This document shows positions 1 through 64,000 of a stretch of DNA of 64,000 nucleotides, piece by piece. Each line of letters starts with the position of its first letter. The first letter of the stretch is position 1. The DNA is taken from the NCBI RefSeq assembly GCF_005771675.1, contig NZ_VAJM01000009.1, positions 1 to 64,000 of the forward strand, written 5' to 3'. The notes beneath the pieces are model-generated. The model did no database searches. It saw nothing but the letters and a program-made list of their open reading frames with translations, and was not told where the DNA came from. Source of the DNA: Hymenobacter jeollabukensis (GTDB lineage Bacteria > Bacteroidota > Bacteroidia > Cytophagales > Hymenobacteraceae). Made by a program: the position numbers and the translations under genes.

Positions 1-1
1 G

Positions 2-823
2 ACGAACCTGTCGCCCAACACGGGCTACTGCTTCTACGTCACGCAGGTGTGCTCGGCCACGGCCAACCCCAGCCCGGCGACCGGGCCGGTGTGCTTCACC
101 ACCACCGGCGCGGCCGGCCTGGCCAACGACGAACCCTGCAACGCCACCACGATGACGGTGGGCAGCACGTCGGCTTACGCTTCGGTGTCGGCGACGACGG
201 TGGGGGCGACGACGACCACGCCCAACGGCTACCTGAACCCGGACTGCACCACGGCCGCCAACCCGCGCGACGTGTGGTTCAGCTTTACCGCACCGGGCAG
301 CTCGGTGTGGCTGGCCACGACCGGCTCGGCGGCGGGCAACGTGCGCGTGTTCAGCGCCAGCGCCTGCGCCGGCCCCTTCACGCAACTCACCTGCCAGGCG
401 GCGGCCAACAGCACCCAGTCGGTGGCCCAGTTCCAGGTGACGGGCCTGACGGCGGGCCAGCGCTACTACGTGCTGGTGGCGGGCCTGACCTCGGGCGCGG
501 CCCAAGGCGCCTTCACCATCGGCGCTTCGAGCGTGCAGATGGTGCTGGCGGCTCGCTCCTCGTTTAGCGGGGAGTTGAGCGTGTACCCCAACCCGGTGGC
601 GGGCGGCGCCTTCACGCTCAAGCTGAGCGGGGCGGGCAACGCCGCCGCGGCCGAGGCGGAGCTGCTCGACGCGGTGGGCCAGGTGGTGCGCCGCCAGACC
701 CTGGCCCTGCGGGGCGGGGCCGGCGAGCAGGCCATCAGCACCCGCGGCCTGGCCGCGGGCCTCTACTCGCTGCGCCTGCGCGTGGGCGCGGAGCTGGTCG
801 TGCGCAAGCTGGCTATTCAATAG
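2..823 (+). CDS. T9SS type A sorting domain protein, 5' end outside window
   Basis: The frame is open from base 2, so the N-terminus lies outside the window; about 273 residues are visible. The first part looks like the end of a fibronectin-like module (GYCFYVTQVC). A Cys-rich beta domain follows, with an ANDEPCNA motif and an RDVWFSFTAP stretch of the kind seen in secreted Bacteroidota proteins. The last 85 or so residues form a type A T9SS C-terminal domain: a YPNPV motif, a GQVVRR strand and a final GLYSLRLR...VVRKLAIQ. The protein is therefore expected to be exported by Sec, moved across the outer membrane by the PorSS/T9SS and anchored or released at the surface. Its catalytic or adhesive part is not visible. 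An intrinsic terminator follows 25 bases after the stop. Confidence 0.85.
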   Translation, partial: TNLSPNTGYCFYVTQVCSATANPSPATGPVCFTTTGAAGLANDEPCNATTMTVGSTSAYASVSATTVGATTTTPNGYLNPDCTTAANPRDVWFSFTAPGSSVWLATTGSAAGNVRVFSASACAGPFTQLTCQAAANSTQSVAQFQVTGLTAGQRYYVLVAGLTSGAAQGAFTIGASSVQMVLAARSSFSGELSVYPNPVAGGAFTLKLSGAGNAAAAEAELLDAVGQVVRRQTLALRGGAGEQAISTRGLAAGLYSLRLRVGAELVVRKLAIQ

Positions 824-848
824 CCCGCCCCGCGCCTGCCCGCACACA

Positions 849-886
849 AAAAGCGGTGGTCCTCTCCGGACCACCGCTTTTTTTTG
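849..886 (+). terminator. Intrinsic terminator after the T9SS protein gene
   Basis: A 12-bp perfect stem, AAGCGGTGGTCC (851-862) with GGACCACCGCTT (868-879), has a 5-nt loop and is followed by a run of T. The A-run on the 5' side would let it work on the minus strand too. Confidence 0.85.
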
Positions 887-1067
887 CCCCTGCCACAGCC
901 GACAAAAAGCCAAGCACTATGTGTCTAAGCTGCTGAAATGACTAGTGCTAGGTGGAGAGTAAGCAATAGAATCTTGGCACTTCAACAAGCTCAGCAGGAC
1001 AACTTAGAAGGCAACAGCCAACCATTTTGAGTTACCGTTTACAGATCCAGATTGAAAACGGAAAATA

Positions 1068-2480
1068 TCAGCGTATAACCAGCCGGGCAGTTTGGGCAGT
1101 GCCACGTTCGTCGGATATCGTTAGAAAATAAAGGCCGGGTAACCAGCCAGCAACGGATAGTGTTGCGTCGGTCTGATTCGCCACAACCTGGGTAGTCAAC
1201 ACGTGCTGACCCATGGTATTCGTGACGCTGACATGGAACAGACGGGTGGTTTCGCTGCCAATTCTGACCAGAACCTGATCCGTAGCAGGGTTCGGAAACA
1301 ACGTAGCTTGTGGCGAAGGCAGTCGGGTAGCGGCAGGCGTATAAGCCCGGTTTTCGAGCACGAAGACTCGGTCGTCGGTGGCGGCGGGGGCGCCGCGGCC
1401 GTCGCGGTTGGAAGTGGTGAGGTACACCCGGCCCTGGGGCGACACGCAGATGGCGCGTAGGCGGCCGTAGGTGCCGGCCCACAGGTCGGCCGGCGTGCCG
1501 AGCTGGTCCCCGCTGGCGTTGAGCGGCAGGGTGGTCAGGGCGCCGTCTTTCAGGCTGACGAGCAGCAGGGTATTGGCCCACTGCGGAATGGCCGGGTGGT
1601 TGTAGTAGGTCAGGCCGGCCACGGCGCGGGTGGGCGTCCAGGCTCTGAGGGGCTCCCGCACGTTGTTGGCCTGGCAGAAGGTTTGTTCGGCCGGCAGATT
1701 ACAGAAGCCTTCCACGGTGGGCCAACCGTAGTTGCGGCCCGCCTCAATCAGGTTCAGCTCGTCGTCGTTGTTGGGGCCGTGCTCGGAGCTGTAGATGCGG
1801 CCTGTGGCGGCCACCCGCACCAGGCCCTGCGGATTGCGGTGGCCCAGCGTGTACACCAGGCTGCCGGCGGTGGGGTTGCTGGCCGGCACGGTGCCATCGA
1901 GGTTCAGGCGCAGGATTTTGCCGTTCAGGGCCTGCGGATTCTGGGCCAGGCTGGTGTTGGAGGCGTCGCCGGTGGTCATGAGCAGGGTACCGTCGGGCAG
2001 CAGGAGCAGGCGGGAGCCGCTGTGGACGTTAGCCGCGGGCAAGTCGCCGAGCAGCACCAGCGGGGCCGTCAGGCCAGTGGCGGGCAGGTAGCGGTAGCGC
2101 ACCAGCTTTTCCTTCAGCGTGCCGGCGTTGGTGTAGTTGTAGACCACGTACACGGCCAGCTCGCCGGGCAGGGCTACGGGCGAGGGCCACGGGCCTACGG
2201 CTATGCCCAGCAGGCCGCTTTCCCCGGTCTGGGTGACGTCGGCAAGGGTGAGCAGCGGCAGCAGCTGCCCGGTACCGGGGTCGAGGCGGCTGATGCGGCC
2301 GCCGCGCTCGGTCAGCCACAGAAAGTCGTCGGGGCCCCAGAGCAGCTCCCAGGGCGTGTTCAGCCCGCTGGTGAGCGTGCTCAGCGTCAGGGTCGTGGTG
2401 CCTACCTGGTAAGTGGTCGGTTGCGCGACGACTTGGCTCCCGGCCAATAACAGGAGCATCATTGCGGCGAAACGTTTCAT
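1068..2480 (-). CDS. PQQ-dependent sugar dehydrogenase with T9SS sorting domain
   Basis: A 470-residue secreted beta-propeller of the glucose/sorbosone dehydrogenase family, which oxidises sugars with PQQ as cofactor. The start chosen is the ATG at 2480 (MKRFAAMML), which gives a clean signal peptide ending near VVAQ; the frame runs on upstream but without signal-like sequence. Family motifs appear in order: NTPWELLWGPD, TERGGRISRLD, GESGLLGIAVGP, VHSGSRLLLLPDG, MTTGDA, NGKILRLNLDG, GHRNPQGLV, EHGPNNDDELN, GRNYGWPTVEG. The last 85 or so residues are a T9SS type A domain (LFPNPATDQVLVRIG...GLYFLTISD). The DNA of this tail (about 1068-1340) looks richer in A and T than the catalytic part. It is transcribed divergently from the amidase gene. 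The exact sugar substrate cannot be read from sequence. Confidence 0.88.
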   Translation of the reverse strand: MKRFAAMMLLLLAGSQVVAQPTTYQVGTTTLTLSTLTSGLNTPWELLWGPDDFLWLTERGGRISRLDPGTGQLLPLLTLADVTQTGESGLLGIAVGPWPSPVALPGELAVYVVYNYTNAGTLKEKLVRYRYLPATGLTAPLVLLGDLPAANVHSGSRLLLLPDGTLLMTTGDASNTSLAQNPQALNGKILRLNLDGTVPASNPTAGSLVYTLGHRNPQGLVRVAATGRIYSSEHGPNNDDELNLIEAGRNYGWPTVEGFCNLPAEQTFCQANNVREPLRAWTPTRAVAGLTYYNHPAIPQWANTLLLVSLKDGALTTLPLNASGDQLGTPADLWAGTYGRLRAICVSPQGRVYLTTSNRDGRGAPAATDDRVFVLENRAYTPAATRLPSPQATLFPNPATDQVLVRIGSETTRLFHVSVTNTMGQHVLTTQVVANQTDATLSVAGWLPGLYFLTISDERGTAQTARLVIR

Positions 2481-2613
2481 AAGCAAGGGGTTAAGGTTGG
2501 AAGCACGGATCAGTGGGTGTACGGAGGCGGGCCGCAGTTGGGTGAGGCTCGCAGAATGCGGATATTTCCGCCCGCCACTCCGCGCTGCCGCGGCCGGGCG
2601 CTGAGCTAGCCTT

Positions 2614-4292
2614 ATGGAGTCACTGTATTCGTACCTGCTTAGCGGCGCGGCGTGTTTTGCGCTGGGGGCCCTCACCATGCGGGCCGCCGACGCGCCCGCC
2701 CCCATCACCGTGCCCGGGCTGCGGGCGGCCAGGAGCTGCTGGGTCTGCGCTTCACCGACGCCCAACTCGACTCGGCCCGCCGCGACGTGGGCGAAAACCG
2801 CGACAGTTACGAAGCCCTGCGCAAGCTGCCGCTGCCCAACAGCGTGGCCCCGGTGCTCGTCTTCGACCCGGTGCCGCTGCGCCTGCGCAACACCTACGCC
2901 AAGCACCGCATCGACGACAAGCTGCCCCGCATCGGCAAGGTGACGCTGCCCGCCAACCGCGCCGACCTCGCTTTCTACTCGGTGCGCCAGCTCGGGGAGT
3001 TGCTTCGCACCCGGCAAATCAGCTCCGAGGAGCTAACGAACTTCTTCCTGGCCCGCCTGAAAAAGTACGACCCCAAGCTGCTGTGCGTCACCACGCTCAC
3101 CGAGGAGCTGGCCCTGCGCCAGGCCCGGCAGGCCGACGCCGACATCAAAGCCGGGCGCTACCAGGGGCCGCTGCACGGCGTCCCGTTCGGCGTGAAGTAC
3201 CTCTTCAGCACCAAGGGCTACCGCACCACCTGGGGCTCGGTGCCCTACAAGGAGCAGACCCTCGACGAGGACGCGGCCGTGGTGACGCGCCTGCGCGACG
3301 CCGGCGCGGTGCTGGTGGCTAAATTCACCCTTGGCGAGCTGGCCATGGGCGACGTGTGGTACGGCGGCATGACGCGCAGCCCCTGGGACCCGACCAAGGG
3401 CAGCAGCGGCTCGTCGGCGGGCTCGGCTTCGGCGGTGGCGGCGGGGCTGGTGCCCTTCGCCATCGGCACCGAAACGCTGGGCTCCATCGTCAGCCCGAGC
3501 ACGGCCTGCGGCACCACCGGGCTGCGGCCCACCTTCGGGCGGGTGAGCCGGGCCGGGGCCATGGCCCTGAGCTGGTCGATGGACAAGGCCGGGCCCATTG
3601 CGCGCTCGGCCGAGGACTGCGCGCTGGTGTTCAAGGCGCTGGCCGGCCGCGACCCGCGCGACCCGGCCACGCTGCTGGCCCGCGCCGACGAATTCTACTA
3701 CGGATTCAACACCGACCTGAAAAAACTGCGCGTAGGTTATGTGAAGGCCGATTTTGACCGTAACTACCCCAGCAAAGCTAACGACCAGGCCAGCCTGGAA
3801 GCCCTGCGCAAGCTGGGTGTGCAGCTGGTGGAGCTGGAACTACCCAAGCTGCCCGCTTCGGACATGACCTTCCTGCTCACCGCCGAGGGCGCCGCAGCGT
3901 TCGACGACCTCACCCGCTCGGGCCGCGACGCGCTGCTGGTGAAGCAGGACCGCAACGCCTGGCCCAGTCTGTTCCGAGCCTCGCGCTTCGTGCCGGCCGT
4001 GGAGTACTTGCAGGCGCAGCGGGCCCGGCGCCTGCTCATCGAGGAGCTGGACGCCCGCATCAAGGACCTCGACGCCTACGTGGCGCCCTCGTTCGGCGGG
4101 CCCAACCTGGTCATCACCAACCTCACCGGGCACCCGGCCGTGGTGCTGCCCAACGGCATGCGCCCGAACGGGCTGCCGAGCACCATCACCTTCACCGGGC
4201 AGCTCTACGAGGAAGCCAAGCTGCTGGCCCTGGCCAAGGCTTTTCAGGACGCCACCGATTTCGACGAAAAGCACCCGCCACTGAATTTTTAA
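2614..4292 (+). CDS. Amidase (amidase signature family), apparent frameshift near 2730
   Basis: The bulk of the protein (from about 2730, GQELLGLRFT onward) is an amidase-signature enzyme that hydrolyses amides. The Lys-Ser-Ser elements are visible: Lys in GVPFGVKYLF, the Gly/Ser loop KGSSGSSAGSAS, and LGSIVSPSTACGTTGLRP with the nucleophile region. The natural N-terminus (MESLYSYLLSGAACFALG, start 2614) lies in another frame and runs as far as GLRAA. One extra C in the CC at 2729-2730 would join both parts as GLRAAQELLGLRF, giving a 559-residue protein. So either one base was lost (real inactivation) or this is a sequencing slip in a C run. Without the repair the only start in the long frame is at 2652, which yields an implausible Arg/His-rich N-terminus. 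The rest of the frame shows no damage. Confidence 0.8.
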
Positions 4293-4327
4293 GCCGTCAG
4301 GCCGTTCTATTAAGTATACCCGCTGAC

Positions 4328-4349
4328 GCGGGGCCTGCCCGGGCCCCGC
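4328..4349. terminator. GC-rich stem-loop after the amidase gene
   Basis: An 8-bp perfect stem GCGGGGCC/GGCCCCGC with a 6-nt loop lies between the amidase stop and the next start. It has no T run, so its terminator role is uncertain. Confidence 0.35.
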
Positions 4350-4376
4350 CGTCCGCCGCCTTATTCGTTTGATTGC

Positions 4377-5021
4377 ATGACTTTGACTTTGGAAGCGCGC
4401 TGGCAACAACTGCTGGCGCCGCTCACGCCTGATACCGACCTGCGCCGCCGCGGCTACCAGCAGCTGCACGACGCCTACTCGCAGTCGGGCCGGCACTACC
4501 ACGCGCTGCCGCACATTCGCCAGATGCTGGAAGCCCTCGACGGCCGCCTCGCTACCCTGCAGGATGCGCCGGTGGTGCAGCTGGCCGTGTGGTTTCACGA
4601 CGCGGTATACAGCCCCTTGCGCACCGACAACGAAGCCCGCAGCGCCGAGCTGGCCCGGCAGTTTCTGGCCCAGACCTCGCTGTCGGCCGCGCGCCGGGAG
4701 CGGGTCACCTTCCTGATCGAGCGTACCAAGGACCACACCCAGCCCCAGCCCGCCGCCGACACCGACCTGCACCTGCTGCTCGACGTGGACCTGCAGGTGC
4801 TGGGCGCGCCGGAGGCCGACTACTGGCGCTACGCCCGGCAGGTGCGGCAGGAGTACGCGCTGGTGCCCGACATCCTGTACCGCCGCGGTCGGCAGGAGGT
4901 GCTGCAGAAGTTTCTGGCCCTGCCCCGCGTGTACCAGACGGCCGAGTTCCAGCGGCTGGAAGCATCGGCCCGCCGTAACCTGGGTGCCGAGCTGGCGGCC
5001 TGGCAGCAAAACCGCTTTTAA
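4377..5021 (+). CDS. HD-superfamily metal-dependent phosphohydrolase (COG4339-like)
   Basis: A 214-residue soluble all-helical protein. The metal-binding HD signature is present: His residues in HYHALPHI (about residues 39-45), the HD pair in VWFHDAVYSP (about residue 75), and a downstream DNEARSAELA helix. These match the COG4339 group of predicted HD phosphohydrolases, often misnamed as an NMDA receptor subunit. No substrate is known for this group. The ATG at 4377 gives a full-length family member with no signal peptide, so a cytoplasmic location is expected. It lies 84 bases after the amidase and in front of a long tandem repeat, and may be transcribed alone. Confidence 0.8.
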   Translation: MTLTLEARWQQLLAPLTPDTDLRRRGYQQLHDAYSQSGRHYHALPHIRQMLEALDGRLATLQDAPVVQLAVWFHDAVYSPLRTDNEARSAELARQFLAQTSLSAARRERVTFLIERTKDHTQPQPAADTDLHLLLDVDLQVLGAPEADYWRYARQVRQEYALVPDILYRRGRQEVLQKFLALPRVYQTAEFQRLEASARRNLGAELAAWQQNRF

Positions 5022-5080
5022 TGCGGAATTGAGCGTTTGAACTTCTTGCATATTTCCGCAGATTTCCCGGACCTAGCTGC

Positions 5081-5353
5081 CCCTGACCTGCGCTAAATTG
5101 TTGCTGACGTGGTCTTAGGACGTACTGACATGCTATAAATCTGTGCTGACGTGGTCTTAGGACGTACTGACGTGCTCTAAATCTGTGCTGACGTGGCCTT
5201 AGGGCTTGCTGACCAGGTCTAAATCGTCGCTGACGTGCTCTAAGCGGGCGCTGACTAGTTCTAACTACGTGCTGACGTGGTCTTAATGGTTGCTGGCGGC
5301 TGCTTAGGCGGAGCTGACCAGGGGGAAATCTGTGCTGACTGGGGCTGAAGATG
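5081..5353. repeat. 13 tandem copies of a degenerate 21-bp repeat
   Basis: Thirteen units of exactly 21 bp fit head to tail, starting at 5081, 5102, 5123, 5144, 5165, 5186, 5207, 5228, 5249, 5270, 5291, 5312 and 5333. The core is CTGACGTGGTCTTA, with CTGAC (11 of 13 units exact, counting CTGGC as a variant) and a TAA/TAG/GAA step ten bases later. The first units alternate A-B-A-B (ending GGACG and AATCTG), so the older period may be 42 bp. No spacers occur, so it is not CRISPR. As 21 is a multiple of 3, the minus strand stays open and reads as heptapeptides (LRPRQHR, FRARQYV), while the plus strand frame carries periodic stops. It fills the gap between the HD gene and the S9 peptidase promoter. 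Confidence 0.9.
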
Positions 5354-5411
5354 GGGTGGGCGGCGGCGCAACGTGGCGGGCGGTGGGTGTGTCGTTGCGG
5401 GCCGGGTGCGT

Positions 5412-5419
5412 TACCTTGT
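5412..5419 (+). promoter_or_regulatory. Probable -7 box of the S9 peptidase gene
   Basis: TACCTTGT, close to the Bacteroidota TAnnTTTG box, lies 28 bases before the ATG. A very similar TACCTTGC precedes the riboswitch leader at 28346. Confidence 0.4.
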
Positions 5420-5447
5420 GTGCCGCCTCTCCTGCTCATTCCCGTTC

Positions 5448-7934
5448 ATGCGTTTTTACTCCGCTTTCCGTCTGCTGCCGTGCCTGTTGCCGGTAGCCGC
5501 CCTGGCCCAGAACGCGGCCGCGCCCGCCGCGCTGGCCCCGCTCACCGTCGATAAAATCATGCGCGAGCCGGCGCAGTGGCTCGGCGGGCTGCCCTCCAGC
5601 CCGTATTGGAGCGAGGACGGCAAGCGTATCTACTTCCAGTGGAACCCCGAAGGTGCCCGCCGCGACTCGCTCTACGAAACCACGCCCGGCGGCGGCACCC
5701 CGCGCAAGGTGAGTCTCGCGGCCCAGCGCCAGCTGCCCGCCCCGCGCGGGGAGTACGACGAGGCCCACGCCCGTAAGGTGTACGCCCAGGACGGGGACAT
5801 CTACCTGCTCGACCTGAAATCGGGCCGGATTCGGCGGGTGACCAACACGGCTGAGCGCGAAACCGAGCCGGCATTTGCCCTGCAGGACCGCGTGCTGAGC
5901 TACACCCGCGGCGGCAACCTCTTCACCTGGGACCCGGCCACCGGCGAAACCGTGCAGCGCACCGATTTTCGGCGCGGGCAGCCGCTGCCGGGGCCGTCAG
6001 CAGATAAATCGGAGAAGTACCTGCGGGCCCAGCAGCTGGCCTTGTTCCAGGTGCTGCGCGGGCGCGAGCAGGACCGCCTGGCCCGGGAGCGGCAGCAAAA
6101 GGCCCTGGCCCGGCTGCGGCCCAAGGCCATTTACCTGGGCACCCAGACCGTGGAGAACCTGCAGCTCGCGCCCGATGGCCGCTACGTGACCTACTCGCTG
6201 GTGCAGGCCCCGGCCGCCGACAAGCAGGCCATGGTGCCGAACTTCGTCACCGCTTCGGGCTTCACCGAGGAGCTGAACACGCGCAACAAGGTGGGCGCCC
6301 CGCAGACGGCCTACCAGCTGGGCATTTACGACATCGGCCGCGACACCACCTTCGTACTCGGCTACAAGGAGCTAAAGGGCCTCGACGAGCAGCCCGCCTA
6401 CCGGCAGGAGTACGCCCTGAAGGCCAAAGCGCCCACGCCCGCCCCGGAGGCCAAGCCGGCCGCCGACGGCAAAACCGCCAAGGAAAAGCCCGCCAATGAG
6501 CTGCGCCGCGTGGTGCCCTACGGCCCCTACTGGAACCGCGCGGGCGACCGGGCTTTCCTGGTCATCCGCTCGGCCGACAACAAGGACCGGTGGATTGTCA
6601 GCCTTGATCCGACCACGCAGAAAATCGGCCTGCTCGACCGGCAGCGCGACGAGGCCTGGATCAACGGGCCCGGCATCGGTTATGAGGCCGGCAACGTGGG
6701 CTGGCTGCCCGATGGGCGGCGCATTTGGTTCCAGAGCGAGGAAACCGGCTACTCCCACCTCTACACGGTGGACGTGCTGAGCGGGCAGAAAAAGGCCCTC
6801 ACGAGCGGCAACTTCGAGGTGCAGCAGGCGCAGCTCTCGAAGGACCGGAAAACCTGGTTTATCACCGCCAACAAAACCCACCCCGGCGAGCAGCACTTCT
6901 ACCGCCTGCCGGTGGAGGGCGGCCAGCTCACGCAGATTACCTCGCGGCCCGGCGCCCACGAAGTGGTGGTGTCGCCCGACGAGAAGACCCTGCTGGTGCG
7001 CTACAGCTACGCCAACAAGCCCTGGGAGCTGTTCGTGCTCGACAACAAGCCCGGCGCCAAGTACCGGCAGCTCACCCACTCTACCACCAAGGAGTTTGAA
7101 AGCTACCCCTGGCGCGACCCGGAAGTGGTGACCTTCCAGGCCCAGGACGGGGCCACCGTCTACGCCCGCCTGTACCGCCCCGCCCAGCCCGACCCGAGCC
7201 GTCCGGCCGTCATCTTCGTGCACGGCGCGGGCTATTTGCAGAACGCGCACAAGTGGTGGAGTCAGTACTTCCGCGAGTACATGTTCCACAACCTGCTGGC
7301 CGACCGCGGCTATACCGTGCTCGACGTGGACTACCGCGGCTCGGCCGGCTACGGCCGCGCCTGGCGCACCGGCATCTACCGCTATATGGGCGGCAAGGAC
7401 CTTTCGGACCAGGTCGACGGGGCGAAGCTGCTGGTGGACAAGTACGGCGTCGACCCGCAGCGCATCGGCATCTACGGCGGCTCGTACGGCGGCTTTATCA
7501 CCTTGATGGCCATGTTCACCCAGCCCGACGCCTTCCGGGCCGGCGCCGCCCTGCGCAGCGTCACCGACTGGGCCCACTACAACCACGGCTACACCGACAA
7601 CATCCTCAACGAGCCCTACAACGACTCCCTGGCTTACGCCCGCTCCTCGCCCATCAACTACGCCGACGGGCTGAAGGGTGCCCTGCTCATGTGCCACGGC
7701 ATGGTCGATACCAACGTGCACTTCCAGGACATCGTGCGCCTCTCGCAGCGGCTCATCGAGCTGAAAAAGGAAAACTGGGAGCTGGCCGTGTACCCCGTGG
7801 AAGACCACGGCTTCGTGGAGCCCGCCTCCTGGACCGACGAGTACAAGCGCATCCTGAAGCTGTTCGAAACCAACCTGCGCGGGCAGAGCGCCGCACCAGC
7901 CAGCGGGGCCGCCACCGGAGCGGGCAGCCGCTGA
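5448..7934 (+). CDS. S9 family prolyl oligopeptidase / dipeptidyl peptidase IV-like
   Basis: An 828-residue exported serine peptidase. The ATG at 5448 (MRFYSAFRLLPCLLPVAALAQ) is preferred because it starts a typical signal peptide cut after ALAQ; the frame continues 25 codons upstream without sense. Residues of roughly 60-580 form a beta-propeller with WSEDGKRIYFQW, YLLDLKSGRIRRV and WLPDGRRIWFQSEE blades. The C-terminal alpha/beta-hydrolase domain contains the nucleophile motif GIYGGSYGG, the Asp in GMVDTNVHFQD and the His in VEDHGF, so the triad is intact. DPP IV-like enzymes of this group release dipeptides in the periplasm. The Ala/Pro/Lys-rich insert near KAPTPAPEAKPAADG (about residue 330) is probably a surface loop. 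It converges with the next gene, 21 bases away. Confidence 0.92.
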   Translation: MRFYSAFRLLPCLLPVAALAQNAAAPAALAPLTVDKIMREPAQWLGGLPSSPYWSEDGKRIYFQWNPEGARRDSLYETTPGGGTPRKVSLAAQRQLPAPRGEYDEAHARKVYAQDGDIYLLDLKSGRIRRVTNTAERETEPAFALQDRVLSYTRGGNLFTWDPATGETVQRTDFRRGQPLPGPSADKSEKYLRAQQLALFQVLRGREQDRLARERQQKALARLRPKAIYLGTQTVENLQLAPDGRYVTYSLVQAPAADKQAMVPNFVTASGFTEELNTRNKVGAPQTAYQLGIYDIGRDTTFVLGYKELKGLDEQPAYRQEYALKAKAPTPAPEAKPAADGKTAKEKPANELRRVVPYGPYWNRAGDRAFLVIRSADNKDRWIVSLDPTTQKIGLLDRQRDEAWINGPGIGYEAGNVGWLPDGRRIWFQSEETGYSHLYTVDVLSGQKKALTSGNFEVQQAQLSKDRKTWFITANKTHPGEQHFYRLPVEGGQLTQITSRPGAHEVVVSPDEKTLLVRYSYANKPWELFVLDNKPGAKYRQLTHSTTKEFESYPWRDPEVVTFQAQDGATVYARLYRPAQPDPSRPAVIFVHGAGYLQNAHKWWSQYFREYMFHNLLADRGYTVLDVDYRGSAGYGRAWRTGIYRYMGGKDLSDQVDGAKLLVDKYGVDPQRIGIYGGSYGGFITLMAMFTQPDAFRAGAALRSVTDWAHYNHGYTDNILNEPYNDSLAYARSSPINYADGLKGALLMCHGMVDTNVHFQDIVRLSQRLIELKKENWELAVYPVEDHGFVEPASWTDEYKRILKLFETNLRGQSAAPASGAATGAGSR

Positions 7935-7955
7935 CCGGCCGCGCCGGCAGCCGGG

Positions 7956-9359
7956 TTATTTGCGCTGGTCGGTGTCGCGGTTGAGCTGGTAGCTGACCAC
8001 CAGCGCGGCGCTGATGGTGCGGGCCGTGTAGTCGTAGCCGAGGCTGTAGACCCGACCGCCCTGGGACTGGTTATGCAGCGTGGCCACCACCAGCGGGTCG
8101 TGGTAATACTCTTTGCCGTAGATGCGGCCGGTGAGCAGGACCGTCAGCCGTTCGCGCCGGATGCCGACTTCTACGTACGGCATTTTGGTGCTGGCAAAAC
8201 CCAACTGGAAGGGTTGTTCGGTGCGCACCGATACGCCCCCGGCGGCCGGGCGCGAGGTTGTCGCGCCGGAACCATAGCGCAACGTGGCACCTCGTGCCCA
8301 GTACTGCGAAATTTCGGCGCCCGCACCCGCAAGCAAGGTATAATGCGTGCCTACCGGCAACAGGCCGCGCAGGCCCACTTGCCACACGGTAGCGGTGGCC
8401 CGCCAGTCCAGCGTACCGCGCCACTGCGCGGAGCCGTCGGGCGCGGCAATGTCCACCTTGCGGCCAACCTGGTAAGCGTACAGCGCCGTGTGTACGGCCA
8501 GGCGGCGGCCACCGTCCAGCAAGTCGAAGTACAGGCCTGGCTGCGGGTGCAGGCGGCCGTCGAGCTGCTGCCCGTCCAGGGTCCGGGGTTCCACGCCCGC
8601 CGGGTCGGTGGCCCGCACGAGCATGGAGGTGTAGCGCATGCCCAGCAGTGGCCCCACTTGCAGCTTAACGCGGCTGGCTTTGGGCGCTTCCACCTCAATT
8701 CGCCGGCCTGGCTGTCGGGTGGCCGAGCACCGCTCATTGTAGGCCTGCACCACCCCGATGATGTCCGGGGCTACGAATTTGGCCTGGCGGGCGGCCGTTA
8801 GGGCGGGGGTACAGTCGCCGAAATACAACCCCAGCTGGCCCTGGTAGTTGTTGCCGTCCCTGATCCGGACGTTGGGGACGTTGTTGTCGAGGTAGCGGCG
8901 CTCGGTCATCTCCAGCCAGGGGCGCTGTTCGCGCCGCACGAAGAAGTGCTGCACCTGGCCCCACACCACGCTCAGCAGCGTAGCTGGACCTTCCACCAGC
9001 ACGTCGGCCAGCACCGAGTCGGGCTGCTGACGGATGATGAGGCCGTAGCCCAGCTGGCTGGCGTGCTTGACGGCCGAGTAGTCGATGGGCAGCAACTCAC
9101 GCCGCAGCAGGCGCCCCGAGGTCAGCTGCACGGCCCGCAGCTGCGCCGCCCGGTACGAGGCCACCGCGGCCGTGGCCGCAGGGCGGAAGCGCACCGTTTT
9201 GGGCGGGTCGGTCCAGAAAGCGTTTTCCACTTCGCCGCGCAGAGTGTCGCCGCGGCTTAGTACTAAGTAGCCCGGCTCAAACACCTGGGCTCCGCACCAC
9301 CGGCCCAAGGGACCGAGCAGCACCAACAACAGCAATACGCGGGAAATCAAACCTGGCAT
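7956..9359 (-). CDS. Exported protein, probable outer-membrane beta-barrel, unknown function
   Basis: A 467-residue protein starting at the ATG at 9359 (MPGLISRVLLLLVLLGPLG), with a signal peptide ending near CGAQ; the frame also allows a TTG six bases upstream. The N-terminal 200 residues contain the phrase GYLVLSRGDTLRGEVEN, found in many Bacteroidota envelope proteins. From about residue 230 the sequence alternates polar and aromatic residues in strand-like stretches (VGPLLGMRYTSML, YFDLLDGGRRLAVHTALYAYQ, VGLRGLLPVGTHYTLLAGAGAEI, MPYVEVGIRRERLTVLLTGRIYG), fitting a small outer-membrane barrel. The last strand, YTARTISAALVVSYQLN, is followed by a short tail. No enzyme motif is visible. A TATTTTTG box lies 30 bases upstream. 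Confidence 0.75.
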   Translation of the reverse strand: MPGLISRVLLLLVLLGPLGRWCGAQVFEPGYLVLSRGDTLRGEVENAFWTDPPKTVRFRPAATAAVASYRAAQLRAVQLTSGRLLRRELLPIDYSAVKHASQLGYGLIIRQQPDSVLADVLVEGPATLLSVVWGQVQHFFVRREQRPWLEMTERRYLDNNVPNVRIRDGNNYQGQLGLYFGDCTPALTAARQAKFVAPDIIGVVQAYNERCSATRQPGRRIEVEAPKASRVKLQVGPLLGMRYTSMLVRATDPAGVEPRTLDGQQLDGRLHPQPGLYFDLLDGGRRLAVHTALYAYQVGRKVDIAAPDGSAQWRGTLDWRATATVWQVGLRGLLPVGTHYTLLAGAGAEISQYWARGATLRYGSGATTSRPAAGGVSVRTEQPFQLGFASTKMPYVEVGIRRERLTVLLTGRIYGKEYYHDPLVVATLHNQSQGGRVYSLGYDYTARTISAALVVSYQLNRDTDQRK

Positions 9360-9388
9360 AAACAACGGCAGTAGCTAAATCAAAGCGC

Positions 9389-9396
9389 CAAAAATA
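9389..9396 (-). promoter_or_regulatory. -7 promoter box TATTTTTG
   Basis: Read on the minus strand, TATTTTTG is an exact match to TAnnTTTG and lies 30 bases ahead of the start of the barrel-like gene. Confidence 0.55.
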
Positions 9397-9437
9397 GCAA
9401 CTTGAACCGCTACTGCCGCAACGCCGGTCCGGGTGGG

Positions 9438-10268
9438 CTAGAGCTGCTTGCTCAGCAAGAATCCGCTGTACGCGTAGCCGTTCATGTTCACGCCCTGCAG
9501 CGGCACGAAGGACATGCGGCCGCCTTTGGCCTTGTGCAGCTGCGGCACCAAGATGCCCGATAGCGCCCCCACGGAATAGCCCACGATGTTGTCGGAGAGG
9601 AAGTGCTTGCCCGCCTGCATGCGGTTGTAGGCCACGGCGGCCGGCACCAGGGCCGCGGCCGTCCATACGTAGGGCTGGGCCGGCGAGTCGGGGTTGAAGT
9701 CGTGGAAGACCTTGGCGGCGAAGAACGTAGCCGCCGCCGTGTGCCCGGTATGCCCGGCGAAAAACGAGTTGGTGGCAATCTTGCTGCCGCGCTTGTTGGC
9801 CGGCCCCTTGTCGCCGTACACGAAGGGCCGGTAGCGGTACACGTTGCCCGCCGACAGCGTGAAGGCCGCATCGGACAAAGCCAGCGTCTGCACGTACAGC
9901 CCGAGCACCTGCCCGTAGCGGCCGCGTACGTTGTCGTTCAAGGCCAGCAGGCCCGGCGCGATGAGCAGGGTCGGGTAGCACAGCAGGTCACTGGCCAGCT
10001 GGGCGTTGTCGCTGTACTTGCCCGCCACCCACCGGTCGAACTTGGGAATGTCGTTTTTATCGAGAGCGGCCAGCTGGGCTTCGCTCAGGCCGTGCTTCTG
10101 CTGAATCAGGTAGAGCCCGGTGCCGGCCCCGGCGCCCAGGACGGCAGTAATGGGAAAGTCGACGGCAAAGCGGGTGCGGTAGGGCGAAGGCGCCTGCTGG
10201 GCCTGGGCGGCGGGCGCCAGCGTGGTCAGCAGCGTACCGGCAAAAAGGAGGGCGGAGGAGTGGTTCAT
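9438..10268 (-). CDS. PAP2 superfamily phosphatase, exported
   Basis: A 276-residue protein with a signal peptide (MNHSSALLFAGTLLTTLAPAAQAQ). The PAP2/vanadium-haloperoxidase motifs follow: a degenerate first motif near YRYRPFVYGDKGPANKRGSK, the SFFAGHTGHT motif with catalytic His, and a third motif in RMQAGKHFLSDNIVG. These enzymes remove phosphate from lipid phosphates such as phosphatidate, or from undecaprenyl pyrophosphate in the periplasm or outer envelope. Hydrophobic stretches before and after the motifs suggest several membrane helices. It stands alone on the minus strand. Substrate is not decidable from sequence. Confidence 0.85.
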   Translation of the reverse strand: MNHSSALLFAGTLLTTLAPAAQAQQAPSPYRTRFAVDFPITAVLGAGAGTGLYLIQQKHGLSEAQLAALDKNDIPKFDRWVAGKYSDNAQLASDLLCYPTLLIAPGLLALNDNVRGRYGQVLGLYVQTLALSDAAFTLSAGNVYRYRPFVYGDKGPANKRGSKIATNSFFAGHTGHTAAATFFAAKVFHDFNPDSPAQPYVWTAAALVPAAVAYNRMQAGKHFLSDNIVGYSVGALSGILVPQLHKAKGGRMSFVPLQGVNMNGYAYSGFLLSKQL

Positions 10269-10432
10269 GGCAAAATCCTAAGGCTCCTACAACGGCAGAG
10301 CTTGCGCGCGGGTTGGCGCGGGCCGGGCGGCGGATACGGCGACGCCGGAAAAGCTGAAAAATTACCGGGCATATAGCGGCGGAAAACCCACGGCAACCCG
10401 CCGGCGGCACAGACAACTGATAAGTAAAATCG

Positions 10433-10440
10433 TAGCTTTG
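10433..10440 (+). promoter_or_regulatory. -7 promoter box TAGCTTTG of metK
   Basis: TAGCTTTG matches TAnnTTTG exactly and lies 75 bases before the metK start. The same octamer precedes DedA at 29232. Confidence 0.65.
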
Positions 10441-10515
10441 TGCCCTACCTGTCACCGCTCTGCCGGGGCGTTTGGCGGGTACTGGTTTTCCGTAAACCGG
10501 CCCTAATTCAGCGCA

Positions 10516-11781
10516 ATGCCCTATCTGTTTACTTCCGAATCGGTTTCGGAAGGCCACCCCGACAAAGTCGCCGACCAGATTTCCGACGCCATCCTCGACG
10601 AGTACCTGCGTCAGGACCCCACCGCGAAGGTTGCCTGTGAAACCCTGGTAACCACCGACTTCGCCATGGTCGCCGGTGAAATCAAATCCACGGCTCACGT
10701 CGAGCCCGAGCCCATCATCCGCGAGGTCATCCGCCGCATCGGCTACAACAAGCCCGAGTACCTCTTCAACGCCGACACCTGCGAAGTGATGAACCGCCTG
10801 CACGAGCAGTCGGCCGACATCAACCAGGGCGTGGAGCGCGCCAAGCCCGAGGAGCAGGGCGCCGGCGACCAGGGCATGATGTTCGGTTACGCCACCCGCG
10901 AAACCGAAAACTACATGCCCCTGGCCCTCGACCTCTCGCACCGCCTGCTGCGCGAGCTGGCCGCTATCCGCCGCGAAGGCAAGGAAATGACCTACCTGCG
11001 CCCCGACGCGAAAAGCCAGGTCACCATCCGCTACAGCGACGACCACCGCCCCGAAGCCATCGAAACCATCGTCGTCAGCACCCAGCACGACGACTTCGAT
11101 GAGAACGAGCAGGTGATGCTCAAGCAAATCGAGCAGGACGTGAAGAGCATCCTGATTCCGCGCGTGAAAGCCCAGCTCAGCCAGGAGGTGCAGCAGCTCT
11201 TCACCGACGACATCAAGTACCACATCAACCCCACCGGCAAGTTTGTCATCGGCGGGCCCCACGGCGACTCCGGCCTCACCGGCCGCAAAATCATCGTGGA
11301 TACCTACGGTGGCAAGGGCGCCCACGGCGGCGGCGCCTTCTCGGGCAAGGACTCCTCGAAAGTTGACCGCTCGGCCGCTTACGCCGCCCGCCACATTGCC
11401 AAAAACCTGGTAGCCGCCGGCGTGGCCGATCAGGCGCTGGTGCAGGTGGCCTACGCCATCGGCGTGGCCGAGCCCGTGGGCTTGTTCGTGACGACCTACG
11501 GCACCACCCACGTGAGCAACGGCAACGGCCAGAAGCTCACCGACGGCCAGATTGCCGAGAAAGTGCAGGGCCTGTTCGACCTGCGCCCCTACGCCATCGT
11601 GAAGCGCCTGGGCCTGCAGAATCCCATCTTCGCCGAATCGGCCGCTTACGGCCACATGGGCCGCCAGCCCGGCACAAAGGAAGTGAAAGCCGCCGACGGC
11701 TCGACCCGCACCGTCGAAACCTTCACCTGGGAAAAGCTCGACTACGTCGACCAGATCAAAAAGGCGTTCGGCCTGAACTAA
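10516..11781 (+). CDS. metK: S-adenosylmethionine synthetase
   Basis: A 421-residue cytoplasmic enzyme making S-adenosylmethionine from ATP and methionine, with hydrolysis of the triphosphate. It opens with the family hallmark FTSESVSEGHPDKVADQISD, and contains GDQGMMFGYA, the GPHGDSGLTGRKIIVDTYGG signature and GGGAFSGKD with the phosphate-binding loop. Length is slightly above the bacterial norm of 380-400, as is usual in Bacteroidota. The ATG at 10516 sits directly at the conserved N-terminus. A perfect 16-bp stem-loop follows the stop and separates it from the convergent hpf. Confidence 0.98.
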   Translation: MPYLFTSESVSEGHPDKVADQISDAILDEYLRQDPTAKVACETLVTTDFAMVAGEIKSTAHVEPEPIIREVIRRIGYNKPEYLFNADTCEVMNRLHEQSADINQGVERAKPEEQGAGDQGMMFGYATRETENYMPLALDLSHRLLRELAAIRREGKEMTYLRPDAKSQVTIRYSDDHRPEAIETIVVSTQHDDFDENEQVMLKQIEQDVKSILIPRVKAQLSQEVQQLFTDDIKYHINPTGKFVIGGPHGDSGLTGRKIIVDTYGGKGAHGGGAFSGKDSSKVDRSAAYAARHIAKNLVAAGVADQALVQVAYAIGVAEPVGLFVTTYGTTHVSNGNGQKLTDGQIAEKVQGLFDLRPYAIVKRLGLQNPIFAESAAYGHMGRQPGTKEVKAADGSTRTVETFTWEKLDYVDQIKKAFGLN

Positions 11782-11817
11782 CAGGTAGCGCGAACTGAAA
11801 TTTCGCGCTACAACGCC

Positions 11818-11853
11818 AAACGGCGCCCGTTCCAGCTGGAACGGGCGCCGTTT
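11818..11853. terminator. Bidirectional terminator between metK and hpf
   Basis: A 36-base perfect palindrome: AAACGGCGCCCGTTCC (11818-11833), an AGCT centre, GGAACGGGCGCCGTTT (11838-11853). It ends in A or T runs on both strands, although these are short. Confidence 0.75.
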
Positions 11854-11877
11854 GCGTTACGGGGAAGTCAGCGGGCC

Positions 11878-12177
11878 TCAGTGTGCTACCTGCTTTTCCT
11901 TGTGGCGGATGATTTGCTTTTTGAGCTGGTCGGCGGCCGCGTCGGCGGCGGCTTCGAAACTGGCGGCGTCTTCCTGGCTGAAGAGGGTGGTACCCGGGAC
12001 GAAGAGTTTGATTTCTACGGTTTTATTGTCAACGCCGTCGTTGTTGTTCAGGCGCATGATTACTTCGCCTTCCGTCACGCGGTCGTAAAACGTTTCCAAT
12101 TTATCGAGGCGCTTCTGGATGAAGTCGAGCAACTTTTGATCGGCGGTGAAGTGCACCGATTGCATCTGTACTTTCAT
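11878..12177 (-). CDS. hpf: Ribosome hibernation-promoting factor (short form, HPF/YfiA family)
   Basis: A 99-residue protein beginning MKVQMQSVHFTADQKLLDFI at 12177; upstream codons in the frame are non-coding in character. The fold is that of HPF/RaiA: strand-helix pattern with LLDFIQKRLDKLETFYDRV and the acidic/basic stretch VDNKTVEIKLFVPGTTLF. It lacks the long C-terminal dimerisation domain of long HPF. It binds the small ribosomal subunit in slow growth and blocks or dimerises ribosomes. It lies downstream of the xer and rpsU genes on the same strand; rpsU has its own terminator, so co-transcription with xer (37-base gap) is more likely. Confidence 0.92.
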   Translation of the reverse strand: MKVQMQSVHFTADQKLLDFIQKRLDKLETFYDRVTEGEVIMRLNNNDGVDNKTVEIKLFVPGTTLFSQEDAASFEAAADAAADQLKKQIIRHKEKQVAH

Positions 12178-12214
12178 CGGTCGTAGGGGTTTGGGAGTAA
12201 GACAAAAATGGAAC

Positions 12215-13102
12215 CTAGGCCTTTGGGTGGGCCTTTTCAAACACTGCTTTCAGTTTGTCGATGCTCAGGTGGGTGTACACCTGCGTAGCCGCCAGATTCG
12301 CGTGGCCCAGCAGCTCCTTGATGGCATTCAGGTCGGCGCCCTTGCCCAGCAAATGCGTGGCGAAGGAGTGGCGCAGCACGTGGGGGTGCTGCTGCCCGGG
12401 CGCCGAGGTAATCTGCCCGAGGTAATGCTTGACGGTGCGGTACACCAGCTGCGGATAAAGCGGCTTACCCTTATCCGTAACGAGCAGGGGCGCCGCGGCG
12501 TTGTCGGGCGCGCCGAACTCCTTGGCTTTCCGCTGCATATAATTGTCGAGCACCCCGATCAGCGAGGGGTTCAGCGGCACGATGCGCTGCTTGTTGCCCT
12601 TGCCCGTCACGCGCACGGTGCGCCCGGGCAGGCTCACGTCCTGGTGCCCGATGCCGATAAGCTCCGAGAGGCGGATGCCGGTGCCGTAGAGCATTTCCAG
12701 CATCAGCTGGTCGCGCCCGCCCGCGAAGTCTGGCGTGAATTCAAACGAGTCGAGCAAATGATTCAGCGGCTCCTCGGGCACGAAGTCGGGCAGTTTCTTG
12801 CTGGTCTTGGGCGCGGTGATGCGCAGCATGGGGTTGCGCGCTACCTGGCCGGTGTGCAGCAGAAACTTGTAGTAGGAGCGCAGGCAGGCAATCTTGCGGT
12901 TCACGGTGCGCGGGTCGCGCTGTTGCTCCATCAGGGTCACAATCCACGAGCGGATGAGCGTGTGGTCGGCCTCGGTCGGGTTGATTAGCTCATAGGTGGC
13001 CAGCAGGTAGTCGCCGAACTGCCGCAGGTCGGTTTCATACGAGAGGATGGTATGCGGGGAGTAGCGGCGCTCGAAGCGCAGGTAGTCGATGAAAGCTTCC
13101 AT
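12215..13102 (-). CDS. Tyrosine recombinase XerC/XerD family
   Basis: A 295-residue site-specific recombinase starting MEAFIDYLRFERRYSPHT at 13102. The N-terminal SAM-like DNA-binding domain occupies about residues 1-90. Catalytic residues are visible: Arg in GTGIRLSELIG, Lys in VTGKGNKQR, His-x-x-Arg in HPHVLRHSFATHLL, His in LLGHANLAATQ, and the nucleophile Tyr in QVYTHLS. Length, absence of integrase cargo and housekeeping neighbours suggest the chromosome dimer resolvase acting at dif rather than a mobile element integrase. C versus D cannot be decided here. Confidence 0.93.
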   Translation of the reverse strand: MEAFIDYLRFERRYSPHTILSYETDLRQFGDYLLATYELINPTEADHTLIRSWIVTLMEQQRDPRTVNRKIACLRSYYKFLLHTGQVARNPMLRITAPKTSKKLPDFVPEEPLNHLLDSFEFTPDFAGGRDQLMLEMLYGTGIRLSELIGIGHQDVSLPGRTVRVTGKGNKQRIVPLNPSLIGVLDNYMQRKAKEFGAPDNAAAPLLVTDKGKPLYPQLVYRTVKHYLGQITSAPGQQHPHVLRHSFATHLLGKGADLNAIKELLGHANLAATQVYTHLSIDKLKAVFEKAHPKA

Positions 13103-13168
13103 GCAAGGGAAGCCGCGGTGGCGGCGGGTGGATAGCCAATGTAGGAAACCCCGCCGATATTCAAAACA

Positions 13169-13214
13169 TAAAAAAACGACCAGCCAGCCCACACGAAATG
13201 GGCTGGCTGGTCGT
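13169..13214 (-). terminator. Intrinsic terminator of rpsU
   Basis: On the minus strand a 15-bp perfect stem ACGACCAGCCAGCCC / GGGCTGGCTGGTCGT with a 9-nt loop ends in seven T (complement of 13169-13175). It lies between rpsU and the xer gene and so ends the rpsU transcript. Confidence 0.9.
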
Positions 13215-13266
13215 GAAGCTGATAGCGGGCTGAGCCTAAGCCCGCTCGCCTATCGGCGCGGCAGAA

Positions 13267-13458
13267 CTAGTCCTGCTGGCCGTACATCGTCTGCTTGTAG
13301 GCAGCCTTGATCTTCTGCTTGCGCTTCGTAATCGAAGGCTTTTGGAAGAACGTGCGGCGGCGCAGCTCTTTCAGGACGCCCGTGCGCTCGAATTTCTTTT
13401 TGAAACGTTTCAGCGCGCGGTCAACCGACTCGTTCTCCTTGATTTGGACGATGAGCAT
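13267..13458 (-). CDS. rpsU: 30S ribosomal protein S21
   Basis: A 63-residue basic protein, MLIVQIKENESVDRALKRF..., with the S21 pattern of KKKFERTGVLKELRRR and FFQKPSITKRKQK. The start at 13458 is fixed by the universal N-terminus; the frame upstream is not coding. S21 joins the small subunit and assists mRNA binding near the anti-Shine-Dalgarno region. A TATCTTTG promoter box lies 38 bases upstream and a strong terminator follows, so it is a single-gene unit. Confidence 0.97.
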   Translation of the reverse strand: MLIVQIKENESVDRALKRFKKKFERTGVLKELRRRTFFQKPSITKRKQKIKAAYKQTMYGQQD

Positions 13459-13495
13459 AAAAAAGAAAGCGTGAGTTTCTGAGTTTTGAGGGCCG

Positions 13496-13503
13496 CAAAG
13501 ATA
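13496..13503 (-). promoter_or_regulatory. -7 promoter box TATCTTTG of rpsU
   Basis: Exact TAnnTTTG on the minus strand, 38 bases before the rpsU start. The same octamer serves the btuB leader at 63450. Confidence 0.65.
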
Positions 13504-13668
13504 GCCAGAGATTTTGACGAATGCACGGCTTGCGCCGTTTTTTTCGCTGCAACCACTTGGCAACCTGCCCAAAATGGCATCCGCGGCCGGGTGGCCGAAC
13601 GATGATTACGGCCTTGCGACGGCGGCTGAAGCGGCCAATGCGGCCGAATCAGCCGCCGCCTGGGCACG

Positions 13669-14808
13669 TTATTTCAGGATGGTGCGGGCAATAACCAGCT
13701 TCTGAATCTCCGAGGTGCCCTCACCAATGGTGCACAACTTGGAGTCGCGGTAGAAGCGCTCGGCCGGGTAATCCTTGGTGTAGCCGTAGCCGCCGAAGAT
13801 CTGCACGCCCTCGTTGGCCACGCGCACGCACACTTCCGAGGCGTAGAGCTTGGCCATGGCCGACTCGCGGTTCACGTTCAGGCCCTGGTCCTTCATATCG
13901 GCGGCGCGGTAGGTCAGCAGCGAGGCGGCTTCGATTTCGGTGGCCATATCGGCCAGCTTGAAGCTGATGCCCTGGAAGTTGCTGATGGGCTGGTTGAACT
14001 GGTGCCGCTCCTTGGAGTACTGCAGCGCGGCCTCAAAAGCGCCCTGAGCAATGCCCAGCGACAGCGCCGCGATGCTGATGCGGCCGCCGTCGAGCACCTT
14101 CAGCGCCTGCACGAACCCGTCGCCGACCTGGCCGATGACGTTTTCCTTGGGCACGCGGCAGTCGGTGAAAATCAGCTCGGTGGTTTCGGAGGCGCGCATG
14201 CCCAGCTTGTCTTCCTTGCGGCCGGCCTCGAAGCCCGGCGTGCCGCGCTCGATAATAAAGGCCGTCATGGCGCGGGAGTCGCCGACTTCGCCGGTGCGGG
14301 CAATGACCACGGCCACGTTGCCCGACTTGCCGTGGGTGATGAAGTTCTTGGCGCCGTTGAGCACGTAATGGTCGCCGTCGAGCACGGCGGTGGTGCGCAT
14401 ATTGCCCGCGTCGGAGCCGGTGTTGGGCTCAGTCAGGCCCCAGGCGCCGATCCACTCACCCGAAGCCAGCTTGGGCAGGTATTTCCGCTTTTGCTCTTCG
14501 GAAGCGTGCTGCAGGATGTGGCCGGTGCACAGCGAGTTATGCGCCGCCATCGAGAGACCGATGCTCGGGTCAATCTTCGACAGCTCGGCAATGGCCGTCA
14601 CGTATTCCACGTAGCCAAACCCGGCGCCGCCGTATTCGGCGGGCACCAGCACGCCCATCAGGCCCAGCTCGCCCAGCTTGTGAAACACCGCCGCCGGAAA
14701 TTCCTGGGTGTCATCCCATTCCCGCATGTGGGGCTTGATGTGGGCGGCACCGAAGTCGCGCACCATCTGGGCAATCATCGTCTGATTTTCAGTAGCTACC
14801 AGTTCCAT
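13669..14808 (-). CDS. Acyl-CoA dehydrogenase
   Basis: A 379-residue FAD enzyme that introduces the alpha-beta double bond in acyl-CoA, the first step of beta-oxidation or of branched-chain amino acid breakdown. It starts [20 protein letters not shown] at 14808, the usual N-terminus, and shows the two family signatures: [19 protein letters not shown] with the flavin contacts, and [20 protein letters not shown] near the C-terminus. The catalytic Glu lies in the [11 protein letters not shown] segment, as in short- and medium-chain enzymes. Chain length specificity is not clear. A stem GGCGGCTGA/TCAGCCGCC (13621-13657) downstream may act as terminator. Confidence 0.95.
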
Positions 14809-14952
14809 GGCAGTAAAAGGGGTTGGTGGGAATGATGGGAAGAGCAGAACGAGAAAAACAAACGCTCGTTTGGGTTCGGCTAAGGTACGGATTTTGGCGG
14901 CTGCCCGGCACTGCCCGACCAGACCCAATTTTGAAAGCGCCCACGGATTGAG

Positions 14953-14960
14953 TTACTTTG
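14953..14960 (+). promoter_or_regulatory. Possible -7 box of the polysaccharide export operon
   Basis: TTACTTTG differs from TAnnTTTG in one base and lies 84 bases before the export lipoprotein gene, in the only intergenic space ahead of the three-gene cluster. Confidence 0.35.
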
Positions 14961-15043
14961 AAGGTTTTTTAAGCGTTCTGACCTTGCCGAGCCGTACACC
15001 GTTGCGGTCCGTTTCTCCTTTCTTTCGGCTTATTCTAGCCTGC

Positions 15044-15967
15044 ATGCACCCATCCGCTTCCCGTTGCCTGCGTCAGCTCTGGCTCCCGTGCCTACTCCTC
15101 GTTTTGGGCTTTTCCTCCTGCACCAATCGGGTTTACAACCAGCGGGTTATGTTTCGAACCGGCGAGGATGGGCAAATGGATACCACCAAGGTGCGCCGGG
15201 CCGTAAACCGGGCGAACCGGAACTATACCATTCAGAACAATGATTTACTGGCCGTGCGGGTGTATACCAATAACGGTGAGCGAATTATCGATCCGAACGG
15301 GGAGCTGCGCTTCGGCAGCCCGGCCGGGTTGCTCTCCACCGGCGCCAACGGCAGCCGGACGCTGAGCACCGTGGGCGGGCAGAGCAGCGGTACGGGCTCC
15401 GCGTCCTCGTCGGCCGGCGAATCGGAGTTTCTGGTGCAGACCGATGGCTACGTGAAGCTGCCGCTGGTGAACCGGGTGCGGGTGAAGGGGCTGACGCTGC
15501 TGCAGGCCGACAGCCTGTTGCAGGTACGCTACAGCGAATTTTATAAGGGCGTATTCGTGGCCACGCGGGTGACCAACAACCGCGTGGTGGTGCTGGGCTC
15601 GCCCGGCGGCAAAATCGTGCCGCTCGTCAACGACAACATGAACCTGCTGGAGGTGCTGGCCGCTGCCGGTGGCGTCGACGGGTCGGCGAGCGGTGCCGGC
15701 TCCCTGTACCGCTCGGGCGGCAAGGTGTCCAACATCCGTATTATTCGGGGTGACCTGAAAAACCCGCAGGTGGAGCAGGTCGACCTAACCACCATTGCCG
15801 GGATGCGCCGCGCCAACCTGCAGATGGAACCCAACGACATCGTATACATCGAACCGGTGCGGCGGCCCTTCTACGACGCACTTAATGACGCGGCCCCGGT
15901 GCTGGGCCTAGCAGGCCTGGTGCTCAACGCCAGCGCCATTCTCATTACCATCTTCCGCTTCAACTAG
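15044..15967 (+). CDS. Polysaccharide export lipoprotein (Wza/SLBB family)
   Basis: A 307-residue outer-membrane lipoprotein. The ATG at 15044 opens a signal sequence with a lipobox ending FSSC, so Cys is at about residue 26. The polysaccharide export domain is at NYTIQNNDLLAVRVYTN and GYVKLPLVNRVRVKGLTLLQADS; an SLBB-type domain follows (VVVLGSPGGKIVPL...NLLEVLAAAGGVDG) and a final IVYIEPVRRPFYDALND. A hydrophobic C-terminal stretch may be the outer-membrane helix of the Wza ring. A low-complexity Ser/Gly insert (GGQSSGTGSASSSAGESE) sits inside the first domain. It stands first in a cluster with the Wzc-like kinase 50 bases downstream, as is usual for Wzy-dependent export. Confidence 0.93.
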   Translation: MHPSASRCLRQLWLPCLLLVLGFSSCTNRVYNQRVMFRTGEDGQMDTTKVRRAVNRANRNYTIQNNDLLAVRVYTNNGERIIDPNGELRFGSPAGLLSTGANGSRTLSTVGGQSSGTGSASSSAGESEFLVQTDGYVKLPLVNRVRVKGLTLLQADSLLQVRYSEFYKGVFVATRVTNNRVVVLGSPGGKIVPLVNDNMNLLEVLAAAGGVDGSASGAGSLYRSGGKVSNIRIIRGDLKNPQVEQVDLTTIAGMRRANLQMEPNDIVYIEPVRRPFYDALNDAAPVLGLAGLVLNASAILITIFRFN

Positions 15968-16017
15968 AACTGAACCGCGCGGAAGCATTCCTCTCTTGCA
16001 TCGCATACCTGACCTAA

Positions 16018-18510
16018 ATGGCCGTTAACGAAAACGCCGAACTGGAAGAACTCATTCGGAACGCCACCAGTGGCGGCGCGGCGCCGACGGCCCCGGCGGC
16101 CGAATCCGAAGACGACTCCGTGGGCGGCGGGCTGGACCTGCCCTTGCTGCTCTCGGTGGCGCGGCGCAGCCTGCCGTGGATGATTCTGCTGGTGCTGATC
16201 GGGCTGGCGGCCAGCTGGAGCTACCTGCGCTACACCAAGCCGCTGTACCGCTCCTCGTCCACCATCAAGATTGACGAGAAGCAGCAGGCCGGCGACCTGG
16301 GCTTGCTGTCCGCCGGCGCCCAGCCCGGCCAGCAGGGCATCAGTAAGCTGTCGGCCGAGGTGGCGCTGATTCAGTCAGACCTGATTTATACCCGGCTGCG
16401 CGATTCGCTGGAGCTGGACGTGAACTACTACACCGAGGGCACGGTGCTGGAAACGGAGCTGTACCGCACGGCCCCGTTCCGGGTGGAGTACACGGTGCGC
16501 GAGCCGCTGCAGTTCGGGCAGAAGTTCAACGTGGAAATCCTCGACCAGAACCGCTTCCGGCTGAGCTATGCCCAAGGGCAGGGTGAACAAGGCGGCGAGT
16601 ACCGCTTCGGGGAGCCGCTGACCACGCCCGGCTTTACATTGAACCTGACGCGCACCCGCTTCTTCAACGAACAGACGCCGGAAACGAAGTATTTCTTCGT
16701 TGTCAATACGCCGGAAGCCATCAATAGCTACCTGGCGCAAAACCTGGCCGTGAGCATCATCAACCCCGATGCAAACACCATCGGTATTTCCTTTACTGAC
16801 TACACGCCGACCAAAGCCCGCGACATCGTCAACAAGATTGACTCGGTGTACCAGCAAGTGAAGCTGGCGCGCAACTCGCAGAGCACGCAGCAGTCAATGG
16901 CCTTCCTCGACAGCCAGCTCAACGGCAACCGGGATTCGCTTCAAAAAGCGGAAAATGCCTTTCAGGCCGCCGTCAAGCGCAACCGCACCTACGATGCCAA
17001 AGGTGACCTGACCGCCATTACCACCCAGCTGCAGGAGCTGGCCAAGCAGCGCGAAGAGATTCAGCGCCGCCAGGGCGTGCTGCAGGAACTATCGCGGGTG
17101 GTGGAAAAGGACCGCGTGGTAGGCAGCGACGAGCTGACCGTGGAAGAAAGCATTCCGGGGCTGGCCGTGCTGCAGGACCCGCAGATCAGCCAGCAGCTGA
17201 CGGCCCTCAACGAGCAGCAGCGCGAGCTGCGGCAGGTATTGCAGTCGTATCAGCCCACGACGACGGCGGTGCAGATTCGGCAAAGCCAGCTGGCCTTCAC
17301 CAAGCGCAGCATCCGCCGCCTGATGCAGCAGACGCTGAAGCTCACCAACGACGAGCTGAACGCGCTGACGCGGCAGCAGCAGCAGCTGGCCGGTGAACTA
17401 CAGTCGCTGCCGGGCAAGGAAACGGAGCTGGCCCGCCTGCGCCGGCCGGTGGAGCTGTACGTAAGCTCCTACATGCTGCTGATGCAGAAGAAAGTGGACT
17501 TCGGCATTCAGAAGGCCGGTACCATTGCCGATCTGCAGATTCTGTCGCCGGCCAGCCTGCCGGGTGAGCCGATTTCGCCCCAGAAGATGATGGTGTACGC
17601 CATCGGGCTGGCCCTGGGGGCGGTGCTGGGCCTGGGCCTGGTGGCCGGCCGCTACCTGCTGCACAACACCGTGACGAGCATTCGGGAGCTGGAGCGCAAC
17701 ACCGTGGCCCCGGTGCTGGGCGTGGTGCCTTCCTACGACAAGGAGAAGCTGGCCGTATCGAAGCTGATTGTGGATAAAAATCCCAAGTCAGCCATATCGG
17801 AGGCCATCCGCTCCATCCGGACCAACCTGGAATTCGTGGCCAACTCCCGGCAGAAGCGGCTGATTTCGGTGACGTCAACCATTTCGGGCGAGGGCAAAAC
17901 CTTCGTGGCCGTGAACCTGGGCGGCATCATTGCCCTTTCGGAGCAGCGCGTCATCATCATCGACCTGGACATGCGCAAGCCGAAGGTGAACCTGGCCTTC
18001 GACGCAGAAAATACCAAGGGGGTCAGCACCATCCTGATTGACCGCCACACGGTGCAGGAGTGCATTCAGCGCACCAGCATTCCGTCGCTGGACTTTATTT
18101 CGGCCGGCCCCACGCCGCCCAACCCCTCGGAGTTGATCCTGCACCCGCAGTTCGACCAGATGCTGGAGGAGCTCAAGCGCACCTACGACGTCATCATCAT
18201 CGACACCCCGCCGGTGGGCCTGGTGACCGACGGCGTGCTGATCATGCGCAAGGTGGACGTGCCGATTTACATCGTGCGGGCCGGCTACTCCAAGAAGGCC
18301 TTCCTGAAGAACATCAACAAGCTGGTGCGCGGCAGCGGCTTTGGCAAGCTCACCACCATCCTCAACGATGCCCAGGCCGGCGGCATGTACGGCTACGGCT
18401 ACGGGTATGGCTACGGGTATGGCTACGGCTACGGCACGGGCTACGGCTACTACGAAGAAACCCAGGCCCCCAGCGGGCTGCTGGCCCGCCTGCGCCGCCG
18501 CTTTTCGTAA
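16018..18510 (+). CDS. Polysaccharide co-polymerase with BY-kinase domain (Wzc-like)
   Basis: An 830-residue inner-membrane protein controlling chain length and export. The Wzz-type domain lies between a first membrane helix (about residue 55, LPWMILLVLIGLAASW) and a second (about residue 525, MVYAIGLALGAVLGLGLV), with a periplasmic coiled coil rich in Gln and Glu. The C-terminal bacterial tyrosine kinase has Walker A TISGEGKTFVAVN, Walker A' IIIDLDMRKPK and Walker B VIIIDTPPVG. The tail is an uninterrupted Tyr-Gly alternation (MYGYGYGYG... to GYGYYEE), the autophosphorylated tyrosine cluster, coded by a near-perfect 12-base repeat (about 18390-18450). The CpsB-like phosphatase follows 12 bases later. 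Confidence 0.95.
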   Translation: MAVNENAELEELIRNATSGGAAPTAPAAESEDDSVGGGLDLPLLLSVARRSLPWMILLVLIGLAASWSYLRYTKPLYRSSSTIKIDEKQQAGDLGLLSAGAQPGQQGISKLSAEVALIQSDLIYTRLRDSLELDVNYYTEGTVLETELYRTAPFRVEYTVREPLQFGQKFNVEILDQNRFRLSYAQGQGEQGGEYRFGEPLTTPGFTLNLTRTRFFNEQTPETKYFFVVNTPEAINSYLAQNLAVSIINPDANTIGISFTDYTPTKARDIVNKIDSVYQQVKLARNSQSTQQSMAFLDSQLNGNRDSLQKAENAFQAAVKRNRTYDAKGDLTAITTQLQELAKQREEIQRRQGVLQELSRVVEKDRVVGSDELTVEESIPGLAVLQDPQISQQLTALNEQQRELRQVLQSYQPTTTAVQIRQSQLAFTKRSIRRLMQQTLKLTNDELNALTRQQQQLAGELQSLPGKETELARLRRPVELYVSSYMLLMQKKVDFGIQKAGTIADLQILSPASLPGEPISPQKMMVYAIGLALGAVLGLGLVAGRYLLHNTVTSIRELERNTVAPVLGVVPSYDKEKLAVSKLIVDKNPKSAISEAIRSIRTNLEFVANSRQKRLISVTSTISGEGKTFVAVNLGGIIALSEQRVIIIDLDMRKPKVNLAFDAENTKGVSTILIDRHTVQECIQRTSIPSLDFISAGPTPPNPSELILHPQFDQMLEELKRTYDVIIIDTPPVGLVTDGVLIMRKVDVPIYIVRAGYSKKAFLKNINKLVRGSGFGKLTTILNDAQAGGMYGYGYGYGYGYGYGYGTGYGYYEETQAPSGLLARLRRRFS

Positions 18511-18522
18511 GTTGCCGCCTCT

Positions 18523-19278
18523 ATGGCTTCTTTTTTCCAAAAGCTTTTCGGTCGGAGTGCGGCCGTCGCGCCGGCTACGCTGGCCTCGTTGGGCACCGAC
18601 ATGCACTCCCACCTGCTGCCCGGCCTCGACGACGGGGCCGAAACGCTGGAACAGTCGGTGGAGCTGCTGCGCCTGATGCAGACGCTGGGCTACCGCAAGC
18701 TGGTGATGACGCCCCACATCATGGGCGACTTTTACCGCAATACCCCCGAGGGCGTGCGCGGCGCGCTGGCCAGCCTGCAGCAGGCCGCCACCGCCGCCGG
18801 CATCGAGGTGGAGCTGGACTGCGCGGCGGAATATTACCTCGACGAGTTTTTTATGCGGCGCCTGGAAACCCGGGACGAGCTGCTGAGCTTCGGCGGCGAC
18901 AAGCGCTACGTGCTCTTTGAGACGTCGTACATCAACGAGCCGTTCAACCTGCAGGAAGCGGTGTTCGGGCTGAAATCGGCGGGCTACCAACCAGTGCTGG
19001 CCCACCCGGAACGCTACACTTACCTGTACGGCCGCTTCCCGGAGCTGGAAAAAATCCGCGAAAACGGGGCCTTGCTGCAAGTCAACCTCAACTCCCTGGT
19101 GGGCTACTACTCCAGCGGCGCCAAGCGCGTGGCCGAGAAGCTCATCGACGCGGGCCTGGTCGACTTCGTGGGCACCGACGCGCACAACCTCAAGCACATG
19201 TCGGCGCTGAACCGGGTGCTGGAAAGCGAGTACCTGACCAAGCTGCTGCGCCTGCCGCTGCGCAACGCGGAACTGTAA
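18523..19278 (+). CDS. CpsB/CapC/YwqE-type tyrosine-protein phosphatase
   Basis: A 251-residue PHP-domain metal-dependent phosphatase that dephosphorylates the BY-kinase tail. Metal ligands are visible: HSHLLPGLDDG near residue 28, the MTPHIMGDFY motif, ETSYI, AHPERYTYL and VGTDAHNLKHM. The N-terminal MASFFQKLFGRSA looks amphipathic and may bring it to the membrane. With the upstream lipoprotein and kinase it completes the Wza-Wzc-phosphatase set. The glycosyltransferases and polymerase of the polysaccharide are not in the window. A repeat-armed inverted repeat begins one base after its stop. Confidence 0.93.
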   Translation: MASFFQKLFGRSAAVAPATLASLGTDMHSHLLPGLDDGAETLEQSVELLRLMQTLGYRKLVMTPHIMGDFYRNTPEGVRGALASLQQAATAAGIEVELDCAAEYYLDEFFMRRLETRDELLSFGGDKRYVLFETSYINEPFNLQEAVFGLKSAGYQPVLAHPERYTYLYGRFPELEKIRENGALLQVNLNSLVGYYSSGAKRVAEKLIDAGLVDFVGTDAHNLKHMSALNRVLESEYLTKLLRLPLRNAEL

Positions 19279-19279
19279 A

Positions 19280-19373
19280 TCAATGAGTGGATAAGCGACT
19301 GAGTGAATGAGTGATTCTCGTATGAACGTCCCTTCAACTCACTCATTCGCTCATTTACTCATTCACTCATTGA
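19280..19373. repeat. Inverted repeat with 8-bp TGAGTGAA-type tandem arms
   Basis: The 5' arm (19280-19314) and 3' arm (19339-19373) match in about 29 of 35 positions after reverse complement. Each arm is itself a tandem array of an 8-bp word, TGAGTGAA on one side and ACTCATTC on the other. It starts one base after the phosphatase stop and ends four bases before the next ATG, so it fills the whole gap. Confidence 0.85.
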
Positions 19374-19377
19374 ACCT

Positions 19378-20391
19378 ATGATATTCGTTACCGGCGGCAG
19401 CGGCCTTGTGGGTTCCTACCTGATTCCGGCCTTGTTGGCGCGGGGGCTGAGCGTGCGGGCGCTGTACCGCCAGGCCGTGCCCCGGCACGTGCCCGGCCAC
19501 GAGCGGGTGGAGTGGGTGGAGGGCGAGCTGCGCGACTCCGGCGTGCTGCTGGAGGCCCTGGCCGGCGTCACGCACGTGTTTCACTGCGCCGGCCTCGTGT
19601 CGTATGCGCCGCAGGATGCTGAGCTGCTGCGACAAGTAAACGTGGAAGGCACCGCGGCCGTGGTGGATGCCTGCCTGGCCCGGCCGGGCGTGCGGCTGTG
19701 CTACGTATCGTCGGTGGCGGCGCTGGGCGGGCTGCCCGAAACGGCCACCGGGCCCGAGCTGGACGAATCGGCCAAATGGGACCTGGGCGCGGCCCACGGC
19801 CACTACGCCACCAGCAAGTATCTGGGCGAGACGGAGGTGTGGCGCGGCGTGGCCGAAGGCCTGTCGGCCGTCATCGTGAATCCTTCCGTCATCCTCGGCG
19901 CCACCGACTGGGAGCGGAGCAGCACCCGACTATTTCGCTACGCCCACCAGCAGCATTCGTTTTACACGCCGGGAAGCGTTAATTTTGTAGATGTACGCGA
20001 CGTGGTGGCAGCCATGCTGCGGCTGACTTTGGACCTTGCGGTGACGGGCGAACGGTACATCCTGAGTGCCGGCGCGCTGCCGCTGGGCGAGTTTTTCCGG
20101 CAGACCGCCGCTTGCTTCGGCAAGAAGCCCCCGACGGTGGAAGTGCCCGATTGGGCGGCCGAAGCCATCTGGCGGCTGGAGCACGTGCGCAGCCTGATCA
20201 GTGGTTCCCGGCCGCTGATTACCAAGGATACCGCCCGCGCCGGGCGGCGGCCGGTGGTGTATCAGGCCGGGAAGGTGCAGCAGGCTACCGGCCTGCGCTT
20301 CCGGCCGGTGGAGGAAACCATCCGCTGGGCCTGCGCGGCCCTGGCGGCCGGGCCGAACTCGCAGCCGGTTTCGGGGGTTGTAATACCCTAG
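19378..20391 (+). CDS. NAD-dependent epimerase/dehydratase, extended SDR
   Basis: A 337-residue Rossmann enzyme starting MIFVTGGSGLVGSYL, with the TGGSGLVGS nucleotide-binding loop at residues 5-13, VFHCAGLVSYA, the Ser of the triad in YVSSVAALGG, and the YATSK motif near residue 143. VNPSVILGATDW is typical of the dihydroflavonol-4-reductase-like branch of NAD-dependent epimerases, so the substrate could be a sugar nucleotide or another hydroxy compound. Position after the polysaccharide cluster hints at a sugar, but this is inference only. There is no membrane segment. Confidence 0.85.
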   Translation: MIFVTGGSGLVGSYLIPALLARGLSVRALYRQAVPRHVPGHERVEWVEGELRDSGVLLEALAGVTHVFHCAGLVSYAPQDAELLRQVNVEGTAAVVDACLARPGVRLCYVSSVAALGGLPETATGPELDESAKWDLGAAHGHYATSKYLGETEVWRGVAEGLSAVIVNPSVILGATDWERSSTRLFRYAHQQHSFYTPGSVNFVDVRDVVAAMLRLTLDLAVTGERYILSAGALPLGEFFRQTAACFGKKPPTVEVPDWAAEAIWRLEHVRSLISGSRPLITKDTARAGRRPVVYQAGKVQQATGLRFRPVEETIRWACAALAAGPNSQPVSGVVIP

Positions 20392-20472
20392 GGGCTGTCT
20401 GCCAACGAAAGCGGCGCCGTACAGAGAAAAGACGCGGAGGCCGACCCCGGCCGCTGCGACCGTTGCTGATTA

Positions 20473-21876
20473 ATGAGAATGAACGAACAGTCTGAGGAAC
20501 GGGATGAGGTGTTGGCCACCGTGCGCCGCTTTGAGCGCATGCTGGCCGATGGCGAACCGGCGTTTTTTGATCTGGCCGATTTTGAAAGCATTATCGACCA
20601 CTATACCCAATCCGCGCAATTTGATAAGGCCCTGCAGGCCTGCGAGGCGGCCGTGGCCCAATACCCCTTCAGCACCGAGCTGCTGATCGACCGGGCGCAG
20701 GTGCTGGCCATGCGCGGGGAATATCCCGAGGCGCTCAAGCAAATCGACGAAGTAGCCGAGCGCGACCCGGACAACGCCGACGTGGCCGTGACCCGCGGCA
20801 TCGTCTCGACGCAGCAGGGCGACTACCCGGCGGCCGTGGCCTACTTTCAGCAGGGCGCCGAGCGCGCCCCCGACCGCGACGACATCTACTTCAATCTCGG
20901 CCTGGCTTACCAGCAGTGGCAGAAGTTTAAGAGCGCGGCCCGCAACTACAAGCAGAGCCTTAAGCTCAACCCCGACAACGACGCGGCGGTGCAGGAGCTG
21001 CTCTACTGCCTGGAAGTGTCGGGGCGGTTGGACAGCAATCTGGAGTTCTTCCGCCGCTTCACCGACGAAGACCCGTACTCGACCATTGCCTGGTACAACC
21101 TCGGGCAGGCCTACTACAAGGCCTTGCAGTACGGCAACGCCGCCCAGGCCTTCGACTACGCCATCGTCATCGACCCGAAGTTCTACGAGGCGCACGCCTA
21201 CCTGGCCAGCTGCTTCGTGAGCATGGAGGAGTATTCGCGCGCCATCGAGGAGTTTCAGCTGAGCTACCCCGAAGGCGAACCGACGGCGGAGGCCTTCTGC
21301 AACATCGGGGAATGCTACGAGAAGCTGCGCCAGTGGGACCTTTCGCGGCGGCACTACCAGAAAGCCCTGGACCTCGACCCCGAAATGGACGAGGCCTGGT
21401 TTGGCATCGGCGTGATTCTGGACGCGCAGGAGCACTGGTTTCAGGCCCTGCACTACTACCGCAAGGCCGTGGGCCTCTACGCCGAGAGCGGGGAGTACTG
21501 GGTGGCCCTGGCCGGGGCCGAGTACCAGGTGGGCAACATCGTGTCGGCGCTGGAAGCCTACGAGAAGGCCACCGAAGTGCAGCCCGACATGCCCGAGGGC
21601 TGGATCAACTGGAGCGCCATCCTCTACGAGCAGGGCAACTACGACGCGGCCATCGACCTGATGAAGACGGCTACCGAGCTGCTGCCCGAAGACGCGGAGC
21701 TGCTTTACCGCCTCTGCGCCTACCAGCTGGCCGCCGGCCGCTACCGCCAGGCCTACGACGTACTCGAAAATGCCTTACTTTTGGACTTCGACAAGCACCG
21801 CCTGCTCTTCGAGTTCTTTCCGGAGCTGGAGCAGCAGCGCGCCCTCACCCGCTTGATCGAGCAATACCGGAAGTAA
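20473..21876 (+). CDS. Tetratricopeptide repeat protein
   Basis: A 467-residue soluble protein built of about ten TPR units through its length (for example ALQACEAAVAQYPF, AVAYFQQGAERAPD, YFNLGLAYQQWQKFKSAARN, WYNLGQAYYKALQYGNAAQAF). The N-terminus is acidic and without signal. TPR arrays act as scaffolds; no enzyme motif was found. The gene precedes a phosphosulfolactate synthase, an adjacency I recall from other Bacteroidota, but its partner is unknown. The start could be ATG 20473 or ATG 20479. A terminator with T run follows. Confidence 0.88.
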   Translation: MRMNEQSEERDEVLATVRRFERMLADGEPAFFDLADFESIIDHYTQSAQFDKALQACEAAVAQYPFSTELLIDRAQVLAMRGEYPEALKQIDEVAERDPDNADVAVTRGIVSTQQGDYPAAVAYFQQGAERAPDRDDIYFNLGLAYQQWQKFKSAARNYKQSLKLNPDNDAAVQELLYCLEVSGRLDSNLEFFRRFTDEDPYSTIAWYNLGQAYYKALQYGNAAQAFDYAIVIDPKFYEAHAYLASCFVSMEEYSRAIEEFQLSYPEGEPTAEAFCNIGECYEKLRQWDLSRRHYQKALDLDPEMDEAWFGIGVILDAQEHWFQALHYYRKAVGLYAESGEYWVALAGAEYQVGNIVSALEAYEKATEVQPDMPEGWINWSAILYEQGNYDAAIDLMKTATELLPEDAELLYRLCAYQLAAGRYRQAYDVLENALLLDFDKHRLLFEFFPELEQQRALTRLIEQYRK

Positions 21877-22000
21877 ATGGCTGAATGGCTGACTTGTTAA
21901 AGGGCTGATACCAGGAATGGCTGTTTGGGCTACGGCGCCAAACGGCCATTCTTTTTTTGCCATTGCCAGGCCGGTCAGCCATTGGGCCATTGAGCCATTT
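21877..22000. repeat. Inverted repeat with AATGGCTG-type tandem arms around a terminator
   Basis: The left arm begins directly after the TPR stop (AAATGGCTGAATGGCTGAC, overlapping the stop codon), and the right arm (about 21961-22000) is the reverse complement of the same word array (GTCAGCCATTGGGCCATTGAGCCATTT). The arms align with an 8-base shift. The intrinsic terminator at 21915-21958 sits inside and uses the same word in its own stem. Confidence 0.75.
21915..21958 (+). terminator. Intrinsic terminator of the TPR gene
   Basis: Stem GAATGGCTGTTTGG (21915-21928) pairs with CCAAACGGCCATTC (21938-21951) in 14 positions including one G-T, followed by seven T. Confidence 0.85.
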
Positions 22001-22016
22001 GACCCCTCCAAACCAG

Positions 22017-22850
22017 ATGAACTACACCCTCTCGCAAATCCCCGAACGCACCCAGAAACCGCGCGAACAAGGCTTTACCATGGTCATGGACAAGGGCCTG
22101 AGCGTGCGCGAAGTCGAAGACTTTCTGGAAGTCGGGGCCGACTACACCGACATCGTGAAGCTGGGCTGGGCCACTTCGTACGTGACCAGCAACCTGCAGC
22201 GCAAGCTCGACGCCTACAAGGAGGCCGGCATTCCGGTGTACTTCGGCGGCACCTTGTTCGAAGCCTTCATCATCCGCAACCAGTTCGATGACTACCGCCG
22301 CCTGCTCGACCAGTTCGGCATGGAGTACGCCGAGGTGTCGGACGGCTCCATCGAGCTGGACCACGACCGGAAGCTGGATTTTATTCGTCAGCTGTCGGGG
22401 CAGGTGAAGGTGCTGTCGGAAGTGGGCTCGAAGGACGCGGAGAAGATCATCCCGCCCTACAAGTGGATTGCCCAGATGCGCACCGAGCTGGAAGCCGGCG
22501 CCATCAAGGTTATCGGCGAGGCCCGCGAGGCCGGCAACGTGGGTTTGTTCCGCTCGACGGGCGAGGTGCGCTCGGGCCTGGTAGAAGAAATCCTGACCCA
22601 GATTCCCTTCGAGAAAATCCTCTGGGAAGCCCCGCAGAAAGCCCAGCAGGTGTGGTTTATCAAGATGCTGGGGGCCAACGTGAACCTGGGCAACATCGCC
22701 CCGAACGAGGTCATTTCGCTGGAAACCATTCGCCTCGGTTTGCGCGGCGACACGTTCTCGCACTTCCTCGACATGGACGCGGTGGACCCGATGTTCAAGC
22801 CCGTGGAAAAGCCGGGCAACAAGCCGGGCACCTCCATGCCGCGCGGGTAG
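22017..22850 (+). CDS. Phosphosulfolactate synthase family (ComA-like)
   Basis: A 277-residue TIM-barrel protein beginning MNYTLSQIPERTQKPREQG at 22017. Family stretches include GFTMVMDKGLSVREVEDFLE, DIVKLGWATSYV, PVYFGGTLFEAFI, EVSDGSIEL, EVGSKDAEKII and LGANVNLGNIAPNEVI. The enzyme adds sulfite to phosphoenolpyruvate to give phosphosulfolactate, the first step of one coenzyme M route. In bacteria without methanogenesis it may feed sulfolactate or sulfonate synthesis; the rest of such a pathway is not in the window. It follows the TPR gene, separated by a terminator and the repeat, and is itself followed by a terminator. Confidence 0.88.
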   Translation: MNYTLSQIPERTQKPREQGFTMVMDKGLSVREVEDFLEVGADYTDIVKLGWATSYVTSNLQRKLDAYKEAGIPVYFGGTLFEAFIIRNQFDDYRRLLDQFGMEYAEVSDGSIELDHDRKLDFIRQLSGQVKVLSEVGSKDAEKIIPPYKWIAQMRTELEAGAIKVIGEAREAGNVGLFRSTGEVRSGLVEEILTQIPFEKILWEAPQKAQQVWFIKMLGANVNLGNIAPNEVISLETIRLGLRGDTFSHFLDMDAVDPMFKPVEKPGNKPGTSMPRG

Positions 22851-22877
22851 ACTTTCGGCGCGGTATGCTCGTTAATC

Positions 22878-22921
22878 ACGCTGCCGTTGTTCCTGCGGGA
22901 ACGACGGCAGCGTTTGTTTTT
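22878..22921 (+). terminator. Intrinsic terminator after the phosphosulfolactate synthase gene
   Basis: Stem ACGCTGCCGTTGTTCC with GGGAACGACGGCAGCGT, a 3-4 nt loop, then TTTGTTTTT. One position is a G-T or mismatch. Confidence 0.85.
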
Positions 22922-22943
22922 ATCCGGATCTGAAGCCCTCACT

Positions 22944-23861
22944 ATGAAGCCATTCATGTCACCTGCTCCCTCATCGTCGGCCATTTTCGGCTCCGGCGGT
23001 CTGCTGCTGGTCCTGAGTGTGCTGACGGGCTGCGCCAGCTCAGGGCCGGCTGCTCCCCAGGCCGCCGCCGACAACGCCAACAACGTCGTCATATCGAGCG
23101 GCGGCGGGGGTGGAGGCGGCAAGGTGATATTCAAGGGCCGCGACAACCTGCTGGAATCCAGCCAGCGTAACTCGACGCCGGCGCCGCCGGCCAACGACCA
23201 GAGCGTGCTCATCATCGAGGGCAGCCAGAACCACCTGAGCTACTCCGCCGATGGCGTGACTGCGCCCGCGCGCCCGGCGGCGGCCCACGGCCCGGATACG
23301 ACCATCATCAAGGCCAATGGACTGCGGCAGGACGTGCGGCTAACCGGCCCCAACGCCGGTAAGAAAGCAGCCCTACCCAAAACGGCGGTGCCCAAGGTGC
23401 CGCCGCCCACCGCCGCGCCGCCCGCAAACGTGGTGCAGTGGCAAAACGAAGTGGTGGACGTGGCCCACGACGCGGCCCAGGCGGCGGCCAACTACGACGA
23501 GCGGGAAGTGCTGGTGTCCGCCCTCAAGGGCTACGTGCCCGTCGGCGAGGCGCTGCAGCACTACGCCCGGCTGGCGCAGCAGGGGCAGGTGGAGGCCCTG
23601 TACCAGATGGCGCTGATTTACCGCAGCAGCGCCGCGCTGGCGGAGCAGAAGAAAGCGGTGGACTACCTGGAAGCCGCCGCCCGCAAAAGCCACGGCTCGG
23701 CCGCTCTGGAGCTGGCGGAGCTGTACGAGCAAGGGCTGCGCGGCTGGGGCGGCACCGTGCTGGAGCCCAACCGGCAGAAAGCCAAGTACTACTACCTGCT
23801 GGGCTTGAAAAACGGCGGGCAGCTGTCGGAAAGCAAGGTGCAGGAAATCAACCGCTGGTAG
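22944..23861 (+). CDS. Lipoprotein with C-terminal Sel1-like repeats
   Basis: A 305-residue lipoprotein; the ATG at 22944 gives a signal with lipobox VLTGC (Cys at about residue 31). A run of eight Gly follows (about residue 56) in a low-complexity, Ala/Pro-rich region. From about residue 180 the sequence is helical with Sel1/TPR character: VEALYQMALIYRSSAALAEQ, AVDYLEAAARKSHGSAALELAELYEQG, AKYYYLLGLKNGG. Sel1 arrays bind partner proteins; no catalytic motif was seen. The repeated phrases VIFKGRDNLLE and VLIIEGSQNHLSYS in the middle part look alike and may be a small duplicated beta motif. Confidence 0.75.
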   Translation: MKPFMSPAPSSSAIFGSGGLLLVLSVLTGCASSGPAAPQAAADNANNVVISSGGGGGGGKVIFKGRDNLLESSQRNSTPAPPANDQSVLIIEGSQNHLSYSADGVTAPARPAAAHGPDTTIIKANGLRQDVRLTGPNAGKKAALPKTAVPKVPPPTAAPPANVVQWQNEVVDVAHDAAQAAANYDEREVLVSALKGYVPVGEALQHYARLAQQGQVEALYQMALIYRSSAALAEQKKAVDYLEAAARKSHGSAALELAELYEQGLRGWGGTVLEPNRQKAKYYYLLGLKNGGQLSESKVQEINRW

Positions 23862-23910
23862 CCGGTCGGTTGTGTATACTCGCGCTGAACTTTTCACGAC
23901 TTACCCCCTC

Positions 23911-24390
23911 ATGCCACACCGCCACTATCCCACGTACCCGCCCGCTCGTGGCAATGTGCTGCTGTTGAGCTGCATGGATTTGCGCCTGCTCGACGACATC
24001 GTGCACTTCATGGAGCACGACAACCTGACCAACCGCTACGACCAGTTTATCCTGGCCGGGGCCGCGCTGGGGGCCGCGCACAACGGGCATTGGGGCCAGG
24101 CCTTTTTCGAGCACCTGGAAGTGGCCTGCCAGCTGCACGACGTGCGCGACGTGTACATCCTGGAGCACCGCAACTGCGGGGCCTACCGGGTGTTTCTGGG
24201 TGAGCAGGGCACTTTCACCGACTCGGCGCACGACCACGACGCCGAGCACACGCTGCACAACCAGTACGCCCAGCAGCTGGCCGATAAGATCCGGGCCTGG
24301 AGCCAGGCGCATCCGCAGTACCCGCTGCACGTGCGCTGCTTCCTGATGGATTTGCGCGGCGGGGTGGAGATGCTGGAAGCCAAGGCCTAG
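23911..24390 (+). CDS. Beta-carbonic anhydrase-like protein, short
   Basis: A 159-residue protein from the ATG at 23911. Zinc-ligand motifs of beta-carbonic anhydrases are all present: CMDLR (Cys-x-Asp-x-Arg, about residue 21) and EHRNCGAY (His-x-x-Cys, about residue 88), plus LAGAALGA in the position of the usual GNAG-type loop. It is shorter than typical beta enzymes (about 200 residues) and lacks the N-terminal helices. The reaction would be CO2 hydration to bicarbonate. Because of the short length and altered loop, a non-canonical role is possible. It carries no signal peptide. Confidence 0.7.
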   Translation: MPHRHYPTYPPARGNVLLLSCMDLRLLDDIVHFMEHDNLTNRYDQFILAGAALGAAHNGHWGQAFFEHLEVACQLHDVRDVYILEHRNCGAYRVFLGEQGTFTDSAHDHDAEHTLHNQYAQQLADKIRAWSQAHPQYPLHVRCFLMDLRGGVEMLEAKA

Positions 24391-24426
24391 AATCGCGTAT
24401 TTTGCCGGCTCATTTTTCTGCCCCTT

Positions 24427-24984
24427 ATGCTCGATTTACAGCTGCTGCCCCTCGCCGAGCTGCGCACCCCACGCCTCGTGTTGCGCCGCATCACCCCGGC
24501 TGACGCCCCGGCGCTGTTTGCCCTCCGCACCGATGCCCAGGTGCTAACCTACCTGGACCGGGAGCCCGAAAACTCGCTGGCCGACATCGAGGCGCTGATC
24601 GGCCGCATCGACGAAAACCTGGCCAGCAACACCGGTGTCAACTGGGCGGTGGCGCGGGCGGAGGACGAGGCGCAGCTGATCGGTACCTGCGGCCTGTGGC
24701 GCCTGATACCCGAGCACCACCGCGGCGAAATCGGCTACATGCTCAGCCCGGCGGCCTGGGGAGCGGGCCTGATGGCCGAAGCCGCCGCCGCCGTGTGCCG
24801 TTACGGCTTCGAGCAGCTGAAGCTGCACAGCATCGAGGGCAACGTGAACCCGCACAACGCCGCTTCTATTCGGCTGCTGGAGCAGCTGGGCTTCGTGCGG
24901 GAGGCGTATTTCCGCGAGAACTACTACTGCCGCGGGCAGTTTCTCGACTCGGCCATTTACTCCCTGCTGGCGCCGCGTCAGTAA
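24427..24984 (+). CDS. GNAT family N-acetyltransferase (RimJ/RimL type)
   Basis: A 185-residue protein with the RimJ/RimL pattern: LRTPRLVLRRITPADAPALF at the N-terminus, GTCGLWRL, the acetyl-CoA-binding EIGYMLSPAAWGAGLMAEA, and HNAASIRLLEQLGFVREAYF. Members acetylate N-termini of ribosomal proteins or small amines; the substrate here is unknown. It starts at ATG 24427 with no signal, and lies in a row of plus-strand single genes. Confidence 0.9.
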   Translation: MLDLQLLPLAELRTPRLVLRRITPADAPALFALRTDAQVLTYLDREPENSLADIEALIGRIDENLASNTGVNWAVARAEDEAQLIGTCGLWRLIPEHHRGEIGYMLSPAAWGAGLMAEAAAAVCRYGFEQLKLHSIEGNVNPHNAASIRLLEQLGFVREAYFRENYYCRGQFLDSAIYSLLAPRQ

Positions 24985-25068
24985 GCATCGGGAGGCGGAG
25001 TCGGCCCGTGGTTGCGCCGGCTGCCCCTTGTTTCGCTGGCCAAACCCTGGCTTTTCTTCCGCATTTCC

Positions 25069-26001
25069 ATGCTTTTTCGCCTGCCTTTCCGCCTGCGCCG
25101 GGCTCCGCTGCTGCTGGCCGCGGCCCTGAGCCTGGCCGCCTTCCGCGCCGACGACCCGCGCGACCCGGGCCGGGTGGAGCACCTGGCCGATTTTCCGTCG
25201 AAGTTCGTCAAGCCCCGGCACGTGGACGTGTGGCTGCCCGCCGACTACCCCCGGCCCGGCCGCCGCTACGCCGTGCTCTACCTGCACGACGGGCAGAACC
25301 TCTTCCACCCGGCCAGCAGCTACGGCGGCGTGGCCTGGGAAGTCGACAGCACGCTGGCCCGGCTGCAGCAGCGCGGCGCGGTGCGCCCCGACGTCATCGT
25401 GGTGGGCGTGTGGAATACCGACCGGCGCTTCCACGAGTATTGCCCGGCCAAGCCCTATCAGCTGCTGAGCGCCGCCCGCAAGACGCAGCTGGCGCAGGAA
25501 GGCCTGCTGCCGGACGCGCCGCAGTCCGACGAGTACCTGCGCTTCCTGGTGCAGGAGCTGAAGCCCTACGTCAACGGGCACTACCAGACCGATAAGCGGC
25601 GGCAAAGCACCTTTATCGGCGGCAGCAGCATGGGCGGGCTGATTTCGCTCTACGCCGCCGTGGAGTACCCCAAAGTGTTCGGCGGGGCGGCCTGCCTCTC
25701 CACGCACTGGCCGCTGAGCCTACAGGACAACACCCCGGACTTCACCAACGCCTGCCTGCGCTACCTGGACGAGCACCTGCCCGCCAAGAACCCGCGCCCG
25801 CGCCTGTATTTTGACTTCGGCACTGCCACCCTCGATGCGCGCTACGAGCAGCACCAGCGCCGCATCGACAGCCTGCTGCAAGCCAAGGGCTACACCGGCC
25901 GGGACTGGCTGACGCGCAAGTACGAGGGCGCGGCGCACAGCGAGGCCAGCTGGAAAAAGCGCTTCGAGGTGCCGGCCCGCTTCCTGTTGAAGGTGAAGTA
26001 G
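25069..26001 (+). CDS. Esterase-type alpha/beta hydrolase, exported
   Basis: A 310-residue hydrolase of the esterase D / enterochelin esterase type. The ATG at 25069 starts a hydrophobic export signal (MLFRLPFRLRRAPLLLAAAL). Visible elements are YAVLYLHDGQNLF, the nucleophile elbow GGSSMGGLISLYA with Ser near residue 187, the Asp in LYFDFGTATLD and the likely His in GAAHSEASW. Such enzymes cleave carboxylic esters, including feruloyl, acetyl and siderophore esters. Nothing in the neighbours narrows the substrate. Confidence 0.87.
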   Translation: MLFRLPFRLRRAPLLLAAALSLAAFRADDPRDPGRVEHLADFPSKFVKPRHVDVWLPADYPRPGRRYAVLYLHDGQNLFHPASSYGGVAWEVDSTLARLQQRGAVRPDVIVVGVWNTDRRFHEYCPAKPYQLLSAARKTQLAQEGLLPDAPQSDEYLRFLVQELKPYVNGHYQTDKRRQSTFIGGSSMGGLISLYAAVEYPKVFGGAACLSTHWPLSLQDNTPDFTNACLRYLDEHLPAKNPRPRLYFDFGTATLDARYEQHQRRIDSLLQAKGYTGRDWLTRKYEGAAHSEASWKKRFEVPARFLLKVK

Positions 26002-26032
26002 CTACCAGCGCCGTTGCCGGTACTTTCGCGCT

Positions 26033-26683
26033 ATGTCTCCACTGATGATAGTCCGCTTTTTGGGTCGGGTGCTCCTACACGTGCTGCTGGTTTTTGCGGC
26101 CGCGGTGGGCCTGCTGGTACTGTTCGTCGGCGTTAACGCTTACCTGGCGGTGCGCGAGGTCGAGCGGCTGGGGTTGCGGCGGGACGTAGCGCCCGGGGTG
26201 ACGACGGCCGGCGTGCAGCGGGTGCGGGCCGGAATGGGCGTCGAAGAAGTGACGCGGGAGCTTGGGCGGCCTTACGAAGTGAGCGTGGAGATGAGCATGG
26301 GGCACAACCTGAACTGCCCCGGGCCGATGACGCCGGAATCAGCGCCGGTCGGCTCTGCAACCAGCCTGCCCAGGGTGCTGGATCAGCTGCGGGCCGATAC
26401 GCTACGGTATTGTTGCCCGGCCTACCGCCACAACCGGCAGGACTACATCTACTTCAAGCTGGAATACTCCCACCCGGTACCGGCGGCGGGCGAATACCCG
26501 ATGGTGAGCGTGTCGTTGGACGACTGCGGGCAGGTTTACGGCGTGCACGTAGGCCATTACCGGCATCAGGTGGCCTTCTGGGATGATAATTACCTGCCGG
26601 TGTACTTGTATTCCTGCTGCGAGGGTGGAAAGGAGCAACGGTTTGTGTTGCTGGAAAGCCTGCGCCGCTTGCTCGGAAAGTAA
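26033..26683 (+). CDS. Membrane-anchored protein of unknown function, BamE-like motif
   Basis: A 216-residue protein with one N-terminal membrane helix (about residues 10-36, VLLHVLLVFAAAVGLLVLF) and a periplasmic or outer domain. After the helix, VQRVRAGMGVEEVTRELGRP resembles the SmpA/BamE start, in which a helix with Gly-Met is followed by a short strand. Six Cys (for example NCPGP, CCPAY, SCCEGG) could form disulfides. It was not assigned to a known family. It starts at ATG 26033 just after the esterase gene and could be co-transcribed. Confidence 0.7.
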   Translation: MSPLMIVRFLGRVLLHVLLVFAAAVGLLVLFVGVNAYLAVREVERLGLRRDVAPGVTTAGVQRVRAGMGVEEVTRELGRPYEVSVEMSMGHNLNCPGPMTPESAPVGSATSLPRVLDQLRADTLRYCCPAYRHNRQDYIYFKLEYSHPVPAAGEYPMVSVSLDDCGQVYGVHVGHYRHQVAFWDDNYLPVYLYSCCEGGKEQRFVLLESLRRLLGK

Positions 26684-26744
26684 GCCGGGCAACCCTACCG
26701 CCGTCCGGCAGTAAGAAGGCAGGTACATCCATTAGCTGCCATCC

Positions 26745-28115
26745 ATGAAAAAACTGCCGCTGCTGCTGCCCGCTGCCCTGTTGCTGCTGGCCGCGTGCAA
26801 TCAGAACGCTAAAACTGCCGAAACATCCACGCCTGCTCCGCCGCCGCCCGCCACGGCCGATACGGCCGCCGCCACCGGCAGCCGCGTGGAGCTGCCCCCG
26901 CCCAACGCCACCAAGTCCGTCACCAAGCGCGTCGACATCATCGACTGGCCGGCCGGCAAGACGCCCGTAGCCCCGGCCGGCTTCACCGTCACCAAGTATG
27001 CCGACGGCTTCGAGGGCCCGCGCTGGCTGTACGTGCTGCCCAACGGCGACGTGCTGGTGGCCGAAGCCAGCACCATCCCGATGGGCGTCAAGAAGAAAAT
27101 TGCCGCCGAGCTGAACCTCGACAAGTCGCGCGCCCTGCGCGAGAGCAGCGCCAACCGCATCACCCTGCTGCGCGACGCCAACAAGGACGGCCAGCCCGAG
27201 GTGCGCGAAACCTTCCTGACGGCCGCCAACGGCCTCAACCAGCCCTTCGGCATGCTGCTGATCGGCGACTATTTCTACGTGGCCAACACCGACGGCGTGC
27301 TGCGCTTCCCCTACCAGGCCGGGCAGACCAGGCTCGGCGGTCAGGGCCAGAAAATCATGACCCTGCCCAAGGGCGGCTACAACAACCACTGGACCCGCAA
27401 CCTGCTGGCCGGGCCCGATGGCAAGCAGATTTACGTGTCCGTCGGCTCGGGCTCCAACGTGCAGGAGCACGGCCCGGCCAACGAAATCCGCCGGGCCAAC
27501 ATTCTGCGCATCAATGCCGACGGCTCGGGCGAGCAGGTGTACGCCAGCGGCCTGCGCAACCCCGTGGGCATGGCCTGGAACCCCGCGACCAAGCAGCTCT
27601 GGACGGCCGTCAACGAGCGCGACGAGCTGGGCGACGACCTCGTGCCCGACTACCTGACCAGCGTGCGGGAGGGCGGCTTCTACGGCTGGCCCTACGCCTA
27701 CTTTGGCCCGCACGAAGACCCGCGCCGCCAGGGCGAGCGGCCCGAGCTGGTGCAGAAAACCATCGTGCCCGACGTGCCGCTGGGCCCGCACACCGCCTCG
27801 CTCGGCCTGGCGTTCTACGACGCCAAAGCCTTTCCTGCCAAGTACCAGGGCGGCGCCTTTATCGGCCAGCACGGCTCCTGGAACCGCTCGGCCTACTCGG
27901 GCTACAAGGTGGTATTCGTACCCTTCAGCGGCGGCAAGCCCAGCGGCCCGCCCGAAGACTTCCTGACCGGCTTCCTGGCCGGCGGCGAAAAAGCTTACGG
28001 CCGCCCCGTCGGCACTTTCGTCGCCCCCGACGGCGCCCTGCTCGTCACCGACGACGCGGCCAACACCATCTGGCGCGTGGCGGCCAGCAGCGGCACGGCC
28101 GCCGGCAGCCGGTAA
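26745..28115 (+). CDS. PQQ-dependent sugar dehydrogenase (sorbosone dehydrogenase type), lipoprotein
   Basis: A 456-residue lipoprotein (lipobox LLAAC, Cys at about residue 18) followed by an Ala/Pro/Thr linker and a six-bladed propeller. Motifs: GFEGPRWLYVLPNGDVLVAE, NQPFGMLLIGDYFYVANTDG, NNHWTRNLLAGPDG, YVSVGSGSN, LRINADGSGEQVYASGLRNPVGMAW, TAVNERDELGDDLVPDY, GFYGWPYAYFG, FIGQHGSWNRS. This is the L-sorbosone dehydrogenase branch, distinct from the T9SS enzyme at 1068-2480. Both would need PQQ; no PQQ synthesis gene is in the window. A stem-loop and palindromic repeat follow the stop. Confidence 0.9.
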   Translation: MKKLPLLLPAALLLLAACNQNAKTAETSTPAPPPPATADTAAATGSRVELPPPNATKSVTKRVDIIDWPAGKTPVAPAGFTVTKYADGFEGPRWLYVLPNGDVLVAEASTIPMGVKKKIAAELNLDKSRALRESSANRITLLRDANKDGQPEVRETFLTAANGLNQPFGMLLIGDYFYVANTDGVLRFPYQAGQTRLGGQGQKIMTLPKGGYNNHWTRNLLAGPDGKQIYVSVGSGSNVQEHGPANEIRRANILRINADGSGEQVYASGLRNPVGMAWNPATKQLWTAVNERDELGDDLVPDYLTSVREGGFYGWPYAYFGPHEDPRRQGERPELVQKTIVPDVPLGPHTASLGLAFYDAKAFPAKYQGGAFIGQHGSWNRSAYSGYKVVFVPFSGGKPSGPPEDFLTGFLAGGEKAYGRPVGTFVAPDGALLVTDDAANTIWRVAASSGTAAGSR

Positions 28116-28132
28116 GAGCGCCCAAACAAGCC

Positions 28133-28324
28133 CGTCATCCTGAGCAACGCGAAGGACCTTCCTCAAGCCTCGCACCAACCGAAAAGCGCAGCCACCAACG
28201 CCCTACTTTTGGGCAAGGTGGCTGCGCTTCTTGGTTAGTTTCCGTTGCCGAAAAAGCGTCTGCTCATTGTCGGTTGCGGCAGTGCAGGGTGTGAGGAAGG
28301 TCCTTTGCGTTGCTCAGGATGACG
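28133..28324. repeat. Palindromic dispersed repeat, CGTCATCCTGAGC type
   Basis: Arms at 28133-28165 and 28292-28324 are reverse complements in 32 of 33 positions; both contain GTCATCCTGAGCAACGC and AAGGACCTTCCTCA. This resembles a dispersed repeat (GTCATCCTGAGCGAAGCGAAGG type) known from many bacterial genomes. Between the arms lies the terminator of the dehydrogenase gene. A sister element occurs at 55218-55320. Confidence 0.85.
28184..28229 (+). terminator. Stem-loop after the dehydrogenase gene
   Basis: A 13-bp perfect stem AAGCGCAGCCACC / GGTGGCTGCGCTT with a 20-nt loop. The T run is weak, so its strength is uncertain. Confidence 0.55.
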
Positions 28325-28345
28325 TTCTGTTTCGGCAGGCGGTGC

Positions 28346-28353
28346 TACCTTGC
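28346..28353 (+). promoter_or_regulatory. Probable -7 box of the riboswitch leader
   Basis: TACCTTGC lies about 35 bases before the aptamer. It matches TAnnTTTG in 6 of 8 positions and resembles the box of the S9 peptidase gene. Confidence 0.4.
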
Positions 28354-28387
28354 ACCCCGTTCTTTGCCATCCGCAATTGCCGTAGAA

Positions 28388-28553
28388 AGGTGCCGGGCTC
28401 CCGAGTTCGGCTGAAAAAGGAACCGTGTGTGATTCACGGGCTGACGCGCAACTGTAAGTAACACTACCCCGGGCAGCCCCCGCAGGCCATTGCTTCGTGC
28501 CCCGAAGCGAGAAGGCCGGCCGCCCCGTTACGAGCCAGGAGACTTGCCTACCT
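28388..28553 (+). ncRNA. Cobalamin riboswitch (class I type)
   Basis: The conserved blocks occur in the right order: AGGTGCC (closing stem with TGCCTACCT at the 3' end), GGCTGAAAAAGGAA, TGTGTGATTCACGGGCTGACG, GCGCAACTGTAAG, GGCCATTGCTTC, GAGAAGGCC, and the B12 box GAGCCAGGAGACTTGCC. The AGGT (28388-28391) and ACCT (28550-28553) pair as P1. Unlike the second riboswitch at 63246-63443, no cobalamin uptake or synthesis gene follows; the next gene is an acyl-CoA thioesterase, with a terminator just before its start. Confidence 0.85.
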
Positions 28554-28681
28554 ACGACGTGACGCGCGCTTCCGCGACCTGAAGCTGCCGTCGGGCCAAT
28601 TGATGCCGCACTGCCGCTGCCGGGGCCACGCTGCCCGGGCCGGGGCGGGCGCGTCCGTATGGGTCCGGGGCGGAGTAGGGC

Positions 28682-28721
28682 AAGGGAGGAGCGCGGCCGT
28701 TGCGGCTTCATCCTCCTTTTT
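28682..28721 (+). terminator. Terminator abutting the thioesterase start, likely riboswitch expression platform
   Basis: Stem AAGGGAGGA (28682-28690) pairs with TCCTCCTTT (28711-28719), with an inner GGCCG/CGGCT hairpin, followed by five T ending four bases before the ATG. Its place downstream of a cobalamin aptamer suggests transcription control. Confidence 0.65.
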
Positions 28722-28724
28722 CGC

Positions 28725-29114
28725 ATGACTCCGGACCTCGCCCCGCGCATTGCCGCCGCCGAAACCCGCCTGTTCAAGGCCGTGTTTCCGAACACCACCA
28801 ACCACTACGACACGCTTTTCGGCGGCACGGCCATGCAGCTCATGGACGAAGTGGCCTTCATTGCCGCCACTCGCTTCAGCCGCAAGCGCATGGTCACCGT
28901 TTCCTCCGACCGTATCAACTTCCGCATGCCCATTCCGGCCGGTACCATTGTGGAGCTGGTGGGCCGCATTGCGCGCATCGGCACCAAGAGCCTAGACGTG
29001 ACGGTGGACATTCACATCGAGGAAATGTACTCCGACGTGCGCCTGCACGCCGTGTCGGGCACCTTCACCTTCGTGGCCATCGACGAGCACAAGGTGCCCG
29101 TCAGCGTACTCTAA
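28725..29114 (+). CDS. Acyl-CoA thioesterase (hotdog fold, YciA/BACH type)
   Basis: A 129-residue hotdog-fold enzyme hydrolysing acyl-CoA to fatty acid and CoA. The start at 28725 (MTPDLAPRIAAAETRLFKAV) fits the family; upstream codons belong to the leader. Family marks are FPNTTNHYDTLFGGTAMQLMDE with the catalytic Asn/Asp region and VTVSSDRINFRMPIPAGT. It normally acts as a hexamer in the cytoplasm. No ribosome-binding site is seen because the terminator stem directly precedes the ATG. Control by cobalamin would be unusual for this family. Confidence 0.92.
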   Translation: MTPDLAPRIAAAETRLFKAVFPNTTNHYDTLFGGTAMQLMDEVAFIAATRFSRKRMVTVSSDRINFRMPIPAGTIVELVGRIARIGTKSLDVTVDIHIEEMYSDVRLHAVSGTFTFVAIDEHKVPVSVL

Positions 29115-29188
29115 GCCCGGGCCGCCCCGGCCAATGCGCGGGCCGGAGCCCGCTCAGGCGGAAAGGAGCTTCGGCCCTGGGCTTTTTT
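29113..29188 (+). terminator. Intrinsic terminator of the thioesterase gene
   Basis: Arms AAGCCCGGGCCG (29113-29124, overlapping the stop codon) and CGGCCCTGGGCTT (29172-29184) pair with one bulge and are followed by seven T. The long loop contains a further GC hairpin. Confidence 0.7.
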
Positions 29189-29231
29189 TAGTCCGGGCCG
29201 GCTGGCTGGGTGCGCTTTGCCGCCGAGGCCG

Positions 29232-29239
29232 TAGCTTTG
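29232..29239 (+). promoter_or_regulatory. -7 promoter box TAGCTTTG of the DedA gene
   Basis: Exact match to TAnnTTTG, 22 bases before the start codon. Confidence 0.65.
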
Positions 29240-29261
29240 CGGATCAATCTTTTGCGCCCGC

Positions 29262-29912
29262 ATGGAAATCATCAAGCACCTCATCGATTTTATTCTTCAC
29301 CTCGATAAGCACTTGCTGGATCTGGTGCAGGATTACGGCGTCTGGACGTACGCCATCCTGTTTCTGATCATCTTCGTGGAAACCGGCGTGGTGGTGCTGC
29401 CCTTCCTGCCCGGCGACTCGCTGCTGTTTGCCGCCGGTTCGCTGGCTGCCCTGCCCAACAGCCCGCTGAACGTGGGCCTGCTCATCCTGCTGCTCATCGT
29501 GGCCGCCGTGCTCGGCGACGCGCTCAACTACCACATCGGCGACTATATCGGGCCGCGGGTGTTCCGGCGCGACTACCGTTTCCTGAAGCGGGAACACCTG
29601 TTGCGCACCCAGCAATTCTACGAGAAGCACGGCGCCAAAACCATCATCATTGCCCGCTTTATCCCCATTATCCGCACCTTCGCGCCCTTTATTGCCGGCG
29701 TGGGCACCATGAGCTACAGCCGCTTTCTGGCCTACAACCTAGTCGGTGCGGTGCTGTGGGTGTCGCTGCTGACCGGCGCCGGTTACTTCCTGGGGCAGCT
29801 GCAGTGGATTCAGCAGCACTTCGGGCTATTCACCCTGCTGATTATCGGCGTGTCGGTGCTGCCGGTGGTGTTCGAGTTCATCAAGGCGCGCTTCACTCCC
29901 GCCACGCGCTAA
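29262..29912 (+). CDS. DedA family membrane protein
   Basis: A 216-residue inner-membrane protein of the DedA/VTT superfamily, implicated in lipid-carrier (undecaprenyl phosphate) recycling and membrane homeostasis. It shows FVETGVVVLPFLPGDSLLF near residue 38, GDALNYHIGDYIGPRVF, the amphipathic region RTQQFYEKHGAKTIIIARFIPIIRTFAPFIAGVGTM with the signature FIPIIRTFAPF, and YNLVGAVLWV. About five hydrophobic segments are seen. It starts at ATG 29262 and ends ahead of a terminator, so it is a one-gene unit. Confidence 0.95.
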   Translation: MEIIKHLIDFILHLDKHLLDLVQDYGVWTYAILFLIIFVETGVVVLPFLPGDSLLFAAGSLAALPNSPLNVGLLILLLIVAAVLGDALNYHIGDYIGPRVFRRDYRFLKREHLLRTQQFYEKHGAKTIIIARFIPIIRTFAPFIAGVGTMSYSRFLAYNLVGAVLWVSLLTGAGYFLGQLQWIQQHFGLFTLLIIGVSVLPVVFEFIKARFTPATR

Positions 29913-29940
29913 CTGGTATTTGGACAATAGAAAGTTGCAG

Positions 29941-29977
29941 TCCGCCCCGAGCCGCTTTGGCCGGGGCGGATTTTTTT
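29941..29977 (+). terminator. Intrinsic terminator of the DedA gene
   Basis: Stem TCCGCCCC/GGGGCGGA with a 14-nt loop and seven T. Confidence 0.85.
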
Positions 29978-30012
29978 GTTTGTTCGGCTCCGAAACCAAC
30001 CAGCAAGGGCGC

Positions 30013-30756
30013 ATGAACCGGGAATTTGGCCTGATCGGGCGGACACTGACGCATTCATTTTCGCCCACCTACTTCCAGCGCAAGTTCGAGCACCTCGGGC
30101 TGGACGATTGTACTTACGACGCCTTCGAGCTGGCCGACATCCAGCAGCTGCCTGCTCTGCTGGCCGCCCACCCGCAGCTGCGGGGCCTGAACGTGACCAT
30201 TCCCTACAAGGAGCAGATCATCCCCTACCTCGACGAGCTGGCGCCCTCGGCCGGCCGCGTGGGCGCCGTCAACACCGTGCAGTTCGGGCCCGAGGGGCGG
30301 CTGATTGGCCACAACACCGACTACGCCGGCTTCCGCGACTCGCTGCGGCGCTTCTACCCGTTGCGCGGGGCGGCGGCCGGAGCGCTGGTGCTCGGTACCG
30401 GCGGCGCGGCCAAGGCCGTGGAAGTAGCCCTGCGCGAGCTGGACATCCGCTACTGGCTGGTCTCGCGCGACCCGCTCAGCCGCGGCCTCACCTACGCCGA
30501 CCTCACGCCCCGCCTGCTGGCCGAGCACACGCTTATCATCAACACCACGCCGCTGGGCACCTATCCGCAGGTGGAGAGCTACCCCGACATCCCGTACGCG
30601 CTGCTCACCCCCCAGCACTACCTCTTCGACCTGGTATACAACCCGCGTGAAACCGAGTTTCTGCGCCGGGGCCGGGAACTAGGCACCCACACCCAGAACG
30701 GCTTCGAAATGCTCTGCCTGCAAGCCGAAGCTGCCTGGGTTATCTGGAACCAGTGA
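30013..30756 (+). CDS. aroE: Shikimate dehydrogenase
   Basis: A 247-residue enzyme reducing 3-dehydroshikimate to shikimate with NADPH, step four of aromatic amino acid synthesis. The ATG at 30013 opens MNREFGLIGRTLTHSFSP, with the shikimate-binding SFSP. Further motifs are LNVTIPYKEQIIPYLDEL with catalytic Lys, GAVNTVQF, GHNTDYAGF with the catalytic Asp, and the nucleotide loop VLGTGGAAKAV. It ends YNPRETEFLRRG...TQNGFEML, as in other AroE proteins. A repeat-armed inverted repeat begins directly after the stop. Confidence 0.96.
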   Translation: MNREFGLIGRTLTHSFSPTYFQRKFEHLGLDDCTYDAFELADIQQLPALLAAHPQLRGLNVTIPYKEQIIPYLDELAPSAGRVGAVNTVQFGPEGRLIGHNTDYAGFRDSLRRFYPLRGAAAGALVLGTGGAAKAVEVALRELDIRYWLVSRDPLSRGLTYADLTPRLLAEHTLIINTTPLGTYPQVESYPDIPYALLTPQHYLFDLVYNPRETEFLRRGRELGTHTQNGFEMLCLQAEAAWVIWNQ

Positions 30757-30872
30757 GGTGGTGAAATGGTGAGGTGGTGAAATGGTGAGTGCCGTTCTGG
30801 CTGCGCAAGCTGTGCAGTTCCGTGCCTTCCAAACATCAACCTCACTATTTCACCACTCACCATTTCACCAAT
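30757..30872. repeat. Inverted repeat with GGTGAAAT-type tandem arms
   Basis: The 5' arm (30757-30791) is GGTGGTGAAATGGTGAG repeated almost twice; the 3' arm (30839-30872) is its reverse complement with one indel and about two substitutions. The 46-nt spacer is unlike the arms. It begins at the first base after the aroE stop. A bidirectional terminator follows two bases later. Confidence 0.85.
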
Positions 30873-30873
30873 G

Positions 30874-30913
30874 AAAAAAGCCCACCGGCGGTGTGTCAGA
30901 CCGGTGGGCTTTT
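30874..30913. terminator. Bidirectional terminator between aroE and the small minus-strand gene
   Basis: Stem AAAAGCCCACCGG (30876-30888) / CCGGTGGGCTTTT (30901-30913) has A and T runs on both sides, suiting both convergent genes. Confidence 0.85.
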
Positions 30914-30962
30914 CAAGCAGGTGTGGTAGTAAGCGCAGCGGGTAGCTGCGGCGGCGCGGAAA

Positions 30963-31142
30963 TTATTTCTGGAAGATCCAGCGGCAGCCGGGCTGGTACT
31001 TCTTGTATACCGGGCGGTGCATCCCCGTCTTGCCGCGGCGGCCGAAGTTGGCCGGCCGGGCCGCAGCAGCCTCCAGCGAAGGCAGCAGCAGGGCAACAAC
31101 CAGGAAGAACGAAGCGAGGCGGGCGAGGAGGGAAGCTTTCAT
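30963..31142 (-). CDS. Small secreted basic protein, unknown function
   Basis: A 59-residue product from the ATG at 31142. A clear signal peptide (MKASLLARLASFFLVVALLL, cut after EAAAA) leaves a mature peptide of about 35 residues, Arg/Lys/Gly-rich with PANFGRRGKTGMHRPVYKK and one Cys near the end (PGCRWIFQK). I do not recognise a family. It is flanked by a terminator on its 3' side. The signal peptide, codon use and a terminator of its own support it as real. Confidence 0.6.
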   Translation of the reverse strand: MKASLLARLASFFLVVALLLPSLEAAAARPANFGRRGKTGMHRPVYKKYQPGCRWIFQK

Positions 31143-31350
31143 GATCTTGACAGAGAAGAGTTTCGGGAGGAGCGTGCGGGCCGTTGTGCCCGTTCGACAT
31201 GACAAAGGTGCAGCGGCCGGCCCCCTGCCCGCCGGGAGTTTCGGCGAGCCAAGCGTTCTGCTGTGCGAACGGCTCCCCCGCCGCGCCGAGGGTATCGGCG
31301 CGGCTTCGGGCTGTTGGTCGCCGCCCACGACCCCACCGCCCTGGCCCATC
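31143..31350. other. Intergenic leader region
   Basis: Upstream of the small secreted protein gene and downstream of the TonB receptor terminator. Open frames exist on both strands, but none has a plausible start or family resemblance. I see no clear TAnnTTTG box. Confidence 0.4.
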
Positions 31351-31387
31351 AAAAAAACGGCCGGCACTTCCGCAGAAATGCCGGCCG
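31351..31387 (-). terminator. Intrinsic terminator of the TonB-dependent receptor gene
   Basis: On the minus strand the stem CGGCCGGCATT / AGTGCCGGCCG (one G-T pair, 8-nt loop) is followed by seven T. It lies 84 bases beyond the receptor stop, after the heptamer repeat. Confidence 0.85.
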
Positions 31388-31420
31388 CCCTGATACCCCA
31401 GGCACTCAACCAAGTATGCC

Positions 31421-31470
31421 CTAACTCCTAACTCCTAACTCCTAACTCCTAACTCCTAACTCCTAACTCC
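31421..31470. repeat. Seven perfect tandem copies of CTAACTC
   Basis: 50 bases made of the heptamer CTAACTC (GAGTTAG on the coding strand), seven full copies, immediately next to the receptor stop codon at 31471. No substitutions are seen, so it is recent or actively maintained by slippage. Unlike the other boundary repeats it has no complementary arm. Confidence 0.95.
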
Positions 31471-33972
31471 TCAGTTTCCTCCGCCCTTGCTGCCGCCGCC
31501 TTTCTGGTCGTCGTTGCTGATGCTGCGGCGCTGGCGCTGCGGGGCGCCGCTATCCACCTTGCCGAAGCGGTAGCTCAGCGAAAGGCGCACCGAGCGTTGG
31601 GCGTTGTAGTAGGCGCTGCGGGTTTCGAACTGCGGCGTGACGGTGCTGGAGCGGAACACGCGGTAGGTCTGCAGGAAGTTCGAGGCGTTGAGCGTCAGGT
31701 CCAGCTTCTCCTTGAGCAGGCTGCGCTTCAGGCCCAGGGAGTAGTAGCCGCCGCCGCCGTAGCGCGTCTGCAGGCCCACGCCGCCCGTCCAGAAGCCGCC
31801 GTAGCCCTGCACCGTGTAGCCCTTGCCGAAGCGCCAGGAGGAGTTCAGGTTGCCGTTGAACTGCAGGCGGCTGGTGGTGCGGTTCAGGGCCGCGCTGCGC
31901 AGCTGAGAGTACGTGCCGTCGAGGTTCACGCCCACCTGCCACTTGGGCAGGGGCTTGAGGTTGGTATTCACGCTCAGGCCGTAGCCGCTGTTGCGGGCGA
32001 TGTTGCGGTAGGTGCTTTCGGCCCGCGCCAGCTCGGTGTTGTAAAAATTGATTTCCTCGATGGCGTTGCCGGTGAGGCGGGTGTAGGCCGAGGCGTTGAC
32101 GGAGCCGGCCTTGCCGAAGGTGCTGTAGGTCAGCTCGTAGTTATCGGTGACTTCCGGGGCCAGCTCGGGGTTGCCGTAGCTGATGTTGCGCGGGTCGGTC
32201 TGCTGGATGAAGGGGTTCAGGTACCAGATGCCCGGCCGCTGAATGCGCCGGGAGTAGCTCAGGCGCAGCGTCTGACCGGGCTGCTTGAGGGTGCGGGTGG
32301 CGCTCAGGCTGGGCAGCAGGTTGGTGTAGTCGTTGGCAAAGCGCCCGTTTTCCACCTGAAACTCGCCGCGGATGTTGGTGTATTCCAGGCGCGTGCCCAG
32401 GCTGAAGGTGTACTTCTTGCCCAGCCCGAAGTTGTAGGTGCCGTAGGCCGCCGCCACGTCCTGCTGATAATCAAACGCGTTGGAGCGACGCGGGCTGCGG
32501 GCAAAGTCCGACTGCCGGCTCACCAGCAGGGTGTCGATGCTGTAGTCGCTGCCCACGAGGCGGCGGATGACCTTGGCCCCGGTTTCCACCGACACGCCTT
32601 CCTTGAACGGGTGCACGTAGTCGGTTTGCAGGGTGGTTTCGCGGTTCAGGGAGTTGTTGCGGCTCCGCTCACGGTATTCCAGCGGACCCATAAACAGGTC
32701 GGCCGCAGCGTACTGGTCCAGGTCGTAGTCCTGGTTGCCGTGGTTGCGCGAGCGTTGGACCAGCACGCTCCACTCGCGGCCTTCGTGTGCCTTGAAGGTG
32801 CGGGTATATCCCCCGCTCAGGTCGAAGTTCTGGTAGAGGTAGTTCTGCCGGTTTTCGCGGCTGTAAAGCGTGTCACGGTCGGGCCCGCCGCCCGTGTACT
32901 GGTTATAGAAGTGCTGCGGCTGCCGGCCCGAGTAGGCGTTACCGGTGAAGCTGAGCTGGAAGCCGTGCTCGGGCGAGGGGTCGAAGGTCAGGCCGGCTTC
33001 GCCCCAGCCGCTGCGGCCCCGGCTGACGGCCTCCATGCGCTGGCTAAGGCGGCCGATTTGCCCGTCGGGCAAAAAGTCGGTGCGCTCGGTGCGGTTGCGG
33101 TAGGGGTAGCGGTTGCGGTTTAGGCTCAGGCTGGCGTTGGTGCCCAACTGGCCGCGCCGGGCGTTGATGGCCCCATTCAGGCTCTGGCCCCGGTTGCCGC
33201 CGCTGGCGCCCACATTGCCGTTCACGCCCTGCAGGCTGTTCTTCTTCAGCACGATGTTGATAACCCCGCCCGAACCCTCGCCGTCGTACTTGGCTGAGGG
33301 CGCCGTCAGCACCTCCACGGCCTTGATCTGGTCGGCCGGAATCTGCTTGAGCGCGTCGGCTAGGTTGCCCGAGAGCAGGGCCGAAGGCTTGTTGTTGATC
33401 AGGATACGCGGGTTGGCGGAGCCGCGCAGCTGCACGTTGCCGTCGGCGTCCACGTTCAGCAGCGGGGTTTTGCGCAGTACGTCGGCCGCGGTGCCGCCGG
33501 TGTTGGTCACGTCGCGCTCGGCGTTGTACACCAGCCGATCGGGCTTGTTCTCCACGATTTCCCGCTCGCCGGTCACCGTCACCTCGCCCAGTTGCTTGCT
33601 GGCCGCCGTCAGTTCCAGCGTGCCCAGGTCCTGGGCCTCGTTGGTCACTGTTACGGGCAGGATGCGCGGGGCGTAGCCCACGAAGCTCAGCATGAGCCGG
33701 TAGGCGCCCGCCGGCAGGTCGGTGAGGCGGAAGCGGCCCTGCTCGTCGGCGGCGGTGCCGGTCAGCGGCTTGTCGCCGGTGGCGGGCAGCAGGGCCACGG
33801 TGGCAAATTCGACGGGCTTCTTGGTGGCCGCATCCACCACCACGCCCGCGAGGCGGCCGGTGCCGCGCGGAGCCGGGGCGGTGCTGGCGGGGGAGGCGGG
33901 TGGCGCGGTTTGGGCCAAGGCGGCCGTAGTGGATAGGCAGGCCCACAGGGCCAGGGGTACACGGTGGGGCAT
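31471..33972 (-). CDS. TonB-dependent receptor-like outer-membrane protein (first of a tandem pair)
   Basis: An 833-residue outer-membrane protein. It has a signal peptide (MPHRVPLALWACLSTTAALA), a carboxypeptidase-regulatory-like domain (GRLAGVVVDAATKKPVEFATVALL) at about residues 38-120, a plug domain (ENKPDRLVYNAERDVTNTGG, VEVLTAPSAKYDGEGSGGVINIVLKKN), and a C-terminal barrel of the OMP_b-brl_3 type. No SusD-like partner is nearby, so it is not a classic SusCD pair. The product may import an oligomer or act in the envelope; substrate unknown. The C-terminal tail is polar and Gly-rich (SISNDDQKGGGSKGGGN). Paralogue of the next upstream gene. Confidence 0.9.
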   Translation of the reverse strand: MPHRVPLALWACLSTTAALAQTAPPASPASTAPAPRGTGRLAGVVVDAATKKPVEFATVALLPATGDKPLTGTAADEQGRFRLTDLPAGAYRLMLSFVGYAPRILPVTVTNEAQDLGTLELTAASKQLGEVTVTGEREIVENKPDRLVYNAERDVTNTGGTAADVLRKTPLLNVDADGNVQLRGSANPRILINNKPSALLSGNLADALKQIPADQIKAVEVLTAPSAKYDGEGSGGVINIVLKKNSLQGVNGNVGASGGNRGQSLNGAINARRGQLGTNASLSLNRNRYPYRNRTERTDFLPDGQIGRLSQRMEAVSRGRSGWGEAGLTFDPSPEHGFQLSFTGNAYSGRQPQHFYNQYTGGGPDRDTLYSRENRQNYLYQNFDLSGGYTRTFKAHEGREWSVLVQRSRNHGNQDYDLDQYAAADLFMGPLEYRERSRNNSLNRETTLQTDYVHPFKEGVSVETGAKVIRRLVGSDYSIDTLLVSRQSDFARSPRRSNAFDYQQDVAAAYGTYNFGLGKKYTFSLGTRLEYTNIRGEFQVENGRFANDYTNLLPSLSATRTLKQPGQTLRLSYSRRIQRPGIWYLNPFIQQTDPRNISYGNPELAPEVTDNYELTYSTFGKAGSVNASAYTRLTGNAIEEINFYNTELARAESTYRNIARNSGYGLSVNTNLKPLPKWQVGVNLDGTYSQLRSAALNRTTSRLQFNGNLNSSWRFGKGYTVQGYGGFWTGGVGLQTRYGGGGYYSLGLKRSLLKEKLDLTLNASNFLQTYRVFRSSTVTPQFETRSAYYNAQRSVRLSLSYRFGKVDSGAPQRQRRSISNDDQKGGGSKGGGN

Positions 33973-34130
33973 TCGGCGAACGGGTAAATCGAAAGCAATA
34001 GCGCGAGGCGTCGGCCTCAGCCAAACAAGGGCACTCTAATGCGGTGGCCGGGCCAACCGGCTACAAACTAACGCAGCCCCCGGCCGCCGATTGCAAGGCG
34101 GCCGGACATTTGTCGGCCGGTGGCCGGCAA

Positions 34131-34168
34131 ACAAAAACAGCAGGCGCCCTAGAAGAGGCGCCTGCTGT
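34131..34168 (-). terminator. Intrinsic terminator of the second TonB-type receptor gene
   Basis: Minus-strand stem ACAGCAGGCGCC / GGCGCCTGCTGT (12 bp, 8-nt loop) followed by TTTTTG. Confidence 0.85.
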
Positions 34169-34220
34169 CCGGAAGAGGGGCGTAAGGGCACTCACTCACC
34201 AAGAGGCCCCAAGTCCGTGT

Positions 34221-36815
34221 TTAGTTGCCACCCTGGCCGCCGTCACCCGATTTCTGGTCGTCGTTGCGGATGGAGCGGCTGGGGCGCTTGGGCTTGTTCT
34301 CCAGCTTGCCGAAGCGGTAGTTGAAGGCCAGGCGCACGCCGCGCTGGTAGATGTTGGTGGTGTTGCGCTGATCCGACTGCACCAGCGAGGGGTCGTCGAA
34401 GTAGCGGGTGCGGAAGTTGTTTTCCAGGCGGCGGAACTTGGTGAACGGGTTGTCGGCGTTCAGCGTCAGGTCGCCCTTGCCCTTAAAGAGGTCCTTGCGC
34501 ACCCCGATGGCGTACATGCTCCAGGCCGAAGACGTGCCCTGCAGCTGAATGCGGCGCGAGTTCAGCATGCCGAAGAACTGCAGGCTCAGGCCCTTGTCGA
34601 ATTTGTAGCCCGAGTTGATGTTGGCCGAGTACATCAGGCCCGAGTTGCTGGTCTGCAGGGCCTGGCTTTTCAAGTACACGTACGACACGTTCACGTTGCC
34701 GCTCACGTCCCACTTCGGCAGGGGCTTCACCGAGCCGAAGGCGTTCAGGCCGAAGGTCTGGTTGCGGGCCACGTTGCCGTAGGTGCCGGTCAGAATCTGC
34801 CGCGTCACGCCGTTCACCAAAGTGTCGCGCGTGGTGCGCACGGCCTCGATGGCGTTGTTGGTGATGCGGGCGTAGCCGGTCAGGTTAATCACCGAGCCCT
34901 TCACGAATGTGTTCCAGTTCAGTTCGTAGTTGTCGGCAAACTCCGCGTTCAGGCTCGGGTTGCCGCGCTGAATGTTGAATGGGTCGATGCGGTTGACGTA
35001 AGGGTTCAGGAAGAAGATGCTCGGGCGCTGAATGCGGCGCGTGTAGCTGGCCCGGATGGTGGAGCCCTGCTGCTTGAGGTTACGCGTCAGGCTCACGTTG
35101 GGCAGCGCGTTGGTGTAGCCCAGCGTGAAGCGGCCCGCGTCGCCCTGGAAGTTGCCCTCGATGTCGGTGCGCTCCACGCGGCCGCCCAGGCGTACGTTGT
35201 ACTTCTTGCCCAGCGGCGTGGCGTAGGTGGCGTAGCCGGCCGTCACGTTCTGGGTGTAGTCGAAGATGTTGGTCAGGCTGGCGTTCTGCCCGAACACCCC
35301 GCGCGTGCCGGCCGTGTCCACGTAGTAGTTGCTGTACACGTCGCGCAGAATCATCTTGGCGCCCACTTCCACCGTCTGCTTGTCCGACAGCGGGTGCACG
35401 TAGTCGGTCTGCAGCGTCGTTTCCACGTTGCGGGCCCGGTTCAGGCTCGATTCCTGGTAGAAGGGCGACAAGTGCTCCTGGTACAGCTCGTACTGGTCAA
35501 TGTCATATTCGCGGCGGTTGGTGTTGCGCGAGTGCTGCCCCAGCACCGACCACTCCCGGCGGCTCTGCTGCCCGAACGAGCGGGTGTAGGAGCCCGTCAG
35601 GTCGAAGTTCTGGTTGCGGAATTTCTGCTCCAGCTCCCGGTCGTAGTTGCTGCGGCGGTCGTTGCCGGGCGTGAAGGTCTGGCTCACGTCGGCGTTGTTG
35701 CCGTTGCGAAACAGGTTGCCGTTCAGCGTCAGGTTCAGCGCGTGGTTGGGGGCCGGCTCGTAGTCCACGCCCAGGCGCAGGTTGCCGCCGCCCCCGCCGC
35801 CGCGGCCCTCGTTGCGCTGCGTGAGCGTGCTGATGAGCTTGCCGGCGCGGTCATAGGTGTTGCGGTCCACGGCCTGCACGCCGGGGGCGTAGAAGGCCCA
35901 GCCGTTCAGGGCCGAGTTGAAGCCCACCTTGCCCTTGCGGGCGTTCAGGTTGAAGTTGGCGTTGGAGTTGCGGGTGCCCGCGGCCAGCCCCACGCTGCCG
36001 TTCACGCCTTGCAGATTATTCTCCTTCAGCACGATGTTGATGATACCGGCCGAGCCCTCCGAGTCGTACTTCGCCGAGGGATTGGTAATCACCTCCACGT
36101 TCTTGATCTGGTCGGCGGGCAGCTGTTTCAGGGCCTGGGCCACGTCGTTGGCCACGATGGCCGAGGGCTTGCCGTTGATGAGTACGCGCACGTTGCCCGA
36201 GCCGCGCAGCTGCAGGTTGCCGTCGGGGTCCACCGACACCATCGGGGCCTTGCGCAGCACGTCGGCGGCGGTGCCGCCCTTGTTGGTGGCGTCCTGGGCG
36301 GCGTTGTACACGAGGCGGTCGGGCTTGCTTTCCACCACCGGCCGCTCGCCGGTTACCTGCACCTCGCCCAGCTGCTTGGTCTGGCTCTGCAGCGCCACCG
36401 AGCCCAGGTCCACGCTCATCTTGCCCTCGGCCAGCGTGACGGGCTGCACCACCGCCCCGCAGCCGATAAAGCTGACGGACAGGCGGTAGGAACCGGGCGC
36501 GAGGCCTTTCAGGGAGAAACGGCCCTTGTCGTCGGCCACGGCCCCGTCGAGGGGCTGTTCGCCGGTGGCGGGCAGCAGGGCCACGGTGGCAAACTCCACG
36601 GGCTGCTTGGTGGTGGCGTCGAGCACGGTGCCCGAGATGCGGCCGTTGCCGCGCGGGGCAGCAGGCAGGATGGCGGCCTGGGGGCTGGCGCCGCCCGGGG
36701 CGCCGGTGGGCGCGCCGCTGGCGGGGGCGGCAGGGCGGGTGGCAGGGGCCTGAGCGGCTGCTTCGGTGGCAAGCAAGCCCGCGGAAGCGAGCAGCAGGAG
36801 TAAGGAATTCTTCAT
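34221..36815 (-). CDS. TonB-dependent receptor-like outer-membrane protein (second of a tandem pair)
   Basis: An 864-residue paralogue of the 833-residue protein downstream, with the same order: signal peptide (MKNSLLLLLASAGLLATEAAAQ), Pro/Ala/Gly linker, carboxypeptidase-like domain (GRISGTVLDATTKQPVEFATVALLPATGE), plug (VESKPDRLVYNAAQDATNKGG, VEVITNPSAKYDSEGSAGIINIVLKEN) and barrel. The tails match in kind (SIRNDDQKSGDGGQGGN). Both genes have their own terminator, so they appear to be a duplicated pair that has diverged, not one operon. The conserved DNA phrase around GEGSGG/SEGSAG is the plug's hallmark. Confidence 0.9.
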   Translation of the reverse strand: MKNSLLLLLASAGLLATEAAAQAPATRPAAPASGAPTGAPGGASPQAAILPAAPRGNGRISGTVLDATTKQPVEFATVALLPATGEQPLDGAVADDKGRFSLKGLAPGSYRLSVSFIGCGAVVQPVTLAEGKMSVDLGSVALQSQTKQLGEVQVTGERPVVESKPDRLVYNAAQDATNKGGTAADVLRKAPMVSVDPDGNLQLRGSGNVRVLINGKPSAIVANDVAQALKQLPADQIKNVEVITNPSAKYDSEGSAGIINIVLKENNLQGVNGSVGLAAGTRNSNANFNLNARKGKVGFNSALNGWAFYAPGVQAVDRNTYDRAGKLISTLTQRNEGRGGGGGGNLRLGVDYEPAPNHALNLTLNGNLFRNGNNADVSQTFTPGNDRRSNYDRELEQKFRNQNFDLTGSYTRSFGQQSRREWSVLGQHSRNTNRREYDIDQYELYQEHLSPFYQESSLNRARNVETTLQTDYVHPLSDKQTVEVGAKMILRDVYSNYYVDTAGTRGVFGQNASLTNIFDYTQNVTAGYATYATPLGKKYNVRLGGRVERTDIEGNFQGDAGRFTLGYTNALPNVSLTRNLKQQGSTIRASYTRRIQRPSIFFLNPYVNRIDPFNIQRGNPSLNAEFADNYELNWNTFVKGSVINLTGYARITNNAIEAVRTTRDTLVNGVTRQILTGTYGNVARNQTFGLNAFGSVKPLPKWDVSGNVNVSYVYLKSQALQTSNSGLMYSANINSGYKFDKGLSLQFFGMLNSRRIQLQGTSSAWSMYAIGVRKDLFKGKGDLTLNADNPFTKFRRLENNFRTRYFDDPSLVQSDQRNTTNIYQRGVRLAFNYRFGKLENKPKRPSRSIRNDDQKSGDGGQGGN

Positions 36816-37169
36816 GAGTAAAGGGAGGGCGGAGGAGGGACGCTACTACAGAAAGGCTGCGGAAGTAGCCGCGCTGCCGGACGCCGAAAGCGGCTCCGGC
36901 GAGGCAGCGCCGTGAACTGTAAGCGGAAACGGTGGGCGGCGGGCAGCGGGCGCCCGCGGCGCGTAAGGGGAGGTGGGTGCCGCCGGTAAGCAGGTCTATT
37001 TCAGGGCAAAGGACCGGCAGAATTCGTCGTCAGACAATCACTCGATTATGTGATAAGCGGTAGCACAAGCCAGTCTTTTAGGAGCATTTGGGACAAGGGT
37101 CGGGTCGATTCGGGGCGGGGTTGCATTTCCGGCAGACAAAATTGTGGTCAGGATATATAGCTCAGGCAC
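36816..37169. other. Intergenic region of 354 bases
   Basis: Serves as the upstream region of the receptor gene on the minus strand and the downstream region of the ABC permease gene. It is somewhat A/T-richer near 37000-37160. I see no gene, strong hairpin with T run or exact TAnnTTTG box. Confidence 0.4.
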
Positions 37170-37987
37170 TTAGCGGGCGGCGCCCTCGTGGCGGCGGCCC
37201 AGCAGCGCGTAGCCCAGCAGCAGCGTGGCGGCGGCCCAGCCCAGGGCCAGCAGCCCCGAGGTCGACAGCGCCCAGCCCACGTTCAAGCCCTTGCCCACGG
37301 CTTTCAGGCTGAGCAGCGGCGCGGCGTAGGGCACCCAGTCGATGAATTCCCAGCGCATCAGGGTGAGGGCGGCAATGGTGCAGGCCATGCCCACGGCCAC
37401 CGGGGCCGCGAAGCTGCGCCACCACAGCGCCGCCACGTACTGCAACGCCAGGATGCCGAGCGTGGCCGCGAAGGTGTGCCAGAGCAGGGGCACGATGGCG
37501 CCCAGCGGCGCGGCAAAGTCGGCGAAGTGCAGCGCGGGGCGCAGCACGCCCAGCAGCCAGCCCGAGGCCACCAGCAGCACCGCGTACACCACCTGCGCCA
37601 GCAGATTCAGCCCCAGCAGCACCAGCAGCTTGCTGCCGAACACGGCGGCGCGGCTCAGGGGCTGGGCGTAGAGGTGCTTCCAGGCCAGGGCCTTGTTTTC
37701 GGTGTGGAGCACCAGGCTGCTGAGCAGCACCACGAACAGCGGCAGCAGCAGGCCGGTGGCCGTTTGCCAACTCTGCAGGATGTAGGCCGGCCAGGGGTTC
37801 TGGCCCGGCTTGAGCAGGAACTGGCCCTTGAAGAAGAAAATTAGGCCGAAGAGCAGCACCGGCAGCGCACCGCTGCCCAACGTCAGCCACAGGGCCGGGG
37901 TGTGCTTGAGCTTGAGCACATCGGCTGAAAGGGAGCGGCGCAGCTGCGTGAGCAGGCCGGGCTGGGCGAAAGTCAGGGCGGTTTCCA

Positions 37988-37988
<1 letters not shown>
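37170..37988 (-). CDS. ABC transporter permease
   Basis: A 272-residue membrane protein starting METALTFAQPGLLTQLRRSL at 37988, whose ATG overlaps the stop of the ATPase gene (TAATG). It has a cytoplasmic N-terminus and six hydrophobic stretches (for example TPALWLTLGSGALPVLLFGLIFFF, LLLPLFVVLLSSLVLH, SKLLVLLGLNLLAQVVYAVLLVASG), and a C-terminal basic end. The pattern (ABC-2 type, NatB/bacitracin-like) fits export of a lipid, peptide or drug. It is translationally coupled to the ATPase. Confidence 0.88.
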
Positions 37989-38914
<926 letters not shown>

Positions 38915-39141
38915 AGGTCAGAAGGCGTCAGTGCTGGCAAACGTATTGGCCGCTTCTGACTCCGTTCCGACAAATCCACCAAACCCACTGTACCTGGGTC
39001 GAACGCCGCTTTTGCCGTGGCGAATTGCCGCGTTTCGGCCCCTCAACGGGCTGCCCGGCGGTTGGCGGCGGCCGGCGGGTGGTTGGGGGGCAGTCCGGGC
39101 GGGTTCGTTGAAAAAAAGCCCCGTTGGCGGCCCGCCGGCCC

Positions 39142-39149
39142 TAGCTTGC
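39142..39149 (+). promoter_or_regulatory. Possible -7 box of the sensor kinase gene
   Basis: TAGCTTGC lies 22 bases before the ATG; it matches TAnnTTTG in 6 of 8 positions. Confidence 0.35.
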
Positions 39150-39170
39150 CGGAGCTTTTATCCCGGACCC

Positions 39171-40316
39171 ATGCCCACCCTACTCGCCCGCGCCTTTTCG
39201 CCGTTGTTTGGCTCCGCCCCCTGGCCGGCGGCCGAGCCCGTCACCTCGCGCCGGGTGCCGCTGTGGGCCCACGCCGTACTCTGGAGCGTACTGCTGCTCA
39301 CCGACGCGCTGCAAATCCGGCAGATGCTCAGCACCCTCGACCACACCGACGTTCAATCCTGGGCGCTGTGGCAGAACGTGCTGCTGCGCAGCTTCAGTAC
39401 CGATGCGCTTTACGCCGCCATCTTCTACCTGAACTGGCGCGAGTTGATTCCGCGGTTGCTGGCCCGCGGCCGGGTAGCCTGGTACGCGCTGGGCGTACTG
39501 CTGCTGCTGACGGTATTCGTGGGGTTACGGGTAGGGGCTTCGCGCTGGGTTTACAGCACGCCCGCGGATATGCCGCCGCCCGAGCTGGAGCGGCAGGTTA
39601 TTCCCTACGCGCTGACGGGCCTGATGATGATTTTCCTTAGCTCGGCCCTGCGCGTTACTGGCGACTACCTGCAGGAGCGCCACAACCGCCGGGAGCTGGA
39701 ACGCCGGCAGCTGCTCACCGAGCTGTCGTTGCTGAAAATGCAGGTCAACCCGCACTTCCTCTTCAACACGCTCAACAACATCTACGCCCTGGCCAGCCAG
39801 AAATCCGACCGCGCCCCCGAAGCCGTGCTGCGCTTGGCCGAAATCATGCGCTACATGCTCTACGAGTCGGCTGCCGACACCGTGCCGCTCAGCCAGGAGC
39901 TGCAGCACCTGCGCAGCTTTCTGGCCCTGCAGCAGCTGCGCCTGCCCGCCACCGGCGCCGCCGCCATCGTGTTCGACGACGCCGACCTGCCCGCCGCGGC
40001 CGAGTGGCCCGTGGCGCCCATGCTGCTGCTGCCCTTGGTCGAAAACGCCTTCAAGCACGGCGACCTGACGGCCCGCCCCGCCGTGCAGATCCGCCTGGGC
40101 CTGACCGCCGCCGGCGCCCTGCAGCTGGTGGTCGACAACGCCGTGGCGCCGGAGCCCGGCGGGGCGGCGCTGGAGGCATCCGGCGGCGTGGGCCTGGTGA
40201 ATCTGCGCCGCCGTCTGGAGCTGCTTTACCCCGGCCGGCACGAGCTGCGACTTGAAACCCCACCCGGCCACTACCGCGCCGCCCTCACGCTGCTGCCCGG
40301 CCCTGTGCTCGGCTGA
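39171..40316 (+). CDS. LytS-type sensor histidine kinase
   Basis: A 381-residue membrane kinase from ATG 39171. About four hydrophobic segments fill residues 25-165 (LWAHAVLWSVLLLTDAL, AWYALGVLLLLTVFVGLRV, LTGLMMIFLSSALRV). A linker coiled coil follows (QERHNRRELERRQLLTELSL), then the phospho-acceptor motif QVNPHFLFNTLNNI, and the ATP-binding N-box LLPLVENAFKHG plus GGVGLVNLRRRLELLYPG. No periplasmic sensor domain is seen, so the stimulus is probably sensed within the membrane. It pairs with the LytTR regulator 59 bases downstream. Confidence 0.93.
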   Translation: MPTLLARAFSPLFGSAPWPAAEPVTSRRVPLWAHAVLWSVLLLTDALQIRQMLSTLDHTDVQSWALWQNVLLRSFSTDALYAAIFYLNWRELIPRLLARGRVAWYALGVLLLLTVFVGLRVGASRWVYSTPADMPPPELERQVIPYALTGLMMIFLSSALRVTGDYLQERHNRRELERRQLLTELSLLKMQVNPHFLFNTLNNIYALASQKSDRAPEAVLRLAEIMRYMLYESAADTVPLSQELQHLRSFLALQQLRLPATGAAAIVFDDADLPAAAEWPVAPMLLLPLVENAFKHGDLTARPAVQIRLGLTAAGALQLVVDNAVAPEPGGAALEASGGVGLVNLRRRLELLYPGRHELRLETPPGHYRAALTLLPGPVLG

Positions 40317-40375
40317 TTCAGCGGCGGCACGCCTCGCCTTATTCTATGTTGACTTGATCTGACTACTTTTCCCGC

Positions 40376-41125
40376 ATGGAAGCTCTTTCTGGCCGCAAGC
40401 TGCGCTGCGTGCTCATCGATGACGAGCCGCTGGCCCTCGACGTGCTGGCCGGCTACTGCGCGCAGGTGCCGTTTCTGGAGCTGTGCGGGCAGTTTCACGA
40501 CGCGCTGCAGGCCCTGGCCTTCGTGCAGGACCACCCCGTCGATGTCATTTTCCTCGACATTCACATGCCGCGCATCACCGGCCTGCAGTTCGTGCAGCTG
40601 CTGCCGCAACCGGCCCCGCGCGTGGTCTTCACCACGGCTTACGCCCAGTACGCCGTGCAGAGCTACGACCTCGCGGCTACCGATTACCTGCTCAAACCCA
40701 TTGCCTTTGAGCGGTTTCTGCAGGCCGTCGGTAAGCTGCGCGCCCCGGCCGCACCCGCCGCTTCACAACCGCCCGCCGCGCAGCCAGAAACGCCCGTGGC
40801 GGCCGACGCCATGTTCGTCAAGAACGAGCACCGGCTGCAGCGCGTGGCCTTCGACGACATCCTCTACATCGAGGGCATGAAGGAGTACCTGATGATCTAT
40901 ACCGCCGAAAGCGGCAAAATCCTCACCCTGCAGTCCTTCCGCCGCGTCGAGGAGGTGCTGCCGCCGCAGCGTTTCGCCCGCATCCATAAGTCATTCTTAG
41001 TGGCCCTGAACCGCATCGAACACGTGGAGCGCGGCAAGGTGCAGATTGCCGGCCGCCTGCTCCCCGTCGGCGACAGTTACCGCGACGCCTTCATGGGCCT
41101 GATCCGGACGCACAACCAACTGTGA
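40376..41125 (+). CDS. LytTR family response regulator
   Basis: A 249-residue regulator. The receiver domain has LIDDEPLALD with acidic residues, the phospho-acceptor Asp in VIFLDIHMPRITG and the Lys in LLKPIAFERF. After a Pro/Ala linker, the LytTR DNA-binding domain runs from about residue 145: DAMFVKNEHRLQRVAFDDILYIEG, YLMIYT and RIHKSFLVALNRIEHVERG. It is partner to the kinase upstream. LytTR regulators in Bacteroidota control envelope, polysaccharide or export genes. Targets cannot be read here, although the ABC exporter next door is a candidate. Confidence 0.94.
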   Translation: MEALSGRKLRCVLIDDEPLALDVLAGYCAQVPFLELCGQFHDALQALAFVQDHPVDVIFLDIHMPRITGLQFVQLLPQPAPRVVFTTAYAQYAVQSYDLAATDYLLKPIAFERFLQAVGKLRAPAAPAASQPPAAQPETPVAADAMFVKNEHRLQRVAFDDILYIEGMKEYLMIYTAESGKILTLQSFRRVEEVLPPQRFARIHKSFLVALNRIEHVERGKVQIAGRLLPVGDSYRDAFMGLIRTHNQL

Positions 41126-41286
41126 GATGGGGAAAGGGTGAGTGAGTCGATGTTCTGACCGCGCCAAATGCGTAAGCGGCCCCGGCACGTTGCCGGGGCC
41201 GCTTGATTTATGGCCGGATAGCTTGGTGAACTGGAGCCGCCAGAACGACACTCACCAGTTCTCCATCTCACCATCTCACCATTTCA
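41121..41286. repeat. Inverted repeat with GGTGAGAT-type arms around a terminator
   Basis: 5' arm 41121-41157 (TGTGAGATGGGGAAAGG, then GTGAGTGAGTC, GTTCTG) and 3' arm 41241-41286, whose reverse complement reads GAAATGGTGAGATGGTGAG then GGTGAGTGTCGTTCTG. The match has a few indels. It overlaps the regulator stop codon on one side and touches the wrbA stop on the other, with the terminator at 41174-41204 in the centre. Confidence 0.75.
41174..41204. terminator. Bidirectional terminator between the LytTR gene and wrbA
   Basis: A 14-bp perfect stem AAGCGGCCCCGGCA / TGCCGGGGCCGCTT with a 3-nt loop, between two convergent genes. T runs are short. Confidence 0.7.
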
Positions 41287-41898
41287 CTATTTCGCCAGCT
41301 TGCTGGCAATTTCGGCCGTGTGTTTGCCCTGGTAGCGGGCCCCGGCCAGTTCGTTCTCGCTGGGCTGCCGCTCGCCCTTGCCGCCGGCAATGGTGCTGGC
41401 GCCGTAGGGCGAGCCGCCCGTTATTTCGTCGATACGCATCTGGCCCTGCCAGGCGTAGGGCAGCCCCACGATGATTAGGCCGTGGTGCAGCAGCGCCGTG
41501 TGGGCCGTGCGAATGGTGGTTTCCTGCCCGCCGTGCTGAGTGGCCGTGCTCACGAAAGCCCCCCCGACTTTGCCCACCAAGGCGCCTTTAGCCCATAGCG
41601 GCCCCGTCGCGTCCAGAAACGCCTGGATTTGCCCGCACAGACTGCCGTAGCGCGTGGGCACACCCAGAATGATGGCGTCGTAGTCCGGCAGCTCCTCCAC
41701 CGTGGCTACCGGGACGTGGGCAAAGGCTTTCTGCGCCTCGGTGGCCCCAATCTGGTCGAGCAGCTCTTTGGGCAGGGTTTCGGGCACGCGCTTGACGCTG
41801 ACCTCGTTGCCGCCGACTTCGCGGGCGCCCTCGGCTACGGCTTCGGCCATTTTCCAGATGTGGCCATACGTGGAGTAAAATAGAATAAGGGTTTTCAT
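41287..41898 (-). CDS. wrbA: NAD(P)H:quinone oxidoreductase, WrbA type
   Basis: A 203-residue flavodoxin-fold enzyme reducing quinones by two electrons with FMN. It starts [20 protein letters not shown] (FMN phosphate loop YSTYGHI), and continues with [33 protein letters not shown] and GLPYAWQGQ...[15 protein letters not shown], the type IV hallmark. It ends [14 protein letters not shown]. Length is normal. It protects against oxidative stress. Confidence 0.94.
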
Positions 41899-42183
41899 GG
41901 GCGCGGAGCAAGGTCAGAAAGCATCGGCCTGCGTGGCTCGACCTGAGTAGGTACCCGAAAGACGGTGGCAAGGTTGAGTCTGGGCCGACACAAAAAAATA
42001 TCCGAGCTTGCAACCAAGAGGCCCCGCTGCTACTCATCCCCATACCGCCGCCGAATGGCCGGCTTCGTTTTGTTCGTTCGTGGCCCTTTAGCCCATGAGA
42101 CATCCGCTACCTGTTACCAACACCTCCCGCCGCGCCGCCGCGCCGGGCAATGGCGCCCCCGGCCGCACCCGCCGGGCCCGTAT

Positions 42184-42870
42184 ATGAGCGCCCTGGCCGC
42201 TGCCTTTGGCGGCAGCCTCGGCCGGCTCGTCGGCGGTATGTCGGCTGCCTCGGCCGAAGCCACGGAAGTGGCCCCGGCTCCGCCTGCCGCCACGCGGCCC
42301 CTCACGCCGGCCAGCCGCTGGAGCGAAGCCGAGCTGATCGACGCCTGCCTCGACGGCAGCCGCGTGGCCCAGAAGGAGCTGTACACGCGCTACGCCGGCC
42401 GCATGTTGGCCGTCTGCTCGCGCTACTCCCAAACGACTTTCGAGGCCGAGGACGTGCTGCAGGAAGGCTTCGTGACGGTGTTCAGCAACCTGCGCCTGTT
42501 CCGGCGCGAGTGTCCGCTGGAGTTCTGGATTCGGCGCATCATGATCAACGCCGCCCTGCGCCAGCACCGCCGCAACGCCCCCATGCTGGCCGTGACGGAA
42601 AACGAATACCCCGAAGCCGTGGCCGACGAGGAGCTGATCCTGTCGAACTACAACTTCACCGAATTACTCAAGATGGTTCAGGACCTGGCCCCGCGCTACC
42701 GCATGGTGTTCAACCTGTTTGCCATCGAAGGCTACGGCCACAAAGAAATTGGCGAGATGCTCGGCATTTCGGAGGGTACCAGCAAGTCGCAGTACTCCCG
42801 CGCCCGCGCTATTCTGAAAGCCAAGCTTGAAAGACTCGACCAGCATTACAATGACACCCGTTTCCAATAA
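42184..42870 (+). CDS. ECF-type RNA polymerase sigma-70 factor
   Basis: A 228-residue sigma factor from ATG 42184; ATG 42238 is an alternative, because the first 50 residues are Ala/Pro-rich and not part of the domains. Region 2 is at LIDACLDGSRVAQKELYTRYAGRM and AEDVLQEGFVTVFSNL, region 4 at LAPRYRMVFNLFAIEGYGHKEIGEMLGISEGTSKSQYSRAR. It directs transcription of an unknown stress or envelope regulon. The stop overlaps the next gene by 20 bases, so the two are translationally coupled. Confidence 0.93.
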   Translation: MSALAAAFGGSLGRLVGGMSAASAEATEVAPAPPAATRPLTPASRWSEAELIDACLDGSRVAQKELYTRYAGRMLAVCSRYSQTTFEAEDVLQEGFVTVFSNLRLFRRECPLEFWIRRIMINAALRQHRRNAPMLAVTENEYPEAVADEELILSNYNFTELLKMVQDLAPRYRMVFNLFAIEGYGHKEIGEMLGISEGTSKSQYSRARAILKAKLERLDQHYNDTRFQ

Positions 42871-44509
42871 TAATAACGACCACCGGCCACCCACCGGCAA
42901 TCTGGAGGAGCTATTCCGCCAGAAGATGGCCGAGGCTGAGCTGACGCCCCGCGCCGACGTGTGGGACCGGCTCGACCACGAGCTGCTGCTGCGCGAAAAC
43001 CAGGGCTACCGCCGCCGGCTGGTGGGCTACCGCCGCGCCGCCGCCGCGGCCGTGGCCGTGGCCACACTAGGCCTTGGAGGCTGGCTGACCCAGCGTACCC
43101 TGGCGCCCGCCCCCGGCACCGAAATAGCCGTGGTCGACAGCAATGCCGCCGCCCGCAGTGCCGCCGCTCGTCTGGGCCAGGCCGCGCAGCCTTCAGCTGA
43201 AGCTGCTGCCCGCGGTGCCGCAACTGCCAGCACTGCTGCCAGCTCTACTCGCTCGGGCTTCTCGGATGAGCAGGCCAGCGCGGCTGATGCCTCGGCTGCC
43301 AGCTCCGGCGCCGCCACGCAATCCGAGGCAGGACTGCTGGCCAGCACCGATGCTGCTACTACCGCCGCTTCTGCCACGACGTCGAACCCGGTAGAGAACC
43401 TGCGGGAGTCGTTTGGTGCCCGCCGCTCGGCTGCCAGCCGGGCCGACCAACCCAGCCTGCTGAACCGCGCCGTAGCGGCCATCCGCCAGACCTTCGGCGG
43501 TGCTGCCTCGCCCGCCGTGCGCGGTGGCTCGCTGATGCCGGCCAACCCGGTGCTGGCCCCGCGCGGCAATGCCAGTGCTACTCTGGTAGCCGGCGTCGCG
43601 CCCACGGGGGCTCGTAGCGCTGCCGTTGCGCCGTCGGCCACTGGTGGGACCGAATTAGAGTACATGTCGGCCATTGCCAGCCGGCTACGCCGCGCCAACC
43701 TGAGTGCCAATGTGCCCGACTCGCTGAAGCCCGCGTTGCTCAGCACGCCTGCGCTGCTGGCGGCTCAGGCTACCGCGGCTCAGGAGCAGGACGACAAAAA
43801 AGCATCGGCCAGCAGCCACTGGCGCTGGCGCGGCAGCTTCGGCGCCCAGCGCTTCGCCCCGAACGTGAGCAGCGTGGTGGGCAGCGGTATGGCCTTCAGC
43901 GCCATGCCCACGCCGACGACGGTGGCCCAGCGCGCCCCCGTGCCCGAAGAGCCTACCCGGTTGCAGCCCGGGCTGGCCCAGCGCGGCATGTTTGGGGTGG
44001 CCGTGCCGCTCAGCAAAAAGCACTGGACGCTGCTGACCGGCGCCGAAGTGGCCGTTATGTCGGGCCGTACGGGCCGCGAAGTGCCGCAGACCCTGCTGAA
44101 CAACAACGCCGCCGACGAGAAATTCCAGACTGGCCGCTACCAGCTCACCACCGTGGGCGTGCCCATGCAGGTGCGCTACGAAAGCCACAAGCAGGGCTGG
44201 GGCGTGTACGCCGCCGTAGGCGCTGCCGTCAACGTGCTGCTGCGCAACCGCACGGCCGTAGGCACCCAGGCCACCACCGACGACTCCTCGTACCGCCGCG
44301 TGCTGGCTACCACCCGCGGCAGCGCCGGGGTGCGCTTCTCGCCCGCCAGCGGCAACTGGCAGCTTAACCTGGGGCCCGAAGCCGAAGCCGGCCTGAATAC
44401 GCTCAATGCCAATCCCTCCGAAAAATGGAGCCAGCGCACCCGCCCCTACGCCCTGGGCTTGTCGGCCAGCATGGAGTTTGGCGGCGGCAAAGCCGAGCTG
44501 GCGCCCTGA
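42851..44509 (+). CDS. Inner-membrane/beta-barrel fusion partner of the sigma factor (anti-sigma-like N-terminus)
   Basis: A 552-residue protein from ATG 42851, inside the end of the sigma gene. Residues 1-65 are cytoplasmic and resemble anti-sigma ends (LEELFRQKMAEAELTPRADVWDRLDHEL). A membrane helix follows at about residues 60-80 (AAAAAVAVATLGLGGWL), then about 250 residues of Ala/Ser/Thr-rich low complexity. The last 200 residues have strand-like repeats of an outer-membrane barrel (WTLLTGAEVAVMSG, QLTTVGVPMQVRYES, WGVYAAVGAAVNVLL, TRGSAGVRFSP). Such two-membrane arrangements next to sigma genes occur in Bacteroidota, but the topology is puzzling. Likely regulates the sigma factor. Confidence 0.7.
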   Translation: MTPVSNNNNDHRPPTGNLEELFRQKMAEAELTPRADVWDRLDHELLLRENQGYRRRLVGYRRAAAAAVAVATLGLGGWLTQRTLAPAPGTEIAVVDSNAAARSAAARLGQAAQPSAEAAARGAATASTAASSTRSGFSDEQASAADASAASSGAATQSEAGLLASTDAATTAASATTSNPVENLRESFGARRSAASRADQPSLLNRAVAAIRQTFGGAASPAVRGGSLMPANPVLAPRGNASATLVAGVAPTGARSAAVAPSATGGTELEYMSAIASRLRRANLSANVPDSLKPALLSTPALLAAQATAAQEQDDKKASASSHWRWRGSFGAQRFAPNVSSVVGSGMAFSAMPTPTTVAQRAPVPEEPTRLQPGLAQRGMFGVAVPLSKKHWTLLTGAEVAVMSGRTGREVPQTLLNNNAADEKFQTGRYQLTTVGVPMQVRYESHKQGWGVYAAVGAAVNVLLRNRTAVGTQATTDDSSYRRVLATTRGSAGVRFSPASGNWQLNLGPEAEAGLNTLNANPSEKWSQRTRPYALGLSASMEFGGGKAELAP

Positions 44510-44548
44510 TTTCGATGACAGCTTAACCCATTCACTCACCTGGGTCCG

Positions 44549-44586
44549 AACCCCGCGGCTGGTTTCCGGTCGTGGGGTTTTTCTTT
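44549..44586 (+). terminator. Intrinsic terminator before uvrB
   Basis: AACCCCGC (44549-44556) pairs with GTGGGGTT (44572-44579) with one G-T, followed by TTTTTCTTT. Confidence 0.75.
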
Positions 44587-44707
44587 GGTGGGCGGGCCCG
44601 GTAGTTGCCTGGTGCGCGGCAGCAGGTTTCTTTGCGGCGGTGGAAACCCCGGCCGCCCGCCTGCGGTTAAGAAGGGTTATCTTTTCCGCTCTCCGACTTC
44701 TCCCTGC

Positions 44708-46743
<2,036 letters not shown>

Positions 46744-46747
<4 letters not shown>

Positions 46748-47196
46748 CGGGCCGGCGGTAGCGCGGCGTCGATGGCCTCGCGGATCAACCGTTCGGTGGG
46801 GAGCAGCACCGCGCAGCCCGGCAAACCGGGCTGCGGCGCGGTGCCCGTCACGCTGTGGCCGGCTACCAGCACCGTAGGCGAGCTGTAGCCGCTCAGCCGG
46901 ACCGGCAGGCTGCTATCGGCCGGGAACGGATAGCCGTTGAGCCGGACGGTAGCCGGCGTAGGCAGGGCGTTTTCGGGTACCCGCCATCGATTGACCCGGA
47001 GCTGGGCCCGCTTTGCCCCCGGCCGGGTGCCCCAATCAGCCTGTATTTTTTGCAGGGTGCGGTAGGCCGCGGCCGAATTGGGGCAGGTCGGCCCGTAGAT
47101 CAGGTCGACCGTAACCGTGGGGGGCGGCTGGCTGGGGCCCGACTGGCAGGCGGCGGTCAGCAGCAGGAGCAAGGCGGCGTGTTTGGGCAGAAACAT
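46744..47196 (-). CDS. Lipoprotein with thioredoxin-like features, unknown function
   Basis: A 150-residue lipoprotein (MFLPKHAALLLLLTAAC, lipobox TAAC) whose mature part contains VDLIYGPTCPNSAAAYRTL, a redox-like Cys in a thioredoxin position without the second Cys, and SSPTVLVAGHSVTG followed by CAVLLPTERLIREAI. A thioredoxin fold for small metal- or sulfur-binding proteins is possible. It converges on uvrB with a 4-base overlap of stop codons (CTAG), and starts 16 bases after the DUF421 gene, probably in one operon with it. Confidence 0.7.
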
Positions 47197-47211
47197 AGCG
47201 GTAAGATCTGG

Positions 47212-47736
47212 TTATTCGCGGTCGGGGATGGTGGTGCCCGGTTTCAGCACCACGCTGATGCGGCCGTCGCGCTCCAGGCGGGCCGTCTGAATGGCGTTGA
47301 GGTCGTCGGTCTGGCCGGCTTCGCGCAGGCCCTGCAGCAGGTCGCGGCGGCTGAGGTTGTTGCGGCGCAGGTTGCCGTGCATAATGCGGCCCTCCTGCAC
47401 CAGCACGTAGGAGCTGCCCTTGATGACGCGCCCCACGAAGTGGCTGCGGTGGGCGGCCCAGGCCAGCAGGCGGTGCAGGGCCGCCAGCACCGCGCAGGCC
47501 GCTAGGGTGCCGCCCAGCGGCGAGGCCGCCACCACCGCCCGGCTCAGCACCGCCCCGAAAATGACCTGGATAACCACGTCGAAGGGGCTGTTGCTGCCGA
47601 AAGTGCGCTTGCCCGACAGCCGCAGCAGCGCCAGCGCCACGAAAAACACCAGCACCGCCCGCGCCGCCATCTGGTAAGCTTCGATGGTGCGCGAATCGGC
47701 CCGCAGGCCCAGCAGCTGGTCGAGGAAGGAGAGCAT
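47212..47736 (-). CDS. DUF421 (YetF/YcaP family) membrane protein
   Basis: A 174-residue protein from ATG 47736 (MLSFLDQLLGLRADSRTIEA). Three membrane segments come first (ARAVLVFFVALALLRLSG, then VVIQVIFGAVLSRAVVAASP and GTLAACAVLAALHRLLAWA), followed by the cytoplasmic DUF421 domain with SSYVLVQEGRIMHGNLRRNNLSRRDLLQGLRE. The role of the family is not settled. It is followed by the lipoprotein gene at 46744-47196. Confidence 0.88.
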   Translation of the reverse strand: MLSFLDQLLGLRADSRTIEAYQMAARAVLVFFVALALLRLSGKRTFGSNSPFDVVIQVIFGAVLSRAVVAASPLGGTLAACAVLAALHRLLAWAAHRSHFVGRVIKGSSYVLVQEGRIMHGNLRRNNLSRRDLLQGLREAGQTDDLNAIQTARLERDGRISVVLKPGTTIPDRE

Positions 47737-47928
47737 GGAAGAGCTTACGGAAAGAGTACTGCCGGAATATACCCGTGCCACCGCCCCCGCGTTGCCGGGG
47801 CCTGCTCGGGGGCAAATCGGGGCGGGGCATACAACCATTCCGGGCCGGTTTGTCACATCATCATGCATTGCGGGGCCGCTAGGCCCCGGCTATTTTTGCC
47901 CGCCTCAAACCCCTTCATTCCAAGCTAC

Positions 47929-48339
47929 ATGCGTGCTCAGCTTTTCCTCCGCTTCTTTCCCGGCCTGTTGTTGTTGTTACTGCCGCTGCTGCCCCAGCGT
48001 GGTCTGGCGCAGGTGTCTAAAGCCGGCTCCTACCAGTTCATGCAGATGACCACCATTGAATCCGTCGTGGCCGGCGGGCTGGGCCGCTCGCGCATCACCT
48101 TCACGCCGGAATTCAAGGGCACCAAGGAGGCGCAGATGGAAAACCTCTTCAGCCTCACCGGTATCAACATGCAGAACGTGCGCGCCAACGAGGAAACCAT
48201 CATTCGCACCCTGCAGGACGTGCAGAATGAGGGCTGGGACCTGGTGCAGGTCACCCCGCTCACGCAGACCCTGCAGAGCGGCGGCTCCACCGGCCAGGGC
48301 ATTTTCATGACGCGCTACCTGTTTCGCAAAGCCAAATAA
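47929..48339 (+). CDS. Small secreted protein, DUF4177-like
   Basis: A 136-residue protein from ATG 47929 with a signal peptide (MRAQLFLRFFPGLLLLLLPLL...GLAQ). The mature part of about 110 residues has two strands (YQFMQMTTIESV and ITFTPEF) and ends with the phrase EGWDLVQVTP, found in the DUF4177 family. An intrinsic stem-loop follows. Confidence 0.7.
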   Translation: MRAQLFLRFFPGLLLLLLPLLPQRGLAQVSKAGSYQFMQMTTIESVVAGGLGRSRITFTPEFKGTKEAQMENLFSLTGINMQNVRANEETIIRTLQDVQNEGWDLVQVTPLTQTLQSGGSTGQGIFMTRYLFRKAK

Positions 48340-48365
48340 CCCCGGCACTCCGTAGCCCCGAAAGC

Positions 48366-48400
48366 AAAGCGCCCCGCAGACCATATCTGCGGGGCGCTTT
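48366..48400. terminator. Bidirectional terminator after the DUF4177-like gene
   Basis: A 15-bp perfect stem AAAGCGCCCCGCAGA / TCTGCGGGGCGCTTT with a 5-nt loop, facing the convergent tRNA-like gene. Confidence 0.8.
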
Positions 48401-48455
48401 GTCGTAAGCGGCGGTCATCAGGCCACCCCGACGGCGGGGCTGACGAGCCTGGGTG

Positions 48456-48569
48456 CTGTAGAAGAAGGATTCGAACCTCCACGGAGTAGTTAGCCAGAGT
48501 CCCCCCGGTTTTTCCCAAACCTCCACCCTCGAGACAGGAGGGCATGTCTGCCAGTTTCATCATTCTACA
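48456..48569 (-). tRNA. tRNA-like gene with very long variable arm, anticodon loop GTC (identity uncertain)
   Basis: Read on the minus strand: acceptor TGTAGAA/TTCTACA (7 bp; an eighth C-G pair is possible), D-arm ATG...CAT with AAACTGGCAGA loop like leucine tRNAs, anticodon stem CCCTC/GAGGG with the 7-nt loop CTGTCTC, then a variable region of about 45 nt, T-stem GGAGG with loop TTCGAAT and CCTTC, discriminator G. The variable region has its own GGTTT/AAACC hairpin and a GGAG/CTCC outer stem. Total 114 nt, against about 90 for ordinary type II tRNAs. The anticodon would be GTC (Asp codon), but the frame fits Leu/Ser-type structure and position 37 is T. CCA is not encoded. A pseudogene or a non-canonical tRNA are both possible. 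Confidence 0.6.
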
Positions 48570-48645
48570 GGATGAGCGGGTCGGCTACCCGTACGTGGCC
48601 GTAAGCATACGGACCACCTGCCGCAATACCAAATGTTTTTTTTGG

Positions 48646-48696
48646 CTAATGCACTGAACGAACGTGCGTTAGTCAAAGCGGTGTTTTGACTAACGC
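48646..48696. other. Three mutually complementary segments between the tRNA-like gene and the LacI gene
   Basis: CTAATGCAC (48646-48654) can pair with GTGCGTTAG (48664-48672), while GCGTTAGTCAAA (48666-48677) pairs perfectly with TTTGACTAACGC (48685-48696). The two hairpins exclude each other. It lies downstream of the LacI gene stop on the minus strand. No T run follows. Confidence 0.5.
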
Positions 48697-48743
48697 AGCC
48701 TATCTGCTCGGGGAATGGCTCGAAAAGGCTGGCCGCCGGACGC

Positions 48744-49775
48744 TCACTGGCGCTGCGAAGAAGCGCGCACCAGCAGCTCGGGCGTCAGCACTACGGGCGG
48801 CAGCGGCGCGCTGCCAGGGGCATCGAGCAGGCGCAGCAGCTGCTGCACGGCCGTGACGCCCATCAGGTGGCAGCGCTGATCCACCGAGCTGATGGTGGGC
48901 TCGGTGAGGGCGGTGAAGGCCTCGTTGCTGAAGCCCACCACGGCCACGTCGGCGGGAATGCGTAGGCCGTGGGCCTTGAGCACCTGCATGGCGCCCACGG
49001 CCGCCAGGTCGTTGGACGAAAACACCGCGTCGGGCGGCTCCGGCAGCTGCAGCAGCTGCCGCATGCCCTGGCTACCGGTTTCCTGGTTGAGGTCGGCCAC
49101 GAACACCAGCTCCTCGCGCACGGGCAGGCCGTGGTCCCGCAGCGCGTCGAGGTAGCCCTGGTGGCGGTTGCGGTGGATGTTCAGGTGCAGCGGGCCCGAG
49201 AAGTGCGCGATGCGGCGGTAGCCCTGCCCAGCCAGGTGGGCCACGGCCGCGTAGGCGCCAGCGTGGTCGTCGAGCACCACGGCGCTTGTGTAGGGGCCGG
49301 CCATGTCCTCCACGATGCGGTCGAAGAACACCAGCGGCACGCCGGCGCTGCGCACGGCGTCGAAGTGGCTGAAATCCTGGGTGGTGCTGGCCAGCGACAC
49401 CAGAATGCCTTCCACCTGCGCGTTCAGCAGCAGCTCGATGTTGCGCTGCTCCTGCCGCACGTCCTCGTTCGACTGGCAGATCATCACGTTGTGCCCCGTG
49501 CGGCTGGCTTCGAGGGCAATGCCGTTGACGACTTCGGGGAAGAAGTGCCCGGTGATGTAGGGCACCAGCACCCCGATGGTGTTGCTGCGCCCGCGGCGCA
49601 GGGCCGCCGCCAGCTGGTTGGGCTGAAAGTGCAGCTGATCGGCCAGCTCGCGCACCCGCTGCTTGGTGGCCTCGCTCACCTGCGGGTGCCCCGTCAGGGC
49701 CCTTGACACGGTGGAGGGCGAGAGGTTCAGGGCCCGGGCCAGGTCGGTGATGGAAGTCCGGTGAGGTGCCTTCAT
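48744..49775 (-). CDS. LacI family transcriptional regulator
   Basis: A 343-residue repressor starting MKAPHRTSITDLARALNLS at 49775. The N-terminal helix-turn-helix is SITDLARALNLSPSTVSRALTGHPQVSEATKQRV with hinge helix LHFQPNQLAAALRRG. The periplasmic-binding-protein-like domain then has NTIGVLVPYITGHFFPEVVNGI, VEGILVSLASTT, VFFDRIVEDM, AVFSSNDLAAVGAMQVL and VAVVGFSNEAFTALTEPTISSVDQ, typical of sugar-responsive members. No sugar gene lies nearby, so the ligand is unknown. A direct repeat of GCGAGTAATAAAC/GCGAGTAGTAAAC upstream might be an operator. Confidence 0.93.
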   Translation of the reverse strand: MKAPHRTSITDLARALNLSPSTVSRALTGHPQVSEATKQRVRELADQLHFQPNQLAAALRRGRSNTIGVLVPYITGHFFPEVVNGIALEASRTGHNVMICQSNEDVRQEQRNIELLLNAQVEGILVSLASTTQDFSHFDAVRSAGVPLVFFDRIVEDMAGPYTSAVVLDDHAGAYAAVAHLAGQGYRRIAHFSGPLHLNIHRNRHQGYLDALRDHGLPVREELVFVADLNQETGSQGMRQLLQLPEPPDAVFSSNDLAAVGAMQVLKAHGLRIPADVAVVGFSNEAFTALTEPTISSVDQRCHLMGVTAVQQLLRLLDAPGSAPLPPVVLTPELLVRASSQRQ

Positions 49776-50152
49776 GCGAGTAATAAACCCCGTTGGTGCG
49801 GCGGAAGCACGAATGGAGCGGGCGGGAAAAGGTGGGGCAGTAAGCGGGCGCGCAGGTCATACGCGAGTAGTAAACATAAGCACGAACCGCCATTCCCGCC
49901 ACGACTGACCGGGTCGCTGCCGGGTCAGTACCTTGCCGAGGGCAGCGAGGAACCCGCGTGTATTCCGGTGATTGGCGGAGCGGGTGGCTTGTCGAGGCCA
50001 GGCGGGCCGCTCATCTTTCCGGGTTCGGCCGCTGCGTGCCCACCATCAGCAAGGCCCTCGGCTTGTTGCTGCATCACCCGCCCCTTGAGGCGCTACCCTA
50101 GGCCCAACGGCGCCTTGCTGGCCGCCAAAATGCGGCACGACTAGCTCGGGGG
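49776..50152. other. Long intergenic region with a 13-bp direct repeat
   Basis: No gene is seen in these 377 bases. Direct repeats GCGAGTAATAAAC (49776-49788) and GCGAGTAGTAAAC (49863-49875), spaced 87 bases, match in 12 of 13 positions next to the LacI gene start. The rest is GC-rich without a recognisable motif. Confidence 0.5.
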
Positions 50153-50213
50153 CGTGCCTTGAACAGAAAAAGCCCATCTGGAAGTCAGATGGGCTTTTTC
50201 TGTTCGAGGCACG
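50153..50213. terminator. Very long hairpin terminator after icd
   Basis: Perfect 20-bp stem GAACAGAAAAAGCCCATCTG / CAGATGGGCTTTTTCTGTTC (50161-50180, 50186-50205) extended by an outer 8-bp stem CGTGCCTT / GAGGCACG with one mismatch. The T run lies inside the stem. Confidence 0.8.
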
Positions 50214-50219
50214 CCGGGC

Positions 50220-51452
50220 TTACTTGCCGAGCTTCGCTTTCAGGTTGGTGTCCAGGGCTTCCAGGAATTCCTCGGTGTAGAGGTAGTCGCGGCCGTGCTC
50301 CACTTTGTTGCCGTGGATGCAGACGGCCAGGTCCTTGGTCATCTTGCCGCTTTCCACGGTTTCGATGCACACGGCTTCGAGGGCTTTGCAGAAGTCGATG
50401 AGCTCCTGGTTGCCGTCGAGGATGCCGCGGAACTCCAGGCCGCGCGTCCAGGCGAAGATGCTGGCAATCGGGTTGGTGGAGGTGGGCTTGCCCTTCTGAT
50501 GGTCGCGGTAGTGGCGCGTCACGGTGCCGTGGGCCGCTTCGGCTTCCATCGTTTTGCCGTCGGGCGTCACCAGCGTCGAGGTCATCAGGCCCAGGGAGCC
50601 AAAGCCCTGCGCCACGGTGTCGCTCTGCACGTCGCCGTCGTAGTTTTTGCAGGCCCACACGAAGTTGCCGTTCCACTTCAGCGCCGAGGCCACCATGTCG
50701 TCGATCAGGCGATGCTCGTAGGTGATGCCGGCAGCTTTGAATTTCTCCAGGTAGTCCTGCTCGTAGATTTCCTGGAAGATGTCCTTGAAGCGGCCGTCGT
50801 ACTTCTTCAGGATGGTGTTTTTCGTCGAGAGGTACAGCGGCCAGCCCTTCATCAGGGCCTGGTTGAAGCAGGCGTGCGCGAAGCCGCGGATGGACTCGTC
50901 GGTGTTGTACATGGCCAGGGCCACGCCGTCGCTCTTGAAGTTGAACACCTCGAACGACTGCGCCTCGCCGCCGTCCTCGGGCTGGAAGGTGATGGTGAGC
51001 TTGCCCTTGCCCTTGGTCACGAAGTCGGTGGCGCGGTACTGGTCGCCGAAGGCGTGGCGGCCGATGCAGATGGGCGCGGTCCAGTTCGGCACCAGGCGCG
51101 GCACGTTCTGCATCACGATAGGTTCGCGGAACACGGTGCCATCGAGGATGTTGCGGATGGTGCCGTTCGGCGACTTCCACATCTGCTTCAGGCCAAACTC
51201 CTTCACCCGCTCTTCGTCGGGGGTGATGGTGGCGCACTTGATGCCCACGCCGTACTGCTTGATGGCGTTGGCCGCATCGATGGTCACCTGGTCGTTGGTT
51301 TCATCGCGGTACTCAATTCCGAGGTCGTAGTACTTGATGTCCAGCTCCAGGTACGGGGTGATGAGCTTGTCTTTGATGAACTTCCAGATGATGCGCGTCA
51401 TTTCGTCGCCATCCAGCTCCACTACGGGATTTGCTACCTTGATTTTGGTCAT
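50220..51452 (-). CDS. icd: NADP-dependent isocitrate dehydrogenase (dimeric, eukaryote-like type)
   Basis: A 410-residue TCA-cycle enzyme converting isocitrate to 2-oxoglutarate and CO2. It starts [21 protein letters not shown] at 51452, the usual N-terminus of the IDH type II group. Substrate-binding phrases are [20 protein letters not shown] and [13 protein letters not shown]; the metal site is in [14 protein letters not shown] and [23 protein letters not shown] contacts include [24 protein letters not shown]. Length and motifs are complete. A 28-bp hairpin follows the stop. Confidence 0.96.
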
Positions 51453-51671
51453 TTCTGAGAGTGTAGGTTTGTTTTTTCTTGTTTGCGTCAACGAAATCGG
51501 CCACCGTTTCGACTCCGGCGCGCGGAGCATTCGGGACCGTTTCCGAAGTTAAACTTAAAGCAGATTTGCCAGCCAGCCGCGGCTTGGCCAGCCGGCAGTC
51601 CTGAGTGGCTGTGAATAAGAAGCTTAGAGATAATGTAGCTTAAGTGACAACCGCTATGTAAACCCAAAGCA

Positions 51672-51707
51672 AATCAGCCACCCAGACTATCGTCTAAGTG
51701 GCTGATT
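51672..51707 (-). terminator. Stem-loop after tRNA-Gly
   Basis: Stem AATCAGCCAC/GTGGCTGATT (10 bp) with a 16-nt loop, just downstream of tRNA-Gly on the minus strand. T run is TTTGCTTT. Confidence 0.6.
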
Positions 51708-51714
51708 CTGAATG

Positions 51715-51787
51715 AGCGGGAAACGAGGCTCGAACTCGCGACCCTCAGCTTGGGAAGCTGATGCTCTACCAACTGAGCTACTCCCGC
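51715..51787 (-). tRNA. tRNA-Gly (anticodon CCC)
   Basis: Minus strand: acceptor GCGGGAG/TTCCCGC, D-arm GCTC AGTTGGTA GAGC, anticodon stem TCAGC/GCTGA with loop TTCCCAA, so anticodon CCC reading GGG codons, T-arm GCGAG TTCGAGC CTCGT, discriminator T as in bacterial glycine tRNAs. Length 73 without CCA, which is not encoded. Confidence 0.95.
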
Positions 51788-51803
51788 TGATGATTTGGTA
51801 GGG

Positions 51804-51811
51804 CAAAAATA
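51804..51811 (-). promoter_or_regulatory. -7 promoter box TATTTTTG of tRNA-Gly
   Basis: Exact TAnnTTTG on the minus strand, about 17 bases before the mature tRNA 5' end. Confidence 0.6.
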
Positions 51812-51943
51812 CACAGCGGCAGCGAATATCCAACACCAAGGAGCCGCCGCCGGGCACCTGTTGCGGCAATGAGGACGCGGTTTAGTAAGCCGCTATTGCG
51901 GCGGTGCTGGCAACGCCTCACGGAATATTGCGTTGATTTACTA

Positions 51944-52210
51944 ATGGCTACTTCTCTTTCTCCGGCAACCCGCCGCATAGTCGGGCTGATGCTGATTGTG
52001 GCGGGCGGGCTGTTGGTCGCGGCGCAGATATTGCGGTTTGGCGTATCGGCGGCCGAATGGCAGCAGGGCGGCTGGGACGCCGTGCAAACGACTTATCTGG
52101 TACTGTCGGTGCTGATGCTGAGCATCGGCGTGCTTATTATTCGCTATGGCTGGCGGATGCGACAGGACGGGCGCATCTCCGACGAGCCCGGCGGCGGCCG
52201 CGTGTCGTGA
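51944..52210 (+). CDS. Small membrane protein, unknown function
   Basis: An 88-residue protein from ATG 51944 (MATSLSPATRRIVGLMLIVA); an in-frame ATG at 51869 would add 25 residues of less membrane-like sequence. Two hydrophobic helices (residues about 12-30 and 50-68) and a polar C-terminal tail (QDGRISDEPGGGRVS) are seen. No motif was recognised. Confidence 0.6.
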   Translation: MATSLSPATRRIVGLMLIVAGGLLVAAQILRFGVSAAEWQQGGWDAVQTTYLVLSVLMLSIGVLIIRYGWRMRQDGRISDEPGGGRVS

Positions 52211-52244
52211 CGAACGGCTGCGCGTTTCGTTTCTTTGCCGGGCT

Positions 52245-52781
52245 ATGCCGTCACCGCTCCGTATTGTTTCGGCCAAACGAACCGCCGCCGTTGCGGCCCA
52301 ACTCGCCGAGTTCGGCCGTCAGACGTTTCAAGATACTTATGCTGCTCAGAACTCGGCCGAGGATATGGCCCAGTACCTGGCCGAGCATTTCGGCCCGGAG
52401 CAGCAGCTGGCTGAGTTGCAGGACCCGAATACCGTTTTCTTCCTGGCGCTGATGCAGCAGCAGCTCGTGGGCTACGCCAAGCTCACCGTCGGCTCGACCC
52501 TCGGTGCCGAGCCCGGTGCTGACGTGAGCAACCGGGCTGAGTTGCAGCGCCTCTACGTGCAGGAGGATTGGCAGGGCACCGGCCTGGGGGCCACGCTGCT
52601 GCGGCGCTGCCTCGACGAGGCCCGGCAGCGCGGCTGCCGCTCCCTGCTGCTGTGCGTGTGGGAAAAAAATACGCAGGCCCAGGAGTTTTACCGGCGTAAA
52701 GGCTTCAAGCAGATCGGCGAAACCGAGTACCGCGTGGGCCACGACGTGCAGAACGACTTCATCCTGCGCAAAGGACTGTGA
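52245..52781 (+). CDS. GNAT family N-acetyltransferase
   Basis: A 178-residue acetyltransferase from ATG 52245. Acetyl-CoA motif A is LQRLYVQEDWQGTGLGATLLRRCLDEARQ, with LLLCVWEKNTQAQEFYRRKGFKQIG downstream. Its N-terminal LRIVSAKRTAAVAAQLAEFG fits the family. Target unknown. The stop overlaps the ATG of the next gene by one base (TGATG). Confidence 0.9.
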   Translation: MPSPLRIVSAKRTAAVAAQLAEFGRQTFQDTYAAQNSAEDMAQYLAEHFGPEQQLAELQDPNTVFFLALMQQQLVGYAKLTVGSTLGAEPGADVSNRAELQRLYVQEDWQGTGLGATLLRRCLDEARQRGCRSLLLCVWEKNTQAQEFYRRKGFKQIGETEYRVGHDVQNDFILRKGL

Positions 52782-53842
52782 TGATGCGGCGGTTCGGCGT
52801 GCGCGGGATGTGGACAGTGGGCTTGGGGCTGAGCCTGCTGGCCGCCTGCTCGCCTGCGGCCGAGCAGCAGCGCGCCGCACCCGTGGGGCGCTACGAAGGC
52901 TCGCTCACGTACCGGGGCGCCGAATTGCCGGTGGTGCTCAACGTTTATCAGGACTCGGCCAGCCGGGTAGTGCAGGTGCAGCTGCGCACTCCGGGGGCGC
53001 CAGTGTACGCCCGCTGGTTCGACAGCGTGGCTTACCAAGCACCTTCCCTGGCGGGCCGATTGCCCGGCGGTGGCCGGCTGGCCCTGCGCGAAGAGCCGAA
53101 TTTTCTGACTGGAACCGTGTGGCTGCACGACACGCTGCGGGCGGAACTGGTGGCCGTGCGCCGCGGCCCAGCCGCCCTGCCGACCTATACCGTGACGCGT
53201 CAGGCCGCCACGAACGGCGCTCCAGCCATGCTCCGCTACGAACCGCGCGACACCGCGCGCCGCCGGCCAGCCTTGCTGTACTGGTCCGCCGCAGGAGCCG
53301 CCGGCACGGCCTACGGCTGGGCCGACTGGCTGGTCGGTCAGGGCGTGGTAGTGGCCGTGGCTGCCCCAGCTGCCGCCCCCGACTCGGTGGCCGCGCAGCA
53401 GCTGGCGGCCGCTTTGCAGCGCCTGCGGGCTGATGCCGGAGTCGATTCCGCGCGCGTGGGCGTGTGGGCCGTTGGGCCGGGTGGCCGGGCGGCGGCTTTG
53501 GCGGCGGCTCAATTGCCTGGTCCGCCACGCTATATGCTGGTGCAGGGTGCCGCCTTCAGCAAGACTGACCGGGTGTGGCTGCGGCAGTTGGGGCGGCAGC
53601 GGGTAGCCGTGCTGGGGCTCTACGGCGCCCTCGATACCACGCTCAGCGTGCCGGAGAGCAGCCAGCTGCTGCGCGCTGCGGTGCGGCGGCGCGGCTCGGG
53701 CGTGAAGGTGTACGAGGGCGCTAATCAGGCCCTGTTGCTGATCCGGCCCGAAAAGCCCGATTCGGTGCGGCACTGGCCCGGGCCGCCGGCCGATCTGGCG
53801 CCCAGCCTCCAGGAATGGCTGGGCAATCAGCTGCGGCGGTAG
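52781..53842 (+). CDS. Lipoprotein with alpha/beta-hydrolase-like region, unknown function
   Basis: A 353-residue lipoprotein (lipobox LLAAC, Cys at about residue 23) coupled to the acetyltransferase gene by a one-base overlap. The first half has strands around EGSLTYRGAELPVVLNVYQD and VQVQLRTPG. The second half resembles an alpha/beta hydrolase, with VVVAVAAPAAAPDSVAAQQLAAAL and VGVWAVGPGGRAAALAA in place of the nucleophile elbow; the Gly-x-Ser-x-Gly motif is missing (GPGG instead). So it may be a non-catalytic relative of dienelactone-hydrolase-like proteins. I would not assign a function. Confidence 0.65.
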   Translation: MMRRFGVRGMWTVGLGLSLLAACSPAAEQQRAAPVGRYEGSLTYRGAELPVVLNVYQDSASRVVQVQLRTPGAPVYARWFDSVAYQAPSLAGRLPGGGRLALREEPNFLTGTVWLHDTLRAELVAVRRGPAALPTYTVTRQAATNGAPAMLRYEPRDTARRRPALLYWSAAGAAGTAYGWADWLVGQGVVVAVAAPAAAPDSVAAQQLAAALQRLRADAGVDSARVGVWAVGPGGRAAALAAAQLPGPPRYMLVQGAAFSKTDRVWLRQLGRQRVAVLGLYGALDTTLSVPESSQLLRAAVRRRGSGVKVYEGANQALLLIRPEKPDSVRHWPGPPADLAPSLQEWLGNQLRR

Positions 53843-53851
53843 CGGCGGGGC

Positions 53852-56191
53852 TTATACCAGCAACAGGCCTTTTTCGCGCAGCAGCAGCCAAGTGGGCGAA
53901 ATCAGCCAGGCCTCGAACGACAGGCCGGCCTCGGCGGCGGGGAAGGCCGCGGCGGCTTCTTTGAGCAGCACTTTGGTGTCGTAATCGGCCGAAAGCCGGG
54001 TGAGCAGGTTGGTCAGCCAGCGGCCGATGACGGGCGTAGTTTTCAGCTCGAAGTCCTCGGCCTGCTCGTAGAACGTGAGCACGGCCTGCTCGGTGGCGCG
54101 GCCTTTCTTGTGGCGGGTTTCCAGGCGCAGCTCGGGCGCGTTGCCCAGCCAAAACAGGCGCAGGTTCTGCTTGGCCAGGTCGGGCTTGCCGGGCTCCGTC
54201 AGGGCCGACTCGATGAGCTGGCGCGGGACGGTGGTGCGCGGTACCCGCAGTTCATCGAACCAGAACTGCAGCGGCTCGGTGAGGGCCACGCCGTGCATGT
54301 AGTTGTAGAGCGCCTTGGCCAGGCCGGGGCCGAACCGCTCGTGGTCGGCGCCGGTGGGGTCGTCGTGCCAGAGGTCGTTCCAGGCAAAGTCGCCGGGCTC
54401 GGGGCCGATGGGCTGCACTTTGTATTTCGCCGGGTTCTGGCCCACGGGTGAGTGGGCCGTCATGGCGAAGCGGTGCCAGTAGCCCGACTGCACGATGCCG
54501 GCCTGGAACAGCTGGCGCACCACTTCCAGCGAATCCACGGTTTCCTGGGCAGTTTCGGTGGGGAAGCCGTACATCAAATACGCGTGTACCATGATGCCAG
54601 CCTGGGTGAAGCCCTCCGTCACGCGGGCCACCTGGGCAATGGTGACGCCCTTTTCCATCAGCGCCAGCAGCCGGTCCGAAGCCACTTCCAGCCCGCCTGA
54701 CACGGCAATGCAGCCCGCGGCGGCCAGCAGCCGGCAGAGGTCAGGTGTGAAGGTTTTCTCGAAGCGGATGTTGCCCCACCAGGTGATGCTCACGCGGCGG
54801 CGCAGCAGCTCGATGGCCAGGTCGCGCAGGGCCAGGGGCGGCGCGGCCTCGTCCACGAAGTGGAAGCCCGTCTGCCCGGTTTGCCGCACGATTTGCTCGA
54901 TACGGTCGACCAGCAGGGTGCTCGGGGCGGTTTCGTAGCGGCGGATGTAGTCCAGCGTCACGTCACAGAAGCTGCAGCGCTTCCAGTAGCAGCCGTGGGC
55001 CACGGTGAGCTTGTTCCAGCGCCCGTCGCTCCAGAGCCGGTGCATGGGGTTCAGCACCTCAATCACCGAGAGGTAGTCCCGGATCGGCAGCCCGTCGTAG
55101 TCCGGCGTCCCGACTTCGGTGTGCGGAATGTCGGCCGTGGTGGCTTCGTTGTGGTATTCCACCTGGCCGGTGGCGGGGTTGCGCAGGAAGGTGCGCTGGT
55201 ATCGCGGTTCCACTAGAACGTCATGCTGAGCTTGCCGAAGCATCTCTACCGCTGACGTGGGATAAAAATTACTATCAGCCGAAGCGGTAGAGATGCTTCG
55301 ACTGCGCTCAGCATGACATTCTTTTTCCTCGCCCAGGTACGCCAGCAGCCGCAGCCAGGGGCCTTCGCCGTCGTCGAGGGTGAGGTAGTCGATGTAGTCG
55401 AAGAAGCGCGGCTCCTTGATGCCGCGCAGCTCGGTGTTGGGGTAGCCGCCGCCCATCAGCGTGCGGATTTCGGGGCGCTGCTGCTTGGCAAACTGGGCCA
55501 GGCGCAGGGCGCCGTAGAGGTTGCCGGGGAAGGGCACCGTGAAGCCGATGAGGTCGGGCTGCTCGCGCTCCAGCACTTCGGCGAAGCACTCCAGCATGAA
55601 CTCGTCTACCAGGTTCGGGGCCGTTTGCAGCGCGTCGTGGAGCTCATCGAAGCTGGTAGCGGTGAGGCCCAGGTGCTCAGCGTAGCGCGAGAAGCCGAAC
55701 TGCGGGCCGACGGTTTCCTTGAGCAGGTCGGCCAGGTCTTCGAGGTAGAGCGTGGCCAGGTGGCGGGCCTGGTCGGTGAGGCCCATGGTGCCGAAGGCCG
55801 ATTCGAGGTCGGCCACGTTGTCGAAGCGGGCCGCTTCGGGCAGGAAACGGCCGTGGCAGATGCGCGGGGCTAGCGTCAGGTCCTTGTTCTGCAGAAAGCG
55901 AATGACCGGCTCCACCGTGCTTTCGTAGCGGTGGCGCAGGCGCAGCATCCGCCGGGAGTTGTCCGTCAGCTCGAATCCTCCTCGCTCGATGGCATCGAAC
56001 ACCCGGCGCAGTCCGGCGGCCGAAAACAGCCGTAGCACCAGCTCAATGCCGATATCGGCCTGGGCGGCGTGGTAGCCGCGCCCGCGCAGAAAGCCCGTGA
56101 GGTAGGCCGTGGCCGGGTACGGGGTGTTCAGCTGCGTGAGCGGCGGGGTGATGAGGAGGATGCGCAAGGGCGTCGTAGATGTCGTCGGCAC
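53852..56191 (-). CDS. B12-binding domain radical SAM protein
   Basis: A 779-residue enzyme using S-adenosylmethionine, a 4Fe-4S cluster and probably cobalamin. The start is taken as the GTG at 56191 (MPTTSTTPLRILLITPPLT); the frame runs on upstream to a TTG. The N-terminal half (about 17-290) has a B12-binding Rossmann-like part, with DLIGFTVPFPGNLYGALRLAQFAKQQ and IRTLMGGGYPNTELRG. The radical SAM barrel starts at LTVAHGCYWKRCSFCDVTLDYIRR; the cluster Cys spacing is C-x4-C-x2-C. Then VSGGLEVASDRLLALMEKGV and AYLMYGFPTETAQETVDSLE follow. A palindromic repeat is inserted in frame (55218-55320) between the two domains. Substrate unknown. Confidence 0.88.
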   Translation of the reverse strand: MPTTSTTPLRILLITPPLTQLNTPYPATAYLTGFLRGRGYHAAQADIGIELVLRLFSAAGLRRVFDAIERGGFELTDNSRRMLRLRHRYESTVEPVIRFLQNKDLTLAPRICHGRFLPEAARFDNVADLESAFGTMGLTDQARHLATLYLEDLADLLKETVGPQFGFSRYAEHLGLTATSFDELHDALQTAPNLVDEFMLECFAEVLEREQPDLIGFTVPFPGNLYGALRLAQFAKQQRPEIRTLMGGGYPNTELRGIKEPRFFDYIDYLTLDDGEGPWLRLLAYLGEEKECHAERSRSISTASADSNFYPTSAVEMLRQAQHDVLVEPRYQRTFLRNPATGQVEYHNEATTADIPHTEVGTPDYDGLPIRDYLSVIEVLNPMHRLWSDGRWNKLTVAHGCYWKRCSFCDVTLDYIRRYETAPSTLLVDRIEQIVRQTGQTGFHFVDEAAPPLALRDLAIELLRRRVSITWWGNIRFEKTFTPDLCRLLAAAGCIAVSGGLEVASDRLLALMEKGVTIAQVARVTEGFTQAGIMVHAYLMYGFPTETAQETVDSLEVVRQLFQAGIVQSGYWHRFAMTAHSPVGQNPAKYKVQPIGPEPGDFAWNDLWHDDPTGADHERFGPGLAKALYNYMHGVALTEPLQFWFDELRVPRTTVPRQLIESALTEPGKPDLAKQNLRLFWLGNAPELRLETRHKKGRATEQAVLTFYEQAEDFELKTTPVIGRWLTNLLTRLSADYDTKVLLKEAAAAFPAAEAGLSFEAWLISPTWLLLREKGLLLV
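55218..55320. repeat. Palindromic dispersed repeat inserted in frame in the radical SAM gene
   Basis: Arms at 55218-55253 (GTCATGCTGAGCTTGCCGAA, GCATCTCTACCGCT) and 55283-55320 (AGCGGTAGAGATGCTTCGAC, GCTCAGCATGAC) match with one indel. In the protein it reads CHAERSRSI...EMLRQAQHD, a phrase familiar from many proteins that carry such elements. The frame is preserved, so about 35 residues were added between the B12-binding and the radical SAM domains. Confidence 0.9.
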
Positions 56192-56227
56192 GGGGCAACA
56201 ACCGCCACGCGGCGGCAAAGGTGCCCG

Positions 56228-56235
56228 CAAAGGTA
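56228..56235 (-). promoter_or_regulatory. -7 promoter box TACCTTTG of the radical SAM gene
   Basis: Exact TAnnTTTG on the minus strand, 36 bases before the GTG start. It is the first part of a 59-bp element shared with the btuB leader. Confidence 0.6.
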
Positions 56236-56286
56236 GACCACGGATTACTGCGGATTTTTTCGGATGCCACGGATTTTGTGGACGGC
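56228..56286 (-). repeat. Promoter-associated repeat, copy A (also at 63450-63505)
   Basis: On the plus strand it reads CAAAGGTAGACCACGGATT, then CGGATTTTTTCGGATGCC, then ACGGATTTTGTGGACGGC. The copy at 63450-63505 differs by a few substitutions and three single-base gaps. In both, the end nearest the gene is the -7 box, so on the gene's strand the repeat covers the -7 box and the region just upstream. Confidence 0.85.
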
Positions 56287-56510
56287 CCGGGTCTGCCGGG
56301 CAGCCGGCCTCAAGCCGGCCGCCCGTTGTGGTGCCGAAAACAAGCGTGCTGGCGTGGAAACGGCAGCCGTTATCGGGTCTGCAGGCGTAAAAGACTCCTC
56401 TTGGGCCAGCCCGAAAACTACCCGTTGACGTTCGACGTGCCGGCCCGCATTCTGAGCAACACCGGCCGGCTGGACCACCACGATAAATGCCCGGCGCAGC
56501 CTGATTGAAC
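56287..56510. other. Intergenic region with one GC hairpin
   Basis: Contains GGGCAGCCGGC...GCCGGCCGCCC (56299-56325), a hairpin without T run. No gene is convincing; a short plus-strand frame ending near 56508 has protein-like words (PENYPLTFDVPARIL) but no start, so it may be a remnant. Confidence 0.4.
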
Positions 56511-57989
56511 TTACATCTTCATCCCGCCGCCCATACGCATCAGCGGCGCATTCAGGCGCAGGTACACCTCGGCCGATACCGGCGTCTTGCCATAGTAGCC
56601 GCGCAATTCCGAATCCGGGCGGTACACCGAGCCCTGCGCGCCCAGGTGCAGCTCAGGGCCTTTGGCGCCAAGCTGGGTGAGGCGGTAGCTGGTGCCCAGG
56701 GTGAGGGCGTGGATGTTGAACGCACTGGCGCCTTCGTGCAGGTGCGGCACCTGCATCTCGTCGGGGTCTTTCTGCACGAACTCGTAGCGGCCGTACACGG
56801 TGGGGCGGCCCAGCGTGAGGTTGGTTTCGGTCAGCACGGCGTGCTCCCGGCCGTGGTCCGATTTATTCAGGCCCCAAATCAGCGAGGAGGCCACGAAGCG
56901 GTAATCGGCCCACTGGTGACTGTGGAGCACGGCGGCGGTGGTGCGCGTCACGTTGTCCTCGAGGTGCAGCTCCTCGGGGCTTTTGATGCGGGCCTGCCCG
57001 GCTTCGAGCACCAGCTCCTTGGTCGGGGCCCACTGCAGGCGGGCGGCCCAGGAGTCGGCGCGGGGGCGGTCGAAACCGTAGCGGTGCTCGTCGGGCTCCC
57101 GGCCGGTGAAGTTGGAGCCCTCGATTTTGAATTGCTTGTAGCGCAGGCCCACGGTGGCTACCCCGAAGGTGATGTGCGTCGCGTCGACCCAGTGGTGGGA
57201 GAGGGGCGCGTCGGGGTTGGGCATGGCCGAAATGCGGTGCATAAAGGCCGTCGGGCCCACGGCCGGCTCGCCGGGGTAGCCCAGGTACAGCGTCAGGTCC
57301 ACGTCCTGCGAAAAGGCGTGGGTGTAGCCGATGCTCAGGGCCGAAAACAGGTCGTGCGGGTGCTGGCGGTCCACCAGCGGCTGGCCTCGGTAGGCTTCAC
57401 CCGACTGAAACAGCAGCGGGTAGCCGTTGCCGCCCTCGGTCAGCGGGTCCAGCGAAATCATGGCCGTCAGGTTCAGCAGGCCTTTTTCGCCGATGTTGCG
57501 CTGGGCCATGGTCATAAACCAGTTGGGCGCGTCGAAGGTGCGGCCGCCGCGCTGGCCGCCGGAGCGGCCGAGGTTCTGGTTGGTGTAGCGGCCGAACAGG
57601 GCGCCGTGGTTCATCACCATCCACTTGCCGTGGTGGCTCATCCACATATACATCGGCGTGGCGTCGGGCTGCCAGGCCGTGCCCGAGCCGTTGCGGGCCA
57701 TGGGCAGGTTGCGCGAGTACGCGTGCGACATGCCTTCCATCCCCCCGTGCATGTCGTGCGACATGGCGGAGTCGGCACCCATGCCCGGCATCGGGTGGCC
57801 AGCGTGCTGACTGTGGTCGGGGGCGGCTGGCTGAGCGTGGTCGGCGTGGTTCATGCCCGGCATGGCGTGGCCCTGGTGGGTGGTATCGGCGGGCGCCGGA
57901 CGGGCGGGCTGCGCGGGCGGGTTATGCTGGTGCTGGGCAGCGGCAGCCAGGGGCAGCAGTAGCGCCAGGAGGGGCAGAAGTCGTTTCAT
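56511..57989 (-). CDS. His/Met-rich exported outer-membrane-like protein, possible metal role
   Basis: A 492-residue protein with a signal peptide (MKRLLPLLALLLPLAAAAQ). Residues 19-95 are very rich in His, Met, Pro and Asp (HQGHAMPGMNHADHA, HAGHPMPGMG, HDMHGGMEGMSH), typical of copper- or silver-binding segments. The rest looks like an outer-membrane barrel with many strands (WFMTMAQRN, VDLTLYLGYPGE, TLGTSYRLTQLGAKGPELHLG). It lies close to the HMA-AraC regulator at 58484-59047, which supports a metal link. The terminal GGGMKM adds two more Met. Binding is inferred only. Confidence 0.75.
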   Translation of the reverse strand: MKRLLPLLALLLPLAAAAQHQHNPPAQPARPAPADTTHQGHAMPGMNHADHAQPAAPDHSQHAGHPMPGMGADSAMSHDMHGGMEGMSHAYSRNLPMARNGSGTAWQPDATPMYMWMSHHGKWMVMNHGALFGRYTNQNLGRSGGQRGGRTFDAPNWFMTMAQRNIGEKGLLNLTAMISLDPLTEGGNGYPLLFQSGEAYRGQPLVDRQHPHDLFSALSIGYTHAFSQDVDLTLYLGYPGEPAVGPTAFMHRISAMPNPDAPLSHHWVDATHITFGVATVGLRYKQFKIEGSNFTGREPDEHRYGFDRPRADSWAARLQWAPTKELVLEAGQARIKSPEELHLEDNVTRTTAAVLHSHQWADYRFVASSLIWGLNKSDHGREHAVLTETNLTLGRPTVYGRYEFVQKDPDEMQVPHLHEGASAFNIHALTLGTSYRLTQLGAKGPELHLGAQGSVYRPDSELRGYYGKTPVSAEVYLRLNAPLMRMGGGMKM

Positions 57990-58154
57990 CGGAGGCAGTA
58001 GTCAGTGCTAGCCTACATACCCCGATACCGGCCCCGGGGTTGGTGCAGGATTAGGGGTCCGGCCGTACGATATTTGGCGGGCCCGGCCGCACCCGAGGCG
58101 TGGTTTTGGTGTTAAGCGTAAACACCCGCGTGGGCCCCGCTGCCGCATTCCCGT

Positions 58155-58481
58155 ATGAGCACGAATCCATTCTATCAGCAGATTCAGGCGGCGTACCGCG
58201 CCCAGCTACGGCCTTCGGAGCAGGAAATCGAGCAGGCGCTCCGCCGCATCTACGGCCACCAGTTTCACCTCACCTCCGCCGGCCCGCGCATGATTGCCGG
58301 CGCGGAATCGGTGCGCAATATCATCCGCACCATCAACCGTATCCGGCTGGAAACCGGGTTTCTGGAAAGCTATGTGGCCGTGCCCCCGCCCAGCCCGCCG
58401 GCCATCCGCTGCGCCCACGAGGGCTGCCAGGAGCTAGCCCTCGACCGGGGCAGCTTCTGCTACATGCACGACGCCGAGTAG
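58155..58481 (+). CDS. Small protein with C-terminal Cys/His cluster, unknown function
   Basis: A 108-residue protein from ATG 58155. The N-terminal two thirds are helical and polar (QQIQAAYRAQLRPSEQEIEQALRRIYG); the C-terminus has CAHEGCQELALDRGSFCYMH, a Cys-x4-Cys...Cys-x2-His arrangement that could bind zinc. No family was recognised. It converges with the HMA-AraC gene, two bases apart. Confidence 0.65.
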   Translation: MSTNPFYQQIQAAYRAQLRPSEQEIEQALRRIYGHQFHLTSAGPRMIAGAESVRNIIRTINRIRLETGFLESYVAVPPPSPPAIRCAHEGCQELALDRGSFCYMHDAE

Positions 58482-58483
58482 CG

Positions 58484-59047
58484 CTAGGCTAGCTGGTCGA
58501 GCGAGGTGCGCCGGGGGTGGGCCTTGTACTCGGTTACCGTCTGGCCCGTCACCTGCCGAAACTGCGTGCTCAGGTGCTGGGAGGAGCTGTAGCGCAGCTC
58601 GTCGGCAATTTCGGCCAGAGTGAGCTGCCCGTAGCTGAGCAGCTCCTTCACCCGCTCAATTTTCAGGCGGATGAGGTATTTCTCCAGCGTCAGGCCCACC
58701 AGGCGCGAAAACAGCTTGCTCAGGTGGGCATACGACGCTTCAAACCGCTCTTCCAGGAAAGCCGAGGTGGTCAGCGGGGCGCGGGCCGTGCGCAGGTGCT
58801 CCAGGTAGGCGGCCAGCGCCACTTTCACCTGCTCCACCAGTTGCTCGTCGCGGCTTTGCAGCAGCTCGAAGCCGGCCGCTTCCAGCCGCGGGCGCAGCTG
58901 CGCCGGGTCGGCCGGGGTGGCCTCATGCAGCACGGCGTGGCCCAGCGTGACTTCCGTGGGCTGCAGGCCGGCGTCGGTCAGGATTTGCTGCACGGTGCTG
59001 ATGCAGCGCGGGCAAACCATGTTTTTGATGTGCAGCTCGGTGGTCAT
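58484..59047 (-). CDS. AraC family regulator with N-terminal HMA (CxxC) domain
   Basis: A 187-residue fusion from ATG 59047. The first 65 residues are a heavy-metal-associated domain, with MTTELHIKNMVCPRCISTVQQ (metal-binding Met-x-Cys-x2-Cys). The C-terminal 100 residues are an AraC helix-turn-helix pair: LTTSAFLEERFEASYAHLSKLFSRLVG and LTLAEIADELRYSSSQHLSTQFRQVTG. This layout suggests a metal- or copper-sensing activator whose HMA domain binds the ion or a chaperone partner. It sits 9 bases from the next membrane gene on the same strand. Confidence 0.85.
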   Translation of the reverse strand: MTTELHIKNMVCPRCISTVQQILTDAGLQPTEVTLGHAVLHEATPADPAQLRPRLEAAGFELLQSRDEQLVEQVKVALAAYLEHLRTARAPLTTSAFLEERFEASYAHLSKLFSRLVGLTLEKYLIRLKIERVKELLSYGQLTLAEIADELRYSSSQHLSTQFRQVTGQTVTEYKAHPRRTSLDQLA

Positions 59048-59055
59048 GGCGCGGG

Positions 59056-59433
59056 TTAGTCGGAGGTGGTCGGCGTGCGGGGGGCGTAGCGGGTGGGCTT
59101 GGGCGTGGCCGGCGTTTTGGGCGTGTTGCTGGCCCGGGGCTTGCGCGCGGGCTGTGGCGTGGGATGCTCGGCCCAGCTGCGGCCAAACCAGTTGTCGGCC
59201 GCCCAGTTGACAAACGGCACCACCGCCAGAAAAGTGACGCCCAGCAGCACAAACCACACGAACGTGGCCCCCATCAGCCGGCCGAAAAAGCCGTCGAACC
59301 CGAACAGGTAGGCCACCAGCAGCAACGATAGCCCGAAGCTGACGGCCAGCAGGATGCCGGCCCGGCGCACCAGTGGGTGCGTCAGCCAGGATGAATTGCG
59401 GGAAGCAGAAGCGCGACGACGGGGAGCAGCCAT
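59056..59433 (-). CDS. Small membrane protein, unknown function
   Basis: A 125-residue protein from ATG 59433. The basic N-terminus (MAAPRRRASASRNSSW) is followed by two membrane helices (about residues 26-46 and 58-78), and a Pro/Thr/Lys-rich tail (KPRASNTPKTPATPKPTR). No function is suggested. It precedes the HMA-AraC gene by 8 bases and may share its transcript. Confidence 0.6.
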   Translation of the reverse strand: MAAPRRRASASRNSSWLTHPLVRRAGILLAVSFGLSLLLVAYLFGFDGFFGRLMGATFVWFVLLGVTFLAVVPFVNWAADNWFGRSWAEHPTPQPARKPRASNTPKTPATPKPTRYAPRTPTTSD

Positions 59434-59685
59434 TCGGCAAAGATAGACCCCGGAATCGGTCTGCCCGCAGGCCCGCCCGGGGGGCGGGCGCGGAGCCCTT
59501 GGCCGGGGGCAGGTGCGTTGCAAGCGGGGCATTCGGCCGGTTTCGGGGCAGCCGGGGCGCTTAGCGGCCGCGAAATCAACCACATAACCAAAGCCCGGCG
59601 GCCGCGTTTGTGCTAGCAGCGGCATTTTGCCGGCTCCGGCCGCTGCGTATATTGCCTGCCGACCATACTTACTCCCTCAACTTCC

Positions 59686-59958
59686 ATGAACACCTTCCTC
59701 CACCCGCTGCGCACCCTGGGCGCGGCCCTGCTGCTGGCCGCCGGCCTCAGCGCCTGCAGCACCGGCACCGAATCGGGCGACACCAACGTGGAACGCGGCA
59801 CCGAAAAAGTGGCCCGCGACCCTGGCGCCCAGTCCGCCAACGGCGGCATCGACACGATGCGGGCCCAGCGCGACACCGCCGTCAGCGCCCAGGAACGTCT
59901 CTACGATAAGTCGCGCAACCGGAAAGACCGCGACAACGACGGCAAAGCCGACCAGTAA
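59686..59958 (+). CDS. Small lipoprotein, unknown function
   Basis: A 90-residue lipoprotein (MNTFLHPLRTLGAALLLAAG, lipobox LSAC). The mature part is highly charged and ends KSRNRKDRDNDGKADQ. No domain was seen. A strong terminator follows. Confidence 0.65.
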   Translation: MNTFLHPLRTLGAALLLAAGLSACSTGTESGDTNVERGTEKVARDPGAQSANGGIDTMRAQRDTAVSAQERLYDKSRNRKDRDNDGKADQ

Positions 59959-59976
59959 ATTGGCTGCCTGCTAACG

Positions 59977-60018
59977 AAACCGGCCCCGCCAGCACGTAGC
60001 TGACGGGGCCGGTTTATT
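59977..60018. terminator. Bidirectional terminator between the small lipoprotein gene and the btuG-like gene
   Basis: Stem AAACCGGCCCCGCCA / TGACGGGGCCGGTTT (15 positions with one mismatch), 9-nt loop; TTTATTGT follows. Confidence 0.75.
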
Positions 60019-60046
60019 GTAGTGAGGCTGGGCGCTCTGGGTCGGC

Positions 60047-61093
60047 TTAGCGGAACGAGAAGGCGCTGGCCCCGATGCCCACCGTAAACGAATCAACGGG
60101 CGCGTAGCTGGTGTTGTAGCGCACGGCGCGGCCATCGGCCGAGAACGAGCCGGTAGCCAGGTACAGCTCGTTGTTGCTCGGGTCGACGCCGAAGCCGTTG
60201 AAGCTGCGGCGGCGCAGCACCGGCGTCGTGGGCGGCGCCGTGGCGGTGGTGGCCATGCGGTAGATAGCCGAGCCGTAGCTGTAGTACAACGCCGTGCGGT
60301 CGGAGGAAAGCTGCAGCTCGGTGGGGCCGCCCGCCGTGAAGGCGAAGGTAGCCTGGCTGGCGTACGGGGCCGTGGCCGAAAAGCGAATCAGCGCCCCGGG
60401 CCTCGCGCCATAGTTGCCGTCGCAGGCCACCCACACGTTGCCGCTGGCGTCTTGCACGAGGGATTTGGGGCCCGCCGCCACGGTCAGCGTGGTTTCCACT
60501 TGGTTGGAGGTCAGGTCAACGACGCTGATGGTGTTTTCGTCGCCGTTCGGCACAAACAGCTTGTTGCCGGCCACCAAGGCCTTTTCCGGATTGCGGCCTA
60601 CCGTCACGGTGCTGGTCACGCTGTTCGTGTTCAGATCGATGACGGACACGCGGCCGGCCAAATAGTTGGGGTAGGCGCCCTGCCACTCGGTGAGGTAGCC
60701 CTTGCTGCCGCTCGCAGCCAGGTAGCGCGGCTGCGAACGGCCGTCGATGGAGGCCACGGCGTTGAACTTGGGCAGTTCCACCACTTCCACCTTGCCGCTG
60801 TTGTTCACCACCACGTAGCCCTTGTTGCCCACCACCGTCATCGACTGCACCACGTCGCCCACGGTGCGGCCGTTAGCGCGTTGAAACTGGTCTTTTTCCG
60901 ATTCCTTGGTTTCGCGCCGGTAGCCGCTCACCGAGCCATTCGGGGTACCGTACTGGCCCTGGTTCAGCACGTACACGTTGGCGTCAAGGGTCTTTTTTTC
61001 GGTTTCGTCTTTGCCGCAGCTGCTCAGTAGCGTGGCCGCCAGCGGCAGCGTCAGCAGGGGGCGAAGTCGGAGGGCGAGGGGAGAGAATTGCAT
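60047..61093 (-). CDS. BtuG-like beta-propeller lipoprotein (YncE/DUF5074-type), B12 capture
   Basis: A 348-residue lipoprotein (lipobox LLSSC, Cys near residue 26). The rest is a seven-bladed propeller with repeated blades: MTVVGNKGYVVVNNSGKVEVVEL, YLAASGSKGYLTEW, RVSVIDLNTNSVTSTVTVGRN, KLFVPNGDENTISVVDLTSNQVETTLTVA. It stands 27 bases after btuB, under the same cobalamin riboswitch. In Bacteroides, BtuG is a surface propeller that binds B12 tightly and hands it to BtuB; context and fold make this the best guess, though sequence identity was not measured. Confidence 0.82.
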   Translation of the reverse strand: MQFSPLALRLRPLLTLPLAATLLSSCGKDETEKKTLDANVYVLNQGQYGTPNGSVSGYRRETKESEKDQFQRANGRTVGDVVQSMTVVGNKGYVVVNNSGKVEVVELPKFNAVASIDGRSQPRYLAASGSKGYLTEWQGAYPNYLAGRVSVIDLNTNSVTSTVTVGRNPEKALVAGNKLFVPNGDENTISVVDLTSNQVETTLTVAAGPKSLVQDASGNVWVACDGNYGARPGALIRFSATAPYASQATFAFTAGGPTELQLSSDRTALYYSYGSAIYRMATTATAPPTTPVLRRRSFNGFGVDPSNNELYLATGSFSADGRAVRYNTSYAPVDSFTVGIGASAFSFR

Positions 61094-61120
61094 GGGGTAT
61101 GATGGAAAAGTGAATGTCGA

Positions 61121-63079
61121 TTAGTGCCAGGCCACGCGCAGGCTCAGCGTGCCCGCGCGCGGCGGCATAGCCCGGAACGCGTAGTTCTGGTAGCGGGCGT
61201 TGGTGAGGTTATGGCCCTGCAGCAGGGCCGTCAGCTGCCAGCGGCCGCAGTGCCAGCGGCGCCCCACGCTGCCGTGCAGCAGGGCGTAGGCGGGCAGAAA
61301 GTCCGAGCCCGAGGCCGTGGTGTAGCGCTGGTCGGTGAAGGTGGCGGCCGTGGTCAGCAGCCAGCCGCGCCAGTCGTGGTCGGTGCTGAGCGAGGCGGTG
61401 TGCCGTGGCACGTAGGCCAGCTGCACGCCCACCGGGTCAGAATCCTGAACGTAACCGCGGCGCTTCTGGCTCTGAGTAAAGGCATAGCCAGCCGTGGCGC
61501 GCAGCTGGTAGCGCCCGCGGCGCCACTGGGCCTGGGTGCTGGCTTCGAGGCCCTGGCTGCGCACCTGGCGTAGGTTCTGGGGCGTCCAGGTACCGTTGGC
61601 GTCGGGCAGCCACTGCACCCAGTTGTCCACCAGCAGGCGGTAGGCCGTCAGGTCGGCCTGCAGGCTGAGCTGGGCGCTGGGCAGCGCTGCGTAGTGCAGG
61701 CCCGCTTCGCCACCGACGCTGGTTTCGGGCCGCAGGTCGGGGTTGCCGCCGGGGCGCCAGTACCGCTCGTTCAGGGTAGGGGCGCGGTAGCTGCGGGCGG
61801 CGCTGGCCTTCAGCCACAGCTGCTGCCGGGCCGTGCGCCAGGCCTGCCACTCCGCGCCGGCCGTGGGCGCCAGCGGCGGCCGGCGGCCGGGCAGCGCGGC
61901 CTGGCGGGCGTTCAGCGTGAGACGCAGCCGGGCCGAAGGGTCGTAGCGCAGCAGGGCAAAGCCGGCGTAGCGCTGCTCCTGCACCGGGCGACGGTAGCCA
62001 TCCACGCGGGCCACGAAATGCTGGGCTTCGGCCCCAAGGCGCAGGCTGAGATTAGGGCGCCACTGCCAAGTGTGTTCCAGCTGGGCCTGCCGCACGCTGC
62101 TGCGCGAGTGGCTGGTGCTGAGCTGGTCGTTCTGGTAGTCGATCAGGTCGCCGAACCAGGCGGCCCGTACGCTGGTTTCGCTGCGGGCGGCGCGGCGGCG
62201 GTAGCCCAGCACCGCGCGGGCGCTTTGGTCCCGCTCGCGGGCGTGGTTGTTGCTGGAGCCGATGGCGGGCTGAATCTGCCGGTTGGCGTCGGTGAGCCAG
62301 AGCGCAGCCGTGACTTCGCCGCGCCGGCCGACCTGCACCGTCACGTCCTGCTGCAGACTGCTCTGCGTGAGGGCCGCGTTTTCCTGGCGCCGCCGCACCT
62401 CGCCCTGCAGCTCCCGGCTATAGTAATGGAAGTCGTTGTCGGCCTGCCGCACCAGGAAGCTGGTGCGCACCGCCACGCGGGCGTCGCGCTGGCTGCCGCT
62501 GAAGCTGAAGGCCCGGGCCCCAAAGCTGCCCGCTTCCGCCGAGGCGCTGACCTGCGTGCCCGTTGGCGCCGTGGCCGAGCCGAGGACCACCGCGCCGCCC
62601 ACCGCGCCGGTACCGTAGAGCGCCGCCGCTGGCCCGTGCTGCACGTCCACGCGGCCCAAACCGGCCACTGGCAGCAGGGAAAAATCCGCTTCGCCCAGGG
62701 TCGGAAAGTTCAGGTTGAAGCCGTGCCAGAGCACCGCCGTGTGCCGCGCCGACGTGCCCCGAATCGACAAGGAAGCCAGCTGCCCCGGGCCGTAGGTGCG
62801 CAGATACAGCGGCGTGCGGCCCGATAGCGCATCGGCCACCGTGCCACCCTGGTAAGGCGCCAGCGCGGCCGAGTCGAGGGAGGTGAAGCGGCTACCGGCA
62901 GCGTAGCGCGTGGGCCGCAGGGCCTGCACCCGCACCGTGGGCAGCACGTGCCGGGCTGAATCAGCCGAGGCGGTACGGCCCGATTGTGCCCACGCCGGCG
63001 CGAGGCCGCTGCCAAGCAGCAGCGCTAGCCAACCGCGACCAAGCGCGGAGCAGAAACGGGGAGCGTACAACCGAACCAA
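61121..63079 (-). CDS. btuB: TonB-dependent vitamin B12 receptor
   Basis: A 652-residue outer-membrane transporter. The start is taken as the TTG at 63079, the first start codon ahead of a signal peptide (RGWLALLLGSGLAPAWAQ); no ATG exists in this part of the frame. The plug domain shows YQGGTVADALSGRTPLYLRTYGPGQLASLSIRGTSARHTAVLWHGF and LPVAGLGRVDVQHGPAAALYGTGAVGGAVVL; the barrel ends with a terminal aromatic-rich strand (AGTLSLRVAWH). The cobalamin riboswitch 167 bases upstream and the BtuG-like gene downstream fix B12 as the substrate. It works with TonB-ExbBD, not in the window. Confidence 0.92.
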   Translation of the reverse strand: MVRLYAPRFCSALGRGWLALLLGSGLAPAWAQSGRTASADSARHVLPTVRVQALRPTRYAAGSRFTSLDSAALAPYQGGTVADALSGRTPLYLRTYGPGQLASLSIRGTSARHTAVLWHGFNLNFPTLGEADFSLLPVAGLGRVDVQHGPAAALYGTGAVGGAVVLGSATAPTGTQVSASAEAGSFGARAFSFSGSQRDARVAVRTSFLVRQADNDFHYYSRELQGEVRRRQENAALTQSSLQQDVTVQVGRRGEVTAALWLTDANRQIQPAIGSSNNHARERDQSARAVLGYRRRAARSETSVRAAWFGDLIDYQNDQLSTSHSRSSVRQAQLEHTWQWRPNLSLRLGAEAQHFVARVDGYRRPVQEQRYAGFALLRYDPSARLRLTLNARQAALPGRRPPLAPTAGAEWQAWRTARQQLWLKASAARSYRAPTLNERYWRPGGNPDLRPETSVGGEAGLHYAALPSAQLSLQADLTAYRLLVDNWVQWLPDANGTWTPQNLRQVRSQGLEASTQAQWRRGRYQLRATAGYAFTQSQKRRGYVQDSDPVGVQLAYVPRHTASLSTDHDWRGWLLTTAATFTDQRYTTASGSDFLPAYALLHGSVGRRWHCGRWQLTALLQGHNLTNARYQNYAFRAMPPRAGTLSLRVAWH

Positions 63080-63245
63080 AATTTTCGTAGCCGAAAAATT
63101 CGGTTCAGAACCAGGCGCGCGGCCGTGTAGGCTACTTACCGGGCTGAGGCAGAATCAGGGAAGCCGGGCCCGCCGCCAGATGACGACACCGCCCAAAATG
63201 ATTCATTCTCCGCCCGTCCTCCGCAGGCGCCGAACACTAAGATGC

Positions 63246-63443
63246 GCACGGGCAGGTCTCCTGACTTGCTTCGCGCCGGGCGGCCTTCCCATTCCTCCGC
63301 CGGTCAGGTCGACCGGCATCAGCGGAACAGTGGCGAGGTGGGCCCGGCGCATGATGGAAGCTTACAGTTGCGGGGACAGCTGCCGAATTTCACGGCATTC
63401 CCTTTTCAGCCGCGCCCCCCGATTGGGGTCTGGCCACCCATGC
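63246..63443 (-). ncRNA. Cobalamin riboswitch of the btuB operon
   Basis: On the minus strand the conserved blocks are GCATGGG (5' closing stem), CGGCTGAAAAGGGAA, GCCGTGAAATTCGGCAGCTG, TCCCCGCAACTGTAAG, GCCACTG, GGGAAGGC, and the B12 box AAGTCAGGAGACCTGCC, closing with CCCGTGC. A TATCTTTG promoter box lies 7 bases upstream. It represses btuB when B12 is plentiful. Confidence 0.93.
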
Positions 63444-63449
63444 GTGGGG

Positions 63450-63457
63450 CAAAGATA
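63450..63457 (-). promoter_or_regulatory. -7 promoter box TATCTTTG of the btuB leader
   Basis: Exact TAnnTTTG on the minus strand, directly ahead of the riboswitch. Confidence 0.65.
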
Positions 63458-63505
63458 ACCACGGATTCGACGGATTTTTCGGATTCCACGGATTTTGTGG
63501 ACGGC
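63450..63505 (-). repeat. Promoter-associated repeat, copy B (also at 56228-56286)
   Basis: Plus strand reads CAAAGATAACCACGGATT, CGGATTTTTCGGATTCC, ACGGATTTTGTGGACGGC. It begins at the -7 box of the btuB leader, just as copy A does for the radical SAM gene. Confidence 0.85.
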
Positions 63506-63596
63506 TGCCGATGGGTTATTGCTGCTCGTCAGAAAGTTATCAGAGGAGCTGCGGCAGTCGTAGCCAGCCACAGCCCGCTTTGACCGTACAAGGCCC

Positions 63597-64000
63597 ATGA
63601 AACTCCCGCTTGCCTACTACCGGCAGCCCGACGTGGTGGCCATTGCCCGCGACCTAGTGGGCAAATACCTCTTCAGCCGCATCGACGGCGTGCTGACCGG
63701 CGGCCGCATCGTCGAAACCGAAGCCTACGCCCACATCGACGACCAGGCCTGCCACTCCCACCTGGGCCGCTTCACCAAGCGCACCCGCGTGATGTACGAA
63801 GCCGGCGGTGTGGCCTACGTGTACCTGATTTACGGCCGCTACGCCCTGTTCAACATCATCACTAACGTGGCCGGCAAGGCCGACGCCGTGCTCATCCGGG
63901 GCCTGGAGCCCACCGAGGGCCTGCCCGAAATGCAGCTGCGCCGCGGCCTCAGCCAACCGGCCCGCAACCTCACCGCCGGCCCCGGCCTGCTCACCCAGGC
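63597..64000 (+). CDS. mpg: DNA-3-methyladenine glycosylase, AAG/Mpg type, 3' end outside window
   Basis: The first 134 residues of an alkylation-repair glycosylase that removes 3-methyladenine and other damaged purines. It starts MKLPLAYYRQPDVVAIARDL at 63597. The catalytic Glu is in GGRIVETEAYAHIDDQACHS, and the DNA-intercalating region YVYLIYGRYALFNIITN is present, with ADAVLIRGLEPTEG further on. The open frame continues past the window end. Confidence 0.93.
   Translation, partial: MKLPLAYYRQPDVVAIARDLVGKYLFSRIDGVLTGGRIVETEAYAHIDDQACHSHLGRFTKRTRVMYEAGGVAYVYLIYGRYALFNIITNVAGKADAVLIRGLEPTEGLPEMQLRRGLSQPARNLTAGPGLLTQ

Follow-up and report, generated by a model that had tools for sequence, protein, structure and literature searches.

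A tRNA-shaped gene on the minus strand

The window, a 64,000-nt stretch of the Hymenobacter jeollabukensis genome (contig NZ_VAJM01000009.1, positions 1 to 64,000), carries a 114-nt cloverleaf read on the minus strand from 48569 to 48456, with its 5' end at 48569 and the discriminator base G73 at 48456. An earlier note on this DNA had proposed a tRNA-like gene at 48456-48569 and left the strand unstated; the cloverleaf is complete on the minus strand, and direct reading bears out the four stems, the T-loop UUCGAAU, the Leu-type D-arm, the 45-nt variable region and the anticodon GUC with U37 in the loop CUGUCUC. The RNA reads UGUAGAA-UG-AUG-AAACUGGCAGA-CAU-G from its 5' end through the D arm and continues CCCUC-CUGUCUC-GAGGG-(45-nt variable region)-GGAGG-UUCGAAU-CCUUC-UUCUACA-G, then C. 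The parts of the gene and its surroundings are:

48456..48569, minus strand: whole tRNA-like RNA gene, 114 nt (direct reading; 121 bits with model R2; family covariation)
48563..48569, minus strand: acceptor stem, 5' strand UGUAGAA, whose partner is UUCUACA at 48457-48463
48457..48463, minus strand: acceptor stem, 3' strand UUCUACA, followed by G73 and then C74 at 48455
48544..48560, minus strand: D-arm with a 3-bp stem AUG/CAU and Leu-type loop AAACUGGCAGA with G18 G19; the stem covaries (A-U/U-A/G-C)
48526..48542, minus strand: anticodon arm CCCUC-CUGUCUC-GAGGG; compensatory changes in its stem pairs in the order-wide set
48531-48537, minus strand: anticodon loop, with anticodon GUC at 48533-48535, U37 at 48532 and C38 at 48531
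48481..48525, minus strand: 45-nt variable region with V stem GGAG/CUCC, internal loop GGGAAAAA / CUAAC and distal helix CCGG/CUGG; both helices covary
48464..48480, minus strand: T-arm GGAGG-UUCGAAU-CCUUC
48602..48609, minus strand: probable -7 promoter element TATGCTTA (TAnnTTTG type, 6 of 8), with the spacing and position of the family-wide promoter; conserved with genome G002
48630..48632, minus strand: probable -33 promoter element TTG, as in the family-wide promoter; conserved with G002
48365..48400, no strand assigned: GC-rich hairpin common to the gene and the convergent open reading frame; hairpin also in G002
48744..49775, minus strand: upstream LacI-family regulator, on the same strand as the RNA (context only)
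47863..48339, plus strand: small convergent open reading frame without a Pfam match (context only)

The probable promoter of the window copy has the form TTG-N20-TATGCTTA and ends 32 nt upstream of the RNA. Its -7 element is weak, matching 6 of 8 positions, and the G002 counterpart, TATGCTTG, matches 7 of 8. The GC-rich hairpin at 48365..48400 is a possible bidirectional terminator; its T run is weak, and a terminator scan did not call it.

ARAGORN made no call on the window copy, which also gave no match to the Rfam tRNA family RF00005 even at E<=10, and the long form of the RNA matched none of the known Rfam families above the gathering score. Folding of the single window sequence was uninformative (z = 0.20, stability not unusual). 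The case for this gene therefore rests on comparison. Annotation has overlooked the gene because its variable arm leads tRNA finders to reject it. A search of the open-access literature, a scope that takes in few subscription papers and no preprints, found no earlier description, and the long tRNA-shaped RNAs apparently form a large, undescribed family. The sole tRNA called in the window is an ordinary tRNA-Gly(CCC) at 51714-51787 (minus strand), and the window also carries two cobalamin riboswitches, at 28371-28565 (plus strand, 91.9 bits) and 63234-63456 (minus strand, 99.3 bits).

Extent, structure and conservation of the RNA family

BLASTN searches within the window's family, whose genera include Hymenobacter and Pontibacter, gave matches in 108 of 204 genomes. 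With a first covariance model, the sampled order yielded members in almost every one of its families (1e-18 to 1e-30), and a second model, built from 72 order-wide sequences, added members in other orders of the class and in one family of another class. Complete members score 72-134 bits and ordinary Leu/Ser tRNAs at most 61 bits; two matches at or below 61 bits were inspected, and both were ordinary tRNA-Leu. Named carriers are Hymenobacter, Pontibacter, Algoriphagus, Cyclobacterium, Dyadobacter, Spirosoma, Fulvivirga, Flammeovirga, Phaeodactylibacter and a Chitinophagaceae MAG, and many genomes hold tandem copies 150-200 nt apart. The named bacterial loci and the viral loci came from a pattern search in which UCUC and most of the anticodon stem were set, positions 33 and 34 could vary, and positions 73 and 74 and the other stems were not imposed. 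Because the pattern fixed UCUC, conservation of this motif was judged on the BLAST- and model-found sets only; loop positions 35-38 are UCUC in 91 of the 96 BLAST-found homologues that were aligned.

The pattern also occurs on 81 IMG/VR contigs, which are predicted to be viral, with phage genes checked on some of them only. Nearly all of the 80 copies tested score at least 72 bits, and one copy is cut to 47 nt by the end of its contig. Many viral copies lie inside tRNA arrays of up to about 25 tRNAs, some of which include a tmRNA and several a separate canonical tRNA-Asp. Neighboring genes on the contigs examined include terminase, RNA ligase, DNA ligase and GroEL. BLASTN against plasmids and known sequenced or named phages gave no match to the RNA.

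Comparison of these members strongly supports the cloverleaf. Across 47 non-redundant sequences, 99.2% of cells pair, and covariation is 0.236 compared to 0.104 in shuffles, none of 500 shuffles reaching the observed value. The 72 order-wide sequences have standard pairs in 99.6% of paired cells and covary in each of the five helices. Compensatory changes in related genomes, which the earlier note had proposed looking for, are present in 11 of 24 pairs of the order-wide set, the anticodon stem included. RNAalifold independently adds a distal helix to the variable arm, with many double changes. The conserved variable arm consists of GGAG/CUCC, an internal loop ANAAA / CUAAC and this distal covarying helix (CCGG/CUGG in the window), within a variable region that is 45 nt long in the window and 39-130 nt across the family; a GGUUU/AAACC hairpin once suggested for the same region has no conservation in relatives. 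Extra sequence also occurs elsewhere in the cloverleaf: phage members at loci L345, L349, L352, L313 and L335 have an additional hairpin ahead of GGCAGA in the D-loop, which makes this a second arm that tolerates insertions.

The acceptor and T stems are divided 7/5 throughout the family. Acceptor pairs covary, with U1-A72, G2-C71 and U3-A70 nearly invariant. All complete members have G73 (broken ones excepted), and G73 is followed by C74 in all 296 unique members; C74 likewise follows the discriminator in 324 of 324 ordinary tRNAs.

The RNA of the window genome (G000) is identical to that of its nearest relative, G002, at 113 of 114 positions (99.1%), while the flanking intergenic DNA of the two genomes is only 47-78% identical. 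TAnnTTTG lies upstream of 143 of the 239 bacterial members (12.7 in shuffles), and TTG precedes it by 19-21 nt, an arrangement known for promoters of Bacteroidota; a terminator-like hairpin is found in 133 of 236 members (4-14 in shuffles). The comparative evidence establishes the window locus, at the level of sequence, as a conserved, strongly selected tRNA-type RNA gene with promoter signals. An earlier suspicion of decay consequently fails for the window copy, given its near-identity to G002 between diverged flanks and its membership in a covarying family. The suspicion does hold for the syntenic copy (L004 / L062) of G006, a genome of the same genus, which is degenerate in most stems and scores 18.5 bits. 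The LacI-family neighbor of that decayed copy is still 92% identical in protein. Broken copies also occur in G077, G052 and G069, and the RNA is absent from five further congeners; decay in G006 and these absences indicate that the RNA is dispensable in some lineages.

Anticodon loop, identity elements and a short version

In overall anatomy the RNA resembles canonical class II tRNAs (tRNA-Leu and tRNA-Ser, RF00005), with which it shares the 7-bp acceptor stem, 3-bp D stem, Leu-type D-loop with G18G19, 5-bp anticodon and T stems, 7-nt anticodon loop, V stem, a T-loop of the TTCRANY consensus and the C74 end; model R1 also matches ordinary tRNA-Leu at 50-60 bits. It differs from them in its long variable region with an internal loop (the upper limit in canonical tRNAs is about 24 nt), in a pyrimidine at position 37 (U in the window) where a purine is expected, in not requiring U33 across the family, and in the failure of RF00005 and ARAGORN to detect its long form. 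The discriminator separates it from tRNA-Leu, which has A73.

Position 37 is U in 236 of the 239 unique bacterial members and C in the other three, and position 38 is C in all 239. Position 33 is U in 205, G in 25 and C in 9, so that U33 is lost in 34 of 239 (14%); the window copy keeps it. Among 315 ordinary tRNAs from these sequences, U33 is present in 313 and a purine at 37 in 305, and most of the U37 exceptions among them are short members of the present family. The first anticodon position drifts in bacteria (G 178, A 32, C 28, U 1) and is G in all 57 phage members.

The loop and acceptor end suggest aspartate. In these genomes tRNA-Asp has the loop CUGUCAC with G2-C71, G73 and C38, and the loop of the window RNA differs from it at position 37 only. 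A73 and, in most cases, C2-G71 mark tRNA-Glu, A38 marks tRNA-Ser, and ordinary tRNA-Leu always has A73; among ordinary tRNAs of these genomes and phages, only tRNA-Asp combines G73, G2-C71, C38 and U35C36. The family keeps G73, G2-C71, U35, C36 and C38 even as changes occur at position 34, in the anticodon stem and in the variable arm. The bacterial Asp identity set comprises G73, G10, G34, U35, C36 and C38, with G2-C71 as a minor element (PMC9976931), and the determinants G73, U35, C36 and C38 of aspartyl-tRNA synthetase (AspRS) are all present. Against recognition by AspRS, 60 of 239 bacterial members, chiefly Hymenobacteraceae, have A or C in place of the major determinant G34; the family does not conserve G10 (A10 in the window), and the 1-72 pair is U1-A72, not G-C. 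Further differences from tRNA-Asp(GUC) are U37, the Leu-type D-arm and the long variable arm. Serine identity fits poorly: its determinants are G73, C72, C11-G24, G30-C40 and a large variable arm (PMC9976931), whereas the window RNA has A72, U11-A24 and C30-G40, and a short version of the RNA lacks the variable arm. As far as sequence can tell, the family is one that keeps the Asp set except for G10 and, in Hymenobacteraceae, G34, with a decoding-supporting base altered.

The short version, 76 nt long, occurs in ten Hymenobacter genomes without the long RNA (L390-L399, at about 1501-1577). Its variable arm is gone and its anticodon stem is entirely CUAGC/GCUAG, and it retains the loop CUAUCUC, the D-loop, U1-A72, G2-C71, G73 and C74. 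Since the loop and acceptor end are what it keeps, selection acts there and not on the variable arm as such. ARAGORN labels it tRNA-Asp(AUC), and it may be misannotated as a decoding tRNA. In the locus examined (L390) it adjoins a DNA polymerase IV-like gene. Mimicry of an anti-Shine-Dalgarno sequence by CCUCCU in the anticodon stem was considered and rejected, because the short version replaces the stem and keeps the loop only.

Possible functions

We infer that the RNA is probably processed as a tRNA, recognized by AspRS and used outside normal decoding. The fuller statement, a functional noncoding RNA derived from a class II (Leu-like) tRNA that undergoes tRNA-type maturation, is AspRS-recognized and acts outside normal decoding, stands for us at a little below an even chance. 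CCA would be added to the transcript, which would adopt an L-shaped fold, and AspRS would recognize it by G73, by G2-C71 and by the loop bases (G34)U35C36...C38. Normal decoding would not take place, since the purine expected beside the anticodon has given way to U37 and the family can do without U33. On this view the RNA would be reserved for a job outside ordinary elongation, as an aspartyl-tRNA or as an RNA that binds AspRS, and the variable arm may be an extra docking domain that can be lost. An amino-acid-responsive regulator of the Lrp/AsnC type, which lies divergently beside the RNA in roughly half of the loci, would control it. Phages would carry it alongside replacement tRNAs of their own for times of attack on host tRNAs, when they either need it or have to protect it. 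Against this reading, no AspRS paralogue linked to the RNA was found in the genus, each congener having one AspRS gene over the cut-off whether or not it has the RNA. The Lrp gene is likewise present in 8 of 8 congeners with or without the RNA, so the link to Lrp may be mere synteny, and the window copy, preceded by the LacI-family gene, has no Lrp gene beside it. We propose more tentatively a dedicated non-decoding aspartyl-tRNA, shared by host chromosomes and large phages, with a role beyond standard translation and a separate docking domain in its variable arm; it could act as an amino-acid donor, as a synthetase or stress sensor, or as a decoy in tRNA immunity. Both proposals made earlier from the window alone, a non-canonical tRNA outside normal decoding and a tRNA-like regulatory RNA, survive side by side.

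The second of these would have the RNA regulate by base-pairing or protein binding, for example by titrating AspRS or an Lrp protein or by pairing through the UCUC loop, with the tRNA fold serving stability and processing only. We regard this as unlikely, at something over one chance in five. In its favor are a promoter belonging to the RNA itself, in many cases a terminator-like hairpin, and a structured variable arm with a conserved internal loop. A divergent Lrp/AsnC regulator lies about 150 nt upstream in 61 of 119 named loci, often with suf genes next (Pfam). Lrp was rejected as an obligate partner, since it occurs without the RNA. A single associated protein was likewise rejected, as neighbors vary between lineages. 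An attC-like GCCTAAC was dropped because no matching partner repeat was seen. A purely regulatory role sits poorly with the dispensability of the variable arm in one clade, and the strict conservation of the acceptor pairs, G73 and C74 suggests that the 3' end is used.

Similarly doubtful, at about one chance in five, is a role in counter-defence or surveillance, in which the RNA would divert anticodon-loop nucleases, or other immunity aimed at tRNAs, as a decoy or sacrificial substrate: its Asp-like U37 loop would bind such enzymes at no cost in needed tRNAs, and phages would carry it for the same purpose. The RNA lies inside large phage tRNA arrays, two such contigs also encode a phage RNA ligase, and the loop is conserved independently of the anticodon stem. 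Phage tRNAs, according to PMC10264068 and PMC11555353, evade tRNA-targeting defences, among other ways by anticodon-loop changes. The chromosomal copies, however, are ancient and promoter-driven and often occupy a conserved site, their neighbors show no defence islands, and no linked nuclease gene was found. Conservation of the acceptor end argues against a simple decoy, which would leave G73 and G2-C71, distant from the loop, unexplained. The RNA resembles phage replacement tRNAs (PMC10264068, PMC11555353) in lying within phage arrays with near-complete tRNA sets, and differs in having no usual isotype and in being chromosomal in bacteria as well.

A translating tRNA of unusual anatomy, which would decode GAC/GAU (GAG where position 34 is C) or promote missense or frameshift events, a role possible for nematode nev-tRNAs and allo-tRNAs as well, is improbable. 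The cloverleaf is complete, with the tertiary bases of the D-loop and T-loop; phage copies sit in tRNA arrays; and 86% of bacterial members have U33. Decoding is opposed by the family-wide pyrimidine at 37, by loss of U33 in the remaining 14%, by the G/A/C variation at 34 and by separate canonical tRNA-Asp genes, which the window genome also has. Like this family, allo-tRNAs are class II-like with non-Leu/Ser anticodons, GUC among the common ones (PMC7609411), but they divide the acceptor and T stems 8/4 or 9/3, and neither this nor the 8/5 division also seen in the tRNA-Sec/allo-tRNA group matches the 7/5 found here. PMC4300185 describes nev-tRNAs as having a Leu-like variable arm and an anticodon for another amino acid; they are eukaryotic and leucylated, in contrast to the G73 and far longer variable region of the family. 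A decaying pseudogene or chance cloverleaf, despite the few broken relatives (G006, G077, G052, G069) and the silence of ARAGORN and Rfam on the window copy, is refuted for that copy by covariation, purifying selection, promoters and hundreds of intact copies, and we give it almost no weight.

The family adds a conserved, so far unseen RNA gene to a major bacterial phylum and its large phages, and the comparison supplies covariance-based criteria for annotating it. It provides a test case for whether bacteria keep tRNAs for non-decoding jobs, bears on why phages pack such RNAs into tRNA arrays, and offers ready-made mutants in its natural variants (A, C or G at 34, G33, a lost variable arm, a replaced anticodon stem).

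The phage contigs hold other structured RNAs. On a predicted 207-kb phage contig that carries the RNA, a GOLLD RNA (L345:8203-8609, 284.6 bits) adjoins the tRNA array. A second, different tRNA-like family of phages keeps its acceptor/D part, AGTCAGGTGGCGRAATTGGTAGACG, and its T part, ACAGGTTCGAATCCTGTCCTGACTA, constant around a hypervariable middle, which measures 20-117 nt and lacks a fixed anticodon. Its loci include L322:5130-8251 (five copies), L380, L327, L379, L330, L369 and L410 onward; its 5' pattern occurs in at least 120 viral contigs, and in the 69 distinct RNAs found on 65 contigs every middle is different.

Follow-up and report, generated by a model that had tools for sequence, protein, structure and literature searches.

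MITEs derive from transposase-bearing elements. Two other systems bear on the repeat considered here, namely the S23 intervening sequences of 23S rRNA, which are removed by RNase III (PMC4990558), and REPs, which are short, dispersed palindromes, often paired between convergent genes, with positions that include some less than 20 bp from ORF ends (PMC3733652). The repeat, which we followed from Hymenobacter jeollabukensis into its relatives, consists of dispersed arms that pair inward, are placed at gene boundaries, are associated with genes of the GxxExxY family, and occur at sites that are filled in some genomes and empty in others.

Each of the known systems matches this repeat in part. Like the repeats of RAYT REPtrons, the arms are short and dispersed, frequently occur as pairs where genes converge, and lie near the 3' ends of ORFs. 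REPs have a GTAG or CGTC tag at one end; on the opposite strand the inner end of the arm gives CGTC(CAC), and in most copies of H. jeollabukensis that strand begins with CGTCCAC, a sequence that is not constant between species. On the other hand, a REP is a palindrome of 20-40 bp, whereas the arm of ~50 bp is a row of iterated words in which the only visible pairing is a 4-bp CCAC/GTGG match at the inner end, short of the palindrome that defines a REP. Unlike the repeats of a RAYT REPtron, the arms are also linked to GxxExxY rather than to RAYT, and they end exactly at stop codons. The likeness to MITEs lies in a non-coding element with inverted terminal arms, a short interior and longer gene-bearing relatives, and the terminal inverted repeats around a short non-coding interior that are expected of a MITE are present in 65 inward pairs, mostly with interiors of 63-248 bp. 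However, the gene-bearing relative encodes a PDDEXK_3 protein and not a known transposase, no fixed target duplication was found, and the words in the arms differ between species, with the left and right arms remaining matched to each other.

S23 intervening sequences likewise contain a small orphan gene, bounded by long terminal inverted repeats that pair into a stem in the RNA (PMC4990558), and the PF05635 loci of the genus also have iterated-word arms (18/23), but the units described here lie between protein genes and not in 23S rRNA, and their main family carries GxxExxY. The gene of the unit is itself a clear member of GxxExxY/PDDEXK_3 (PF13366), with all catalytic residues present. In the open-access papers searched we found no description of a gene-boundary element of this kind, and the family is apparently undescribed. 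We consider it likely that the two copies from which the analysis started are solitary arms of a dispersed, mobile gene-boundary element, and that the GxxExxY protein acts on such arms.

Arms and inverted pairs at gene boundaries

The window, that is, the whole stretch of 64,000 nucleotides that was analysed, belongs to the H. jeollabukensis genome (G000; 27 contigs, 6.18 Mb). It contains two copies of the repeat, A and B, both of which point at minus-strand genes, encoding a Radical_SAM protein and a TonB-dependent receptor:

56236..56286, plus strand: copy A, a solitary arm; its CCAC end, on the left, touches the -7 box of the radical SAM gene
56228..56235, minus strand: -7-like box TACCTTTG of the radical SAM gene, kept in congeners without the repeat
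53852..56191, minus strand: radical SAM gene (ORF and Pfam; the start at GTG 56191 is a reading of the ORF)
63458..63505, plus strand: copy B, a solitary arm; its CCAC end touches the -7 box of the receptor leader
63450..63457, minus strand: -7-like box TATCTTTG of the receptor leader, kept in 7/7 congeners
63234..63456, minus strand: cobalamin riboswitch RF00174 in the receptor leader (99.3 bits), conserved in congeners
61121..63079, minus strand: gene of the TonB-dependent receptor, 3' of the riboswitch (ORF and Pfam)

The two copies are real, as the first-pass annotation had noticed: the alignment of 56228-56286 with 63450-63505 has 52 identities over 59/56 nt, and CAAAnnTA (TAnnTTTG on the minus strand) stands directly at the CCAC end of each, facing the gene. 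A BLAST search of the genome matched copy B at E=2.5e-12 and 88%. Copies in the genome numbered 32 in the first BLAST, 42 with a consensus query and 48 when matches above 30 bits within the fetched stretches were counted. Their arm consensus is ~GACCACGGATTCGACGGATTTTTCGGATTCCACGGATTTTGTGGACGATT, in which CGGATT words are repeated directly 9-11 bp apart, and some copies have ~20 extra bp. Of these 48 copies, 29 have their CCAC end at a distance of -2 to +1 nt from a gene's stop codon, and in eight this end abuts a TAnnTTTG box. Among eight congeners the copy number ranges from 0 to >40. As a side observation, longer arms of 69-70 bp with an inserted segment like GGCTACGCCGAACTTCG occur at L036:3147-3216, L042:4337-4405, L045:2893-2961 and L058:3117-3186, and similar inserts are present in arms of H. 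edaphi (G002) and Hymenobacter sp. CRA2 (G005).

The anatomy of the element was studied in a sample made up of Hymenobacter loci from a pattern scan of GTDB genomes, the H. jeollabukensis copies and three full units. Among copies with a long ORF ending nearby, 106/138 have their outer end -3 to +1 nt from the stop codon, a distance at which the inner end of the arm, taken as a control, was found in 1/65. Neighbouring copies less than 1 kb apart are almost always inward-facing, with their CCAC ends outward (65/69); none face outward and the other four are tandem doublings. Such an inverted pair usually fills the gap between convergent stop codons. Interiors measure either 63-248 bp or 470-879 bp: a strong hairpin, in many cases flanked by A or T runs, is present in 51/58 of the short ones, which by this likeness are probably for the most part bidirectional terminators, and a GxxExxY (PF13366, PDDEXK_3) gene is present in six of the seven long ones, three of these six loci having been picked up by the DNA pattern rather than by a protein search.

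In a complete unit, two inverted arms of ~40-50 bp each enclose either a bidirectional terminator or a GxxExxY/PDDEXK_3 gene. Each arm iterates a ~10-bp word (here CGGATT), and the outer ends of the unit lie at or a few nt from stop codons, start codons or a -7 promoter box. Arms match better within a pair than between loci, an effect that is weak in the Hymenobacter pairs, where 4/2000 permutations reach the observed value.

GxxExxY genes and their inverted arms

A PF13366 search found genes enclosed by GGATT-type arms in the congeners H. edaphi, CRA2 and G007, and in the last two both outer ends of the unit lie at the stop codons of two convergent genes. The same search found no GxxExxY gene in H. 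jeollabukensis, and its arms may therefore be relics or have been moved otherwise. The protein borne by the units matches PF13366 at 134.7 bits (curated cut-off 22). In 66 sampled GxxExxY proteins the E, D, ExK and QxxxY positions (G-E-Y, D, ExK, QxxxY) are 100% conserved, which we take to be the set of residues expected of an active RecB/Cas4-type PD-(D/E)XK nuclease. A search of solved structures with the protein returned no relative, and a structure predicted from three sequences was too poor to use (pLDDT 40).

The association extends well beyond the genus. GxxExxY proteins are encoded in 121/247 sampled Bacteroidota genomes, about half, and inverted repeats of iterated ~10-bp words flank 47 of 67 GxxExxY loci in this phylum, compared with 3/105 random ORFs. 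These 67 loci score at least 30 bits; two of them are halves of one broken gene, and those outside the genus are best-scoring matches, not a random sample. Beyond Hymenobacter the arm words are different (CGCAGAGTTT, CACAGAGTTA and similar). The same design surrounds genes for S23-type four-helix-bundle proteins (PF05635) in 18/23 loci (L231-L253), again with other words (CAGTTGT, AATTAAT, GGATGAA and others) in the inverted arms and often next to stop or start codons. S23 genes were also considered as carriers of the GGATT arm itself and were rejected, the arm being found at no PF05635 locus of the genus.

In RNA folding, the transcript of a full unit forms a 39-bp stem from its arms (z -6.9). 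By analogy with S23 intervening sequences the stem may have a role at the RNA level. The open-access literature searched contains almost nothing on GxxExxY proteins and nowhere describes an element context for them; their position inside iterated inverted repeats would give the family its first testable role.

Filled and empty sites

Two solitary arms of H. jeollabukensis are orthologous to parts or the whole of units in sister species, L060 (C24:309016) to a full unit of CRA2 and L063 (C23:18658) to the left arm of a unit in H. edaphi. At the L060 site, the eleven genomes compared agree on where the stop codon of a conserved gene lies but differ in what follows it. CRA2 and H. metallilatus have GxxExxY with arms; H. 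profundi and H. montanus have arms and a terminator; H. edaphi has arms with a CATTGCGAGC repeat, as does H. jeollabukensis with one arm; G004, G006 and G007 have the CATTGCGAGC repeat without arms; and G001 and G003 have other sequence. This comparison shows turnover at the site, and it is compatible with either the arms or the interior having come first. Which stop codon is used there varies with the local arm variant. The idea that the element supplies a new stop codon was dropped, as the presence of arms does not change the stop position at this site.

A second informative site is an operon junction between a gene ending in VVDSNKP and a gene starting with MKAEQF. In twelve Hymenobacteraceae loci it contains a GxxExxY unit of ~470 bp that starts at the stop codon or immediately behind it and ends at the start codon or immediately ahead of it. 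Without the unit, the two genes share an ATGA stop-start overlap in L336, L338, L340, L341 and L342, and gaps range from a few to 12 nt in other unit-free relatives. Two of the latter, G129 and G131, share 92-96% identity with the unit-bearing G093 in the flanking genes. In a tree of these genes, genomes with the unit are interspersed with compact ones. Repeated insertion at this one junction is the simplest reading of the pattern; exact losses on several occasions, or a transfer of the region from one species to another, could produce it as well. Left and right arms at this junction match at 0.85 within a species, compared with 0.68 for the same arm between species, and therefore the two arms either share a recent source or are kept matching. 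Between filled and empty sites the stop and start codons are kept, and no constant target-site duplication was found.

From these comparisons we infer that the unit is mobile and that it would insert into gene junctions while leaving both neighbouring genes intact. The GxxExxY protein would act on the arms to move or copy the unit, and empty pairs and single arms, copies A and B among them, would be short derivatives or remnants. Survival only of insertions in harmless places could explain the compact operon junctions; it could not explain arms exactly at both ends of ordinary convergent spacers. Such insertion would spare genes by falling at their ends. More tentatively, and with rather less than even confidence, we suggest that there may be a large, so far undescribed class of bacterial mobile elements that combine iterated-word inverted arms with a gene for either a GxxExxY nuclease or an S23-type four-helix-bundle protein, in place of one for a transposase. 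They would insert precisely and without damage at the edges of genes (stop codons, stop-start overlaps or -7 boxes), and their arms would be matched per locus and diverge between species. The element may also explain scattered CACGGATT and CACAGAG intergenic repeats.

Alternative readings and the B12-linked genes

One alternative is a REP- or MITE-like repeat moved by a RAYT or an IS transposase, with GxxExxY as a passenger in some copies. The size of the arms, their inverted pairing and their location between convergent genes all resemble REPs, which are also found near ORF 3' ends (PMC3733652), and H. jeollabukensis combines its 48 copies with one RAYT and no GxxExxY gene. Nevertheless, we consider this reading unlikely. 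RAYT number does not track copy number, CRA2 having 27 copies and no RAYT match and G003 one copy and four RAYTs, and the repeats next to RAYT genes are palindromic and different from the arms (in the genus, inverted repeats were found at 10 of 13 RAYT loci, and these are sequences other than the arms). Both the copy numbers and the RAYT flanks disagree with a RAYT-mobilised REP, which we rejected. A passenger role for GxxExxY is further at odds with the recurrence of inverted arms around these genes across Bacteroidota with unrelated words.

It could also be that the arms are a host 3'-end element under selection, each being a short stretch of 3'-UTR that precedes the terminator and serves in termination or mRNA stability, and that GxxExxY genes landed in the spacers. 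Such an element would fit the finding that most empty pairs have their arms placed between a stop codon and a bidirectional terminator, as well as the match between arms of one pair and the strong RNA stem that the arms of a full unit form. This seems to us rather improbable given that the same boundary has arms in some species and none in others, that arms also occur upstream of promoters and at operon junctions, and that the copy number varies from 0 to >40 among the eight congeners.

The mobile gene-boundary element, which remains our preferred reading, accounts for copies A and B differently from the first-pass annotation, which had proposed that they could be a shared upstream element co-regulating cobalamin import and cobalamin use. 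That proposal drew on a plausible B12 link in both genes and a copy at both promoters. The receptor is probably a cobalamin importer; the B12-binding match in the Radical_SAM protein is below threshold (29.7 bits, Pfam cut-off 32.1). Many copies at unrelated genes, which the annotation itself had named as evidence against its proposal, are what the sequence gives: the 48 copies are not restricted to B12-related genes, and most of them stand at the 3' end of an unrelated gene. Outside the window, the genes that follow promoter-side copies encode an ABC-F ATPase, a transaldolase and a LUD-domain protein, none with a known B12 link; two further such genes gave no Pfam match. Both cobalamin riboswitches of the genome are in the window, and only the one at 63234..63456 adjoins a copy; beside the second (28371-28565, plus strand) there is none among the copies found. 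B12 control of the receptor is already explained by its own riboswitch, and the radical SAM gene has no cobalamin riboswitch.

Six of seven congeners, moreover, lack the repeat at the radical SAM gene or have a mere remnant of it there: it is complete in H. edaphi only, there are remnants in G006 and G004, and none was found in G001, G003, CRA2 and G007. The repeat at the receptor is older and decaying, being clear in H. edaphi, longer in CRA2 and degenerate in the other congeners. Co-control of the B12 genes thus seems very improbable; both copies are ordinary representatives of a dispersed family, not a site of B12 control, and the arms have no demonstrated role in B12 metabolism.

The annotation's other suggestion, a dispersed repeat bringing a ready-made promoter to new genes, was borne out as far as dispersal goes, but to its promoter half we give almost no credence, since, for all that eight copies directly abut TAnnTTTG, most copies are at stop codons without a box, and the box at the radical SAM gene is conserved in 7/7 congeners, including G001, G003, CRA2 and G007 without the repeat, and therefore belongs to the gene and was not brought by the repeat. 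In Hymenobacter promoter regions, a sequence shared by several genes need not mark a regulon; it can instead be the arm of such an element.

Several other repeats were seen along the way. The window contains a second unit, with arms of another word:

19280..19314, plus strand: left arm of the second unit, TGAGTGAA type, beginning 1 nt after the stop TAA at 19276-19278
19339..19373, minus strand: right inverted arm of the second unit, ending 4 nt before the start ATG at 19378

These TGAGTGAA-type arms exactly fill the stop-to-start gap (19276-19380) in the design of the GGATT units with a different word. At 28122-28335, shortly after a stop codon (28113-28115) and just upstream of the second cobalamin riboswitch (28371-28565, plus strand), lies an inverted repeat of GTCATCCTGAGCAACGCGAAGGACCTT with 54-nt arms, and at 5083-5355 there is a row of ~21-bp direct repeats, CTGACGTGGTCTTAGGACGTA and variants. 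The repeats flanking Hymenobacter RAYT genes (L093, L094, L099 and others) are either of the classic palindromic type or long and inverted, and are not related to the GGATT arms. In Azospirillum (L109, L110, L112, L136, L153 and others), CACGGATTTCACGGATTTTTTCACGGATT repeats have the conserved flanks ACCGGAACAAGA and GGAACGCGTCTCAGAGCC and, unlike the Hymenobacter arms, make no contact with stop codons. Finally, a second dispersed family of ~190 bp (L042:2824-3025 and the interior of L060), in which inverted CATTGCGAGCGAAGCG ends enclose a terminator hairpin, occupies convergent spacers with or without GGATT arms outside it, and has about 80-90 matches in each of H. edaphi, CRA2 and G006.
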